Origin: Paramacrobiotus metropolitanus
Lineage: Eukaryota; Tardigrada; Eutardigrada; Parachela; Macrobiotidae
Length of the DNA stretch: 64,000 bases
Assembly (NCBI RefSeq): GCF_019649055.1
Contig: NW_026570304.1
Span: 310,001-374,000, forward strand
Direction of reading: 5' to 3'
Each line of letters begins with the position of its first letter. Positions within the stretch are counted from its first letter, which is position 1. The notes below the pieces were generated by a model. That model did not search any database. It saw only the letters and a program-made list of their open reading frames with translations, and was not told the DNA's origin. Below are positions 1 to 64,000 of this stretch, piece after piece. A program made the position numbers and the translations under genes.

Positions 1-1261
1 GATTTAAGTAAAAATAATTTACTGTGATTTTAATTTCTAGAAAAATTATAGGTAAGTGGATCTATTAACCAAGCAAAACCTACCTCTAATATTTAGTAGG
101 AAATTACTGTCTATAGAGACGATTTTTAAAAAAAGCTGAGGACCGTTCGGCATTATTGCTTATAACTCTAAAAAAGGAGTGCAACCCTGCTCCAAATTCT
201 AAATTTTGTTTCAGCTGAAGATAAAAAAGAGCAAGTTGGTTTGCAAAACAGTCTGTCTGATATGGGCCTGAACCGCTGTACTACAAAAGCCTTAATGTTA
301 GTTGCGGGGTACGATTCAGAAAACACCTTCGTTCAAAAATAGCTGCTATCGCACCGGTTACACATACTGTACACGTACAGTTGTACGTAGGATCACGCTT
401 TGCACAACTAAACATTTTGTCCACACTTTGCAAATCAATGAAATCCGGATACCGGATTTTTTTTTGCGTCGAGGGGCACTGTCCACGTGGACGATATCGG
501 CGACTGCGACCCCTGACGCGTTGACGCCCTTTGCAGTCTGTCTATAGGTCCAGTGCCTCTTTCTGATCTTCCATCGTTTCCTCCACTTCGGCTGAATTGC
601 GATGGCGATGGGCCATGGCCAAGGATACACGGCACAAAATATCGCGGGAATGCTTTTACTTTTTACCGCGTTCCTTAGCTCGAGATTAGAATCCATATAT
701 GTAATTACCGCAAATATAAGTTTGCGAACTGCGAAGAACAACAGGTACAGGATCCCGATAGCATCCCCATCCCGAACCGCGTTAATATGTACTTATTAAA
801 CTTCTTTCCAATTTTTATCGTAGAATAAAAACACGAAGAAAAGGAACAAAAAATCTAAACGTTTAACGTTTAAACGTTTTTCTTAATAGTTTGGTAAATC
901 AGTCATTCTGACTCATTTGGTATAATGCAGGCACTTCATACTACTGCCAGTACACTACGAGGTGCCATTTATAGCAGAGTTGTACTCGTATGACGCTGAC
1001 TGTCGAAAATTGCCTGCAGTCTTCCTGCCTGCTGTTTGCTTCAAACATTCCAAAAGAGCACAACAAAAACCTAAACTGCTGCATATTTTTCCTACGTTTT
1101 CTGATAGGATACGTAGGTTACAGTTTTTTGTGGAAATATGAAGTAATGTGGCTTTTTTCGTTTATAACACTACAAATTCAACAATGTAAGTTGAAAAAAT
1201 GATACTTCGTTTTCCCACAATATTCTAAACCTGCAAATCAAATTCATCATTTGTGAAAAAA

Positions 1262-1320
1262 ATTTATTTTTTTATTTATTTTTATTAATTTATTTATTTT
1301 ATTTATTTTTTCTTTATCAA
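1262..1320. repeat. ATTT/TTTA low-complexity tract
   Basis: About 60 bp are almost entirely T and A in an irregular TTTA/ATTT pattern. This is simple-sequence DNA with no coding sense. Confidence 0.85.
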
Positions 1321-1754
1321 ACCTTTTCTCGTAGGATATATGTAAGTGCTCAGCGTGGTCACTTTACCGTTCGCTAGATGCGACTCGCGCTGTTGGATGA
1401 ATTACTCACACATATTAAGGTAGCCTGTTATTTTGTGATTTTCTGCAATAAAATGTGGCGCCAGCGGCAAAAAACGGTTTAAAATTGATATTCACTTGTA
1501 TTTATTTTTAGATAGTGGGATTTGTAAGAATTTTTAACGGAAGACGTTGGCGCTGCTTCATTGTTCCCACTTGACAAATTTGGAATTTGCGTTCCTGTAA
1601 TCGTTATGAGATGCGCTGCCAATTGTGGGTTGGAATTAACTGGAATTTTGTAGCGAAAACGTTTTCGGTCAACGTTTGCGAAAGTGCATTTGTTTGTCCC
1701 GCGATAAATTTTACTGATCAGAATATCTCCTAAGTTAATTTTTTTTATAATTTA

Positions 1755-1837
1755 CTGCAATAATGTTTCAGCTATCTGTATGTATTAAATGCAATAATGT
1801 TTCAGCTGAAAAAAAAAACTGCAAAAATGTTTCAGCT
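1755..1837. repeat. Three copies of a 17-bp motif
   Basis: The motif GCAATAATGTTTCAGCT begins at about 1757 and 1791. A third copy with one substitution (GCAAAAATG...) begins at about 1821. Spacing is about 30 bp. No coding context was found. Confidence 0.8.
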
Positions 1838-1954
1838 ACTTATTGCAATAAATGTTAATAATTGTTATAACTATTTCACAACTAATTGCACTAATTATTA
1901 TGTATGTAATTGTTCACTGCCCCCACCCGCATTGGGATCTAACAATCAATAATA

Positions 1955-2085
1955 TAATCCAATTAATCCAATTAAAATCTAATTAAATCCAAATTTAATC
2001 TATTTGAATCCAATTAATCCAAGAAATCCAATTAATCTAACAATCAAACAATCAAAAATCCGATTGGGATCTATCAATCAAAAAG
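1955..2085. repeat. AATCCAATT-type degenerate tandem repeat
   Basis: Repeated AATCCAATTAATCC and AATCAAACAATC words fill about 130 bp. The phrase 'attgggatct a(a/t)caatca' appears both before and after the array (about 1931 and 2064), so the array may sit inside a local duplication. Confidence 0.75.
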
Positions 2086-2598
2086 CGGTTCAACGTTCTT
2101 TCCAACATTTCGAGACTATGTAAAGAGTACGTTACTGGGCAAAGCTAAAATCGGAAGAAAAACTATTTGCGAAATTTTAATTTCACGATGGCCACTGTCC
2201 AGATCCGACGACCGTCACCTACTCACTTACTACAGGTGACCAGTTGAACGACCGTACGAATAGAACGTACTAGTAATACCTGCGTACTTGCTCATACGTC
2301 ATAGCCATTAGCCACACGATAAGTTTTAGCGGCTGCTTTCTGGCGTTGGCTGGTTTGCCATCAAAACTCACGCCTCACTGTTAGCACAGCACTTCGTTTT
2401 TCCTCGTTTAGTAAAACCATTGCCACAACTCCATTTTCTCTTCCCCATTATTTTGATTGCGGCATAATCACGAACCACTGACCTGTTCTGCACATTGTCC
2501 TGGGTACCATTACGCACTGGTAACACCTGTTGCCTAGTCAGTCACACACGGTACAAGAATGCACCTGTACCAGAACACGCGTACTGCGCGCGGAGACT

Positions 2599-5197
2599 AT
2601 GGAACGGTCTGATCTGTGTACGCATGGAACGCTGTGGATGTGGAGATTGACGGCCAACTGCAGCATGGCCATGTCATCGGCCTGGAAGAGAAGTTCGAGA
2701 ACGACAGCACTCCGCCGCGTCTCATCGTCGATTTCGGATGCCCGACCCAGCACGCGGTTCTGGTCCCATACGGAAAGGTCTGGGACAACAGCACCGAACG
2801 GCACAGCGTCCCATGCACCGGAGCTGATGTGGAGTTACTACTGCACGACGTCCAGTGGAAATGGTATCACGGGAAGATGCTGATTCCCCATTTCAAGGGC
2901 CTGAGTTTTGTGGCGCTAGTGGAGGTGATGATAGGCGGGCAGTGTCGTCGTGAACTTGTTCCCCACCGACAAATTCGCGAGCCTTCGGGAGGAGCCGTCC
3001 AGGTGGAACTCGTCGCAGCGGGCCACTTCGTCAAACGGGTGTGCAGAGTGCCTAACGGCTACTGGATCCTACAGCCGAATGTATCGGCGTGGCTGCCTGC
3101 AAGAGGTTGGAGAGCGCCTCCGTGTGCGATTTGTGAAGGTTTCTAGCAAGGAGATGCACTATCTGCGACGGCGCCAGGATCCGCCTTTGACGAGCAGCGA
3201 TGTGGTAGGTCACTGCTACTAGTTGTTGGCAAAGTGCCAAGTTTGATTGTCATATTTCAGTTCAGGTTTTTCGTGATCGTACCGTAGGCGATGGTGTTCG
3301 CGGAACGCATAGAATCCATTTTCATTTTCAAAAGAATGTTCAGAAAAAGCGAGATGGCGGATGATGTGACGACATCGTCACTAGTCGCACCGCATGACCA
3401 TTAGTCACCGGAAGCCTACGTGCAGGTATGCCCTGCACATTCCTGCGCGGTCATACGGCATCACGCTGACCGCATATTACATCATCATGCCGTCATGCAC
3501 TCTGTCATTGGCTTGTCGCCACACCAGCCCCACCCATGGCAGCCGAGCCCATCCGGACCAGGACCATATATAAAGCACCCCTCCACACCGTACCAGACAG
3601 TAGTCTGACAGCAGTCTACCAGCAGACTCTCAGTCGACTCCCAGGCTACACCTGGATTACCTGGCATTAGCATTGTTATTGTGGGCATAGGGTTATATTG
3701 AATAAAGGTCACTATCATACGGGTGCGTTGTCTAATCGTTGTAGGGACACATCGGTAACACGTAAAGGTCATCGTCGACCAACACAGGTGTAGCACAGGT
3801 GCGCTTACAGGAGAACTCTATACTGCGACAATGACGCACCGCAGCGCAAAAGCCCAGTGAGAGCCGGTGAGCGTGGTTTGGCTGTGCCGTTGTCAGTGCT
3901 AAAGGAGATCTTCCACTCCCTGGACACCGTCGATCGGCAGCGCTGCCGCCGCACCTGTCATCTGTGGGAGGACCTTCTTACGTCGGCGGAACTGTGCAGC
4001 GAGGTGCGTGCCGCCAAGCAGCAGTTCCACTATTCGATTGTAGTAAGCTGGGACTCTAATTACGCCCTGTACGCCAGCATCTTCAAACTCGTCACACCCG
4101 CCACGCACACCATCAGCATCCGCTATTTCAGCACGGTGTGGGACCCTCGAGAGCTGGACGGTATCACAAAGGCCCTTGACGACGCCGGCATGCGCATTCA
4201 CCGCCTCATCCTTCACCACGGCTCGATCAAGGTCGCACCGTGGACATCGCGAGGCCAGCGGAAGTTGAGCGCGCTTTGCGCCAAGACAGCCGCGCCGCTG
4301 CCCACGATCTTGTCACGCTGTGATCGTTTGATCTGGAAAGATTACCGTGTAGCAATGTTGTCCAGGAAGAGTATAGAACCTCTGATGGAGTTCCGCATTC
4401 CCGCTGCCGTCTTCACACCGGGACATGTCGATGCGGCGTGCATTGTGGAGCTGTTGGAGAAACATCTGAACTGGGAGGGGTCGGCATTAAATATGCAGCG
4501 CACTGCATTTTTCTTGGCCAATGGCATCGACAACGATGCGACCATAAAGAAAGTTATGCAGGTACTGACGGGAGATTGAATACGAGTACCATGTGTGGTT
4601 GACCTGCAGTAGAAACCGTTAGCAATGCACAATAATTAGAGGTTCCCTTATCAAACCAGACTTCCACTATTTCCTCACTTTTTAAATGAATTTTTCAGAC
4701 TTGAGATTCGTAGAATAGATCACAAGCATCTGAAACCATTTGGCCAAATTCCGCTGCCGCGCTTTTCGTCGTCCGGACACCAGAGGGACACGGTGTTCTC
4801 TGTGTTGTTGAACATTAGTAAACTTGATAACTTTTTATGAAGCTTGTGTAAACACTGATTATTACGCAGTCAATTTTTGGAAAGATTTTGCCATGTTGAA
4901 AAACGCGGAGGACGCCGTGTTTCTGGTGTCCGGTACGCGAATCCATAATGTGAAAAGTCTGGAAATTTGCGAATAATGTCGAAGTAATTGTTTCTCTTGG
5001 TGTACATGCAAAGGTGTGTAACCTGCTGAATTCTGCTGCAGATTCTGAAGGACTACCAATCCTGCGATCCGCGTCCGTCCGCGCACTACCGTGGACACCG
5101 GTGGAGCTTGGACAGTGGGGCCGAGGTGGACGTGGGCAAGCTGAACCGGTTCTGTTTGTATGCCTTGTCAAAGTACATGTCCGGTATCCTCGGCTGA
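2599..5197 (+). CDS. F-box protein, family 1 copy A (three exons)
   Basis: Probable substrate receptor of an SCF-type ubiquitin ligase, judged by an F-box; the target is unknown. Exon 1 (about 2599-3198) encodes a beta-rich module (VDVEIDGQLQHGHV, then PPRLIVDF and VPYGKVW) and a second module (HFVKRVCRVPNGYW). Exon 2 (about 3794-4561) holds the F-box (VPLSVLKEIFHSLDTVDRQR) and a helical C-terminal part. Exon 3 (5042-5197) ends in KYMSGILG and a stop. The junction 4561/5042 has donor CAG|GTACTG and acceptor CTGCAG|ATT and is in phase 0; the donor at 3198 is GTG|GTAGGT. Exon 1 is frameshifted twice: near 2616 (the ATG at 2599 is out of frame with the conserved part) and near 3095. Exons 2 and 3 are intact. 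It is either a recent pseudogene or a gene with sequence errors. The paralogues at 13-15 kb confirm the exon boundaries. Confidence 0.68.
3561..3706 (+). promoter_or_regulatory. TATA box and polyA signal, solo-LTR-like
   Basis: TATATAA lies at 3567-3573. It is followed 25-35 bp later by CAGT-containing initiator-like sequence (3595-3610) and, about 130 bp on, by AATAAA at 3701-3706. A TATA box with a polyA signal about 140 bp downstream is the usual spacing in an LTR. The segment sits inside the first intron of the F-box gene. I could not fix TG..CA ends or a target-site duplication, so a solo LTR (roughly 3360-3770) is only a suggestion. Confidence 0.4.
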
Positions 5198-8100
5198 CGA
5201 TGCGACACACTCCACAGTTAACGCTCAGCGCACAGCAAGCCTGACGAGCAAGTAGTAAAGTTGATCCAAATTTTATGACTGTTAGGGTCATGTTTTTCGA
5301 CCCGGTTAAGAACGAATAGTTTATGTATTGTTTTTGTCTTCGTTTTTTCGTTTTGTCAAAGTAAGCAATCAATATACCATACCATCAGTAACCAAAAGTA
5401 ACCGGCAAAGTTTAAACATTTAGTGCAAATAAACAACCCGTAAAAAAAACGTGCAATACAGGACGCAGGTTTACTTCTCAGGAAAAAAGTGGCACCGCGT
5501 GCTCCACACTAGTTACCACATAGACGCGATGGAAAGACACCGTACAGAGTAGTTTTCACTTTGTACACTTTGCACTTTCCGGTATAATGCAGGCTAACTT
5601 ACTATGTTATTTTTCAATGGCAGTAATTATGCACGTTTGCTGATTAAATTTATGCCGGTTTATACTGAATTTAACTACTCTACGACATGCTCAGTAGGGT
5701 CCGGCAGCTTATCCATGCGGCGGTAGAACGTGGCACTGGCACCGCTACCGGCATGGTATGCGGTATAACCTGGAGACTCTGACAACTGGAAAGCGAGGAA
5801 ATCTGGCTGATGTTGCGTAAAAGGTGGCATTGCGTATAAATGGATTCGGCGTGCTAGGTCAGCTGTATAATTCCTGAAAATATCCCCAGTGCACACAGCC
5901 ATTTTTTCATGTGAATTTAAATGTAAGAACATTGGCCATACACGAAGCGCTCAAGCAAGCGCCGGCATATACAATTCAAAGATCAAATTTTAACGTCATT
6001 TTGCACTTGCCTTGCGCAACGTCTCTAGCATAGTTTGCGCAAAGTACCGAAGTATGAAACCATGACAAGGTGCAGTTAAAATACAACCGCAGCACTTCCT
6101 GACGGCACCGTTGGATATGCCATTGTACAGTAATTCGGAAGTACTAACGAATTCGGAATTCGTAAATACCTTCATGCGGCGCTGTATTACTGGAGACACG
6201 CAAAATCATATGAGTAATACGAGCTTGGGATTCAATAAAAGGGGATGTCAGTGGCTCACCAAGATAGCCCCTCTACTTGCTGCCGTCAGCCGGCTGGAGT
6301 ATGACGCTGGGCTATACATGGTGCTTATGTACCGCGCCAGATTTAGCCATATGTACTGCCGTAACGTCAAACTCCAGGCGGGTGACTGCTGCAAGTAAGT
6401 ACAGAGATTATCTAGGTGCTCTACTGACATCGCCTCGAATGCAGAGTACCAATAATGGCGAAACATGCCTGGGCTGGCCCGGTTCTTTGTTGATTACCTT
6501 CAGCTATATACTCTCTGATTAAAATTCTTTGTATTTATTGAATTCCTTTATGTACTTTGACAATGTTTCACCATTGGCAAGCAACCAACATATTCCCGTC
6601 CCCATTAATGCTCGTTACTTTGCTCGTTACTATGCCCGTTGCTTTGGTCGGCGAAGTGCCTGCAACATCCGCTGTGTTTTACTTCGTTTTTTCTATAATC
6701 CGTGGAATGATGCGCCAGTGTCGGATGAGTGATTTGCGTTTAGTACATACAGTATGTTCAAGCGTGGTTAAAAGTATCTGAAGTAAAAGGAGTACCGCAC
6801 ATATTTGAACTACATTACATGACCAAAATATCACGTAAACTAATAATAAAAAGCATTAATATTACGTGAACTACATGCATTTCCCCGGGCTAACAATCGC
6901 TACTAAATAACAATTCGTTAATAACGATACTTCTAACAATAGTGCATGTACCAATCGAAAACTCATAAATTTATTAATATTTGAGGTTATGGTTTGCATT
7001 CGCACAATTGACTTTATCACAAAGTTCAACACTGTAGCACCGAACACGTCGTACGTCGCAATTAAAACACTCCACGGCGTACCGCGGCCAGTATATTGAC
7101 AATCAACGTTTTCGGAACCGAAGGGAAACCTGCGTAACTGCGGTGATATAGTGCGCTCTCAGCGCATTACAGATATTATTTCCTTGAGAGAAAAGGACAT
7201 GCCAAGTGAAGCCGCGCTTATAATGCACGGTGCAGTCTACACTGAGAATTGTTTTGACTACAGATCACAGTACAGGAAGGCGAAGGTGGATCACAGTGCC
7301 ATTTTTTGATTTTAATCTACTACAATGTCGGTTCAGTTGTTCGGTATATCATATTATATGTGCGTGTCAGCTTATGCGTGTGAAACTTCGCTGTTTTCAG
7401 AAAAAACCGGTGCCCTAAATATTCGTCATTAAGCCAAAAAGACATTAATACCAGTTGCGTTGAAACGTTTACATGAGAGTATGGAACTAAAGAGTGCGTA
7501 CTGTTGGCACCTGTCGTTACCGTCAATTTTAGGTTTTTAACCAAATACAACAGGGTGGATAAGACCGTATAGTGGGACTCACTTACAATTAGTAACTGTA
7601 CGTGAGAAGAAATCGATGTTAATACTGTACCTGCATTGTGCATTCCCTGCACTTTATTCCAGTTGTGTACGTAATAGAGTAGACGCTCCTTATTACCTGT
7701 AAATGTATTTATTTCAACCATAAGCATTACGGACATTCGACAATTTCATTACCAAAAGGTTATTGATTAGTCTGAAAACCCTACATTACGTATGTACAGG
7801 TACATGTGTTTATTGTGTTAAGTGCGGACTGTGCGGTCATCAAAACTTAAAATACAATTCTGATGATTAGCTTACAACCCTATTAACAACATTTATATGG
7901 AAAGACAGTTTCATATGTTTCGGATGAGTGGCTCACAGATAACCGCATATGATTCACAAGAGTGCATGTCGGTTCATGCAAATCGCTTACAGCGCTGACT
8001 GATAAGGCCTGGGCAGTTATAACTGTACCTCGTTCGTCACGAATTCCGTCGTATTTTGACAAATTTTGTTCGGAAATACAAAAACTAATTTCAGCTCATG

Positions 8101-10109
8101 ACAAGAATCTATCGGAATGCAGTTCGCTTCTACACATAAACCTACATATTTATGTGCAAAGCTCAGGTTTTATAAGCTTTATGTGTAATGTTAGATCACT
8201 GTGAAAACAAGTGATCAGCCGCAGCGCTTTCCACTTCCAGTCGCCCATTGTGCATTTTTTCTTAATTTTCTTATTCTTCATAATTGATTATGAAATCTGC
8301 CTCTAACTCAGCAATCATGCGTAAAGCGCAGTATGCATCTTTATGCACCTGCATATACGTATATAATCATATGTATGTATATATAGGAAGCACTCTGTAA
8401 CTATTATTATATTAATATCACTTTCACTGATCTAGAGAGCGGTCTACGAGTACGTAGAGAGAGTACGCACAATTACAGAGACATGACTTGCAAACTTACG
8501 TATTTTGGTAGCAGCTAAAAAATGAATACGACGTTGTAAATGACAGTCGGCATGTGTAATGTTTCACACGCGCCATGAAATACTAACCGATTAAGTTAAT
8601 TACTTAAAAAAATTAATGGCCTTGTATCTGCAAATTAAACCTATTTGCAATTTTGCAGATTAAATCTAGATTCCTAACCATGGTAAGCACAAAACTGAAA
8701 CGGTCCGCTTTTATTTACAGTACTGTTACTAAACTCTTAAGCATCTGTATGCTTATGAACTTATGATAAATGCAAAAATAATTATTTCAAGAGCCAGATA
8801 CCTGGTAATTTACCGGTAGTAAAGTTAAATCCATCTAACGAATAAATACAGCTCGATATGCATACTTTGTTAACATACGCTGATACGCGTAGTATACTTA
8901 CGGTAAAATATAATTAAAAAATACCGCGGTATTATATTTTCCTGTTTCTTTTCCTTAATCATTATGATTAATTAAGGAAATTAAGCGGTTAACAGCTGAA
9001 CTCTCGTAGCAAACGCGCATGGATGCGTACGCAATAATATAACTGATATCAAAAAAGTTATCTTATCAGGATTTCACACGGAGTCGCGTCGCAAGTCGCA
9101 ACGGCTGAATGCGCCATGCAGTTCAATAGCGCGCAGCAAGAGTTGTCAGCGGTGCAAACAACTCAAAACTTGGTGTTTCAGTCGATCGCAAACTTCATAC
9201 CGCACTGCACCACTAAATCTTGATTTCACTTGCTTACGATTTCTAATAGATCCTTTTCGGCAGGCGGCAGCTTGTATAGGACTAATTAATTTATTGGGAT
9301 AATAGCTGGGAGCATCAGGTTGGCTATTGCGTTTTTTAAGAAAAGATTTTAAAATCGTCTGAACAGTGTAGCCGTGTTTAATTGAACAGTGATATCTTTG
9401 GTTTGGGCAGCAACGATTGCGATTTGTTGCACAGTTATTGTGCGCATTGCACCGTTATGAATCTCTAATTGCAGCACAATCGAACCACACGTTTACCGCC
9501 ACCATGTGAAACTGGAATGGATGGTTTGTAGTTTGCACATCCACAGAAACCGGCAGCGGTCCGCAGAATGCAGTGAGCAAAAATTCTCTTTCCGGGAAAG
9601 GATGAATATAATTTTAACCAAAATGGGTGTGATTAAATGTCCGCTGCCGGTGTTATTTCTATCAGTCGAAAACTATTGCCAAATTTATACACAACAACAA
9701 ACAAATCTGCATCGTCCTGCTGATTAACAAAGAAAAAATAAAGAGAAGTGACTACACAAAAGAATCCGCACAATTCATTAAAAGTTGCTAGTATAGTACT
9801 ACCAAATACATACTATATAATATTTAGAAAACAGTCGCAACGATGAGGAGCGAGGGCACAATTCGAACCGACAAAATTATTTTTTATATCCGATTACGAC
9901 AAAATACTTCCAGGATAAATTTCGTCTTTTTCGAGACAGAAAAACACTGATTTAAGGGTGATTGTGAACCATACATTTCACGTATGAGTTAACGTCTAAA
10001 TAGATGTACCGATATTACTATGATTCATATTTTTACTATTGATGGGGCAAGTTACATCAAATGGTCGTAAAATCAATAATTTTTGCGCAGATACTTGCAA
10101 ATTCCTAAA
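5198..10109. other. Long spacer with weak exon-like pieces
   Basis: I find no gene that I can defend. Two pieces look mildly exon-like. One is a minus-strand open frame at 5932-5675 (85 codons, ending PDPTEHVVE). The other is a plus-strand stretch at about 6246-6395 that ends at a perfect donor (GCAA|GTAAGT) and follows an acceptor-like TGTCAG. Neither has a partner exon. The rest (about 6.8-10 kb) is AT-rich with only short open frames. A GGTTCGAAT-like word near 9856 on the minus strand is not set in a tRNA fold. Confidence 0.5.
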
Positions 10110-10262
10110 GGCCAATGCCAAAACGCCGGCAGAATTTCCTGCCGACCGAATTTTTGTGTGGTCAAAACGCCGGCCGAATTTCCTGCCGGCAGAATTTCCG
10201 GTGGTCAAAACGCCGGCCGAATTTCCGGTGGTCAAAACGTCGGCAAAATTTTTTCAACCTTT
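10110..10262. repeat. Minisatellite of GGTCAAAACGCCGGCCGAATTTCC units
   Basis: About four imperfect copies of a unit of roughly 24 bp (GGTCAAAACGCCGGCCGAAT...) plus shorter internal repeats of CCTGCCGGCAGAATTTCC. Both strands stay open across it by chance, giving repetitive peptides. The GC-rich core within AT-rich surroundings recalls the subterminal repeats of the transposon at 25.7-31.2 kb, but the sequence is different and no partner end was found. Confidence 0.75.
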
Positions 10263-11236
10263 TAAATTTTAAGATTCAAATATTATAAAATTATTACCTG
10301 GCACACGGTGTATTACACGTACTAATATAATTGCAGTATCTGTATCGGCACGCTTTTGGTGTTGCATTATTGACAGCGTGCATAGAAAGCTCGGAAGAGA
10401 ACAAGCTGTTCGATAATGGCACTGCGGCAATAACACCGAAGTGAGAGCTAGTCTGATCCCTTTTGAATCGTACCTGAGATGAGTTGGAACTTCTGAGTCT
10501 AGGCTGGCACAGCTGACTATCGTGAAGGAATTTGCAATTTTTAATTTCAATTTTCAGTTTCTATTTTCCGCAAATCAGTTTGATAAAAATTATTTGTCAA
10601 CAAAATCCCTTGTCCGCCGTCAGGAAACGAACATCACGGAAGCTTTTATCGGTACATACTACAATCACTGCGTTTTCGACCAGACAAAATAATGTCAATT
10701 CAACAACTGTAATGTCATTGTTGAAGTCCCGGGAAGGGTTGTCTGCTCCAGGAAGATAATAATGATAATATTGCGCTAAACAAGTATTAAAGTACTGAAG
10801 TACAGCAAAATAATTTTGCAATGTGTTAAGTCTTAACTTTTGCATGGATCGCTTTAAATTGGTTTTCTACCAATTTTTGTAACACCTTGTTTGTCTCTTT
10901 TTTGCACGGCTTTCGTGTTCTCTTCCGAGCTTTAATTTCTACGTAAGCTGTCGATGCAACACCAAAGGCGTGCCGATAAATACTGCACTTTATCAGCGTG
11001 TTTTAATTAAGCATCGGAGGTTTTGGGTTTTAATGCCGGGAGACTAAACGCTGTAAGTAAAGAAGTAAAAAAAGGTACATGTAACGGGATCATGAGTATA
11101 AGACAAAATGTACTGTCCTGTCCTTTCGTGCGACTATAGGATTTTCGGGATGTAAGTAATGGTCAGGCACGCACGCCTGGATAGGGAAGGAATCGCAATA
11201 AAGGATGTATTTTTTACCGTGTCGCAGGTAATACTT
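10263..11236. other. Spacer downstream of the transposase
   Basis: No supported gene. A similar phrase, AAGCTCGGAAGAGAACA, occurs at about 10388 and, inverted, at about 10917-10931, with related words on both sides (TGTATCGGCACGC.. near 10342 and GCGTGCCGATAA near 10970). This makes an inverted pair about 0.5 kb apart, which could be ends of a small non-autonomous element. The missing C-terminal exon of the transposase was looked for here and not found. Confidence 0.4.
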
Positions 11237-12496
11237 CTATAATATTTGAATTACATATCTATAATTAAAAATTCGTGCGGCTCTGGATAAGTTTCTATCG
11301 GGGTAAGGACGCATCAGGTGGACTGATATCGGGAACGCAGCGTCCGCGACAAATCCGTGCGGCAACAGGTGCTCGCATAATAACGGCCGCTCGGGCTTGG
11401 GCATTATTAGCGTCCCATCTTCCACCGCTTTTCCCAAAGCGCACTTGCTCCATGTTCCACCGTCACTCTGCCGACCATAGCCGCCTATATCCACGTATGA
11501 AAATTCATAAGCGGGACCCGCTACAGCCATAAGTACGATTGAATGCGTCCCTTTGTAGTTGATATACTGACTACCGCCATTCTTTGGTTTCTGCAATACA
11601 TAAATTAAGCAAAATTATATTGTGAGCAGTAAGCAGTTTAAAAGCCAATAATAATTTAATTTTCAAAACTTTCACATATAAGCAATCACCGCTTACCTTA
11701 ATAACTACGTGTTTCCCGTCGGCCGCACCAATGCAGTTGGGAAACTGCCACGACGCGTTGAACCTTTCCGCATTAGATTTCCAGCGTGATTCGCTCGGTG
11801 GACCGACGTAAATAGGCCCCATAACATCCCAAATTGCTCTTGTTGTTTCGCGGTAAATGCGATTTACGGTGGCTCGACCAAGGCAGAAACTGTGGGCTGC
11901 TGCAGTTTGACTCATGCCCGAAGCCAATATTCTGTAAACACTTATTGTAACAGCTATAATGAGCAGAAACAGCAGCTGTGAGTAGTTGTAACTTATCTTA
12001 ATTTGCTTTGATTTTTAAAGTAAATTTAAAGCGATTTTGTCTGAATATATAGGTTCCAATTTTACACCATTTAACTGCTAGAGTAGTACACAACTATTTG
12101 TTTTAATTTTGCTAACCTTAAAGTTACGGCAAGTCGCTCCATGGGAGAAACCGGATGCTCATGAGTGATAGCGTGGCTGATGCGTGGAGTAATCAATGCA
12201 AGAATTTCGTCAAAGGTTTCCTTGGACATCCGGAAATACTGAAAATGTAGCTCCTCGTCCAGCTCGCGCATCCGTTTCACAATATTGGAAAATTCACCCC
12301 AACGATCGCGATCACGATTATGCGCACGGACATACCAGCGACGTTGACGGATTCTTTTGCTCGCAATTGGCAAATGAATTTTTTGGCGCAGACGAGAAGT
12401 ACGAAGAAGACTTTGACGCACGCGAAGCAGGTGAAGAAGCAAAGCGAGCTTCGCTTGGCGCATCTTTGAAGTTTTGTTACAAAACGAAACGATCAC
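11237..12496 (-). CDS. PIF/Harbinger-type transposase, C-terminus missing
   Basis: DDE nuclease of the Harbinger class, which cuts and inserts transposon ends. Exon 1 (12496-12117) encodes the N-terminal helical part (WGEFSNIVKRMRELDEELHF, then MERLAVTLR). Exon 2 (11931-11697) encodes the helix-turn-helix-like ASGMSQTAAAHSFCLGRATV and the first catalytic Asp in IGAADGKHVVIK. Exon 3 (11590 to about 11250) begins KPKNGGSQYINYKG and carries the second Asp (YVDIGGYGRQSDGG). Splice sites are clean: TTAAG|GTTAGC with TTTACAG|AATATT, and AAG|GTAAGC with TTGCAG|AAA; both joins keep the frame. The protein stops soon after LSRAARIFNYR, where family members continue into the third catalytic residue, so it is truncated and probably inactive. 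Its own terminal inverted repeats were not identified. The class assignment is secure. Confidence 0.85.
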
Positions 12497-12952
12497 AGTA
12501 GAAAGCGCAGAGTTTTAAAATCAATTCAGGTTTTGTGGTAACACAGTTACTAACACAGACTAACAAAGCAAACAAACAATTTCTATCGCACGATAAACAC
12601 AAACTAAAACAAAACACAGCGCAATATAATTTTTCAAAACGTGAACCGCGATTCATTTTTAATCATAATTGAGAAATGTGCGCATACTGGCATATGTGTT
12701 TATACTGCTTTAGCAGTTTGCGCTTCAGCCAGTCTGTTTCGATTTCTGAATCTGCCATACGACACTGGGTGCCGCCAACTGCGTTTGCGAGTCTCTGTAT
12801 CGGTTTCAGATTTATCTGAATCGGGAGTCGTCTCCCGACGGAGTATACCACATGCTTTAGAATCGATTACGATCGTTGCTTGCTGTCTCCAGAATCCAAG
12901 TAACACTACGCCGTCGCCATGCAGCGTGAAGTTAATACCGTTAATACCGTAC
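12497..12952 (-). other. Gap between transposase and F-box copy B
   Basis: Two overlapping minus-strand frames (12906-12700, charged, with SDKSETDTETRKRSW; and 12851-12663, ending QYAHISQL) could be an upstream exon of the transposase or a last exon of the F-box copy. Neither joins convincingly and no homology was recognised. Confidence 0.25.
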
Positions 12953-14103
12953 CATCATCACTTTCCTGGCATGACTGCCATCACTCCTGGTATTCCGATC
13001 AATATTGGCTATAAACTGGGCAATGCGCTGCACATCCAACGGCGGAACCTCCCGGTGCAGATTCTGCTCCAGCAGATCCACAATGTGCGCCTCATCGGTA
13101 TGTCCCGGCGTCAAGACGGCAGCCGGAACTCCATCTGGGGCCCACCAAGCCTGGTGGACAACATTCGGACGACGTGATCTGTCCAAATCACACGATCACA
13201 ACACGATACCAGTTTGGGGAGCGCCGCGGTCAGGATAGCGGAAGCCAGATTCAGTTCCCGATGACGTCCATAGTATGACGGTGAGATTTCGATGGATCGC
13301 TGGTACAAGATGAGACGGGCAATACGCATGCCAGCGTCCAGCAACAGCTGCGCCATACTGTACAGCGCTTCATCGGGATCCTCCAGGCTGTCCCAACAAG
13401 AAAGGGGACTGGCAGCATAGCGGATGCTGACGGTGCGGGTGGTCGGCGTAAGGTGTTTGTAGATGCAGACATGCGTGAAGTAATTACCTTCCCACTTTAC
13501 GTCCGGGGAAGAGCTACGTTGATGCTCCGATACGCGCAACTCGCTGCACAGCTCATGCGACCTGAGAGAGGCTTCTCACAGTTGACCGGTGCGTCGGAAG
13601 CGCTGTCGATTGACGGTGTCCAGTGAGTGGAAGATCTCCTTTATCACTGGCAAAGGCAACTCCAGATCGTCTACGACGGCACTCGATGACGTATCGCCAC
13701 CCAACTCGTCGGTTTGTTCGGATACATTACGGGAACATACAGGTGCAGCAGACTTTCTCTCTCCTTCGAACACAGTCGCCTGCGTAAGAAAAAGCCAATT
13801 CTATATGCGATAAAAGCTCAAATTGTACAACTGCAGATGTGTTACAAGCACGAAACACCGACGTACCAGATTTTCAGCCGTCAAAGGCGATCCCTGGCTG
13901 CTCCGCACATACTGCATCTCCTGGCTGAGAACCTGGAGGAATCGCACTTGGAACTCTTCCTCAACTTGCTGCAGCAGCCAGGTCGACACAGACGGCTCCA
14001 GAACCCAGTAGCCGTTAGGCGTACGGCATGTGTTCTTGACGAAATAGTCTGCTGCAACGAGTTCGGAATCCAAGCGTTTCCGAATCTGTGGGAAGGGAAT
14101 CAT
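12953..14103 (-). pseudogene. F-box protein, family 1 copy B, frameshifted
   Basis: Paralogue of the gene at 2.6-5.2 kb, on the opposite strand. Exon 1 survives only as its 3' part (14103-13867): YFVKNTCRTPNGYWVLEP, then LTAENL before donor CTG|GTACGT. Exon 2 begins at 13779 after CTTACGCAG and reads ATVFEGERKSAAPVCSRN, then the F-box (LPLPVIKEIFHSLDTVNRQR). The frame shifts near 13560 and again near 13125. It continues with FTHVCIYKHLTPTTRTVSIR and VPAAVLTPGHTDEAHIVDLL, ending RKVMM before donor GTACGG at 12952. No last exon was found. Two frameshifts, a missing 5' end and a missing last exon argue for a pseudogene. The exon limits agree with copies A and C. Confidence 0.72.
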
Positions 14104-14314
14104 TTCAGCGGGTTACATAAAGCTGTACGCCAGGAGACAAAAGAAAACACCAGCCCTATTAGGCAAAAAATTCCAGAAATTTTTAACACGAAAAACCATT
14201 TTAAAAAATCAGAAAAGAATGAAAGTCGCATCTGGTGTGAGTATGTGAGCAACCACTGCTAGCAAGCTGCTCCTAAAACACATGTCAACACGATGCACAA
14301 TCTGATGCACATAC

Positions 14315-15315
14315 CTGCGCCACTTTCCGGGCCGCCGCTTCGTTGCCAATTCCGTTGGCTAGGAAATGGGCAATGCGCTGCACGTCCGCCGGGTGCCCCT
14401 CCCAGCGCCGATGCTGCTCCAGCAGTTCAAGAATGTGCGCCGCACCGACTCGTCCCGGTGTGAAGGCAGCAGTGGGAATGTCAAACTCCATCAAGGGTCC
14501 ACTTTCCTTTTTGGATAGCATTCTGACGACATAACCTTTCCAGATCACACGATCGCAGAAACGCACGAGTTTGGACAGCGGCACGGCTAACACGGCGGAA
14601 AACTTGCTCAGTTTCCATTGGCCAGGATAGACCGACGGTGCGATCTCGATCGACTGCTGGAACATAATCAAACGGTAAATGCGCAGTCCAGCGTCTCCCA
14701 GAACTTTCGTAATTATATCCAGCGTTTCATCGGCACATTCCGCGGCGGGGCGACCAAAGTACGAGGTGTCCGCGTAACGAATACCGACGGTGCGGATGGC
14801 GGGCGTGATGTGCTTGAAGATGCAGGCATACGTGGCGTAAATACAATCCCACGTTCCTGAACAGGGAGAGGTAGGATCTGGTCGCGATACACGAACCTCG
14901 CTGCATAACTCCGCCCAGGTGAGAATGGCTTCCCACAGGGGACAGGTGCGTCAGCAGCGCTGTCGATCGACGGTGTCCTGGGAGTGGAAGATCTCTTTCA
15001 ACACAGGTAAAGGCAGCGCCAAAGCACCTTCACCGACACTCGACGATTCCTGTCGATCTGGTTCGCCTTCCAGGTCGGCGTTTTCGGCGGAACGAAGCAG
15101 GTAGGAACGGGCGGTGAGAGACTTTCTCTCTCTTTCGAACAGAATCGCCTGTGTTGGAAAAGTGGAACGCCTGTTACTACAATTATGCGATAAGAAGATG
15201 AACTGTAAAGTTGTAGAAACGATCGATCACCAACAATAACGCACCAGATCCTCATCCGTCAAAGACAGCCCCTTGTGACCCCGCGCATAGTGCATCATCC
15301 GGCTGAAAACCTTAA
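14315..15315 (-). pseudogene. F-box protein, family 1 copy C, one in-frame stop
   Basis: The 5' remnant (15315-15245) reads MHYARGHKGLSLTDEDL before donor CTG|GTGCGT. Exon 2 (15148-14315) begins after CAACACAG with AILFERERKSLTARSYLL, then the F-box (LPLPVLKEIFHSQDTVDRQR). Directly after the RC of the F-box there is a TGA at 14953-14951 where copies A and B have an Arg codon, a single CGA-to-TGA change. The rest is open: AELCSEV, YATYACIFKHITPAIRTVGI, FDIPTAAFTPGRVGAAHILE and NGIGNEAAARKVAQ before donor CAG|GTATGT. The 5' part of exon 1 is replaced at about 15315 by an unrelated membrane-protein exon, and no last exon was found. Apart from the stop, exon 2 is full length. Confidence 0.72.
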
Positions 15316-15503
15316 AGCTTGGTGGGCTGGGTCTTCTTCAGCTTGTGCAGCAGCTGTGCTCCATACTGGGGCGCCAAATGCGGGGCCTTGCGCGCGTGGA
15401 AGCCGGGCGTGAGGATGTAGAGGAGCAGAGCGTTGTTGGTCTGGTCGAAGAGGCTGGCCAGCACGACGAGGAGGCCGCACAGCGCCACACTGAAGGGGTG
15501 CGG
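15312..15503 (-). pseudogene. Last exon of an unrecognised membrane protein
   Basis: The frame on this GC-rich minus-strand segment reads PHPFSVALCGLLVVLASLFD (one clear membrane helix), then LLLYILTPGFHARKAPHLAP and a basic end QLLHKLKKTQPTKL with a TAA at 15314-15312. Composition and codon choice look coding. The upstream piece (about 15610-15510) is in another frame, so an intron or a frameshift lies between them. Its 3' end runs straight into F-box copy C. The family is unknown. Similar hydrophobic pieces occur at 18349-18436, 24882-25077 and 40450-40822. Confidence 0.4.
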
Positions 15504-16001
15504 CAGACCCGGCCTTCACTCACTTCACGGTGGCCCACGGTGTCTACGCCAGCTCCCACGAGTCCAGCCTGCGCGCACACGTCCAGCTCCCGCTCCTGCT
15601 CATCCGCCCTGCCAAACCAACAAGACAACCGCTAGCTACGTACTTGGCAGGTTCGCCGAGTCTACTTTGCATTCTTCACAGTTACTAACAATCGCACTAT
15701 TTTGACTGCCTCGGAGATGCATAGACATAATGATAGACTCGCTTTAAGACGCCTATCGTTCAAGGCACACGAGCCGTTTCCTTCAGCGTTGCCTGTACTC
15801 ACTCCTGTGCACATCGCATTTTTATCGATGCTTCACGAATAAGTACCTCCACGCTGAACTTGTTCAATGCAGAAAATTCAGGCACTTCCGGCTCTTGATG
15901 CAATCGCAGCCGCTCAGTGCGGCATCGTAATGGCAATTTCATTTTGAAGTTTGTTCTCCAGCTGCAAACGCATCTACGTATACATGGCGGAGCGGGTAAT
16001 A
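15504..16001. other. Spacer
   Basis: The first 100 bp may belong to the membrane-protein gene (minus-strand frame with DEQERELDVCAQAGLVGAG). The rest shows no supported feature. Confidence 0.4.
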
Positions 16002-17293
16002 TTAACGAGCGTCCTTTTCTTCTTGCACTTTCATCCGCTCAATTTCATTAGACTCGTTCATAGCGGTTACAATTTTCGAAAATACCGTGACCTGATCTTC
16101 CGCTTTGTTGCGCTTGTGAATAAGCATTCCACTTTGTTCGGCAGAATCCGATCGTTTCCGAGTTTTTTTCATTGGGATATTAAGATCACCTAACAACGCC
16201 GTGAAAATTAATTATAGAAGTATGTACTGTACTTATAAACTGTGTATATGGACGGTGTAATCAGTATAAATCTTATGCTTTTTTATAAAACATGTGAGTA
16301 TATTGTATCGCCACTCCGAATTAAAAGTGTAAAAATCCTTGATAATTATAATAATTTATTATATACAGTACATCGCTAAAATTGTTTTATACTGAAATTC
16401 ATGAATAACTCGAGTACTGTACGTATTTATTATTTAACAGAATAATTTAAATCACTATTACCAAAAGTGGTTTCCGATGGTTTTGGATCGGTTTCCGGCT
16501 TGTCTGCTACTTCAACCAGCATCAGTGTTTTATCGCCTTCCGGTGTGATTTTTCCGCTTTCGTCAATGTCTGCCGTTCGTGCCACTAAAACAGCAATGAA
16601 TGTTATGAAGTATACTGTCGTCTAGGTAACAAAGTAAGCATGTAACAGGCCAGTTTAGTTTTATTTTTAAAGTTATTTTCAATTTAATTTAATTTAATTA
16701 CCGTCAAGGGCAGGATCGAAGGCATCGATTGTGTGCAGTGCCGATTCGGGTGATAACGGCATACGACTTCCGCTTGCACTCGGCTGTGATTTTGACATAA
16801 AAGCTTTTCGATAGTCTGCCTTGACCTTTTCCCGAATATTCATCCCGTCAGTTCTATCCTTGACCACACTTGTGCCACTGACTGCGCCGGCTTTCAAGGT
16901 CGCTTTCCATTGAATTATCTGGTACACCAATTTATCCTTCTCGCTCCAGCTGTCTTCCGCCGTCCCGGTTGGAGAAACATGCGGGTAAGCTTTACTAAAA
17001 GCTTTAATGGAGCGACTGACCATTTCTTGCAAGGTATGGCTTGGCTTTTTTGTGGAGTCGTAATTCAGGTGGATCCCGTTGTCCTTGCACATTTCAAGAA
17101 CTTTCCTCCACAATGCACCTGATTCCTTCGTATTTTCCTTCACGCTCCATGGATTAATTTCGACAATAATCCTGAGTTTGGTAATGGTTTGCTGATAATT
17201 TTCCGCCCTCGTACGTTTGTTCTGAGTGTTTGTCGGAATATCGGAGGTGGTATCAACAGGAAAAGTATTGCACTCGCTACCGGTATCGGTCAT
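16002..17293 (-). CDS. Unrecognised 300-residue protein, three intact exons
   Basis: The start is the ATG at 17293 (MTDTGSECNTFPVDTTSD). Exon 1 runs 17293-16702, exon 2 16584-16462 and exon 3 16189-16002, ending in TAA. Joins GACG|GTAAT to TTTTAG|TGGCA and TTTG|GTAAT to GTTAG|GTGAT keep one frame, and the total is exactly 301 codons, so the model is complete. The protein has a disordered N-terminus with TNTQNKRTRAEN, a helical region (NPWSVKENTKESGALWRKVL...), a second helical block (SWSEKDKLVYQIIQWKATLK), an acidic stretch from exon 2, a basic KKTRKRSDS patch that could act as a nuclear signal, and a charged C-terminal helix (NEIERMKVQEEKDAR) likely to form a coiled coil. The helical Trp-containing block faintly recalls SANT/Myb-type DNA-binding proteins, some of them transposon partners; I do not claim that. 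It is one of the few unbroken genes here. Confidence 0.72.
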
Positions 17294-18895
17294 TTTAATA
17301 ACACGGTATAAACAAAAAACAAAAAAATCATCAAGCAGGTAACGTAGAATGCAACGGTTAGAAATTCTGATTTTCAAAAATCAGCGTGCTGTCTAACTAA
17401 ATGTCAGTCTGATAAAAATTTGTTGTTGTGACACTTGCAACAACTGACCGAAAGAGGATTAATCGGGGAATTTCTCCTTCTCCTATAAGTCTTCTATTGT
17501 TGGTTTTCTCGCATGTGCCTGACATCTACCGGACTCCGCATAGTCACTTTTGTGAGTCGGGCCCGTGCCTGTGGGAGCAGGCCCTGTCTTAGAGAGCAGC
17601 GTCTTAATTACTTTTTAATTACTTTTTATGGCCCCTGCGCTCGGTTTGTGCGCCTGCGCCCCAGATCGGCGGCTTATCGCAAATCACGAAATGACTATCT
17701 GAGTCGGATGCGCATACGCGCAGCCGACTGTGTGACTCTGGTAACACTGGGTACAGCCTGTACTGCACTACTGCTGATACAACCCTTCCGCCGAGTTCGT
17801 TGCAGTACGCAAAACAAGGATCAATTTGAATCAGGAACAAAATTAATCATTAAGCTGGCATTTGGAACAAGATGAGATGTTCCTGGCCTACTTAGCACTG
17901 CCGACTGCCTGGCTGGCGTCCTTAAGCGCGCTGCGAGACGCACAGCTTTTAAACACACGAGTGATTTCTTTGAAACTCACCGTCACTCCTATGGCAATCA
18001 GTTTCTTGTCGAACATACTTTTCGTTTCACAAAAACCTATATGTCGAACATTTTAAATAAGCGGATTTACGGACTTCCGGCGCTTGACGCCGTTGCGGCC
18101 GCTCGTGCGGCAGCGTCATGCGAATCTGATCTTGGAAAAATTCCTATTCTTTCATTTTGCGATTTTCGTCACTCAAACTGACCTTCTCTGAACTGCTTGT
18201 ACTAAGGATCTTAGGATACACGAACAAATTGCAAGCATTTTATGTAATAAATGCGTCTTTAGAAAGCAGACAGATGCACGAGGCAGGGTAAAATGGCGAC
18301 GCCAATGATACGTCGACGGTAAAAGAGCCAGCCAGTTGTGAGCTGTACTCAATAGGCGTTGGCGTCGAAGATGGTGGCCGAGACGACCGGCACGATGGCG
18401 TCGGCCAGCGTTATGAAGACGCCGAGCACAGATAGGCTAGTCACTGCTTATGCAATCAAATTTACTTTTCATTGTTTATCAACTTGGAAAGAAATTCTCG
18501 GATTCACCAGCACGCAGCTTCCAAGAACCAATGCGCTGAATGCGGATAAAAAATCCAAAACCACTTAACGAGTTCATCAAGACCCGAAAAAAACATTCAC
18601 AAATTTTCAATGCTGATGCTCCGAAATCTAAATCCAGTTCCAAAGTCGCTAGTTTCTTCAACTGATGGTGAGTTACGCTGTTACGCAGAACAAGCACGCT
18701 CTTGTATGAGCTACAAAGATAACCCGCACCACATTCCATCCGATTGGCTGCTTCTTCCGCTTAACACTCCCAGTTGCGGGAGCCAACCACTGCAGTCGTA
18801 TGACTGTATTGCAAATGTGTAAGTCGAAGTGGCGATAATCGGCTCACCATTTTCGTCCTAGCCAGCTTTTCACGAACTCGCTGCCCATTGGCAGT
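17294..18895. other. Spacer with one hydrophobic exon fragment
   Basis: No full gene. At 18436-18349 the minus strand reads LSVLGVFITLADAIVPVVSA then TIFDANAY and a stop, after an AG acceptor. It resembles a last exon with one membrane helix and is like the pieces at 15.4 and 25.0 kb. The rest of the stretch is unremarkable. Confidence 0.35.
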
Positions 18896-21800
18896 GCAAA
18901 CTGGCCCATCTCGCCATTTGATTTGATGTGGAAATTTTACATTAAAAATTGTCCGTCCGTCGTTATTTGTCCGTCATTATGTGTGTTGGTTGCTCGTCAG
19001 CCGTTTCGACAACTTGATGTCAGTGTTGGGATTGCGCTTTCCCTTTTCGGTTTTCACCTCCATTGGAAAATGGGTCTAAAAAAGGTACGTGAGCACAATG
19101 CAGCGCAGTCCGCGAACAGGAACTCTAGCTCCGCACAGCTGGTTTCGCTGGCAGCGTTGCCTTTCCCCGTTGCGTTGCGCTGAATCCTCCTTCACGGTGT
19201 ATCTCTTGTGAATGTGGGAAAAACGGGTGAGACGTGTGAAAAACGAACAAAAACAAATCAGCTGGTCGAAGTTTTCGGTAATAATATCATTTATTTCCTA
19301 AAACAGATAACTGACGGAATGGATTCTTCTCGTATTCATTACATTTGTAACAAAATTCAAGGATTTCTTGATGTGTGAATTGTGAAGCATGGCCTAGGGT
19401 TTTCCCATGTCGTTTTTGCGGTTGCACGTTAAATTTAAATGCTTTTGAGGAGATCGAATACTTCATCCAGTTGATTGTTTTTGTTCGTTTTAATTTTACT
19501 TATTTGGTTAAATTATCCATTGACCGCTTTGTTACAAATATTTTAATTAGTTTTGATTTGATTTATTTTGTTAAATTTTAATGATCTGCCATGTTACAGG
19601 TATTTTTAATGTGTTTGATTATTTTTTAATTTAACTTCTTTGTTAATACTGCGTTTCTTGTCTGTCGGTTGCAGGGCCTCAGCCTGGCATCCCTGGAGCT
19701 GATGGTGCATGAGACTGCGCTGGAGCTGGGCAAGCGCTGCGACACAGTCGATGTGTGGGATGCGTGTGGGCGGCTGTTGTTCGGGCGCATCGTGGATGTG
19801 GCGGAGAACGGACTGTACATCGACCTGCTGTGCGCGGGTCGGCGCCGCGAGCTGATCGCCTTCGGACGCATCTTTCACCTCCCCTATGGCGTTGGCTGTG
19901 ATCTGCAGGAGAACAACACGGAGGGTTAACGCTGGCCGATGGAGGTGCTGGTGCGTCCCCAGCCCCATTCTCCCTGGACGTGGGTCAGCGCTGAGCTGGC
20001 GCTGTACTCACCCACGCGGCTGCTCAACTGCATAAGCGCCAGTCCGCTGCAGCTGATCAACGCGTCGTGCGTGGCTGCCGGGCCCCTGCTGGTCGTCCAG
20101 AACACCCGCATCCGCTATCCGCCCATGGATCTGGACGTGACGAGCTGGAACCGCATGTTGGCCGGAGCGAGCGGGCCCCCTGGGAAGGCGGCGTTGCGGC
20201 GTTATTATGGGGATAAGTACGAGCGCGCCCTGGTCCGCCCCGGGGACTACGCCGCCGGCCGGGTGCAGTTGCCGGCATCGTGCGCCGCCGTTCCGAAGCC
20301 CGTGCAGCACTGTCTCCTGGAAGCCTGGCGGGGCCGCTACCGCAGCAGAGCCATGCAGCTTGGCTCCCGATCGGAGACCCGGCTTTGCGTTTGTGCGCCG
20401 TGTGGAGGACACTGACGCCGATTGGTATGTGGAGTACACGGACCAAAAGTGGCAGGACTGGCCCTACTGGGTAAGGCCCAAGGATGCTTTGATTGTCGTT
20501 GAAATTCAAACGTTTAATCCGGCGAGTCTTCTAATATTAATTCTGATATTTCTTAACTGAAAGTTCATAGGTCAGATTTGATATATTTGAAAGAACAATT
20601 TTTCCAGAACAGTTTCAAATGATTTCAAACTCGCGTAGGCCGTTTAAGGAGAATCTATACCATGGTAGCAAATAAGATTTTCAAAAATATACCGTGTAAT
20701 AAGCAGGGTTACGCCTATTACTGGGCGAAAGTTGGGTTTAGGTAGTTACAAAAAAGTTATTCGACGTTTTTCGTTGCCGACCAGCCCACCAGGGGCGATT
20801 CGGCGGGTTGGCGTATCTTCTACAGTAGTGCCACCTATAGTAAAAAATCAGTGAAAGAAAGATGCATCAACAAGCGCTTTCTTTCATTCTGGAATATGCC
20901 TTGTGGTTGTTATATTCCATGCGAGATTGCAAGTGTGACAGGAGCAGAGTGAGACAAGTCTCATGTTTACACAGTGAAAACGTATAGAGCATAACAAAGA
21001 CGTTATACAATGGAAAGACAATGCGCTTTCCCGTGAGTGCACACGAAAGAGTGGCCGAAGTCCACTCTTCGGTGTGGACACAATCAGTGTGGCGACACTG
21101 CAAGCGCAGAATCGGTAAGACCAAAGGAAAGCGCAAGTACAGAAAAAGGTTCTTCGTCACATCCTGAACAATTTTAGAAAACCAAATTTCTAAAATCACT
21201 AACAAATCGCAGCGATTTCAGAAAATTTCGAACTTTGATCAAACTACAGAAACATCATTTTTAAAAAGACTGTGAAGCGTTTTTATGAAAAATGTTTGCG
21301 CACCTTGATTAAATAAACCAAAGCGACTTCCGGTGTCGAAAAATTTGTTGTTTTCAATACCGGGTGGGTGTTTTTGAAAAATCGCTCCCCAATATTTTAG
21401 TCATCTATCGGAACATATTGCTGTGCTTGAGCGAAAAATTTAAAAAATCTGCTTGATTTGTTATTGTGTCCGTAAAATGACAACTTTAAATCAATAACTT
21501 TTACACTTTAAAATAATCGAATTGAGTGCAAACTTCTAATACATGTAGTGAAAATATCATTAGTGTTTGTCAAAAGATGTCGGATTTAAAAGCAGTCAAA
21601 AAATGTCGGAATCTGCAGAATTTCTACTTAATTTTGAAATGAATTTTTTTTAATGTTTGCATTTTGCGATCTTGAAGTTGTGATTGCGAGTACAAGCCTA
21701 TCAGTTAGTCCGTGCGCCTATCTGCCTGGCCGGATTTGGACGCGCTGATGTGGAGAAAATTACATTTTGTTTAACAGTTGAAATGCCGTTGTTGCAGATT

Positions 21801-23760
21801 GGCTTTAAAGAGGCGGCTGCGCGCCTTCAGCTGGCATTACCGCGGATGCTACGGATGCTGGACCTGTCCGTGGCCGCTTCCGGTGACGACTTTTTGCGCC
21901 CGTCCGTCCTGCGCCTGTCTGTCCCGATCCTGTCAGCAGTCTTCGCCCACCTGGATACGATCCAGCAGACGCGAGTGCGTCCCGTCTGCGCCCTCTGGGA
22001 TGGCGTGCTGCAGTCCGGCGTGCTGACCAACGTCCTCGTCATCGGGCCCAACAGCTACCCCACCGCCGACTACGCCCTCATGGCTACCATCCACCGCTGC
22101 TTCCGCACCACCACCCGTCACCTCATCGTCCGCGGAGGCGATCTGGACACGATTCTGAAGGTTGCCGGGATGGCGGCCCACTTCCCGGGGATCCGCGTGC
22201 CGGTAGTGCATCTCGTGCGTATGGAATGGCAGCTGTCCGTTCACCCCTGTCCGCACAACGACCAAACACACAACTCCTACCACAACTGTGTAGCGGACTT
22301 TGCAGGGGCGCTGCGTCGGCTGCCGGCCGCGGAAGCGGTGCTGTTGCAGTGCCGGGTGCGCCTGCTCAGTGTTGGCCCCCATTACACCGTGCAGGACCTG
22401 CCTAATCCGCACACGGTGGCTTACGTCATGGACGTTCCCGCCCACATTCCGCTGGCCCGACTGCAGCCAGCCAGCGCCGATCTGGCCGGGACGGTTTGGA
22501 CGCTAATCGCGGAGGGCGTCGAGTGGTGCGTGACCGGGGAGGAGCAGCGGCGGGCGGCCGAATGGGTGGCCTGGATCAAGGGCAACCGCGTGCAGATGCA
22601 GCTCAGCCCGCAGCATTGGGAACGGAGAATGCTGGAAATGCTGTGCCAGGTACCGTTGCAGCTTTCTGCTGCCTTTTACTCATAGCAAGTATAACTTCAA
22701 GGGTTATCCCGCTACTCCCACCGGACTCCATTAAGCATTAGCAGAGTTAGCTTACCGGGTTATGGCCGAATACCTTTGCTCAGTTTAAAGGAATTTTTTC
22801 TCCGCTGTTGGGTTAGACTGACGCGGGTGTTGCGGAAAAAGACAGTGGACGATAGTTTTTAATGTTGTGCTGTTGCCTTGCAGACGCTGTGTGGGCTGCA
22901 GGCGCTGGGCCTGGACGGTTCGCCGGGATTAGGCGGCTGTCGGTGCACGGATGCGGTCTTCCGTCTGCCCATGTCGCTCTCCCAGCTGTCGCCGTTGGCG
23001 CTGGGCTGCGTGGTGCAGTGCGCCGAGGAGTGGGAGCTGCGCTGCGAAGATCGCCTGTGGTACGGGGATGAGGCGGGGCGGGCATGGTTCCGGGCTCTCG
23101 TGGAGACGCGCGCCTGGCGTCCCTGAACATGCCCCCGACGAAAAAGACGCCGTCCAGTTGACGCACTATTTTGCTAACTGATAAACCTTTTTCTGTAGTA
23201 TTTTTCCCGTTGCTGCTTCTTGTTTTCTTGCGCATGTTCGGTGTTTACTGCGAATTTGGTCGTTTGACTGCCGGTGGTTTTACAGTATGCATTTTTATAG
23301 ATCTGGTTTTATAGATTTTATAGTGCTGGTTATATAGATTTTTATTAATTGTCGTTTTCGCGATTTTTGTCGCGCAATGTTTTGCGGCCGGTTGGTGATA
23401 TTAATAGGCAGATACGAATACAAGGGAGTGATGGTTAGCGCTCTTGGTGTGGCCAGTTAATGCTCGTGTTCGAAGGAACTAAAATTATTATTTCCGTTGC
23501 GTTTCTGCTTATTATTGAATATTTATCGTATTGAATATAAGTAATTTGCAATGCTGCATATCCGAACAAAATGGCCATTTTTTCATGAGCGATTTTGCCG
23601 GTTTGTTTGCCTTTTTCATTTTTTATCTTAAATTACCAATAATTGTAATTTAGCTGCGGGTCATGCTATATCGAATACTCGTAGTAATAATAGTAACAAT
23701 AATAGTTATGTGGATCGGGAATTTTAAAAAATCTTTGATAGTTTTGAAGTGCTCAACAGT
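18895..23760 (+). repeat. Segmental duplication, copy 1 (partner 54030-57960)
   Basis: Coding and non-coding sequence here matches 54.0-57.9 kb in the same order and orientation. Examples are AACGCAGT-type flank text at 19099-19200 (CACAATGCAGCGCAGTCCGC) against 54327-54440, and GGTTAGCGCTCTTGGTGT at 23431 against 57490. The duplicated unit includes the family-2 F-box gene with its upstream flank and at least 500 bp downstream. Limits are approximate. Confidence 0.75.
19675..23126 (+). CDS. F-box-like protein, family 2 copy A
   Basis: Exon 1 (19675-20470) follows CGGTTGCAG and encodes module 1 (KRCDTVDVWDACGRLLFGRI, then FGRIFHLPYGVG), SPWTWVS, and module 2 (YERALVRPGDYAAGRVQLPA, then FVRRVEDTDADWYVEY), ending at donor TGG|GTAAGG. 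Exon 2 (21798-22649) follows GTTGTTGCAG and holds a divergent F-box (LSVPILSAVFAHLDTIQQTR, VCALWDGVLQSG) and a long helical region, ending CAG|GTACCG. Exon 3 (22884-23126) follows CCTTGCAG, reads TLCGLQALGLDGS and ends RAWRP. All joins are in phase 0. Exon 1 has a TAA at 19926-19928 where the paralogues have GAA, and a frame slip near 20350, so it may be a pseudogene; exons 2 and 3 are clean. An upstream first exon is probably missing from this model. Function is inferred only from the F-box. Confidence 0.65.
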
Positions 23761-25663
23761 CAACAGACAGAAAACTCTTTAAGCATGAAACGTCCCAAGA
23801 AGCGGTCTGCTGTACCAGTCATCTGCTTTTGGTGATCCCGTAACTGCCAGTAACGGGAAAATCTGCGCGGGTTGATACTGCACAGGATTAATAAGTGAGC
23901 TGAAAGGGATATTACCCGGCGACCCGTTCCAGTTCCTGGAAGCCATCTACTGTATCTCCAATTTGCACTCTTTTCCTGAGCAGTGAGCACCAGCCTCGAC
24001 GCCAATATGGGGACGGGCCGGCAGGAAAAGCCAACACAATCCGCCACCCACGTTTGGGAGCGCGTAATACACACTCTATATTGCAGTTGACCGGTTGCTA
24101 TTATTTTATTAGAACTACTAGTGGCTTGGAGCCGCTAATACAGTATGATAACATAATTATACTGTGGGCGAAATACTCATACAGAGTACATCCATGCCTA
24201 TAGAAAAATCCTGCCGCATAAAGGATGTATTGTATGTAAGTACATATTGTGACTTCTTAAGTACACAAATTTGTGACGACATTAATTTCAATAAAAAATC
24301 AATAAAATTATTTTGTTCAGGCAATAGCCAATTAACATAACAACACACACGTGCTCACACATAGTTGTTATCAGTGTCTATAACTATAAGTACACATATT
24401 TCCATTAGGAACGCTATTTGGTCGCTTGTGCAAAAACTCGTGACCGGCTGTTGCGAGAACAGAGTGGAAAAAGAGGAGAATATTTGGTGAAGTGCCTCCT
24501 TCAGCGGCTTATTGCGGAGAGGAGCAGGGACATGCAGTGGATCACAGATGAAGACTGCGCATATACAGATGCACTACGACCAGTACGACGTGTTCCATGC
24601 CCGGGTCCGGGAAGCCGCTGAAGGGCGCGACGAGGAGGTGCTGTACAGCACCAAACCGGAGCGCCCATTTGACTAGGGGCGCCTGCCGGCTAATAAGGTC
24701 ACTCAGACGAACAACCGAGTCTGCGGGAAAAATATCACCCGAGTACGTTGAGAACGGCCGGGGCGCAGGCAGGGGAAGTAGGCGAACTGTGCACGGCGAA
24801 CTTTAGCAGGAATATTGGTAGCGCTACCGATGCCGGTAGCGTTTGGACATAGGCGACCTCTACCAGATGGCGCCGCAACAGTCAGGAAGCCGGGAATTGG
24901 CAGAGGGCGTGACCAGCTGCATACATGAGGTTGCCGCGGAGCGGGTTGAAGAGGTAGGCGTCGAATCGAATTGAGGGGTATACGTATGTGCCAGTGGCGC
25001 CGGCCGTGAAATATACAACAGCCAGCAGGACGCTGGAGGGTGACAATGCCGGCGACAATGGCGGCCGTGCTTTTCTAGCCGATGTTGGCGCTGTTGTACG
25101 TTGTAGGCTGGTTCCCGTTTAATATCCCGCGAACCCGGATGGAAATGAAACAGCGCCCAGCATATACTATATACAGTATAAGGAGCGTTCGCTGACAATG
25201 CGTGGCTGATGAAAGTTTTCACCTTAACAAGGTCAAGGTAAATACGCTTTTGCAGCTGGATGTATCGCTAATTTGCACCGCGACGGCGCCCTACCAAGCT
25301 AGACTACAATGTTAAGAAAGAAAAGCAGGAATGAGAGCAGTACCTTACTGGTATTTAGAACGCTTAATTATTCCGTTATACTGTAGGAATTGCCCGATTG
25401 CATAATGCGTACATCAGGAAGGATCAAAGGGCAACGATATCGGACATTTTGTGCAAAAATTTGACTTCTGACTTCGGCAGAAAAAACCTCCAAATCCGCG
25501 ATTGTGTCTTCCTTCCTCCATCTCAGGATACCTTCGCCGTCGCGTTATGTGGTAGTTAGTTACGTAGTAGTTAAGAATTAATTTCTTGGTTTGCAGGCAC
25601 TTGAAATACGTGCGTGTGATCGTCGCTAATTTTGCTGTCTGGCTCGCAGAGTGCGTGGCCCGT
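23127..25663. other. Spacer before the large transposon
   Basis: The first 600 bp still belong to the segmental duplication. The remainder shows no supported gene apart from the hydrophobic minus-strand exon at 24882-25077. Several plus-strand open frames near 24.4-24.8 kb have no recognisable motif. Confidence 0.45.
24882..25077 (-). pseudogene. Membrane-protein exon fragment
   Basis: The minus-strand frame reads ARPPLSPALSPSSVLLAVVY, then FTAGATGTYVYPSIRFDAYL and NPLRGNLMYAAGHALCQF, and stops at 24884-24882. It has one membrane helix and good amino-acid balance. It resembles the pieces at 15.4 and 18.4 kb in having a helix followed by an FD-containing segment. No partner exon was joined, so the gene model is unknown. 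Confidence 0.3.
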
Positions 25664-25672
25664 GCACGTGTG

Positions 25673-25814
25673 TAACCGTCCAAAACGTCCGGACGTCTGA
25701 GACGTCCGGCGGACGTTTTGGCGCCTAAACCGTCCAAAACGTCCGAGGGCCGCCAAAACGTCCGCCGTAAATTTTGCCCACCCGATTTTTTTTTGTGTTT
25801 GCGTCGGATCGCAG
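25673..25814 (+). repeat. Left terminal inverted repeat, outer block
   Basis: It begins GTAACCGTCCAAAACGTCC and contains nested palindromes (GGACGTCTGAGACGTCC), then AAATTTTGCCCACCCGAT with a T run, and ends GTTTGCGTCGGATCGCAGCC. Nearly identical on the opposite strand to 31058-31201; the visible differences are a few substitutions and a shorter T run. Confidence 0.92.
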
Positions 25815-26278
25815 CCAGACGTTTCTGCCTGACCGTTAATTCGTCGCCGGACGTTCCAGCCTGACTGGTAATTCGTCGCCTGACGTTTTTGCCTGACCGG
25901 TAATTCGTTGCCGGACGTTTTGGCCTGACCGGTAATTCGGACCTAAACGTTTCAGCCTGACCGGTAATTCGTAGCCGGACGTTTCTGCCTGACCTGTAAT
26001 TCGTAGCCGGACGTTTCTGCCTGACCGGTAATTCGTAGCCTGACGTTTTTGCCTGACCGGTAATTCGTTGCCGGACGTTTTGGCCTGACCGGTAATTCGT
26101 AGCCGGACCTTTCAGCCTGACTGGTAATTCGTTGCCGGACGTTTCTGCTTTACCGGTAGTTCGTAGCCGGACGTTTCAGCCTGACTGGTAATTCGTAGCC
26201 GGACGTTTCTGGCTGACCGGTAATTCGTAGCCGGACGTTTCTGCCTGACCGGCAATTCGGACCCGGACGTTTTTGCCT
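25815..26278 (+). repeat. Left subterminal array of 32-bp units
   Basis: About 14-15 copies of a unit made of CCGGACGTTTCTGCCTGACC followed by GGTAATTCGTAG. Copies differ mainly at three spots: TTTCTG, TTTTTG or TTTTGG; CCGG or CTGG; GTAG, GTTG or GTCG. Same unit as at 30115-31055, inverted. Confidence 0.93.
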
Positions 26279-26280
26279 TC

Positions 26281-29111
26281 ATCAGTGCCGCTCAGCGGGT
26301 GTTGAAAAAACAGTTTCCTGAAATAAACGGATTGGAATCAACGTACGAGCACACGTTGCGGGGTACGGATAGTCTGTATGCACGCACCCAGGTGGTTCGT
26401 GACAAGTGTCACGAGCTAAATCAACAAAATCGTGATGGGACAGAGAGAAAGCTTCAAATCCTAAACATAAACGAAAATCATTGGGTGCTTGCACGGAACG
26501 ACCATTCGGGTGCCTCTAACTGCGTCATCGTAAACGATAGTCTGCCATCGCTGGGATGCGGAGAAGTAATGAAACAACAAATCGCGTCAGTATTTCGATT
26601 TACCGAAGACAGTTTCAAAATTGTAATTCCAAAGATGCCGACACAGCCTAACGGCACTGACTGTGGATTGTATTCCGTGGCAAACCTGGTGGAGAGATGT
26701 TTCGGTGTTGATCCAGCCACCAGAGAATACAACAATGAGGTAACCTTCTAGCTCACAGTGAACATGCAATTTGTGTCTAGAAAACGAAATTTAATTCTGT
26801 TTACTTCAACACAGGACATGCGTCCGCATTTCTTGCGCTGCCTAGAAGAGGAACGGTTTACGCCTTTCCCCAGCGTACCAGTAAAGCCAAAGCGGGATGC
26901 GGTTACCGAAGTGGTCCCGATTATGTGCGATTGCCGAATGCCAAAAATGTACAGCATCGAATGGACCGTAAAATGTGCGAAGTGCTCAAAAGAGTATCAT
27001 CAAGCGTGCGTTTCAAAATCTAAAAAAAACGGATAAGCTGATTCGTAATAAAAGCTGGAAATGCTCGATTTGCGCCAATGAAAGTGAGTTTGGTAGGCGG
27101 AATAGCTCTAATTTACTCCTCATCTACTTTAGTTGTTTATGTACAGCTCGATTTCCAAAATGCGTTAATGCATACCGACCCGTAAACCGACCTCCATTTC
27201 TCTTTTGTAATTTTGACTGTGCGATAATAATCCTACAGAAAGGTCAAGTGAACTGTATAATTACAACAAACATGCACTTGTAGAGCTCAGCAACTCAAGT
27301 GGTACAACATCTAACCAGTTGCTGTTGCCGCAATCAGTTCAAGATTTTAGTGGATCTGAGCAACCCAACCCAGTTGCATCGCTGAACCAAGCAGAATCGT
27401 TCGACACACCTAAAAAAACTTTACCGCTGCCATCCTCAAACGACAAAGTATCGCTCCGACAGTGTAATTTCCTCTTGTCAGGACTGGACGTCCTCAAAGA
27501 AATGTTCACCGAGCAATCCGTAAACGCGCTGGAGCTCGATCTACTGAGTGACACACTCACCAACGCCGATCTTGTGGGATTCCGCGGAGCATTGCGACCC
27601 GACAGCGTTTTACACACCCTATCGTCGCTGCGGCCGAAGGAAAAGAAACAACTGATGTTTTCCAGGCTTGGAAATCTGGAAGCATCAGTCATGCACTTCA
27701 TTCACTACGAAGCCTGGTTTGTGTTGAAGGAAAGACTCACCGCAAAAACAACACTGTCTAAACTCGAGCAGGATAAAAGTGAGTTGTTCCTAAAAGATAA
27801 TACTGATTCGATTTCCATACTGTATAAAACTTTGGCTCCTTCGCAATTAATGCACAGTTTTCCTGTGAACAGAACTTAAAATAAAATTGACAATTATGTG
27901 TATAGAGGGTACCTACAGAACAATGACTTAACGGCAGCTTCTCTTTAGGAACTGAAATGGATAGAAAGGTATTGTGGTATGAAGTGCATGAAAGTCTGAT
28001 GCTTACGTACGAGGATTGGATTGCATTACGTGAGGAAAGAGGGCTCGTTTCAACAATGTGATGAGAGCCGTTCAATGGCTGCTAAATCATCAGTTTCCTT
28101 CGGCCTTAATGCTACCGATTCCTGTTGATTTCCGAGAACCAGAAGACGCCAGTAACAGTTACACCATTGACTCCATTGTCGAATTGCGGAGGCATGACTG
28201 CGGTATCGGCCTTGGAAACGAACGTCGAAAAACGCAGCTTTTGCAACTTTCGGACACCAGATGGATCATTGTATCAAATAATCATGGACACTCTTCAGAT
28301 ATTGTGGACGTTTACGACTGCTTAACACCATACACGGACATTTTTGTGGAGTCGCAAATCGCGTCGCTCTTTCGGTTTGCTCAAACCGACGTCATGCGGT
28401 TGCGCTGGAAAGACATCAACCTTGAAGATGAACTGGACAATTCTGGAATTTATGCAATTGCCTGCCTCACGGATATGTTCTACGGATTCGACCCCTGTAA
28501 AAAAGAGTACAATGAAAAGGTAAAGTTGTGCTTTTGATTTCTGTTGACCGTTCGACCGTAATGGTGATACATTTTTACAGGTGATGAGAAACCATTTGGT
28601 AACGTGTCTGGATAGCAAGAAACTGACTCCTTTTCCGAGCAAAACCAGAATGATAAGCAGCAAATCCGGCGTAACCAACGAAGTTTCGTTACGGTTGATA
28701 TGCCGTTGCAGAATGCCTTTGTTATATGACGCAGAGCTAATCTGGACATGCGTGAAATGCAACAAGGTTTTTCATCGTTCCTGTGTCACCAAAGTCAAGG
28801 CTCAGGACCCCAGCAAACTTAAAGTGAAAAACTGGAACTGCAGCGAATGCAAAAGTGAGAAAAAATATATTGGCAGACCAACTAGTAAACTGCGTGATCA
28901 ATTCAATAAAATTTAATGACCGACATTTTAAAACTGTAAAGACGGTCGAAGTGAAAAGGAGCATAACTTTTTACATGGGTACTTCCTTGCAGAGAAATCG
29001 GAACCAGAGGAAAAAGTGGCGCTCGGACTCGACATAATCACAGCGAGCCAAGGAGATCGCATTGCCAGAGTCATGACCAGACGCCGACGACAAAATTCAC
29101 AAGACGCGTAG
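26281..29111 (+). CDS. Tandem Ulp1/C48 protease-PHD finger protein, six exons
   Basis: Ulp1/SENP-type cysteine proteases cut SUMO or related modifiers; PHD fingers usually bind histone tails. Exons: A 26281-26739 (Ulp1-1), B 26815-27083 (PHD-1), C 27284-27778 (helical linker), D 27949-28519 (linker, Ulp1-2), E 28581-28854 (PHD-2), F 28993-29111 (EPEEKVALGLDI.., basic tail RRRRQNSQDA, stop). Ulp1-1 has His (NENHW), Asp (VNDSL), Gln and Cys (PTQPNGTDCG). Ulp1-2 has Arg for His (DTRW), Glu for Gln and Ser for Cys (LDNSG), keeping only Asp (VYDC), so it should be dead. Both PHDs show C4HC3 spacing (CDCRMPKM, CAKCSKEYHQAC, WKCSIC; CRCRMPLL, CVKCNKVFHRSC, WNCSEC). Introns A/B and D/E are phase 0; B/C and E/F are phase 1. 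The frame slips at the A8 run 27022-27029 and near 28050. The 5' end is lost in the terminal repeat. Confidence 0.8.
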
Positions 29112-29394
29112 ACCACTGTTCCTTTTGCACCATTTTTATTGCTTGATGCTCCAGTAATGTTGCTGTCTACGAAATTAATCAACCGACAAATGAAAAAGTG
29201 CAAGTTTTCAAAATTTCAACACCAGTTCTTTGCAACTAGTTTCCGAATGAGTCAACCTTAAAAGATGAACAAGTTAACCTTCACGTTCACACCTGTGGCA
29301 CGTTTCATACCAAAGAAAAAGCGAATTGTTCTTTCTGTTCTCATATTCACAATTGACATCTATATACAGGCTGTAGGCAACATGTAGTCCTATC

Positions 29395-29770
29395 GGTAGT
29401 CACCTGGCTTCTTGGGTTTGTTAGGTTTTCTTAGGATGTATACAGGATGTCTACAACGGTGTTTTCAGGTTGTCTACAGCCGTCGACCACTGTATACAGC
29501 CAGCCCTCCCTGGATCCAGCTGGATACTCAGCTTGTACACACCGGAAGTCATCCGTAGACACCACTGTAAACATACTGTAGTCCCATAATTTCTCAGAAT
29601 TTTTTGGATGTATACAGGTTTCTACAGGGTGACTGCTGAAGTCTAACGCTGTATACAGCCTGCCATTTCTAGGTTCAGCTAGATGCTCGGCTTGTATCGT
29701 GAATATGCCGGGAGTCATCCGTAGACAGACCCTAGACACCACTGCAGACATGCTGTAGTCACCTGTTTTT
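29395..29770. repeat. Two-copy repeat of about 175 bp inside the transposon
   Basis: Segments at about 29430-29585 and 29605-29765 share the same order of words: GGATGTATACAGG, TCTACA, CTGTATACAGCC, TCATCCGTAGACA, then ACATGCTGTAGTC. They are diverged. Many TATACAG, GTCTACA and TGTAGAC words also make short inverted matches within the block. Confidence 0.7.
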
Positions 29771-30114
29771 TAGGCGTTTCTGGATGACAGGGCATTTACA
29801 GATTATCTACAGATGACTAGAGTGACTACAAGAAGAAACAAAAACGCTCCAGCTTTTTTTTGGTATGAAACGTTCCGTATATGAGGTTCAGATATCGGCA
29901 ATATGTAAATCTAAGATAAAAAAAAGCAAATCGGTGCGAACTTGTTTTAAATAAGGTACACAAAAAGCGTACAGGGGCCTAACAACTGAGAAACGGCAAA
30001 GAAGCGTGAAAACTCAGGAAAGATAAGGTAAGAATCCAAGTTCAAGGAAAAAAGGTTTTGATTAAAGCCCAAATTAAGAAGAAAAATCCGTACCAGTCAG
30101 GTCGAAACGTCTTG

Positions 30115-31055
30115 TTATAAACCACCGGTCCGGTAGAGAAGGCCGGCTACGAATTACCAGTCAGGCTGAAACATCCGGCTACGAATTACCAGTCAGGCTG
30201 AAACATCCGGCTACGAATCACCAGTCAGGCTTAAACGTCCGGCTACGAATTACCAGTCAGGCTGAAACGTCCGGCTACGAATTACCGGTCAGGCAGAAAC
30301 GTCCGGCTACGAATTACTAGTCAGGCTGAAGCGTCCGGCGACGAATAAACGGTCAGGAAGAACGTCCGGCTACGAATTACCGGTCAGGCTGAAACGTCCG
30401 GCTACGAATTACCAGTCAGGCTGAAACGTCCGGCTCCGAATTACCGGTCAGGCAGAAACGTCCGGCTACGAATTACCAGTCAGGCTGAAACATCCGGCTA
30501 CGAATCACCAGTCAGGCTTAAACGTCCGGCTACGAATTACCAGTCAGGCTGAAACGTCCGGCTACGAATTACCGGTCAGGCAGAAACGTCCGGCTGCGAA
30601 CTACCAGTCAGGCTGAAGCGTCCGGCGACGAATTACCGGTCAGGCCAAAACGTCCGGCAACGAATCACCGGTCAGGCAGAAACGTCCGGCTACGAATTAC
30701 CAGTTAGGCTGAAACGTCCGGCGACGAATTAACGGTCAGGCAGAAACGTCCGGCTGCGAATTACCAGTCAGGCAGGAACGTCCGGCTACGAGTTACCGGT
30801 CAGGCAGAAACGTCCGGCTACGAATTACCGGTCAGGCAAAAACGTCCGGCAACAAATCACCGGTCAGACAGAAACGTCCGGCTACGAATTACCGGTCAGG
30901 CCAAAACGTCCGGGTCCGAATAACCGGTCAGGCAGAAACGTCCGGCTATGAATTACCAGTCAGGCTGAAACGTCTGGCTACAAATTACCAGTCAGGCTGA
31001 AACGTCCGGCTACGAATTACCGGTCAGGCTGAAACGTCCGGCTACGAATTACCGA
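30115..31055 (-). repeat. Right subterminal array of 32-bp units
   Basis: About 28-29 copies of the reverse complement of the left unit (CCGGCTACGAATTACCGGTC plus AGGCAGAAACGT). The right array is about twice as long as the left one. Runs of identical variant units recur (CCAGTCAGGCTTAAACGT appears at about 30217 and 30509), which shows block duplication within the array. Confidence 0.93.
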
Positions 31056-31057
31056 TC

Positions 31058-31201
31058 CGGCTGCGATCCGACGCAAACACAAAAAAATCGGGTGGGCAAA
31101 ATTTACGGCGGACGTTTTGGCGGCCCCCGGACGTTTTTGACGGTTTAGTCGCCAAAATGTCCGCCGGACGTCTCAGACGTCCGGACGTTTTGGACGGTTA
31201 C
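31058..31201 (-). repeat. Right terminal inverted repeat, outer block
   Basis: Reverse complement of 25673-25814, starting GGCTGCGATCCGACGCAAAC and ending GGACGGTTACAC. The next bases, ACGTGC, continue the match to the left flank for a few positions. Confidence 0.92.
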
Positions 31202-31209
31202 ACACGTGC

Positions 31210-34200
31210 GCTGCGACGAGAGAAAACGGTGAGCGGGTGAGCAAGAAGAAACTGTTTCTCGACACTGAGTCGGGCATTAATCTTGTGCTCCGGTAGTTGC
31301 AGCGGAGAGTATGAACTGAACTAACTCTTTAGCAATGCATAGTCGCATAAAACGGGAAATACATCTTACGATTAGCCTCAAAATGCCATCTGCAGTAATT
31401 CAACACCCGGCAGTACCAGGGTTTCAACAGATGGTGGGTGTGAAGTATGTACATTAATTAGACTTAATAATACACCATAACTTGATCTGCACGGCAGCCA
31501 GATGGTAGGTGAATGACAGGAATACAACAGGACGACGTATGAAGTAAAACAGACAGTTGCTAGGTCAGCAACGAACACGACAACGGGTAACTCTAGTGAT
31601 TCATTGCAAGCAAAGGAACCCAATTTCCCAGCCTTTTTGCTACCCAACATCGTCTCCAATCAGAGCACCTCGAACTAGCTCCAGCCACGCCATGTCTTTT
31701 GCACTTCCCCGACGACCGTCTACATTTCCTGCGTTACAATCCCGACGCCAGTCCATTCAATGTGGATTCCGATCCCGACCAGTTGAACTTGCTCATGAGG
31801 GAGTGGGTTCTACGTGGTATAAATAAATTGCCGACAAACAGATGCTTGTTCATTTATGGCGTGATGTTTGCATTATACTGCACGCGCATATTACGAGGCC
31901 TTACTGAATACGAGGCCAAGTACCGAATATAATGAGACTTCTGGTACTCTTTCACTGCATTTTCTTCCTGCCATAACTTCCAAACCAGATGTTTCGCGCG
32001 CAAATGGTATTCGCGCCAATGCATACAAATCATCTGGCTATGCATTACCATAAAACGATGCAAAAAAGTATTTAGAAGTAAATAAATTAGATATACGCGC
32101 AAGGGAAAGTTTCGTGCGTGTACACGAATTAATTTGGTACCATGCATCTGTACCGGTTGGTCCGGGTCACTTCTCTTAATCTGCCAGATTCACTGGATTG
32201 GGAAGCTACATTTTCCCGGCTCTGTGCACTCTTGTCAGAATCTGACGCAGTTACGGTATATAGATTTTTCTGTGTACTGGCGCTTTATAGCATTATTTTT
32301 GTAGGATATTTAGTTTGCTGTAATTATTGGTATTTTGTGCTACTTAATGGTCGTGTTGGATAAAAAGGATTATCATTCTCTGCACCCCAAAGCAAGCAAT
32401 CAATCGAGGATACAATACACAAGCAATACGCGACAATGTGCGTGTGAATCGAGAATAATCGATGTTCAGTGTTCACTGCCAGGAGAAAGATATGTTTTGT
32501 TGATACATATTTGTACATCGTAGAGTAGTAATATTAAGTAGGATATTGTCACATAACAAGCCAAGCCGTTCTACACTTCTGCAAGGTCACGCTCACGCGC
32601 TCACCGAAGCTTCTCCTTTAAATACAGTAAAACGCAACTGCACTGTCGATATGTTCCGTCGCACAAATCAGGAATTCTATATATTAAGAAGTTTGACGGA
32701 ACACTGGAAGTTCGCGCCAACGGCAGCGCATGTAAAGCGGCGAATTTTAACCAAATTGTCACTACAACAGAATTTGTGAAAAAAACGGGTAAAGTGTTCG
32801 TAAACATCCACTGATTGATGGCTACAGTGCCCTTTCCACTACTGTACGTGCCGTACGGGTTGCGAGGATTCCGAGTCGGAAAGCCCTCATCCGGCCTGCC
32901 ATATCTGCAGATACCGGCAAGAATAAAGCTAGCCCATCAGTCAGTATCTGCACTGGTGCGGGTATTCTGCAACATTCGTCAACAGCATAGCAGTCCTGCC
33001 GTATAAATTCTTATGCACGTCTTCAGATGGCAGTTGTGCAACCAAGCTAACTAAGAAAACCATTTGCCTACCTGGTTAAATAATTGTGTGCTGTTTGTTT
33101 TTGGCATCGGTTGCCAATACAACTTCTAGAGGGAACCGACTGTGTAATCCCATTTCGCATCTTATGTGATTAACTGTTTTTCTACAGCATATTGATAAGA
33201 AAATACACAGACGAGCAAATGCCGTGTGCAAAAAAAAGCTACAGCAGTTGTTGCTGCAAGTGTCTAGCTGTCTGCTGCAGATCGCGTAGAGTGCAGTTAA
33301 ATTTCTTCGAGAAATGCACATCACTCGTTTAAAATTTAACACGATAAAAGGTAACCTTTGTAATACACAATAAAACTATTGTTAGAATTTATATTATGAG
33401 ATTATTATAGTCACGGGAACAGAAACCGGAAGCATCGCACACACTGGTGTTGTTCTGTTCATTCAACGTCATACTAGCTGGTTGCTTATATAGCACACGG
33501 TACATTCACGATATTAGTAAGTTACTGCACCTAAACATCTGATAAACAAGGGGATTGGTGACCTGGGTGCACCGTACACTCATAGATCAGCTAGTAAGAC
33601 AATGATCATAGTTCACAAGTAGATGACACATTATGAGTGTATATTATATTGGTAATATAATTTCTAACAACTATAAGTAGATAGTGCTCCGTTTTTTTGC
33701 ATTCGCCAGCAGCTGCAGTAATCAGCACTCGTCAAAATTTAATGGTTGTGAACATCGAATATTTATGTCATTGGATTACAACCATTCAATTTTAATATTT
33801 GATAATTTTATTAATTAATAACTATTACATTTGGGGACAACAACAAATTTGCTAAATAAAAGAATGTTAGTGTGATGTACGAGTACACAAGATTATACGA
33901 AGAAAAATGCAATACGAAGCGGTTCGCACCGCTTGCTTGTACAAAAAACGATTCTTGTACATATTACGAACCTTAAACCTGCGCATTTACAAATCGCCTG
34001 CATTAGCTTTTTCTCTGGCATGGTAATATTTTTACTTTCACCAAAACATAACACGAATAATCTGTAAATTTTCCAAAAAATTTTGTGTCACCTTTTCTCA
34101 GCACTTGCCAAATGTTATACTTGTAGTTCAAATTTATATGCTTTTCTCATGAAAAATGCATTTATGCGGTATTCCTCATCACCGGCTGCGCGCGCACAGT

Positions 34201-34340
34201 ATACTTGAGAAACACAGATAACGTTCTTGACTGCGATGCTTCAAAGAAACAGGACAAACTAAGCACAAACCAAACTTTCTTTGGTATATCTGATTTTCTG
34301 TGGACTACATTCCTGTGTATTCTTTTGGGCTTTATTTCTG
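31210..34340. other. AT-rich spacer with scattered exon-like pieces
   Basis: No complete gene. Weak pieces: 32142-32265 (plus strand, LVRVTSLNLPDSLDWEATF) and the last-exon-like piece at 32689. At about 34275-34350 the plus strand reads QTFFGISDFLWTTFLCILLG, a possible first membrane helix of the XK-related gene downstream. Otherwise nothing was seen. Confidence 0.4.
32689..32814 (+). CDS. Possible terminal exon, unrecognised
   Basis: After an acceptor-like TATATTAAG the plus strand reads KFDGTLEVRANGSACKAANF, then NQIVTTTEFVKKTGKVFVNI, His and TGA. The 41 codons have good balance and alternating hydrophobic pattern, as in a beta-rich domain. No upstream exon was found, so it may be chance. 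Confidence 0.25.
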   Translation, partial: KFDGTLEVRANGSACKAANFNQIVTTTEFVKKTGKVFVNIH

Positions 34341-34345
34341 TTCCC

Positions 34346-34445
34346 CTGAATGGCAAATTTCCCGCCATTCAGTATGGGGGGTGGCCGCGGGACCATAGTC
34401 TGGTAACAAGTCTCCAGAAGCTGTGTGGTGGCAGCTGTCCCGCGG
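34346..34445 (+). ncRNA. Strongly folded 5' region of the non-LTR element
   Basis: There is a 9-bp hairpin CTGAATGGC/GCCATTCAG (34346-34354 with 34364-34372). It is followed by a three-way junction: outer stem CCGCGGGAC/GTCCCGCGG (34385-34393 with 34437-34445), hairpin TCTGG/CCAGA (34399-34403 with 34414-34418) and hairpin AGCTG/CAGCT (34419-34423 with 34432-34436). The inner stems abut each other and the outer stem. It lies just 5' of the retrotransposon ORF. A structured 5' UTR is plausible; a self-cleaving ribozyme is possible, but I could not place a known ribozyme core. Confidence 0.45.
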
Positions 34446-34459
34446 ACATCCAGCGACCA

Positions 34460-37371
34460 CCAGCCATGCACTAGTAAGTTCCTTTGTACTTTACCCCTCA
34501 ATCATTGTGCTACCTCCTATCCATTCTTTTATGGCTGCTGCTCCTACATCGAATCTGCATTACAAGAAAGATGGCACGTTGGATTTGCGGTTTAAAACAT
34601 CCAGGACTGCACGGGGAGCCCAACAAGGTCCGCCAATGCCATCGGGTTCCTCCGCTGCGCCAGTCTTCCTTTCCCAATTGCAGACGCACCCGCCTATGCC
34701 TTCACGTCTTCCGAAGAATGCTCGGTTTGTCTGCGCACAAGCCTTTGGCTACGCCTTAAGAAAGTGCTGTTCGCAGAATGTGTTTGAGTCATGGAGAGAG
34801 CTCCTCCTGTTCCCTAAGAAAGCATTCGTCCTACCTGCTACACGCCAGCTGCGAAAAGAATCCCTTACGACAGTGATTAAGCGCAACGCTAGCAGCTTAT
34901 CTGCTACCACCCCCTCATGGCTCAACAGCAAAGACGAGGCAGTAGAAGCACATCACAGTTCGACGCGGAAAGAATGCGGAGACAAGTAGCTAATGCTTTT
35001 CAGTGTGGAAATACAAAAGGGGCTATTCGGGCTGTCATCTCCCAAGACTCTGTAGCGCCACTAAACCAAGCCACCATTACTGCCCTACAAGAAAAGCACC
35101 CTCCTCGACCAGCAGCAGCTCAGCTACCTTTACCGCCCCATGCAGAAACCCCTTTTCAGGTTTCGCCCAAAGAAGTAATGAACAGCGTTTACAGTTTCCC
35201 GGCAGGTTCAGCAGGAGGATACTCTGATCTGCGTCCCCAACATGTGAAGGATATGCTAGGCAGACGGGATGATGTGGAGAGTGATCTCTGCAGTACACTG
35301 ATGCAGTTTATGGACTTGATTCTAAGCGGCGGTGTCCCTGATGACGTTTGTCCTTATTTTTACGGAGCGAAACTGATCGCACTCAGTAAGCCTGACGGTG
35401 GTATTCGTCCTATCGCAGTTGGGGACACATTGCCTCGGATGGCATCAAAAATTGTGGCGGCGAGATGTCAGGATGAAATTGGCCGTTTACTGAAACCTAT
35501 TCAGCTCGGTTTTGGAACGAAAGGAGGAGCCGAAGCAATCGTACACGCGACCAGCCGCTTTTTGCAGTTTAATCACGGCGGGGTGCGGATACTGGTCAAA
35601 CTTGATTTCCGCAATGTCTTTAATATGATCGGCAGAGATGTAGTATTACGCGCAGTAAGCAAGTACATCCCTGCATACTTTAACTACTTTATGAAGTCAT
35701 ATGGAGAATGGTCACAATTACTATGCGGAGATGAATTATTGATATCACAGTGGGGAGTGCAGCAAGGAGATCCAGTTGGTCCACCGGCTTTTTATCTCGC
35801 AGTTTTGGAGCTCCTGAGAAAGCTGAAAAGCATTTTGAAAGCTGCTTACCTGGATGATGTCACGTTAGGAGGCATTGAAGAACAAATCATAGAAGATATC
35901 GAAACGGTTATTCAAGAAGGTGCTGAGCTGGGACTGGTTTTGAATTTTTCGAAATGCGAAGTCTTTATTTTTGGTGGTGACGAGAACAAAAGATCGCAAG
36001 CAAAAGAAAATCTGCTTCGCAAGTGGCCGCAACTCATCATTCTTGAACAGGACAATTTGTCAGTTTTAGGAGCAGCTTTGAACGAAGTTTCGGTGCCCGT
36101 TTTTTTTGAAGACCAAAATCCAAGATTTGAAAGTTATGGTGGAACGTTTACAGTTTATGCCATCACATCACGCACTTTATTTGTTGAGAAATTGTTTCGC
36201 GATTCCGAAGTTAATTTACCTGCTACGTACAAGTCCATGTTACGAATGTCCGGACATGTTACGAAGTTTTGATGAAATCCTACGTGGCGCAGTGCAAAGG
36301 ATTACCAACGCAGACATATCTGATATTTTATGGCTACAGATGAATTTGCCATTTCGACGGGCGGGTCTCGGAATTCGAAGCGCAGATATGCTAGCTCTTC
36401 CCGCTTTCATAGCGTCGGCATATTCTGTGCAAACCTTGGCTTCCGGGATTTTTCCAGCCTATGATGATGGTTTTATTGATGCTGTAGTTCAGAAGTGGGT
36501 TGATCGCTACGCGTGCACGCAACTGGACGAATTGGCTTGTAAGCATCAGTCGGCATGGGATAAACCTGGTATCAAACAGATGTATTCTTTTGCGCGTTTA
36601 CATTCATACAGTGATAATGTGAAGCGAGCAGTTTTCCTGGCTGCATCTGAGCCGGAATCTGGCGCATGGTTAAACGCCTTACCCGTCCCATCACTTGGTA
36701 ATTTTCTCAATGATGAGCAGCTGCGAATAGCTGTTGGCCTCCGATTTGGCATGGACATTGTTCGGGAGCATCAGTGTGTGAGCTGCGGAACCAGAGTGCA
36801 GCCAAATGGACATCATGGTCTTTCTTGCTTGTACAGTAAAGGTCGATGGAGTCGGCATTGTGAAATGAACAGGATTGTGGAAAAATCGTTCTCAGCAGCG
36901 GGTGTTCCGTGCCAATTGGAACCTCCGGGAATGTGCGGACAGAACGGCAAACGTCCGGATGGTGTTACTCTAGTTCCTGTGCGGGACGGCCGTATGGTGT
37001 GGGATGCTCCGTGCTCCTGTACGGTTGCGTCTTCTTATGTTGACCGTTCTGCAAGGCAGGCAGGTTCAGCGGCACGAGTTGCTGAATCTCATAAACGGAA
37101 CCACTACCGCTTCTTACAGCCGCCGTATTCCTTTTATCCTGTTGTATGCGAAACCTTTGGGGTGCAGAGCGAGTCGACGAAGGAACTTTTTAAGTTTTTA
37201 GGTTGTAGAATTTTTCAAAAAACGGGTGAAGCGCGTTCGAGTTCGTTTTTGAAACAGCGCTTCAGCATTGCCGTTGTTCGTGGTAATGCGGCGGCAGTTT
37301 CGGGCACTTTGCCGCGTGTTAAACAGTTCAATAACGCTAATGATGGTATTGAATGTTTTGGTAGTACCTAA
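34460..37371 (+). pseudogene. Non-LTR retrotransposon, RT plus restriction-like endonuclease
   Basis: A single polyprotein broken by frameshifts. The N-terminal part (about 34520-34960) includes PTSNLHYKKDGTLDLRFKTS and ALRKCCSQNVFESWRELLLF. The reverse transcriptase (about 34980-36100) has PKEVMNSVYSFPAGSAGGYS, KPDGGIRPIAVGD, VKLDFRNVFN, QWGVQQGDPVGPPAF and the catalytic box AYLDDVTLGG. The C-terminal part (36106-37371) has a CCHC knuckle (CVSCGTRVQPNGHHGLSC) and a PD-(D/E)XK-like nuclease (GKRPDGVTL, MVWDAPCSC, ESHKRNHYRF). That order fits REL-endonuclease non-LTR elements (R2/CRE/NeSL group), many of which are site-specific. The frame slips between about 34920 and 34980, and at a T8 run 36100-36107. 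The 3' UTR has AATAAAG at about 37419 and an A-rich end before AACGTT. A 5'-truncated relative lies at 51.6-51.96 kb. Confidence 0.85.
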
Positions 37372-37474
37372 TTTTGTAGCAGTAGTGTCTGGTTAATACT
37401 GTCATAATTATGAATCGAAATAAAGAAGAAAAATTAACAACGTTTTATTGTCGGTTATACTATATTTTTGATTG

Positions 37475-38354
37475 GTCTTTTTCCTTTCACTAATGGCTCA
37501 CGGGAACGTAATCCGGGGCATCTGTCGGTCGGTGCTTCCCAATTTTTCCCTGGCACACTGGTGCTTTGGCCTGCAGTCGGATCCGCTGCATCTCAGCATG
37601 TTCACCTTCGTCACAACTTTTTGATATGTACTCTGGGTTTAATGGTGCTGGATTTCGCCTTCGATGTTTACCATATGTGGATAAAAAATCCTTACCGTAA
37701 TTACTTCGAGTGGCGCATCGTGATGTCGCTCATTGCGATCCTGCCGCCGGTGGTGTCGTTTATTCGCTTCCTCTGTCGCAGTGCGCTGGTCGGCGCCCCG
37801 AATATCAAACTGAACTGGTCACGCGTAACCGACCGCCTCATTACTAATGCGGACATCACGCTGGTAGCTTCGGAAAGTGGCTTCAGTGAGCATCTTGATC
37901 CGGAATATGGTCTGGAGCATTATTTCCCGCAATGGCTAAAGAAGGGCTACGTAAAACGATTTTGTGAAATTTACCCTTTAAGTATTCTCTGTAGGTATGG
38001 ACCCTCGTATTAGATATCAGATCATTGCCATAGTGGTATTGCTTCGGTACAGCAACCGCAATAAGCGCCGAAAATGGGTGCATTTCGTTCTGCAGGTCAC
38101 TTGCCTTTATGAAATATTTCAAATTCCACCGTGAGAATCCTGAGAAATTCCGTGATACGTATATGTACAAGCGCGATCCGACTTTCCAGCTACTCTTCCT
38201 ACAGAAAGCCCAGCTGGATGAAATCAAATCTGAATCGGCTCCGCAACTAGTCATCCAATATTTATTGACCGCCTTAGCCTGGGCCTCGCAGGGAACCGCG
38301 CCGCCGTTCTGGAAATGGATCGCCATCTTCTTTGCCTTCTTTTCCATCGCTTAG
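37475..38354 (+). pseudogene. XK-related (XKR) membrane protein, partial
   Basis: XKR proteins are multi-pass membrane proteins; several act as phospholipid scramblases. Exon 1 (to 37994) has two helices (FLICTLGLMVLDFAFDVYHM and WRIVMSLIAILPPVVSFIRF) and a loop ending YPLSILC. Donor TGTAG|GTATGG joins acceptor TCTGCAG|GTCACT in frame, giving SLAFMKYFKFHRENPEKF. Exon 2 (38096-38354) has the family signature SESAPQLVIQYLLTAL and a helix WKWIAIFFAFFSIA. It then meets TAG at 38352-38354 where XKR proteins usually have Trp, so TGG to TAG is likely; the frame stays open beyond it (YFPVVNHLP). The gene starts right after the retrotransposon 3' end, and a helix like XKR helix 1 lies before it at about 34280, so the retroelement may have split the gene. 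Confidence 0.55.
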
Positions 38355-39150
38355 TACTTTCCGGTGGTCAACCATCTCCCGGGTATGTGTTCGGCCACTA
38401 ACCGGCTTCTGGCGGAGAACGACTACATCGAATGGAAAGAACTGACGGAACTCCTGAAACCCAACGTGTGCTTGCAACTATGCCTATGTCCAGCGTGATG
38501 CGGATCTACGGAAGTCTTATGCCCGGGATGTCGCAAAGCATGTTGGTTTTGGTGTTTTGGGGCCGCTCTGAAGCTGTGCGCCCTAACGTTTGTGACCTTT
38601 TTTCCTGTTTGTTTGAGTCATGCTCTTCCTCCTGGATGTGTGTTTGTTGTTCCAATATGGATGTTTAGTATGGTATCGAAGATGCCCGAAATAATAAACT
38701 CCAGCTTGTACCTGCCTTCCGTTTCGTCTGTAGCGTTATTTGCAACAGTAGCAGAAGTTTAGACAATTCGTTAGGTTAAGACCGAGCCACGTAAATGCAA
38801 GTGGTCGTTGGCGCCACCGAACCCGGACACGGGAGCTCATTGGCGGAATGCGAGCCTTTTGCAATAGTATGCAGTGATCATAAAATTTATCGCAGAAGCT
38901 TTTGACATTAAAAAAGGCAGAAAAGTTTTTGTAGAACGACAAAACAGCTGGAGAGGTGAGATGAGTACGACAGCAGATGTACGGTCAGTATTGAGCGCGT
39001 ATTTCTGTATCACAAGAAATGGCTTGCATCTCAGTGCACAATCGATTCACCCGATCGCTTGCAAAGCCAAGGTGAAGTAGTCGAATTGAACTAAGTTCGC
39101 TGAATTTTTACAGTGGTTGCACCGTGATTGCAACAAGCTGGCCACTGCCT
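38355..39150. other. Downstream of the XKR fragment
   Basis: The first 150 bp may hold another XKR exon (after donor-like GGTATGT, reading LLAENDYIEWKELTELLKP). AATAAA lies at about 38692. Nothing else is supported. Confidence 0.35.
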
Positions 39151-39960
39151 TTACTCGGCCGTTTCTTTCATATTTACAAGCGGTGGTCTTCCGAATAGCA
39201 ACGATTGTTGAATTGTTGCATTGTGGTCAGTGTGTGCGTTAACTGAACCCGACGGCAGGACGCAACGTCGTTTCTTCATTTTACTCATTCGCCAACCATG
39301 AGGAGAGCTCTGCCCACTCGTTGGCATCGACTCAACCGATCGGTCATTATCCAGGTGTAATTCTTTGGTGCGGGATAAGAACGTTCTCATCCTTTGCAGC
39401 ATATCCGGGTCCCCTCTGTCGGGAACGAGAGCCGTAATAATCCCTGCCGCTGAGGCATCATGTCTGTCGACTTCCGCCAAGAGTTTTTGCATTGATTCGT
39501 CCCCGTTAAGATAATTGCGGGCGTCTTGCACAGAAATCTGTTGCAGCACACAGTGGTCGCATGCGGAATGCTTTCGCCGAAAGAATTTGGCGATCTGCCA
39601 GCATGTTTGCTGTAGGCCATTGTTGAAGATACCACGACTATAAGCTGATCCCTTGAACAACAGTTGATCGGGTAGATTATAATCCAGCAGTTCGTAAAGC
39701 GTTGTTAAAAATTTCAGCATATCTGCTGGCAGCGATAATTCAAAGATTTCCGGGACGTGCCGTTCAGTTGCGCCGGGTGACTTCTGCCATTGCATAGTAA
39801 ACAAGTTCGTGCCGGTTTTGGTTATTTGAATATTGGCCTGATTAACGGAACGATCTACTGAGGAACTCGGTGCGCATGTACGAAAATTTTTTATTCTAGT
39901 TAAATGACCAGGGCACAACAGGAAATCCTTCTCGTCTTGAGTACCCTGGACCTCCGCCAA
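39151..39960 (-). CDS. Unrecognised 269-residue intact ORF
   Basis: A single unbroken minus-strand frame from ATG at 39960 to the stop at 39151. It is longer than expected by chance in this composition. Visible parts: a polar N-terminus with LLCPGHLTRIKNFRTCAPSS, a central helical region (ELSLPADMLKFLTTLYELLD), a Cys/His cluster in KFFRRKHSACDHCVLQQ that might bind a metal, and a basic region MSKMKKRRCVLPSG near the C-terminus. No family was recognised. It lies 3' of the DIRS-like element on the same strand but outside its expected limits. It could be a transposon accessory protein, a decayed host exon or a small gene. Confidence 0.45.
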   Translation of the reverse strand: MAEVQGTQDEKDFLLCPGHLTRIKNFRTCAPSSSVDRSVNQANIQITKTGTNLFTMQWQKSPGATERHVPEIFELSLPADMLKFLTTLYELLDYNLPDQLLFKGSAYSRGIFNNGLQQTCWQIAKFFRRKHSACDHCVLQQISVQDARNYLNGDESMQKLLAEVDRHDASAAGIITALVPDRGDPDMLQRMRTFLSRTKELHLDNDRSVESMPTSGQSSPHGWRMSKMKKRRCVLPSGSVNAHTDHNATIQQSLLFGRPPLVNMKETAE

Positions 39961-40449
39961 TTGCTGTAAAATGCGATGAACTATACCATCAACGTTTGTC
40001 TACTCGTTTGGAGCAGCATTGAATGGGGCGATCTAGGGGATTCTATTTTCTGCCTTTTGAGATGGCGTCGTAGTAAGGCCCGGTGTTATACCGGGACAAC
40101 AGGCTCCTGTGGGTGAAGTCGGGGAGGGCGGTCCGGCTTCTGCTTGATAGTGGATTACATTTCTTGCGCCGGACTTCCATTCCCAATACAGCCAACAGGG
40201 TCGATAATGCAGATAGCGTTGCCGCAGTTCTGTAGACGATCAGATTGCTTTAGATTAAAACTGTTGGTTAGAGCAGAATACATTTCACTACCAGAATTAT
40301 TTTGGAATCCACACAGTGAACATTTTACAACAGTGGGAGGTTACCCCCATTGCACTAGTAATTATTACAAGAGTTATAACAACAGTACTGAGCTAAATAC
40401 TGTGTAGAAACTTGAAATGTGCTGGTGACATTTCTAATTTTATCACGTT

Positions 40450-40822
40450 TCACTGCTGACCTGAGCACGTTTTGCATTTCTCGACATGTGACCACTTCTC
40501 AATATCTTTCCAGCAGAAATTCATAGCGAAATGACACGCTGGTAAGGCTAGCAGCGATATGAAATCAGCTGCTGCCAGGATGTGGAACAACAGTGAACCA
40601 TGTTTTTCCGCCTGCACCCACACTACATCGGCATCGGCCACCATAGAATTCAGTTCCGAACGCCACCATGTACACTACGAACGAGCACAACTGCAGCAGG
40701 GTGGCCATCCACATACCCACCCGCGTCATCGTGCTGGCAATAGGCACCACGAGAAAATACCCGGCCACGTACAGCCATTCCGCAACGAAAGCCACTAGAT
40801 TCTTTTCGCATCCTTTCGCACG
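40450..40822 (-). pseudogene. Multi-pass membrane-protein fragment, one frameshift
   Basis: After acceptor-like CTCCAG the minus strand reads KNLVAFVAEWLYVAGYFLVV, then STMTRVGMWMATLLQLCSFV (two helices) to AFGTEF. A shift near 40650 leads to ADVVWVQAEKHGSLLFHILA, ISLLALPACHFAMNFCW and a Cys-containing tail (EKCKTCSGQQ, stop). At least three helices make a tetraspan-like protein likely. The family is not recognised. It abuts the truncated recombinase of the DIRS-like element at about 40823-40848. Confidence 0.42.
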
Positions 40823-40839
40823 ATCCACTGGAGTCTCCG

Positions 40840-43302
40840 CTTTGCAACCGTACTTTTGATTCTGCCGGAATCACTGAGTGGGTTCTGACGTGATCTTTTA
40901 AGGCCTTCATAGGACACAATCCTGGATCTTGGTTCGCGCTTATAGGAATAGTGATGGTTTTCCCAATGTGACGCTCAGTTTTTAAAACTGGAACAGTTAC
41001 GTATATTAAACCGCCTGCACACCTTATGTCAGACAAACGCAAAAAAAAACGGATTTGACGACCTTTGAGCAGGGGGGAACAAATTCGAACTTCTCAGCAA
41101 GGAATAGAAGGTGAACAAGCATGCCAACCAGAAGGCGCTACGCATATCTGTAGCTACTGAATTAAGGTGCTGCCGAATGGCGCGAATATGTGTCAAAGTG
41201 ATGGGTGACTTCCTGTTCGGCACTTCTTCACTTATACGACGAACACCATCAATTGCCTGCCTGACTGCGAAATGATTTAAGTCCGGCGCATGAAAGTTAT
41301 GGAAATGATGCAAGCTGGAAAGACTTGCCACGTAATTCTGAATGAACGAAAATTCTAATTCGAATGACAATTCTGCAATAAACAGGCAGATTGTATTTAC
41401 GCTGGCTGGAATCGCCCTCAGCTTATATTTTCTGCAGAAATTCAAAAAACGGTTCCATTGGCAATTTCGTGTCCGTAACATACTTGTCGCAAGCGACTTA
41501 TATCGTAGTGTCCTCAACACTTTTTGCAGACCTTCCGTTCGGATACCTGGAAAGGCAGCATTCTGTAATTTTCAACTCACTCTGTCGCTTTTCGAGCACA
41601 CTTTCCAGCAAGTGTACATACTGGTCTCCTGGCAAACGACTCAGGGCATCGGCGATGTGATTATCTTCGCCCGGAACATGTACGGCGCGCACTTTAATAT
41701 TGAATTTGATTGCAGTAAAAAACAGTAACTTTAGCCACTTCAATGCATGCAGGTTTTTCGTCGTGCAACGATTAAAAATTGACACCGTAGTGCTATTATC
41801 GCTTCAATGCATACTTCCGCTCCGCAAAAGTCTGGAGACCAAATCAGAACAGGTAGACATGCAGAAATTAGTTCGAGGTAATTTATATTTTCTAATAGTG
41901 AAACGTCAACATTCGGGGAGGGAGCCACGTTATACAGTGTTTTAAGGTTATCTGAAAAGTCACATGAATTCCAAGTTCCGGACAGCCATGTACTTCCGAA
42001 ATATCCCCCAAACCCTGACAACGACGCGTCAGTCCGAATGAAAATTTTTGGTCTTCTATACCCAAAGCGATATACAGCAATACCGTTTAAATGTGGAGCA
42101 ATTGTCTTCCACCATAATAGTTCATGCTTGATTAGAATTATGAGTCGGGTTCGATGACTTACGTCTACCAGTGAGTTCATCACGTCAATAAACAGGCGCG
42201 AAAACATTCTTGCGCCATGCACAGCCCAAGCAGCAAAACACAAGTGGCCTACTAGCTGTTGTAATTGCCTCTTTGGACATTTTTCCTTTGAAAGCAAATT
42301 TTCACAAATTTGAACAATTGATAGTAATTTATCTTCCGGAAGCCTAACTTTCATACCTACAGAATCTATAATCAACCCTAGAAACTGTATGCTTTGACAT
42401 GGACCCATTACTTTGTCCCTACTGACAAGAAATCCTAGTCGTCCAATCAGATCAATTAAGAAATGCTGTGCTTCCAAACATTTTACGTAACTATTACCAA
42501 TAACGAGAAAATCATCGAGATACGAAATAATCATGTACCCCTTCCGCCTCATTATTCTCACTATGGCATTAGAAATGCGGTTGAAAATGGAAGGCGCGCA
42601 CGCCAGTCCGAAACACAAAAAATTATCAACAAAATATTCTTCTTTTTCGTTAAACTGCCATCGGAAACCTTGCAGCTGCCGGTGAGGTGGATACACCGGC
42701 AAGATGCGATATGCGGCCTTCAGGTCAACCACTGAATAAAAGCATCCTGCGCACGACAACTGCAGGGCATCGTCAATCGTTTGAAACGAAAACTGCTCTG
42801 GTGACCTGTAAGAATTTAAAGAATTGTCAGCTGGTCTGCTACAATCTGTTATTGGCCGAAAATTGTCAGACCCTTTCTTTGGAACTGCACCAATCGACTG
42901 CATCCGTTTCGGCTTCGCAGTTTGTTTAGAAATTTTTCCCCCAGCAAGTTCTTCTAGGAAAAGGTTATCTAATTGTTGTTTAGCACATCCTGTTATTGCG
43001 ATTTGTCTTCGATTTGTCTTCGCCTGACTGACCTTTACAATATGCGAAAGTATGCGGTCTAGGTAAACATCTCGCCGGTTTTTGTGCCGAAAAATCTGGC
43101 ATAATATCCTGCTCAACTGACTCACCTCGGGAAAGCGGGCGGAAGGGGGCGCGGTTGAAATCCGGTGAAGGACTTGGTGGATATCCCGTACGTCCAGTTG
43201 GTGCTCCTGGCGCCCGGTGAAATCTAAGCGGCTCCGGTCGAATGCTGCTGGTCGTTCCTGGATCTCCACGACGCATGAGGCATCATCTTCAGGAAGGGTC
43301 AC
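40840..43302 (-). mobile_element. DIRS-like retroelement (RT-RNase H and tyrosine recombinase), truncated
   Basis: The RT (43302 to about 42250) has GAVPKKGSDNFRPITDCSRP, YSVVDLKAAYRILPV, FLCFGLACAPSIFNRISNAI and the catalytic box ISYLDDFLVIG. RNase H follows with TDASLSGFGGYF and LELISACLPVL. A frame slip near 41795 leads to TTKNLHALKWLK and the last Asp motif NHIADALSRLPG. The recombinase (41520 to about 40850) has an N-terminal core-binding part (WNRFLNFCRKY), the box I Arg (FTFYSLLRSSNLFP) and KTERHIGKTITIPI, but ends before the HxxR and Tyr boxes, so it cannot recombine. The frame slips again at an A9 run, 41041-41049 on the plus strand. No gag frame or terminal repeats were found. RT linked to a tyrosine recombinase defines the DIRS/Ngaro group. 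Confidence 0.85.
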
Positions 43303-43979
43303 ATTTCGACGGTGGGGCTTATCAGCTAATTTCTTCTCATCCGCTTTTCCAAATAAGTGGGCGCGCCCGATTCTACACGGTAAAAAACTATACGTGCAGG
43401 AGATGTCCAGTGGTGTGCGATGTGTGTCAAAATGCCGGCTTTAGCACTGTTTGTTTTTTGAGCCGCTCACAGGCCGTGGTAAGCAGGTGCTGCACAGGTG
43501 CCGTGCAGGCCCGTGCTGAATATGCTGAGTGCATACACTCTGTACTTTTCATTGATCCCCATTTTTTTATTCTTCATTCCCTTATTATGAAATATTCAAA
43601 ATTATTAGTATCACTGACGATATCGTCTTGTTACCATTCTTTGTGTCACTTATTATTCTATCGAAATCTGATGTTTCGGCCAAACAGAAGATCTGTCCAA
43701 AGCCTCATAGCCAAACCAGAGGATGTTTATTTTGTTGGTTGCGTGGCACTGTGGCACTGTGGCAGTACTTGTTTCAGACTTCAGAGTCAGTGCACCCGCC
43801 ATGGTTTTTGCAACTGAATTCAGTCAAGTGTGGCTGCTGCTTTGCTGTAGAGTGAATGCATATTTTTATCTTTGAAGTTTGCACTCTTGGTTCCACCTTT
43901 TTGTTATTCTCATCCCGTTTTAGGAATAAAACTTTTCGTTTTCAGTTTTCTGTGATAATTTAATTGCGATATCGCAGAC
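43303..43979. other. Upstream of the DIRS-like element
   Basis: The minus-strand RT frame remains open for about 60 bp beyond 43302 without a recognisable motif. A gag ORF expected here is absent. Plus-strand open frames of 75-191 codons in this stretch have no motif and I treat them as chance. Confidence 0.4.
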
Positions 43980-44596
43980 ATGGCTATCAGGCGATGGACT
44001 GCTTCTGAACGTCAAGAAAATCTAAATAAGCCAGTTTGTCACTATCGGCTCTTGTCGTCCTGTGCGAATCGACGAAGACGTTCGCTTGTTGAAGGCCGTT
44101 CGGAAAACTTTAGTTTAGTCTGCTGTCTCCGCTACAACCATCCCTTCATGCCAGAGAACCCTCTTACAACGCGCAGTTCGACGATAATCGTCTGTATCCG
44201 GCCAGCTCTTTGGTAATCACAGAAGACGAAAGAAGCGATGAAGTTGCCGTAACCCAGCCTGCCATGCAGAAGGTAAACGAGTAAAATAGATTTCTTCTCT
44301 TCCTGTAGTGGTTATAGATTGTAGGCGTTGTATTACAGGGAAATCTGCGATATCGCATGTTTTAGTTGAGTTTGCTATTTTTGCTAATTGCATTATATTA
44401 ATTTTGCATTCGAGTTCGCGTTAAGGTTTATTTATTAGGCTGTATCCGGATGAAAGAGTAAAGCAGATGCCAAGAAAAACGATAAAAAAAATCTGAGCGA
44501 CAAATGGCCGCACTCTATAAGCCCTGCGGAGCCCGCAACAGGAGAATCCGATCCTTGACGATATCGTCCCTACCACAGATGACGCAGAGCTACTCT
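43980..44596 (+). CDS. Candidate split gene for a charged, disordered protein
   Basis: An ATG at 43980 opens MAIRRWTASERQENLN. Further on, one frame reads VRIDEDVRLLKAVRK. A second piece (about 44120-44274) reads QFDDNRLYPASSLVITEDER then SDEVAVTQPAMQK before donor AAG|GTAAAC. A third (about 44458-44596) reads KADAKKNDKKNLSDKWPHSI then SPAEPATGESD, shifts by one base, reads LDDIVPTTDDAELL, and ends near AAA|GTAAGT. Composition is strongly charged. At least two frame changes are needed, so it may be decayed or wrongly joined. The KKP array at 44.95 kb lies 350 bp downstream and would read Lys-Lys-Pro on the same strand. No family was recognised. Confidence 0.3.
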
Positions 44597-44710
44597 AAAG
44601 TAAGTTTACGAATAAGAATTAAACATTAGTTTCAGAGCTTGTGTACCTTAAAAAGTCATATCAGCCTTTGAAAAAATAAAAGCAGAATTGCTGAATAAAA
44701 AAATATACTA

Positions 44711-45317
44711 GTATTATACCGGGCGCGACCTATTGACCTAGTTTTTTAAGTTTATACGTGATTTTTACTCCTGAATCTAAAAATGTTGGTCCCGAGTGAG
44801 GAAAACAAAAACTTTTCGAGATATCGATGTAGAAGCTGAATGTGGCCAAACCCAGAAATTCCTCGTTCCTGCATCGTTAAAACACAAACATACAGGGATA
44901 TACCAAAAATTGCGTACAGTGATATTAGAAACTCTTGAAAACAGCACCATAAACCTAAGAAACCTGAGAAACCTGAGAAACCTAAGAAACCTAAGAAACC
45001 TAAGAAACCTAAGAAACCTAAGAAACCTAAGAAACCTAAGCAACCTAAGAAACCTAAGAAACCTAAATCAAAGCTGGTGCGGTCTGGCTAACCACTGCTC
45101 GAACGACAGTTACTGGCTGGTACACCAAAAGCATGGACAGACTTGCTTGAGTGCACTGCCAGTGCATAACAATGCATGTTTTGCATTTTCCGAAAACTAT
45201 TTTTTCAAGAGCTGTTTTGGGTTTTCCTCACTCAAAACGCATACAAATATAGTTAAAAAACATTTCTGTGCGTGTTTCAAGCAAAAACAATAGAATCGGC
45301 TGCGCCCGGTAAAATAC
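44711..45317. mobile_element. Possible 0.6-kb element bounded by short inverted repeats
   Basis: ACCGGGCGCGACC (44718-44730) and GGCTGCGCCCGGT (45298-45310) are inverted copies with one mismatch, and each is flanked outside by an A/T-rich word (ATTAT, AAAATA). The AAGAAACCT array lies between them. This size and structure fit a MITE. No target-site duplication is certain. Confidence 0.35.
44956..45068 (+). repeat. 9-bp repeat (AAGAAACCT)n, Lys-Lys-Pro array 1
   Basis: About 12-13 near-perfect units. In one plus frame it reads KPKKPEKPEKPKKPKKP.. and ends KSKLVRSG with a stop; in another it reads Asn-Leu-Arg. The minus strand reads Leu-Arg-Phe. Confidence 0.93.
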
Positions 45318-46345
45318 GATATCATCGAATAAAACTCATATATTATCTGCATTTATTGCATATTTGAGCTCGATGCCTTGATCGCTGGTTCTGAAGCAGA
45401 TTGGTAAACTGCTAAAATGCACTTCGGCTATATAGCCAGTTGATTATGTGTTCCAGAAATTACTGAAAGTTCTACAGCAGTTTTGAAACGATAAGAAAGA
45501 AATGTAAGAAAGAAATGGAGGAACATTTAACTTTTGGATTGTTGTTTTCTAGCAAATCACGATATCGTTAGACATATCCATTACGACAGTTAGACATATC
45601 CATTACGTTAGACATATCCATTACGACAGTGAAAACCGAAAGGTCACCTGACAAAATCTTAGAGAAACTCAAGAAAATTTTAGAGTGCACGCAGACATTG
45701 AATTAAACACAGCAGCTAATGAAAGATACATGCAAGTTATATATAGTGGGTTATGTCCGGTATGGCCATCTCAGAATGTTGGGTCATCCATTGTCGAGCA
45801 AGGATGTAACAGAACAGCAATCAGGACATGGCATTCTCTGTCGGTTATAAGCAGATTTGTCTGGACAAACAAATCTTTCTCATAAACTGTTATTTATATT
45901 ATGCAGATAGTGAAAATTATACTTTTGGACGCAATGTGTTGTAACGTGTACGTGTGTATTTCGTGAATATGGACGGATGAAGGAAAGTTGTTTTTTAAGT
46001 AACGCCGACTGCCGAGCAACTCCAGTTTTGTGATGGCTGTTCGCCGTGGTCCAACTGTTTACTTAAAGCCCGCTAAACCGTTTTTCTCTTCTTGCTTTTA
46101 CTCCGTAATACGCTTCAAATAGCATTGCTCTTTGAATTTTACAGTTTCCCAAACGCATTTGAGCGTTACGTATTAGGCGTTTTAGTTCGACCTTTAATTT
46201 CTAGTTTTCCTGCATGCAAAGTTGAAGTTCCAAAGTTTTTGTGGTCAGTAAAAATAGTGGCTCCTTTTAAGTGCAGTTTTAAGTATATTGATTTCACGTT
46301 CGACTCTTCTCTTGCTGACTCTGGCATTAGAGCATTGAATCCAAA
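45318..46345. other. Spacer with a short triple repeat
   Basis: Three copies of GTTAGACATATCCATTAC occur at about 45567-45630, two of them followed by GACA. No gene is supported; a 66-codon frame at 45685 has no motif. Confidence 0.55.
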
Positions 46346-46472
46346 ATGGCGAACAGCGAGTCTAGAGTGCCGGGTGAAGTTTCGACTAATGTGGGAGAGT
46401 CGGATGCTGCCGACAGACGACAATGCCCAGGTCGACAAGCGGAAGCCGATCGTGAGTTATCTACCGAGCACG
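46346..46472 (+). CDS. Candidate first exon of an unrecognised protein
   Basis: The ATG at 46346 lies in a good context (CCAAAATGGC). It opens 42 codons, MANSESRVPGEVSTNVGESD then AADRRQCPGRQAEADRELST, followed after one base by a strong donor, G|GTAAGA. Start context, donor and Ala/Glu/Asp/Arg-rich composition agree with a real coding first exon. The next exon was not found with confidence. The acidic Ser-Asp and Lys-Pro blocks at 49.2-49.5 kb are one possible continuation, but they contain stops. Confidence 0.4.
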
Positions 46473-47344
46473 GTAAGAGAGTCTTTTCTGCGGCTGCTCT
46501 TTGGTACAAAGATGAGTGAGAATCCTGGGGAAGCACACTGAGCTAACATCCTTCTTATATAAAATACATCCTTCTTATATTCTTATACATCCTTCTTATA
46601 TAAAACTTCCAACCTAAAGCCGCTAACTTTAGAAATCATTACAAGTAATGAAAGTTTTTAAACTAAATAAAGATTTCTTAACCCCTTCAAAGTCACGCTT
46701 TAAAAAATAAGCTATTAGTTTTTTAGTGAAAAAAACACTCTATAATTTCATTATATAAATGTCTAATGACAGAAACTTTAAATAAAAAATAAAGTAATAA
46801 AAAAAAAGATAGAGATAGTCAGATAGTTGTTATCGTATAATACGAAACTGAAATAGTGCTATATATACTCGCATGCATAATTGCTGTTTTGTGCTCCGTT
46901 AAATTGGATTACATTAAATAGGTATCTGCTGAGTCTGAGAGTCTAAATGGTACACGCAGAATTATTCAGTGCCGAGAAAACAATACAATGCGCAAGCAAA
47001 ACATATGCAGTTAAACATATGCCAAACATATGCTGAGTTCGCTTCTTTTATACTCGTATTGTTTTATCAATTATGTGAACAGTAAACCATGGTTCAAGAA
47101 AGCCTGTTAAACTGTTTCCGTACGTTATTGCTCTTATAATAATATGAGAATGTTAATCACGCGCTGCGATCCAGTGCACTCAAGATAATGTAAATTGATC
47201 CTACGCTGGAACTCGAGGATAATATTAATAATAACAGCTCCCTTAATGATCGTAAATGAATGTGGAATGCAGTTGTTGCAAGACTGTCATCTGCGCAATA
47301 AAAAATAGTGTGAAGCTTTGAGTTCGACGCGAATCCGTTGTTTC
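46473..47344. other. AT-rich spacer with two small repeats
   Basis: Three copies of ACATCCTTCTTATAT occur at about 46549-46603, and three of AAACATATGC at about 46999-47035. Nothing coding was seen. Confidence 0.55.
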
Positions 47345-47944
47345 TTAACCATTAACTTGATTTCCAAAGGATATCCGTGCCAGTCCGGAAGCGCCGCTGA
47401 CGTCGACGTTCACCGACGAGCCGGAAGGCCGCAAATCTCCAGAGATCGCCGCGCCACCGGGGGGCCGGTACCGATCATGCCCCTCATGCGACTCGTTATA
47501 CCGGACGTCACCGGCAGGCCGCCACGCCCCGGAAACACCGGACCGGCGAAATGCTGCCGTAAACGATGCACAATCATCGGCAGCGTATTCGAGGAGGATA
47601 ACCATGGTTTGGCCGCTGTAAGCGGCGTGGAGCTGCAGGTGCACGGCGCCCAGAGCATGGGACACTGTTCTCTGGCAAAAGTAAGAGTCGGCCTCCTCTT
47701 GGTAAATTGGCCAGGCTGCGGTGCACTTTATTTCCTGAGTCCCATTCGGCAGCAATTTTGTATTTACGTCGAAGTTCAAGTGTTTTCTTGCGGGTTTTCC
47801 GAAGGTAAAATGATGAATAATTTTAAGGTGGAAGTCAATATACAATTGTTCGACGACGACAACGACAATGTCAGTCTGGCGAAGAGAGTTCAAGCTATGT
47901 GGCCGAGCAAGCTTGTGTCGACGGGGAGATGTGCCGAAGACCAC
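47345..47944 (-). CDS. Unrecognised open frame in a GC-rich island
   Basis: A minus-strand frame of 199 codons (ATG at 47944) overlaps an almost equally long plus-strand frame (47318-47965), so the strand is uncertain. The minus reading has a plausible domain-like part (KHLNFDVNTKLLPNGTQEIK, then CTAAWPIYQEEADSYFCQRT) and a Gly/Ser/Pro-rich end. The plus reading ends with an acidic FDDDNDNVSLAKRV part. About 47380-47660 is clearly richer in GC than its flanks, which suggests coding or transferred DNA. No family was recognised. Confidence 0.25.
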   Translation of the reverse strand: MVFGTSPRRHKLARPHSLNSLRQTDIVVVVVEQLYIDFHLKIIHHFTFGKPARKHLNFDVNTKLLPNGTQEIKCTAAWPIYQEEADSYFCQRTVSHALGAVHLQLHAAYSGQTMVILLEYAADDCASFTAAFRRSGVSGAWRPAGDVRYNESHEGHDRYRPPGGAAISGDLRPSGSSVNVDVSGASGLARISFGNQVNG

Positions 47945-49160
47945 AAAATCCCTAGTAAGACCTAGCCGCTACTGACCAGCTTTGATATAATTATATTGAT
48001 TTGTACTCTGAACCGCGATGCCAATCTGCTTCTGCGCAAACTAAGTACAGCGGCGCGAAGAATCATAGCCGAGAGATGCATGACCCTTTACAGATACTAT
48101 GCTTCGGCCAGCGTGAACGACCATGCCGCGCCGCTTCCAGATGGCCGGGAAATGGCTGGAAACGAATGGGCCGGAGTGCAGCTTATAGCCGGCAGTGCAT
48201 GCTGCATACTAAAGCGTCCTGTTTGTGTCTGCAGTGCCGTTCTCATCCATAGCCAGTCTGAACCACAAAACCATAAATGTTTTTGTCCTGTGCACCACGG
48301 TTATTAAGTGAATGCCGCAAACTTCCTTATCCAGTACGAGCACCATAAAATCTCGGGTAGAGCGGTGTGGCACATATCTGATACTGCCACTCGATTGGAC
48401 TTAGAAGTGAGCATGGAATGGCCAACGATGGCGGAAAACGAGCAGTCGCCATCAACTTCTAGAGCGCCTGGCCGCGGCGCCTTTCACTGGATCAGAAAGC
48501 GGGAGATTGTGATGACACCGTTTCATCACCAGTGTGTCGGCGGTGTCATCGTGATCACCGCTTGTGATCGCATTTTTTTTCCTCGCCAGACTCATTCATT
48601 TATTACATAAATCTGAGGCTTTTGCATCACTATTAAAACGATGCTCTTAAAGCATCTCAACTGGAGTTGCTTATACAGCGCTTCCAGGGAGCAATCGACT
48701 GTTCAGGTTGGAAAAGGATGTAAGGTCACGAAACAGCTGTGATTACGATTACCAGAATTGAGAAACACCAATTCACTGTGCGGCCAGATCGCAGGCCTAA
48801 CTTTATTAGTACGTCCCGTACGAACGGACGAAAGACCAAAACTGAAATTAGGTTTAGAAACAGAATGGGCATCTTCCGATAAATGTGTCTAGTCATGCTG
48901 CGCTCATGGTGAGCTGGTGAGAACAGTGAGTCATACATGGTGAACCGCTTAGACAACATTCATACGCTTATATATTATTACTTTTGCGTATTTCTTGATA
49001 AATACGAAGGTCGAGTTTGAGTTGTTAAGTGTGGTATCAGGAAACTGGATCTGAAATACTATGGAAAAAATTTGCAAACATGCGCACCGACAGTATTATA
49101 CGATCAAGCGCATCAGTTGCATGGCACTTACACCTATAGGTAATTAGTGCAATGACTACA
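47945..49160. other. Spacer with a once-interrupted open frame
   Basis: From 47996 to 48610 the plus strand stays open in one frame except for a single TAA at 48305. It reads DANLLLRKLSTAARRIIAER and later WHISDTATRLDLEVSMEWPT. This could be a decayed gene or a chance frame; no motif is recognised. Nothing was seen from 48.6 to 49.16 kb. Confidence 0.3.
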
Positions 49161-49167
49161 AGTGGGC

Positions 49168-49525
49168 AGGCATACTTTAAGTTTGGCCGCGCTCAAGCTC
49201 TGACTCAGACTCTGACCGCTCAAACTCTGACTCTGACTACTCAAAGTCTGACTCTGACTACTCAAAGTCTGACTCTGACTGTCCAAACTCTGACTCTGAC
49301 TCTGACGGAAAAACATAAGAATAACTTGAGAAACCTAAGAAACCTATTAAGAAACCTAAGAAACCTATTAAGAAACCTAAGAAACCTATTAAGAAACCTA
49401 AGAAACCTATGAAACCTTCAGAGTCAGACTTTGAGCGGTCAGAGTCAGACCTTGAGTAGTCAGAGTCAGAGTTTGAGTGGTCAGAATCAGAGTCAGAGTT
49501 GGAGTCTGGGCCTTTAAGTTTACCA
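49168..49525. repeat. Palindromic composite: Ser-Asp arm, Lys-Pro array 2, Ser-Glu arm
   Basis: Left arm (49190-49310): repeats of CTCAAACTCTGACTCTGACT. Centre (49328-49412): AAGAAACCT units with ATT insertions. Right arm (49418-49510): the reverse complement of the left arm with changes; the flanking words ATACTTTAAGTTTGGCC and GGCCTTTAAGTTTACC extend the palindrome. In one plus frame the whole unit reads acidic (SSSDSDSDRSNSDSD), basic (KPKKPIKKPKKPIKK), acidic (SESDFERSESDLE), with stops at the joins and one inside the right arm. DNA could form a hairpin with a loop of about 100 bp. Confidence 0.85.
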
Positions 49526-51150
49526 TTAGTAAAAATTAGCAGTATTATGAAAACGGCTTGAAAGCGAGGATTTTACTCTGTTTTTTATTTAAAACATGCT
49601 TTCAAAAGCTTTAAAACATGCTTTATTTTTCCACTGTTTCGCAACAGCGATTATTTACTAACTGAACGGACTGTAAATTGAGGATCGTTACCGATTGTCA
49701 GCAAGCTAATTTAATAAGCTAATTTTCTGTCCTGCTTATGTACTCCATATATTTATGCACTCCGCTTTGTTACCATATGTACAATACTTTGTACTTTAAT
49801 TGGTTTTTTAATTGGTACTAGTGGTAGAACATGGTAGAACATCCTTTTCCGACATGACAATCTAATGGTGTGCAACTCATCGTTTTGCTTTTTCAGAAAG
49901 AATGCGGAGGCATAAGCACACCAATTCGACTGATATTGCTCTCCTGGGTGCTCCTGGCCTTCGTTGTTGTGTACTTTTGGTAAAATATAAAAAAACAAAA
50001 ATTATTTGCTGCGTTTGGCCAGTTTGCGGTTCAAGTCAAGTAGCTTCCGGAGGAACCTTTTTGACCTCAAATTAAATATACTCACATCAGCGCCAACGCA
50101 ATTATTACACAGAGTAAATATGAGAACTGCAAACTGTTTTGTGGCTTCTGCAACTCCGGATGATGGAGTGAATGCAATTTGCAGCGGCAATCGCAGTAAC
50201 ACGGTTTATGATACATATTTGTACAAGCCCAGCACGGATGAATAATGTCTTAAGATTTCGAGCATGTAAAAAGGTTAACTGCATATGTATTAAATAATGG
50301 CACGATGTTTATTACATTAAGGAGTCACCAACAAAATAAACAGGCGTGAGCAGAAAACACTCTCGACACTGAGAGGATTCTGTAGCACTTTAGAGCGTAC
50401 AGATTGGATGTGTGGAACGGGAGAACATTCGCTACAACGGCAAAGTGTCGAGGGCCCTTGTTACTTAGTTATATGAATATGAATACTAAACATCTCTTGC
50501 AGGTGTTCGGCCTCTCTTCATTGTCCCGGGTGATCTCAGCTATTAATAAACCGATTTTCATGAGAGCACCTCGTCCTTATATCACGTCATCATCTCGCCA
50601 TCATATACACACCTGAAGTAGCTGGATTTTGAGGCCGCTTTCAATATAATAGGACATTCGCTACAAGGTACAAGTTTACTTTCTATGGTACTACTGTATT
50701 ATCCACTTTTGCTGGTAAACATCACTGATGCTGCGAGTCCATCGAGGAATCCGACCTGCCTACTCACGGTCAGCAAAGACAACACATATCTGGCGATCTG
50801 GAGGTTTAAGCACTATATCTTCTGTTTCCAGATTTTGAGGTGGGATTACTGATGCGTGGATAATAATATGTGCAGGCACTGTGCTAAATTGTGCAAGCAA
50901 CCCGCACTGGGCAGGAGATAAAAGGTGGCAGTGGCAGTTGCCACTACGCGTTCTTGGAAGCGATAAAACGTGGCAGTTGTCGGAATCTTGAAAATTGAAA
51001 TAACATTTGCTCTAAGGAAAAGCTCATTTGCTATGAAAATAATTACACATTTTTATTTAGGTATCCTAAGTTACAAACTATAGTATTTCAGAAACTCTGA
51101 TTCATCCTATCAGACCTATCCAAGTTTTCCAGTTTCATAGTTTTCGTAAT
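49526..51150. other. Spacer
   Basis: No gene is supported. A short phrase near 50208-50240 (CAAGCCCAGCACGGATGAATA) recurs in changed form near 53366-53390, after a similar ATATGAATAC phrase, so these two flanks share ancestry. AT-rich otherwise. Confidence 0.4.
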
Positions 51151-51225
51151 GTTTCTTAGGTTTTCTTAGGTTTCTTAGGTTTGGTTAGAATTCTCAGGTT
51201 TTCTTAGTTTTCTTAGGTTTTTCCA
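51151..51225 (-). repeat. Lys-Lys-Pro 9-bp repeat, array 3 (decayed, minus strand)
   Basis: TTTCTTAGG units (reverse complement of AAGAAACCT-type text), about 6-7 recognisable and several with an extra T, so the reading frame is not kept. Opposite orientation to the arrays at 44.95 and 49.33 kb. Confidence 0.8.
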
Positions 51226-51599
51226 GAGTGACATTTTCTAGCAGTAGCACGTTCCTTCCGCGCACAAGTTTTCCAGGTTCTTGATGGTCGTTGGTTTGCT
51301 TGTTGGTTATCTAACATAGAAGAAAAAATTTCTTTACAGAACTTTTAGTTTCTCAAGCTTGAGGGAAACTTATTTTATTCAAAAATGAAGCTTAAAGGAA
51401 ACTTATTTTACTGAAACTTAAGAAGAGAACGAACGAATAGAACGACGGCAATTTTCTCTCTGGCGTCCCTATAATTTTCGACAACTCCTCAAACACTTTT
51501 CACGGCAGTTACGTGCGCCACGATAATAAGACCTCACGACTGCTCAAACATCGGAACCTAATTATGAGTTGCAAGTTAATGTCAGCAAATGCCGTTAAT

Positions 51600-51960
51600 A
51601 TGGCTTTGTGGAGGGAATGGGTTACTTGCTTTACCCCCTGGCTGTCGAGACATTTGGCGCACTTGGTTTGGCATTCGCGGAGCTTATTCGTTTCGCGGGC
51701 AGAAAGATTCGCGACGTGACAGGAAATCCCAGCTCTACTGCATTTTTAAAGCAGAGATTTAGTCTGGCAGTTGTTAAAGCAAATGCTGCTGCTGTTTTGG
51801 GCACTATGAATATGCGACCAAAACCGCCAGACGGCGCTAACGATTTTGGTTGTTTCTTCATTGTTAAAATTTGAATCATTTCACGTAGTATTAAGCGAAT
51901 GCATATTTTGCTACGTTGATGGTCTTTTGCCCAATAAAGAAAACAAAACGTTATAACTTT
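51600..51960 (+). pseudogene. 5'-truncated copy of the REL-endonuclease non-LTR element
   Basis: The plus frame 51608-51874 aligns with the last part of the element at 34.5-37.4 kb: GYLLYPLAVETFGALGLAFA against YSFYPVVCETFG; then STAFLKQRFSLAVVKANAAA against SSFLKQRFSIAVVRGNAAAV; then a stop. The 3' flank has AATAAAG at about 51932 and an A-rich end before AACGTT. Only the 3' end is present, as expected from incomplete reverse transcription. Protein divergence is moderate, so this is a related family member and not a fresh copy. Confidence 0.8.
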
Positions 51961-53069
51961 ATGCGATCTTGTCATTCTATCTGACGTTACAAAAGGGCTG
52001 CCTGAAAATTCTGATTATATTGTGGATGGCTGTAGTACTACAATTATAATTGTGATATTTTGTGGACTATACTTACACATAGAGCATTAAAACAACGTCC
52101 GTCTCGAGTGGTGAATCGATTTGACCTATCATATGTCGCCATGCTCCGGTGTGGACGTTTTCCTGGGTATGCATCTGGGAGCGGCATGGTCGTTCGTGCA
52201 TGTCAAACGGTATTTAGACAACTTTATCATTTATTTTTTTGCACTCTAAAGACTCTTGTTCGCCTGGTTCTCGTACTAAGCGGTCAAGACCACGGTGGTG
52301 CCCTTCCCATTCCGGCCAAGTCGGTTCGTAAGGTGGCAGGCATCCACGGACTACGGACCGCGGTATGGTCGGCTGCCTGGTGGCAATATGCAGTGCTCGA
52401 TACTAGCACTCATTCTACTAGAGTAATTAAAAAATCCCAGCACTCAGGGTAAACACTAAAGCGAACTCCAGAAAAACTCAGCAAAACAACCCAAACATCC
52501 CTGCGGAAAATCTGCCTAATAGTCTTCCGCCGCGGAAGCAGTTGACAAATGGACAGCCTAAGCAAGGGCGCACTATTAACGACGATAATACATACTATTC
52601 GGGTACCTTCAGAAAATGTACGAGGTTCTAGCTTATATGCCCTAATCTGCCTCCAGTCACGATGCTTAGAAATACTAATCGGGAAAGAATAATTATCTAC
52701 ATCCGTAACCACGTATACACGACTGATAATGTAGCCAATGTTTGGGCGAACGGCTGAACCGATTTCGACGCGGCCAAGTGCATTAAATTCGTCTCAACGA
52801 CGCAAATGTTCTTACGCTATTGCGCCATCGATACGCCCCAAAAGGGAAGGAGTTGCCCCAAAAAACAAATTGTTGCCATGGGCCCCACATAGACATACAT
52901 GGTAAATGCATTGTCTGTTCGCGGACCGTTCGGAAAAACCGAGACAGACCGCGGCCTTCGGCATCGGCACGTACAAAGTACTGTAAATTTAAGAAACATG
53001 TGCAAAAAATAATCGCAGACAATCCCACCGGCGTGTTCGATATACCTCGTATTCTTTCATATACGATAT
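51961..53069. other. Spacer with a possible transposase C-terminal zinc region
   Basis: At 52820-53030 the plus strand reads CHGPHIDIHGKCIVCSRTVR, then RTKYCKFKKH. The CxxC plus later Cys/His order recalls the C-terminal Cys-rich end of piggyBac transposases, but it is short and partial, so this is only a hint. A 130-codon frame at 52060-52452 has no motif. Confidence 0.25.
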
Positions 53070-53196
53070 TTCTTAGATTTCTTCGGTTTCTTGGATTTCT
53101 TAGGTTTCTTAGCTGGTTTCTTAGGTCTGTTAGGTTTCTTATGTTTCTTAGGTTTCTTAAGTTTCTTAAGTTTCTTAGATTTCTCAGGTTTTCTTA
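53070..53196 (-). repeat. Lys-Lys-Pro 9-bp repeat, array 4 (minus strand)
   Basis: About 13 units of TTTCTTAGG-type sequence with point changes. The minus strand stays open from 53317 to 53057, reading KKLKKLKKPKKHKKPNRPKK then PAKKPKKSKKPKKSKKYRI and a stop, so here the Lys/Pro frame is intact for the whole array. Confidence 0.9.
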
Positions 53197-54029
53197 AGTT
53201 GCTTGTGTTTCGTACGTTTTCAAAGCTTTTTACAATTCTTAAGCTCAAAAAATTTTTTGAATATAGAAGATTCGTATGTTTCTTTAAATTAAAATTTTCG
53301 AAACCAATGTACGCCACGACAATACGTACGGATGTAGATACCGTAAACTGGTTATATGAATACTAACAAGCTGAGCACGGATGAATATTGGCTTACGACT
53401 AGGTGCTATAAATAAGTGAGTTAGGATTTTTTGTTACTGTTATGTCGTAGTATTACTGTTATGTCGTAGTATTACTGTTTAGTGAATTGGGCTGCAGTAT
53501 AACGTGCCCTTGGTAACAGGCCAGCTCATGTTAGCCCTATGGCATCCATAGAAACAAGCTTTTGAGTGATCAGTGGCCTGAGAATTCTTAAAACGGCAAA
53601 AGTCATTAGTCTCACAGCACCCACCGCTCTGAAAGGATTCTGGAATATTTTAAAGCACACCACTACGTACCTGAACAAGGGTATCTGCAACCGATGGGCG
53701 AAGCGCGGTGGCGCGTGCGACTTACAGGTTGCGAGTGCGTGTGAGTTACAGGGGACGTGCGAGTTACGCTAGGATTCACGCTATTAGCTATCTCAGTACA
53801 GCCAATCCGCATTGCCAAAGACGATCATTGGTAGACACATCGGTTTACGCCGCAGTCCTACCCATTGCTTGCTGTACCGACATAATCAAAGAAGCAATTT
53901 TTAATTAGTAGACTGATTGGGTGCTGTCATCTCGTCTCGACCGATGGCTCTGCACAAGCCGAAAACACCTTTCATGCTAAAACGACATGCGTCTCACCCA
54001 TATTGATATGGTAAGCGGAACGTAAGAAC
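53197..54029. other. Spacer
   Basis: TTACTGTTATGTCGTAGTA is repeated in tandem at about 53433-53477. No gene was seen. Confidence 0.5.
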
Positions 54030-57000
54030 AGATCCCCTATTGGCTCGCCATTTGCGACTTATGTTAGCTTTCCTCGAACTCACTGAGCATTGGCAGTCCA
54101 AAGTTCCAAACTTACCCGTCTGGCTATTTCAATTTCGATGTGGAAATTTTAATTGTCCGTCATTATGTGAATTTTGTAGTGGTTGCTCGTTTCTACTATT
54201 TTCCTTTTTCCTCGCTTCACGCTAGTATTCATCCCGACTACCGTGTACTTGCATATGTCAGCATTGGGATTCTGTTTTCCTTTTCGGTTTCACGCTCCAC
54301 TGGTAAATGAATCTAAAAAAGGTGAACACAATGCAGCGCAGTCCGCGAGCACGACCTCTAGCTCTGCACAGCTGGTTTTCGCTAGCAGCGGTGTCTTTCC
54401 TCTTCTCCTATGAATCCTCTTTCACCGTGCAGCTCTTGTGCTTACTGTGCACGGAGATAACACGGAGAATTTCTTAGTATGTGAGTAAGCACCAGCGGTT
54501 GACGGTGGAGGGATGGGAAAGGGCGTTCTAGATTCTCGTAACTAAATTTAGTAGGAAGCAGCTTTTCTGAAGTATTCGGAACTATGTAGTAACACTTTGA
54601 CATTGATTTCTTACCATGTGTGAGTTGTATGAATTTCTGATTGAATAAGCGAGCATCTCACTCTCAGGCACATGTACGAGCGTGGCCGATTAACTATATC
54701 TAAAGTATGGCCAATTTCTTGATATGTGAAGAATGACCCTCGCGTGTTTTCCCTTGTCGTCTTTCCTGTTGTAGATGTTTACAGACTGAGTTGCTTTCAG
54801 TTTTGAGAAGATTGAAAACTTCAGCCAGATGCATCGTTCTTCTTCGTTTTAATATTACTTATTTAGTTAACTAATCTATTGACCGTTTTGTTAATGTTGC
54901 GATATTTGTCTGTCAGTTGCAGCGGGCGTGTCGTGGATGTGGCGAAGAAAGAATTGTACATCGACCTGTCGGCGCCGCGAGATGATCCCCATCGGACGCA
55001 TTTTTCACCATCCGTATGGCGTTGGCCATGATTTGGAGGAGAGTCACACGGAGGGTGAACGCTGCCCAACGGAGGCGCTGCTGCGACCGCAGGCCTGTTC
55101 TCCCTGGACGTGGGTCAGCGCCAAACAAGCGCTGTACTCACCCATGCGGCTGCTTATCTGCTTAAGGGGCCACTCCGTTGCAACTGCTCAACGCGGCGGG
55201 CGTAGATGCTGGGCCGCTGCTCGTCGTCCCGAGCACTCGCATCCGCTACCCGCCCATGGATCTGGACGAGGCCACCTGGAACAGCATGCTTCCTGGAGCG
55301 AGCTGGCCCCCTGGGATGGCTGCGTTGCGGCGTTATTATTGGGAGGAGTACGAGCGCGATCTGGTGAGCCGGGGAACTACGCCATCGGCCAGGTGCAGTT
55401 GCCGGCGTCTTGCGCCCCCGTGCCGGGGCCCGTATAGTGCTGTCTCCTGTAGGCCTAGCGGGGCCGCTGCCGCAGCAAAGGCATGAGGCCATGCGGCATG
55501 GCTGTCGAGCGGCTACCCAGTTTTGCGTTTGTGCGCCGGCTGGAGGACACTGACGCCGGCTGGTTCTACGTGGAGCGCACGGATCAAAACTGGGAGGACA
55601 GGCCCTACTAGGTAAGGATGCTTTCATTTCTGTTGACGTTCAAACGTCTGCTTTATTCCATCGAATCTTCTGATGTTATTGCTGTTATTCCTTCACTAAA
55701 ACTTCTTTGGTCAGAATTTAATGTATTTCAAAAAAACTATTTTCCAGAATAATTTCGAATTCGCGTGGGCCCGTTTAATTTTGCAATGAATTTAATTTAA
55801 TGTCTGATAGTTGCGATCTGGAAGTCATAATTGCAAGTACAAGTCTAGAAGCCAAGTAAGTGCGCCAATCTGCCTAGCCGAACACCGACGCGCTGATGTG
55901 GAGCAATTTCATTTCATTTAGGAGTTACAATGCTGGTGTTGCAGACTGGGTTTAAGGAGAATGCTACGCGCCTTCAAATGGCGTTGCTGCGGATGCTGGA
56001 CCTGTCCGTGGACGCTTCCGGCGACGACGGCCTGCGCCTGTCAGTACCGCTCCTGTCAGCACTCTTCGCCCACCTGGACACGCTCTAGCAGACGCGAGGG
56101 CGCCCCGTCTGCGCTTCTGGAACGGCGTGCTGCAGTCCGGCGTGCTGGCCAACGTCCTCGTCATTTGGCCCAATAGCAACCCCGCCGCTGACTACATCCT
56201 CATGGCCACCCTCCGCCACTGCGTCCGCACCACCACCTGCCGCCTGATCCTCCGCGGAGGCGATCTGGACACGCTTCTGAAGGTGGCCCGGATGGCGGCC
56301 CACTTTCTGGGGATTCGTGTGCCGGTGGTGCACCTCGTGCGCATGGAGTGGCAGCTGTCCGTTGACCCCTGTTCGCACAACGAGGTGTACGACTCCTACC
56401 AGGTCCGGGTAGCTGACGACTTTGTGGAGGCGCTGCGTCGGCTGCCGGCCGCGGAGGCGGTGCTGCAGCAGTGCCGGGCGCGTCTGCTCAGTGTCGCCAC
56501 CCGTGCGACCGTGCAGGACCCACCAAATCGGCGCAAGGTGGCCTACATCATGGATATTTTCGCCCACATTTCCCTGGCCCGTCTGCAGCCAGCCAGTGCG
56601 GATCTGGCCGACACAATGAGGACGCTGATCGCAGAGGGCGTCGAGTAGCGAGTGACCGGGGAGAAGGAGCGGCGCGCGGCCGAATCGGTGGCCTGGATCA
56701 ATGCCAACCGCGCGTAAATGCATTTTACTGAGCAGAAACCGCGGTATTGGGAAGGAACGATGCTGAACATGTTGTGCCAGGTACCGTAGGTGTAGCTTGC
56801 TGTTACCTTTTATTCTTAGCAAGCGTTTTTTAGTTTTATCCAATTACTACCAACACCAATTAGCAAGTAGAGTTATGGCAGAATACTTTGTTCAGTTTAA
56901 ACGAATTTCTGCTACTTTGTTTGGTTTGCGGGGGAACGTAAGCAGAAGATAGTGTACATGATGCATGGTTGCTTTGCAGACGTAGTGTGGGCTGCATGCG

Positions 57001-57960
57001 CTGGGCCTGAATGGTCGCCGAGATAAGACGGCTGCCGGTGCGCGAATAAGGTCATCCGTCTGCCTTATCAGTCTCCCATCTGTCGCCGCTGGTGCTGGGC
57101 TGCCTGGTGCAGTGTGCCGAGGACCGGCAGCTGCGCTGCGAGGGCCGCCTGTGGTATGGTAAAACGGACGAGCCTGCAGGCTTCCGGACCCTCGTGGAGA
57201 TGCGCGCCTGGCGTCTCTGAACGGCTTCCCCACGAACCAGACGCTGTTCAATGGCAGCACTAGTTTGTTTTCCAATCAACGTTTTTTTAGTAGTATTTGA
57301 CCCCTTCTCTGTTTGTCGTGGTGCAGCTTGTTTTCCTGCGCATATTCGGAGTTGGTCGTTTGATTACGGGTGTTTTATAGATTTTTAGAACAGCCGTTTA
57401 TTGAATTTTTTTGCGACTTTTGTCATGCAGAGTTTTTCTCGGCCGGTTGGTGATAAATAATAATTCAGAAACGAATACAAGGAAGTCATGGTTAGCGCTC
57501 TTGGTGTCGCCAGCAAACGCTCGTTTTTGAAGGGAAAAAATGATTACAGCTTAAAACGAAATGGTCGCACACCCAACATCTCCACATTTAGTAGGCATGC
57601 AGTGCGGTGCACTGTACGACTGAGTTCAAAATATCCGTTTCGTGCAAGGGCAGTGCACCGCCTGCGTACAGAATGCTGGGCATGAGGCCATGCGACCATT
57701 TAGTCCTAAAATGCATTTCCGTTGCGTTCTCGCATATTATTAAATATTTGTCGTATTGTAAGAGAAGTAACTGACAGTGCTGCACACAAGAACGAAATGG
57801 CCGCCGTTCACCGGTTTGTTTGCATGTTGCATTTTTTATCTGAAATTTCCACAAATTTGTCTGCTGATCATGCTTTATCGATTACTCGTAGTAACATAGT
57901 GAGTAATACTATTACAGTACTACTTATGAGGATCTGGAATTTTAAGAATTATTTGATAGT
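54030..57960 (+). repeat. Segmental duplication, copy 2 (partner 18895-23760)
   Basis: Same orientation and order as the partner, with family-2 exons and flanks alike. This copy has more small insertions, deletions and stop codons, so it is the more decayed one. Confidence 0.75.
54923..57220 (+). pseudogene. F-box-like protein, family 2 copy B
   Basis: Exon 1 (54923-55611) follows TCAGTTGCAG: GRIFHHPYGVGHDLEESHTE, SPWTWVSAKQALYSPMRLL, then frame shifts, and a TAG just before the donor (CCCTACTAG|GTAAGG). Exon 2 (55945-56780) follows GTGTTGCAG: LRLSVPLLSALFAHLDTL, a TAG at the next codon, a shift, then an open run 56127-56648 (RLILRGGDLDTLLKVARMAA, HLVRMEWQLSVDPCSHNEVY), a stop (GVE*), and donor CCAG|GTACCG. 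Exon 3 (56980-57220) follows GCTTTGCAG and is also broken. Splice sites match copy A exactly, so copy B was a working gene of the same structure before decay. Confidence 0.8.
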
Positions 57961-58276
57961 TTTGAAAGCGCCCAAAATACACGAAACTGAAGAGCAGAAA
58001 ATGTTCCAGAAGGCAGTCCACTGCACCGGTCATAATTTTAAGCTGATTGCGTAACTGTAATTGTCTGTTAGTAACAGAAAGCCCGCGCCGGTTCAAACCA
58101 CTTAAAATCATTTGACTGAACCATTATCAATTCGAGCGTGCAGATACAGTTTTTCTTGGAAGACTCATAGAATCGTCACGGGTTACCCGTACAACATCTT
58201 AAGCTGGCCACTATTATAAGTTAATGGGCGACATACACCGTTAACGTCTCTGAGCGCGGACTTGTCTGGAATGTCA
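57221..58276. other. End of the segmental duplication and spacer
   Basis: Up to about 57.96 kb this is duplicated flank. Beyond that, to the start of the inverted repeat, no feature was seen. Confidence 0.5.
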
Positions 58277-59615
58277 GCGTGGCATCCAATCATCATGTCA
58301 CCCTGCCGCCATGCAACCACTGCTATGAGGACACCACACCCCTTGGATGGATCACGCATGCACCCATAGTATTCCTCTCGATGATTTTGATTGTCTCGTA
58401 CAATGCATTTAGCGATTTAGTGTTCAGTAATTGTGATGTAACAGGCTTTAGGCCCATAATGCAGTTTTATTGTTGGATTAGTGCCGTGGTTGTGTTTTTG
58501 AAGGGGTACTCTGTGGGATTCCCCACAGACATTAGGTGCGGTCTGTAATGCATGCTCATTCCTCGTGGCGCATGCATGGCCACGGAGAGGGATATCGATC
58601 CTGGCCCCGCTCCAGCAGGAGGATGTGCGCGTGATCACTCCGTGGATACGAATAGCCACGGAGAGATTGATTTTCCCTGGCTCCTGTTCCATAAGGTAAC
58701 CGGAGGATATATATTATCATCCATGTGATTGTAATGAATGGCAGTCTTAGCTAGTTCTCCTTTTCTTCGGACTCGGCCTTGATTATAGTATATACATAGC
58801 CAGTTCTTGCTGATAGGCATCACCAGCGCTGCGACACAGTCGACGCAAACGGGCGACTGTTGTTCGTGCGCGTCGTGGATGGCGCGAAAAAAAGAGTGTG
58901 CAGCGATCTGCTCTGCGTGGGTCGGCGCCGCAAGCTGATCCCCTTCGGACGCATCTTCCACCAGCCGTGTGGCGTAGGCTACAATTTGGAGGAGAGTTAC
59001 ACGGAGGGTGAACGCTGCCTAACGCAGTTGCAGGGGCGTTCCCAGTCCCGTTCTATTTGGACGTGGGTCAGCGTCTCACTGGCGCTGTACTTGCCCATGC
59101 GGCTGGTCATCCGCTTGGGCAAGTACGGAATTCGGGAAGTGGCGTTGCGGAATTACTATGGGAAGGAGTACGAGGGCGCCCTTACGCGCCGCGGAGGCTA
59201 CGCGTCGGTCGGGTGCAGTTGCCGGCGTCGTGCGCCGCCGTGCCGGAGCCGGTGTAGTGCTGTCTCCTGGTGGCCTAGCGGGACCGCAGCCGTAGCCGGG
59301 CCAGGCTGCCATGTGGTATAGCATTCAGCAGACTGCTGCGCGCCTTCACCTGACATTGTCGAGGATGCTGGACCTAGGGCCCGCATCGCTCCTGGATGCG
59401 GTATCCGGGGAAAATCTTGACGTACCCCTTCAAGCAGCAGCATAATATGGCACTGATTGAAGTTATGATTGGCAGGCAGTATTATCGAGTTGCTTTTCCA
59501 CCGGCAGATTCCACAGTCAACAGGAGATCTTGTTAAGGCAGCACTCGTTCCAGTGGCCTACTTCGTCGTGCAAGCGTCCAATGTTTCTGACTGAAACGAG
59601 ACTGTCTGCATCGGA
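58277..59615 (+). repeat. Left arm of a large imperfect inverted repeat
   Basis: From CATCCAATCATCATGTC at about 58277 the sequence matches the reverse complement of 63682 inwards; over 58300-58440 I count about six differences in 140 bp. The arm includes a hydrophobic open frame (58279-58548), the family-2 copy C remnant and part of a family-1 N-terminal module. It lacks about 1.2 kb present in the right arm (about 61.2-62.5 kb). Confidence 0.85.
58832..59372 (+). pseudogene. F-box-like protein, family 2 copy C (exon 1 remnant)
   Basis: Reads FVRVVDGAKKRVCSDLLCVG, PFGRIFHQPCGVGYNLEESY, SIWTWVSVSLALYLPMRLVI, then, after a deletion of the middle part, NYYGKEYEGALTRRGGYASV. Several frame changes follow. 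A scrap of exon 2 (RLHLTLSRMLDL) lies at about 59338-59372. No F-box remains. Confidence 0.75.
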
Positions 59616-61020
59616 GTGGCTGATGCGCTGAGCTCAGCAGAAGTTTCAGCTGCGCTTTGTCATCGTTCCCACTTACACGAGAAACTATTCTCAACGACGA
59701 CAGGCGTTGCTTTTGCCGGATTATGCTGTGGTTAGAGGGAGTGCTTTTGTGAGTGATTGTATGGTTCTAGTACAGTGCAGCCTCTCTACAAAATACAGGC
59801 ACGGTTCCATCCATTTCGTATGTTATCTCGGGGTGTGTTTTATGCAGGGACTCTGCCCCCAGGGGAAGTGGTTTACATTGGGGGCGGGGGGGGGGGTGAG
59901 GGCAGAGCAAGGTTTTGTTACTTTAGCAATTAACAAGACAGCAGCACGCACATACACAAGAAACACAGTTCAGCCTAGATATTCTATTGTTTAGCAACAG
60001 AAAAACGTTTTCGCTTAGAGTTTATCTTAATGCGATGAAATAACAGTTTTCTGCTGAGATGCACTTTGTAAAACTATTTAACATTTACACAAACTATTTC
60101 GACTTGATTATTATTAGGTATTCGATTGATTGGTGCGATCTGACTGCATCAAACTGCATCCGGTTAACTGTATCCAACTAAGTTCAACCGGTTCTGAATG
60201 TTATGTAGAGGCTCCCTACACCGGTAAGTAGACATTTGGTTCCTCGGAAAGTGTATGTAAGGCTTATGAAGAGGTGAATGTTACAAAGAGAAGCCTCCCA
60301 ATGTTATAGTCTACGAGCCGATCCGGTTCCTTACGGTCTGAAAATTTTCACAGTACGTTACTGATAAAACCGCTGCCAGTTTCAGAAAAACCAGGAGTCG
60401 TGGGCTGAGCCAAAGCGTAAAAAGCTGCTTAACGTCGACGAAGACAGTCTGGCTTTGCCATTGGAGGTTCTGAGGGAAGTTTTCTTTTCCTTGGACCCCA
60501 TCACCGCCTGCGCTGACGTCGCACGTGCTAGCTGTGTGAAGCCATTCTGGCGTCGCAAGAGCTGTGTCGAAATGTGAGTGTAACGGACCATTTGGCCAGC
60601 TCTTCGTTTCCCGTTCAGTGGAATTCTGAATACTTTCTGTATGCCTGCATCTTCAACCTCATCAAACTCGCCGCTCGCACCATCTGCTTCCGCGGCACAA
60701 ACTCTCAGCATCATCCCTGGAAACTGCACACTGAATCGCTGTACCTTATTAGGAAAACAGTGGCCGCCGCCGGCAGGCGCAACGATCGGCTCATTGTGTT
60801 CTAGCGATCGATTTGTGTCGGGTCGTCTGAACTCTGGCCTCTGCATGTGTTCTTCACAAAGATCGCCGCAACGCTGTCCAAGCTGTTATTATGCAGTCCC
60901 TGTGTGATCTGGAAAGATGTTCTCGCGCTGCAAAAATGCCTAGGCAGCACCGTGATGAAATCCCACATTCCGACTGCCCACATTCAGTCAGACACATTGG
61001 ACGCCTGCATAACAAAATGG
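59395..61020 (+). pseudogene. F-box protein, family 1 copy D, heavily decayed
   Basis: N-terminal module scrap (59450-59650): MALIEVMIGRQYYRVAFPPA, matching FVALVEVMIGGQCRREL in copy A, then stops. After about 780 bp without sense (which include a GGGGGCGGGGGGGGGGG run at 59880-59896), an F-box remnant appears at about 60430: ALPLEVLREVFFSLDPIT. Then FPVQWNSEYFLYACIFNLI, KLAARTICFRG and CVIWKDVLALQKCLGSTV follow in shifting frames. Order and orientation match copy A. Confidence 0.65.
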
Positions 61021-61409
61021 GCCACTGGAAAGGGTTCTGGCTTGACGAGTTCTCTTCTTGACTGTCGAATCCGCCGGTGGGAAAGCAGCTTGATGATACT
61101 TTCTGCCAATCATAACTTTAATCAGTGCCATATTATGCTGCTGCTTGAAGCGGTACGTCAAAATTTTCCGGGATACCACATTCAGGAGCGATGCGGGCCG
61201 TAGCGCAGCAGCACGGACACAGTGCCGCACTCGCGCGGCTCCTTCCCTTGATAGTTCGAGCAGTCAAGCACTTTCCCGGCCATTACCAGTACGAATCGTT
61301 TTGCCGGGCCTCCGAAGTTGACAATCAATCGGGGCGGAGTGCTGTTGTTATCTACCACCACTCGGTCAGCTAACTCTGCTAAATGGCGTCCGAGTGGGTA
61401 AAGCGCCAC
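60965..61409 (-). pseudogene. Family-1 N-terminal module, copy E
   Basis: The minus strand reads DNNSTPPRLIVNFGGPAKRF then VLVMAGKVLDCSNY, matching NDSTPPRLIVDFGCPTQHA of copy A, and further KQQHNMALIKVMIGRKYHQA. One frame change separates the two parts. No F-box follows on this strand. Confidence 0.7.
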
Positions 61410-61425
61410 TTGGCGCTCTACGCGA

Positions 61426-63150
61426 TCAGGTCCACGCCGTCTCGACCAGATCCGTGCTGGCTAGCTGCAGACGGACCAGGTAAATGTGGGCGGGAATGTG
61501 CATGGTGTAGGCTACTGTATGCCGAATGGGGAGGTCCTGCGCGGTCGCAAGGGGAGCGACACTGAGTCGGAGCACCCAGCACTGCGGCAGCACCGCCTCC
61601 GCGGCCAGCAGCCGACGCAGCGCTTCTACAAAGTCGTCCGCTACCCGGACCTGGCAGGAGTAGTACACCTCGTTTTGTGGACAGGGGTCAACCGACAGCT
61701 GCCGTTGAATGCGCAAGAGATGCACCACCGGCACACGGATCCCCGGGAAGTGGGCCGCCACCTTTAGGACCTTTCCAGATCCCCTCCGCGGAGTATGAGG
61801 TGTCGGGTGGTTGTGCGGAGGCAGTGCCGGAGGGTAGCCACAAGGGCGAAGTCTGCGAAGGGTTAGTTGCTTGGGGCAATGACGAGGGTGTGGCCAGCAC
61901 GCCGGACTGCAGCGCCCATCAAAGAGGGCGCAGACGGGGCGCACTCGCGTCTGCCAACCTTGCGTGGGCGAAAACTGCTAACAGGAGCGGGACAGACGGA
62001 CGCAAGCTAAACACGTTGTCGCCAGAAGCCCCCACAGACAGGTCCATCATCCGTAGCACATGCGACAGCGCTAACTTAAAGCGCCCGGCAGTCTTCTGAA
62101 TGCCAATCTGCACCACCAGTATTGTAACTGTTAAATGAAATGTGATTCGCTCCATGTCGGCGCATCCAGTAGGCGCACTGACTAACTGTTAGGTTTGTAC
62201 TTGCAATTCTTACGTCTAGATCGCAAATTGCAAATATTAAATTAAGCTCATTTCACAATGTTACGGGCCCACGCGGATACGAAGTTATTTTGGAAAGCTT
62301 GTATTCCTGTGTCCTGACCAAAGAACTTTTGGTGATGAGATAGCAGCAATAAGGTCGGAGATCTGATGGAATAAGGCAGAAAAACGTGTGAATTTCAAAA
62401 CAAACCAAAGCATACTTACCCAGTAGGGCCTGTCGTTCCAGTTTAGTTCCAAACGCACCCATAGAACCAACCGGCGCCAGTGTCCGCCAGCCGGCGAACA
62501 AACGCAAAGCCGGGTCGACAGCTTTACCGCATGGCAGCCTGGCCCGGCTACGGCTGCGGTCCCGCTAGGCTACCAGGAGACAGCACTACACCGGCTCCGG
62601 CACGGCGGCGCACGACGCCGGCAACTGCACCCGACCGACGCGTAGCCCCCGCGGCGCGTAAGGGCGCGCTCGTACTCCTTCCCATAGTAATTCCGCAACG
62701 CCACCTTTCCAAGATGCCTGCAAGCATCGGCCAGCATGCGCTTAAAGCTGGCCTCGTCCAGATCCAAGGGCGGATGTGGGTAATCGGGATAACGAGTAGC
62801 GGCCCGGCAGCTACGCCCGCTGCGTCGAGCGTTTGCAGCGGAGTGGAGCTTAAGCAGATAACCAGCCGCATGGGCAAGTACAGCGCCAGTGAGACGCTGA
62901 TCCACGTCCAAATAGAACGGGACTGGGAACGCCCCAGCAACTGCGTTAGGCAGCGTTCACCCTCCGTGTGACTCTCCTCCAAATCGTAGCCTACGCCACA
63001 CGGCTGGTGGAAGATGCGTCCGAAGGGGATCAGCTTGCGGCGCCGACCCACGCAGAGCAGATCGCTGCACACTCTTTTTTTCGCGCCATCCACGACGCGC
63101 ACGAAAAACAGACGCCCGTTTGCGTCGACTGTGTCGCAGCGCTGGTGATG
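61426..63150 (-). pseudogene. F-box-like protein, family 2 copy D
   Basis: Exon 1 (about 63150-62410) reads RVVDGAKKRVCSDLLCVGRR, GVGYDLEESHTEGERCLTQL, SIWTWISVSLALYLPMRLVI, then a shifted frame with NYYGKEYERALTRRGGYASV, and reaches donor TACTGG|GTAAGTAT near 62422. Exon 2 (about 62117-61426) reads LSHVLRMMDLSVGASGDNVF, LRPSVPLLLAVFAHARLADA, then in other frames VPVVHLLRIQRQLSVDPCPQ and VADDFVEALRRLLAAEAVLP. Multiple frameshifts make it a pseudogene. It supplies the middle part missing from copy C. Confidence 0.75.
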
Positions 63151-63682
63151 CCTATCAGCAAGAACTGGCTATGTATATACTATAATCAAGGCCGAGTCCG
63201 AGAAAACAAGAACTAGCTAAGACTGCCATTCATTACAATCACATGGATGATAATATATATCCTCCGGATACCTTATGGAACAGGAGCCAGGGAAAATCAA
63301 TCTCTCCGTGGCTATTCGTATCCACGGAGTGATCACGCGCACATCCTCCTGCTGGAGCGGGGCCAGGATAGATATCCCACTCCGCCACGTGGAATGAGCA
63401 TGCACTACAGACCGCACCTAATGTCTGTGGGGAATCCCACAGAGTACCCCTTCAGAAACACAACCACGGCACTACTCCAACAAGAAAACTGCTTCATGGG
63501 CCTAAAGCCTGTTAGATCACAATTACTGAACACTAAATCACTAAATGCAGTGTACGTGACAATCAAAACCATCGAGAGGAATACTATGGGTGCATGCGTG
63601 ATCCATCCAAGGGGTGTGGTGTCCTCATGGCAGTGGTTGCATGGCGGCAGGGCGACATGATGATTGGATTGCACGCCGACGT

Positions 63683-64000
63683 TCTTGCAGAGTCCGTGCT
63701 TGGAGACTACGGCGCACTGCTTTGAGGCACTTGACGATTTCGTCCTCACAGCTGTTGTGTGTCACAGAATGTCACAGAAGTCCCTAGCGGTCAAATCGAA
63801 TGACAAACCGAATCGAATGTTGTCACGGAGGCGGTCGAATCGAATAAATTTGAATAATTTTGCAAGAATATGCATCAGGAAATACGTTACCAAAGGATCC
63901 CATGGTTTTAAAGCTTTTTTAGTCATCTGTTGGTAGATGGGTTTTTGATCGAATCGAGTATGGGGTCTTTTTATAAGTGGATAGTTGGATGATTAAACGG
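63683..64000. other. Spacer at the window end
   Basis: Beyond the inverted repeat. Contains several GAATCGAAT-type words (about 63796-63860). No gene was seen. Confidence 0.5.

Follow-up and report, generated by a model that had tools for sequence, protein, structure and literature searches.

The closest described relatives of the element analysed here are the Ginger1 transposons, which combine a Gypsy-like integrase (DDE, GPY/F) with TGTNR ends and introns (Bao, Kapitonov and Jurka 2010, PMC2836005). According to the available parts of that paper, Ginger1 transposases carry a C-terminal Ulp1 or OTU protease, Ginger1-9_HM additionally has a PHD finger, and the target duplications are 4-bp CCGG/CCGT; Table 1 gives Ulp1 or Ulp1 plus PHD by type, and a second or dead Ulp1 is not named there. 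Why several kinds of transposase carry Ulp1 or OTU proteases was raised as a question in the same paper. Elsewhere, target duplications are given as 4 bp for Ginger1, 4 or 5 bp for Ginger2 and 6 bp for Polinton and GingerRoot (PMC10045372). Yeast Ulp1 itself has been studied by mutation: the Cys-to-Ser enzyme is inactive and a tight SUMO trap with a Kd of 12.8 nM, whereas D451N abolishes SUMO binding (PMC3216068). The C580S variant is a substrate trap, also in the form of UTAG (PMC3216068, PMC5774762).

The window, that is the whole stretch of DNA that was analysed, comprises 64,000 nucleotides of the tardigrade Paramacrobiotus metropolitanus. The original prediction was that it encodes one transposon protein in which an active-looking and a dead Ulp1 module are each followed by a PHD finger, and that no protein with this double arrangement was known to have been described. 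We know of no internal live/dead Ulp1 pair from earlier work, and an open-licence literature search of titles and abstract starts gave no tandem or dead Ulp1 in a transposon among the matches listed. The parent combination of integrase, Ulp1 and PHD, however, was described in 2010 as Ginger1. What is new is the live/dead Ulp1 pair, together with 6-bp target duplications where Ginger1 makes 4-bp ones. The family is a recurring variation on a known transposon type, in which the case for maintenance of the dead module is strong and the case for its role is weak.

A Ginger1-like transposon with 6-bp target duplications

The window contains a Ginger1-like DNA transposon of 5,532 bp (about 5.5 kb) at 25671-31202, enclosing the interval 26281-29111 (Table 1). 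It is flanked on both sides by CACGTG, a 6-bp target duplication. Its repeat arrays form inverted arms of 470 nt that are 88% complementary, and its interior holds six exons, bordered by GT-AG and consistent in phase, that all read in one direction.

Table 1. Parts of the transposon in the window
Feature	Position	Strand	Remarks
Left terminal inverted repeat	25671..25800	+	TGTAACC start; 96% match to right end
Left 32-bp tandem-repeat array	25809..26280	+	Inverted copy of right array
Ulp1 module 1, 5'-truncated, H67 D86 Q122 C128 intact	26281..26739	+	Pfam C48 E=1.2e-4
PHD finger 1 exon, with frame broken by one base near 27029	26815..27083	+	
Domain Nd2, without Pfam match	27239..27778	+	Precedes Ulp1 module in single-unit relatives too
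Exon of Ulp1 module 2, a pseudo-protease with R D E S; frame broken near 28054	27949..28519	+	
PHD finger 2 exon	28581..28854	+	
C-terminal tail exon with stop, LDIITASQxDRIARVxTRRR	28993..29111	+	Single occurrence in element
Right 32-bp tandem-repeat array	30091..31063	-	
Right terminal inverted repeat, GGTTACA end	31077..31202	-	

The six-exon protein that had been proposed for this interval stands in its GT-AG borders and phases, but the copy in the window is damaged. Compared with a copy on C1 near 4.43 Mb, to which it is 97.6% identical over 4.1 kb, it has two one-base frame breaks, one of which (near 27029) disrupts PHD1 and the other (near 28054) the Ulp1-2 exon. It also lacks a start, as well as the integrase and the first domain that are both present at loci C252 and C58, and module 1 begins abruptly where the left array ends. 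This copy cannot make the double-Ulp1 protein, and the live/dead design holds for the family, not for the window copy. In the C1:4.43 Mb copy, module 2 is broken at other places and the beginning of module 1 is missing.

All loci compared come from one genome (169.8 Mb, 533 contigs). Searches with modules 2 and 1 gave 15 and 29 matches, respectively, each including the query; the module 1 matches at C27, C31, C14, C1:454680 and C19:443976 were left unread. Both units occur in the same order and on the same strand at four loci, namely the window locus (C84), C252, C58 and C1:4.43 Mb. The most complete is C58, with 11,551 bp between its terminal inverted repeats (TIRs), 121 identical bases in the TIRs, and the order integrase, first domain, module 1, PHD1, module 2, PHD2 and a single tail; it is the one locus where every listed part was read open. 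C252 has the same order plus Nd2, a domain that was looked for and not found in C58, and its integrase is damaged. With the rve profile C252 reaches 32.1 bits, just under the cut-off of 32.6. Locus C48 has Nd2, module 2, a frame-broken PHD2 and the tail inside its own inverted repeats, without module 1, and C443 and C11 have a PHD2-like exon plus tail, with no Ulp1 match in the stretch fetched. Since no target duplication matches at the ends of C58, two copies may have been combined in this locus. No relatives turned up in viral contigs scanned with the module 1 profile or with C58 module 2. An Hsp70/BiP-like gene, recognised by eye (L010, 2998-4390, minus strand), directly adjoins one end of the C58 element.

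The parent type is a Ginger1-like cut-and-paste transposon. The likeness to Ginger1 consists of the integrase, TGTNR ends, introns, C-terminal Ulp1 and PHD. An integrase core is present in elements with inverted ends: the C1:3.58 Mb copy scores 40.0 bits with the rve profile (E=4.9e-10, cut-off 32.6), and its integrase stretch shares 98% identity with the one in C58, where D, D and E, an HHCC-like pattern (YHG / GHARR / CDVC) and a GPF motif (GPFKVLKL) were read by eye. The order of parts in C58 and C252 places Ulp1 C-terminally. The left end is TGTAA in 17 of 19 close pairs of ends (TGCAA and TGCGA in the others), and also in the window element, C48, C1:4.43 Mb and C58. The differences from Ginger1 are the two Ulp1-PHD units, one of them dead, the long arrays of 31- or 32-bp repeats that lie inward of the ends, and the 6-bp target duplications with a central CG.

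The duplications were taken from 23 elements read at both ends, comprising 19 close pairs among the matches listed and the elements of the window, C48, C1:4.43 Mb and C58. An exact 6-bp duplication was found in 14, of which 13 have a central CG; four were one base off, and five, including C58, were two or more off. Among the 19 pairs, an exact end match of six bases occurred in 12, and matches of 3, 4, 5, 7 and 8 bases in 0, 1, 0, 0 and 0, respectively, while flanks of different elements gave a six-base match in 1 of 342 comparisons. On these counts, a 4-bp duplication of the Ginger1 type was rejected. Because the domain set and ends fit and the target duplication differs, the label Ginger1-like is preferred to Ginger1, and the 6-bp duplications suggest that target spacing has changed among integrases with the Ginger1 domain set.

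Duplications of 6 bp and an integrase-related transposase are shared with GingerRoot/IS3EU and Polinton (PMC10045372). As described in the available text of that paper, though, GingerRoot/IS3EU is without the HHCC motif, IS3EU has TA..TA ends, and GingerRoot mostly has these and only occasionally TG..CA; Ulp1 and PHD do not appear in that text. The elements found here have TG..CA ends in 19 of 19 pairs. Polintons carry a DNA polymerase gene, DNA polymerase B being their defining feature. A Polinton was rejected on the forward frames between the arrays of C58, where the longest ORF (240 aa) is Ulp1-2 and not a polymerase.

Other elements in the same genome were seen in passing. Many short ones, with 0.24 to 1.7 kb between paired ends, have the common ends and the NNCGNN target preference, and look like non-autonomous copies. 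L026 (1-3305; C1:3.582-3.587 Mb) derives from the C58 type by deletion and retains only the integrase between its two ends, where the duplications differ in one base (GACACT/GACGCT). The single-unit elements L005, L006 and L007 have 42-bp tandem repeats instead of 31- or 32-bp ones.

Catalytic residues of the two Ulp1 modules

Modules 1 and 2 of the window are 153 aa each and share 26% identity, and a module 1 query recovers module 2 in the 170-Mb genome search (E=2.9e-10). Two homologous Ulp1 modules, each followed by a PHD-like exon, are thus confirmed, and so are the proposed catalytic residues at codon level. Module 1 has H67, D86, Q122 and C128, with codons from 26479, 26536, 26644 and 26662, against R67, D86, E122 and S128 in module 2, with codons from 28259, 28316, 28424 and 28442. 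A profile built on eight intact Ulp1 exons of the same genome matches yeast Ulp1 (1euv) with E=1.3e-7, and H, D, Q and C are in register. With the Pfam C48 model, module 1 of the window scores above the cut-off (22.4 versus 20.7 bits), module 1 of C252 and C58 below it (16.9 and 17.4 bits), and module 2 of the window, C252 or C58 gives no match.

Module 2 is nevertheless a probable Ulp1 member, as indicated by a profile comparison with the intact members (hhalign probability 99.9, E=1.8e-32) and by a low-confidence model for which Ulp1 entries are the best PDB matches. AlphaFold models built on alignments of two rows were of low quality, with a mean pLDDT of 52.3 (module 2) and 41.4 (module 1). 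The structure search, run with the module 2 model only, gave Ulp1 entries as its top three matches, with probabilities of 0.98 to 1.00 and E-values of 0.0056 to 0.0098, which is weak support; the module 2 sequence alone found no match among PDB sequences. For the PHD fingers, the Pfam cut-off of 24 bits is exceeded in C58 (28.0 for PHD1, 25.8 for PHD2), and the scores fall below it in the window (18.7 and 20.6), C252 (22.4 and 22.0), PHD1 of C1 (19.5) and C245 (18.2).

The same division between the modules is seen at the other loci. The His-Asp-Gln-Cys set is present in module 1 of the window, C252 and C58; the C1 copy is without the part that holds His, and C55 is partial. All four residues are also found in 12 of 12 aligned single-unit relatives (C245, C419 and L015 to L024), and in L025, which was read outside the alignment as a near copy of L024. 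For L015 to L025, 5 kb around each was read; L018/L019, L021/L022 and L024/L025 are near copies, and C35 was left out of the scoring for its broken frame. Module 2 reads R-D-E-S in the window, C1 and C48, R-D-D-S in C252 and H-D-Q-S in C58. Serine thus replaces cysteine and Asp is retained at all five loci, whereas His and Gln are retained in C58 only and are replaced by Arg and an acidic residue at the other four. Since Ser is common to all five and C58 keeps His and Gln, it seems that Cys was lost first and His and Gln later. The loss is old, and the protein stayed constrained.

Origin of the pair and the number of chains

In a tree of Ulp1 sequences built without the partial C55, which has an in-frame stop, and without L019 and L022, which nearly duplicate L018 and L021, the module 1 rows form one group across elements (94/94) and so do the module 2 rows (100/99). 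The pair therefore predates the divergence between C58 and the C84/C252 type. How it arose is a separate matter. Units of two element lineages may have merged (or an old duplication may have been followed by losses) instead of a duplication within one lineage, in which case the dead C-terminal unit would be orthologous to the unit that is active in C245 and C419. We give this origin, including the orthology, slightly less than an even chance. A tree of Ulp1 plus PHD joins module 2 to C245/C419 with 87/89, short of the threshold set by the program, and weakly rejects a grouping of modules 1 and 2 as one clade (p-AU 0.04). In addition, Nd2 matches the Nd domain of C419, C35 and C245, and the tail stands after unit 2. 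With Ulp1 alone, however, the common clade is not rejected (p-AU 0.25), branches are long, and one row of the Ulp1 plus PHD tree is chimeric. That single-unit relatives exist with all catalytic residues, and that one tree places module 2 nearer two of these than module 1, goes halfway against the original prediction. A merger would be compatible with the reading that we consider fairly probable, namely a Ginger1-like transposase with a live and a dead Ulp1-PHD unit of which the window holds a defective copy.

A second question is whether the two units are parts of one protein. The alternative is that an integrase-Ulp1-PHD gene is followed by a separate Ulp1-PHD gene. Single-unit elements do end in PHD plus tail: in C245, C419 and C35 the PHD is followed by a DIITASQ-like tail match. 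Also on this side, C48 has unit 2 without unit 1. In C84, C252, C58, C1 and C48, on the other hand, the tail was matched once each, after PHD2, and none was found after PHD1 at the four paired loci. The gap from PHD1 to the next exon is 155 bp in the window.

The intron phases also speak to this point. The intron between Ulp1 and PHD is in phase 0 in both units of the window, C252 (unit 2 read by eye) and C58, and in C245 and C419. Phase 1 is found at the PHD1-Nd2, Nd2-Ulp1-2 and PHD2-tail borders in the window and C252, and phase 1 donors follow PHD1 in C58 and the PHD in C419. Phase 1 acceptors, read by eye, precede Ulp1-1 in C252 and C58, Ulp1-2 in C58 and Ulp1 in C245 and C419. The donor after PHD1 is thus in phase 1 in C84, C252 and C58, and the next acceptor has the same phase (by eye in C58). 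A unit with phase 1 borders can be inserted without a change of frame, which favours one chain. The presence of a tail only after PHD2 and intron phases that fit one frame make it likely that both units contribute to one protein, and we are fairly confident that the live and the dead module sit in a single predicted chain. Two separate genes are improbable. Evidence on their side also comes from C58, where two AATAAA/ATTAAA signals follow PHD1, so that a short product from this locus is possible; one such signal lies in the Nd2 intron of the window, and the PHD1 intron of the window and of C252 showed none. The paired arrangement first proposed is supported by its four loci, single tail position, matching phases and grouping of module types, and is qualified by the signals behind PHD1 of C58.

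Selection on module 2 and possible roles of the pair

Module 2 could be a decaying relic without function, and two observations fit this: His and Gln were lost after Cys, and frames are broken in module 2 of C1, PHD2 of C48 and the window copy. However, C252, C48 and C58 have an open Ulp1-2 frame, and in comparisons of diverged copies dN falls far short of dS. The dN/dS ratio of module 2 is 0.185 to 0.267 in the three of six pairs for which it could be estimated (Nei-Gojobori; Fisher p on rounded counts), the three C58 pairs being saturated at synonymous sites. For window and C48, dN is 0.201 and dS 1.085, corresponding to 63.2 of 358 nonsynonymous versus 57.8 of 101 synonymous sites (p=4e-14). 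The values are 0.230 and 1.148 for C252 and C48 (p 5e-13), and 0.100 and 0.374 for window and C252 (p 2e-6), the pair for which module 1 gives 0.043 and 0.228 (p 3e-6). The dead module 2 is under purifying selection and has therefore long been maintained as a protein, which leaves the relic quite improbable and suggests that the dead module has a job of its own. A dead copy that is selected beside a live one would mean that binding, and not only cutting, is useful to the transposon.

A possible mechanism can be outlined. The fuller relatives would encode one long transposase, composed of integrase, live Ulp1-PHD, dead Ulp1-PHD and a short tail, from one transcript that presumably spans both units. 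Module 1 should be a deconjugase, because in the intact members H, D, Q and C line up with those of yeast Ulp1; at the donor site or the target site, it would remove a ubiquitin-like modifier, most likely SUMO or a SUMO-like protein, from proteins present there. Module 2 with PHD2 could then act without catalysis, as a docking or allosteric partner keeping either modified chromatin proteins or module 1 in place. Docking of modified substrate as the job of the dead module is a tentative proposal.

The original proposal named internal dimerisation as one option and, as another, that one half binds a SUMO-like modifier which the other cuts. The second option is made more concrete by the yeast Cys-to-Ser trap, with which module 2 shares the same substitution and the same fold. 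The C580S trap is engineered, though, and possesses D451 and W448 (the Trp number following from the D451 numbering in 1euv), whereas module 2 is without both. The corresponding places are L and S in C252, S and V in C48, and H and S in C58, while module 1 of C252 and C58 keeps the Trp and has Gly at the D451 place with an acid next to it. A SUMO-trap role of module 2 is by analogy plausible but weakened, because the D451 place has no counterpart Asp. With W448 and D451 lost, the partner may be another ubiquitin-like protein or another surface, or module 2 may be an internal partner of module 1; activation of a live enzyme by a dead paralogue has been reported for another enzyme (PMC5201418). 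The most far-reaching version, a one-chain deSUMOylase with a natural Cys-to-Ser trap in which the dead half holds modified chromatin, PHD2 reads a histone tail and the live half strips modifiers, is unlikely; if true, the transposon would choose or prepare its own integration site. The live/dead domain pair is in any case a ready tool for asking which modifier and which chromatin mark matter.

That module 2 is a serine-type protease of the Ulp1 fold, at least in C58 where H, D and Q stand beside a Ser nucleophile, is scarcely credible in view of Arg for His at the other four loci and of the inactivation of yeast Ulp1 by the same Cys-to-Ser change (PMC3216068).

Two open frames of the window lie outside the element, both on the plus strand. 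One of 459 codons (34893-36272) resembles a non-LTR-type reverse transcriptase by eye (KPDGGIRPIAVG...). The other, of 333 codons in GC-rich DNA (21684-22685), is F-box-like by eye and may be a host gene beside the transposon.
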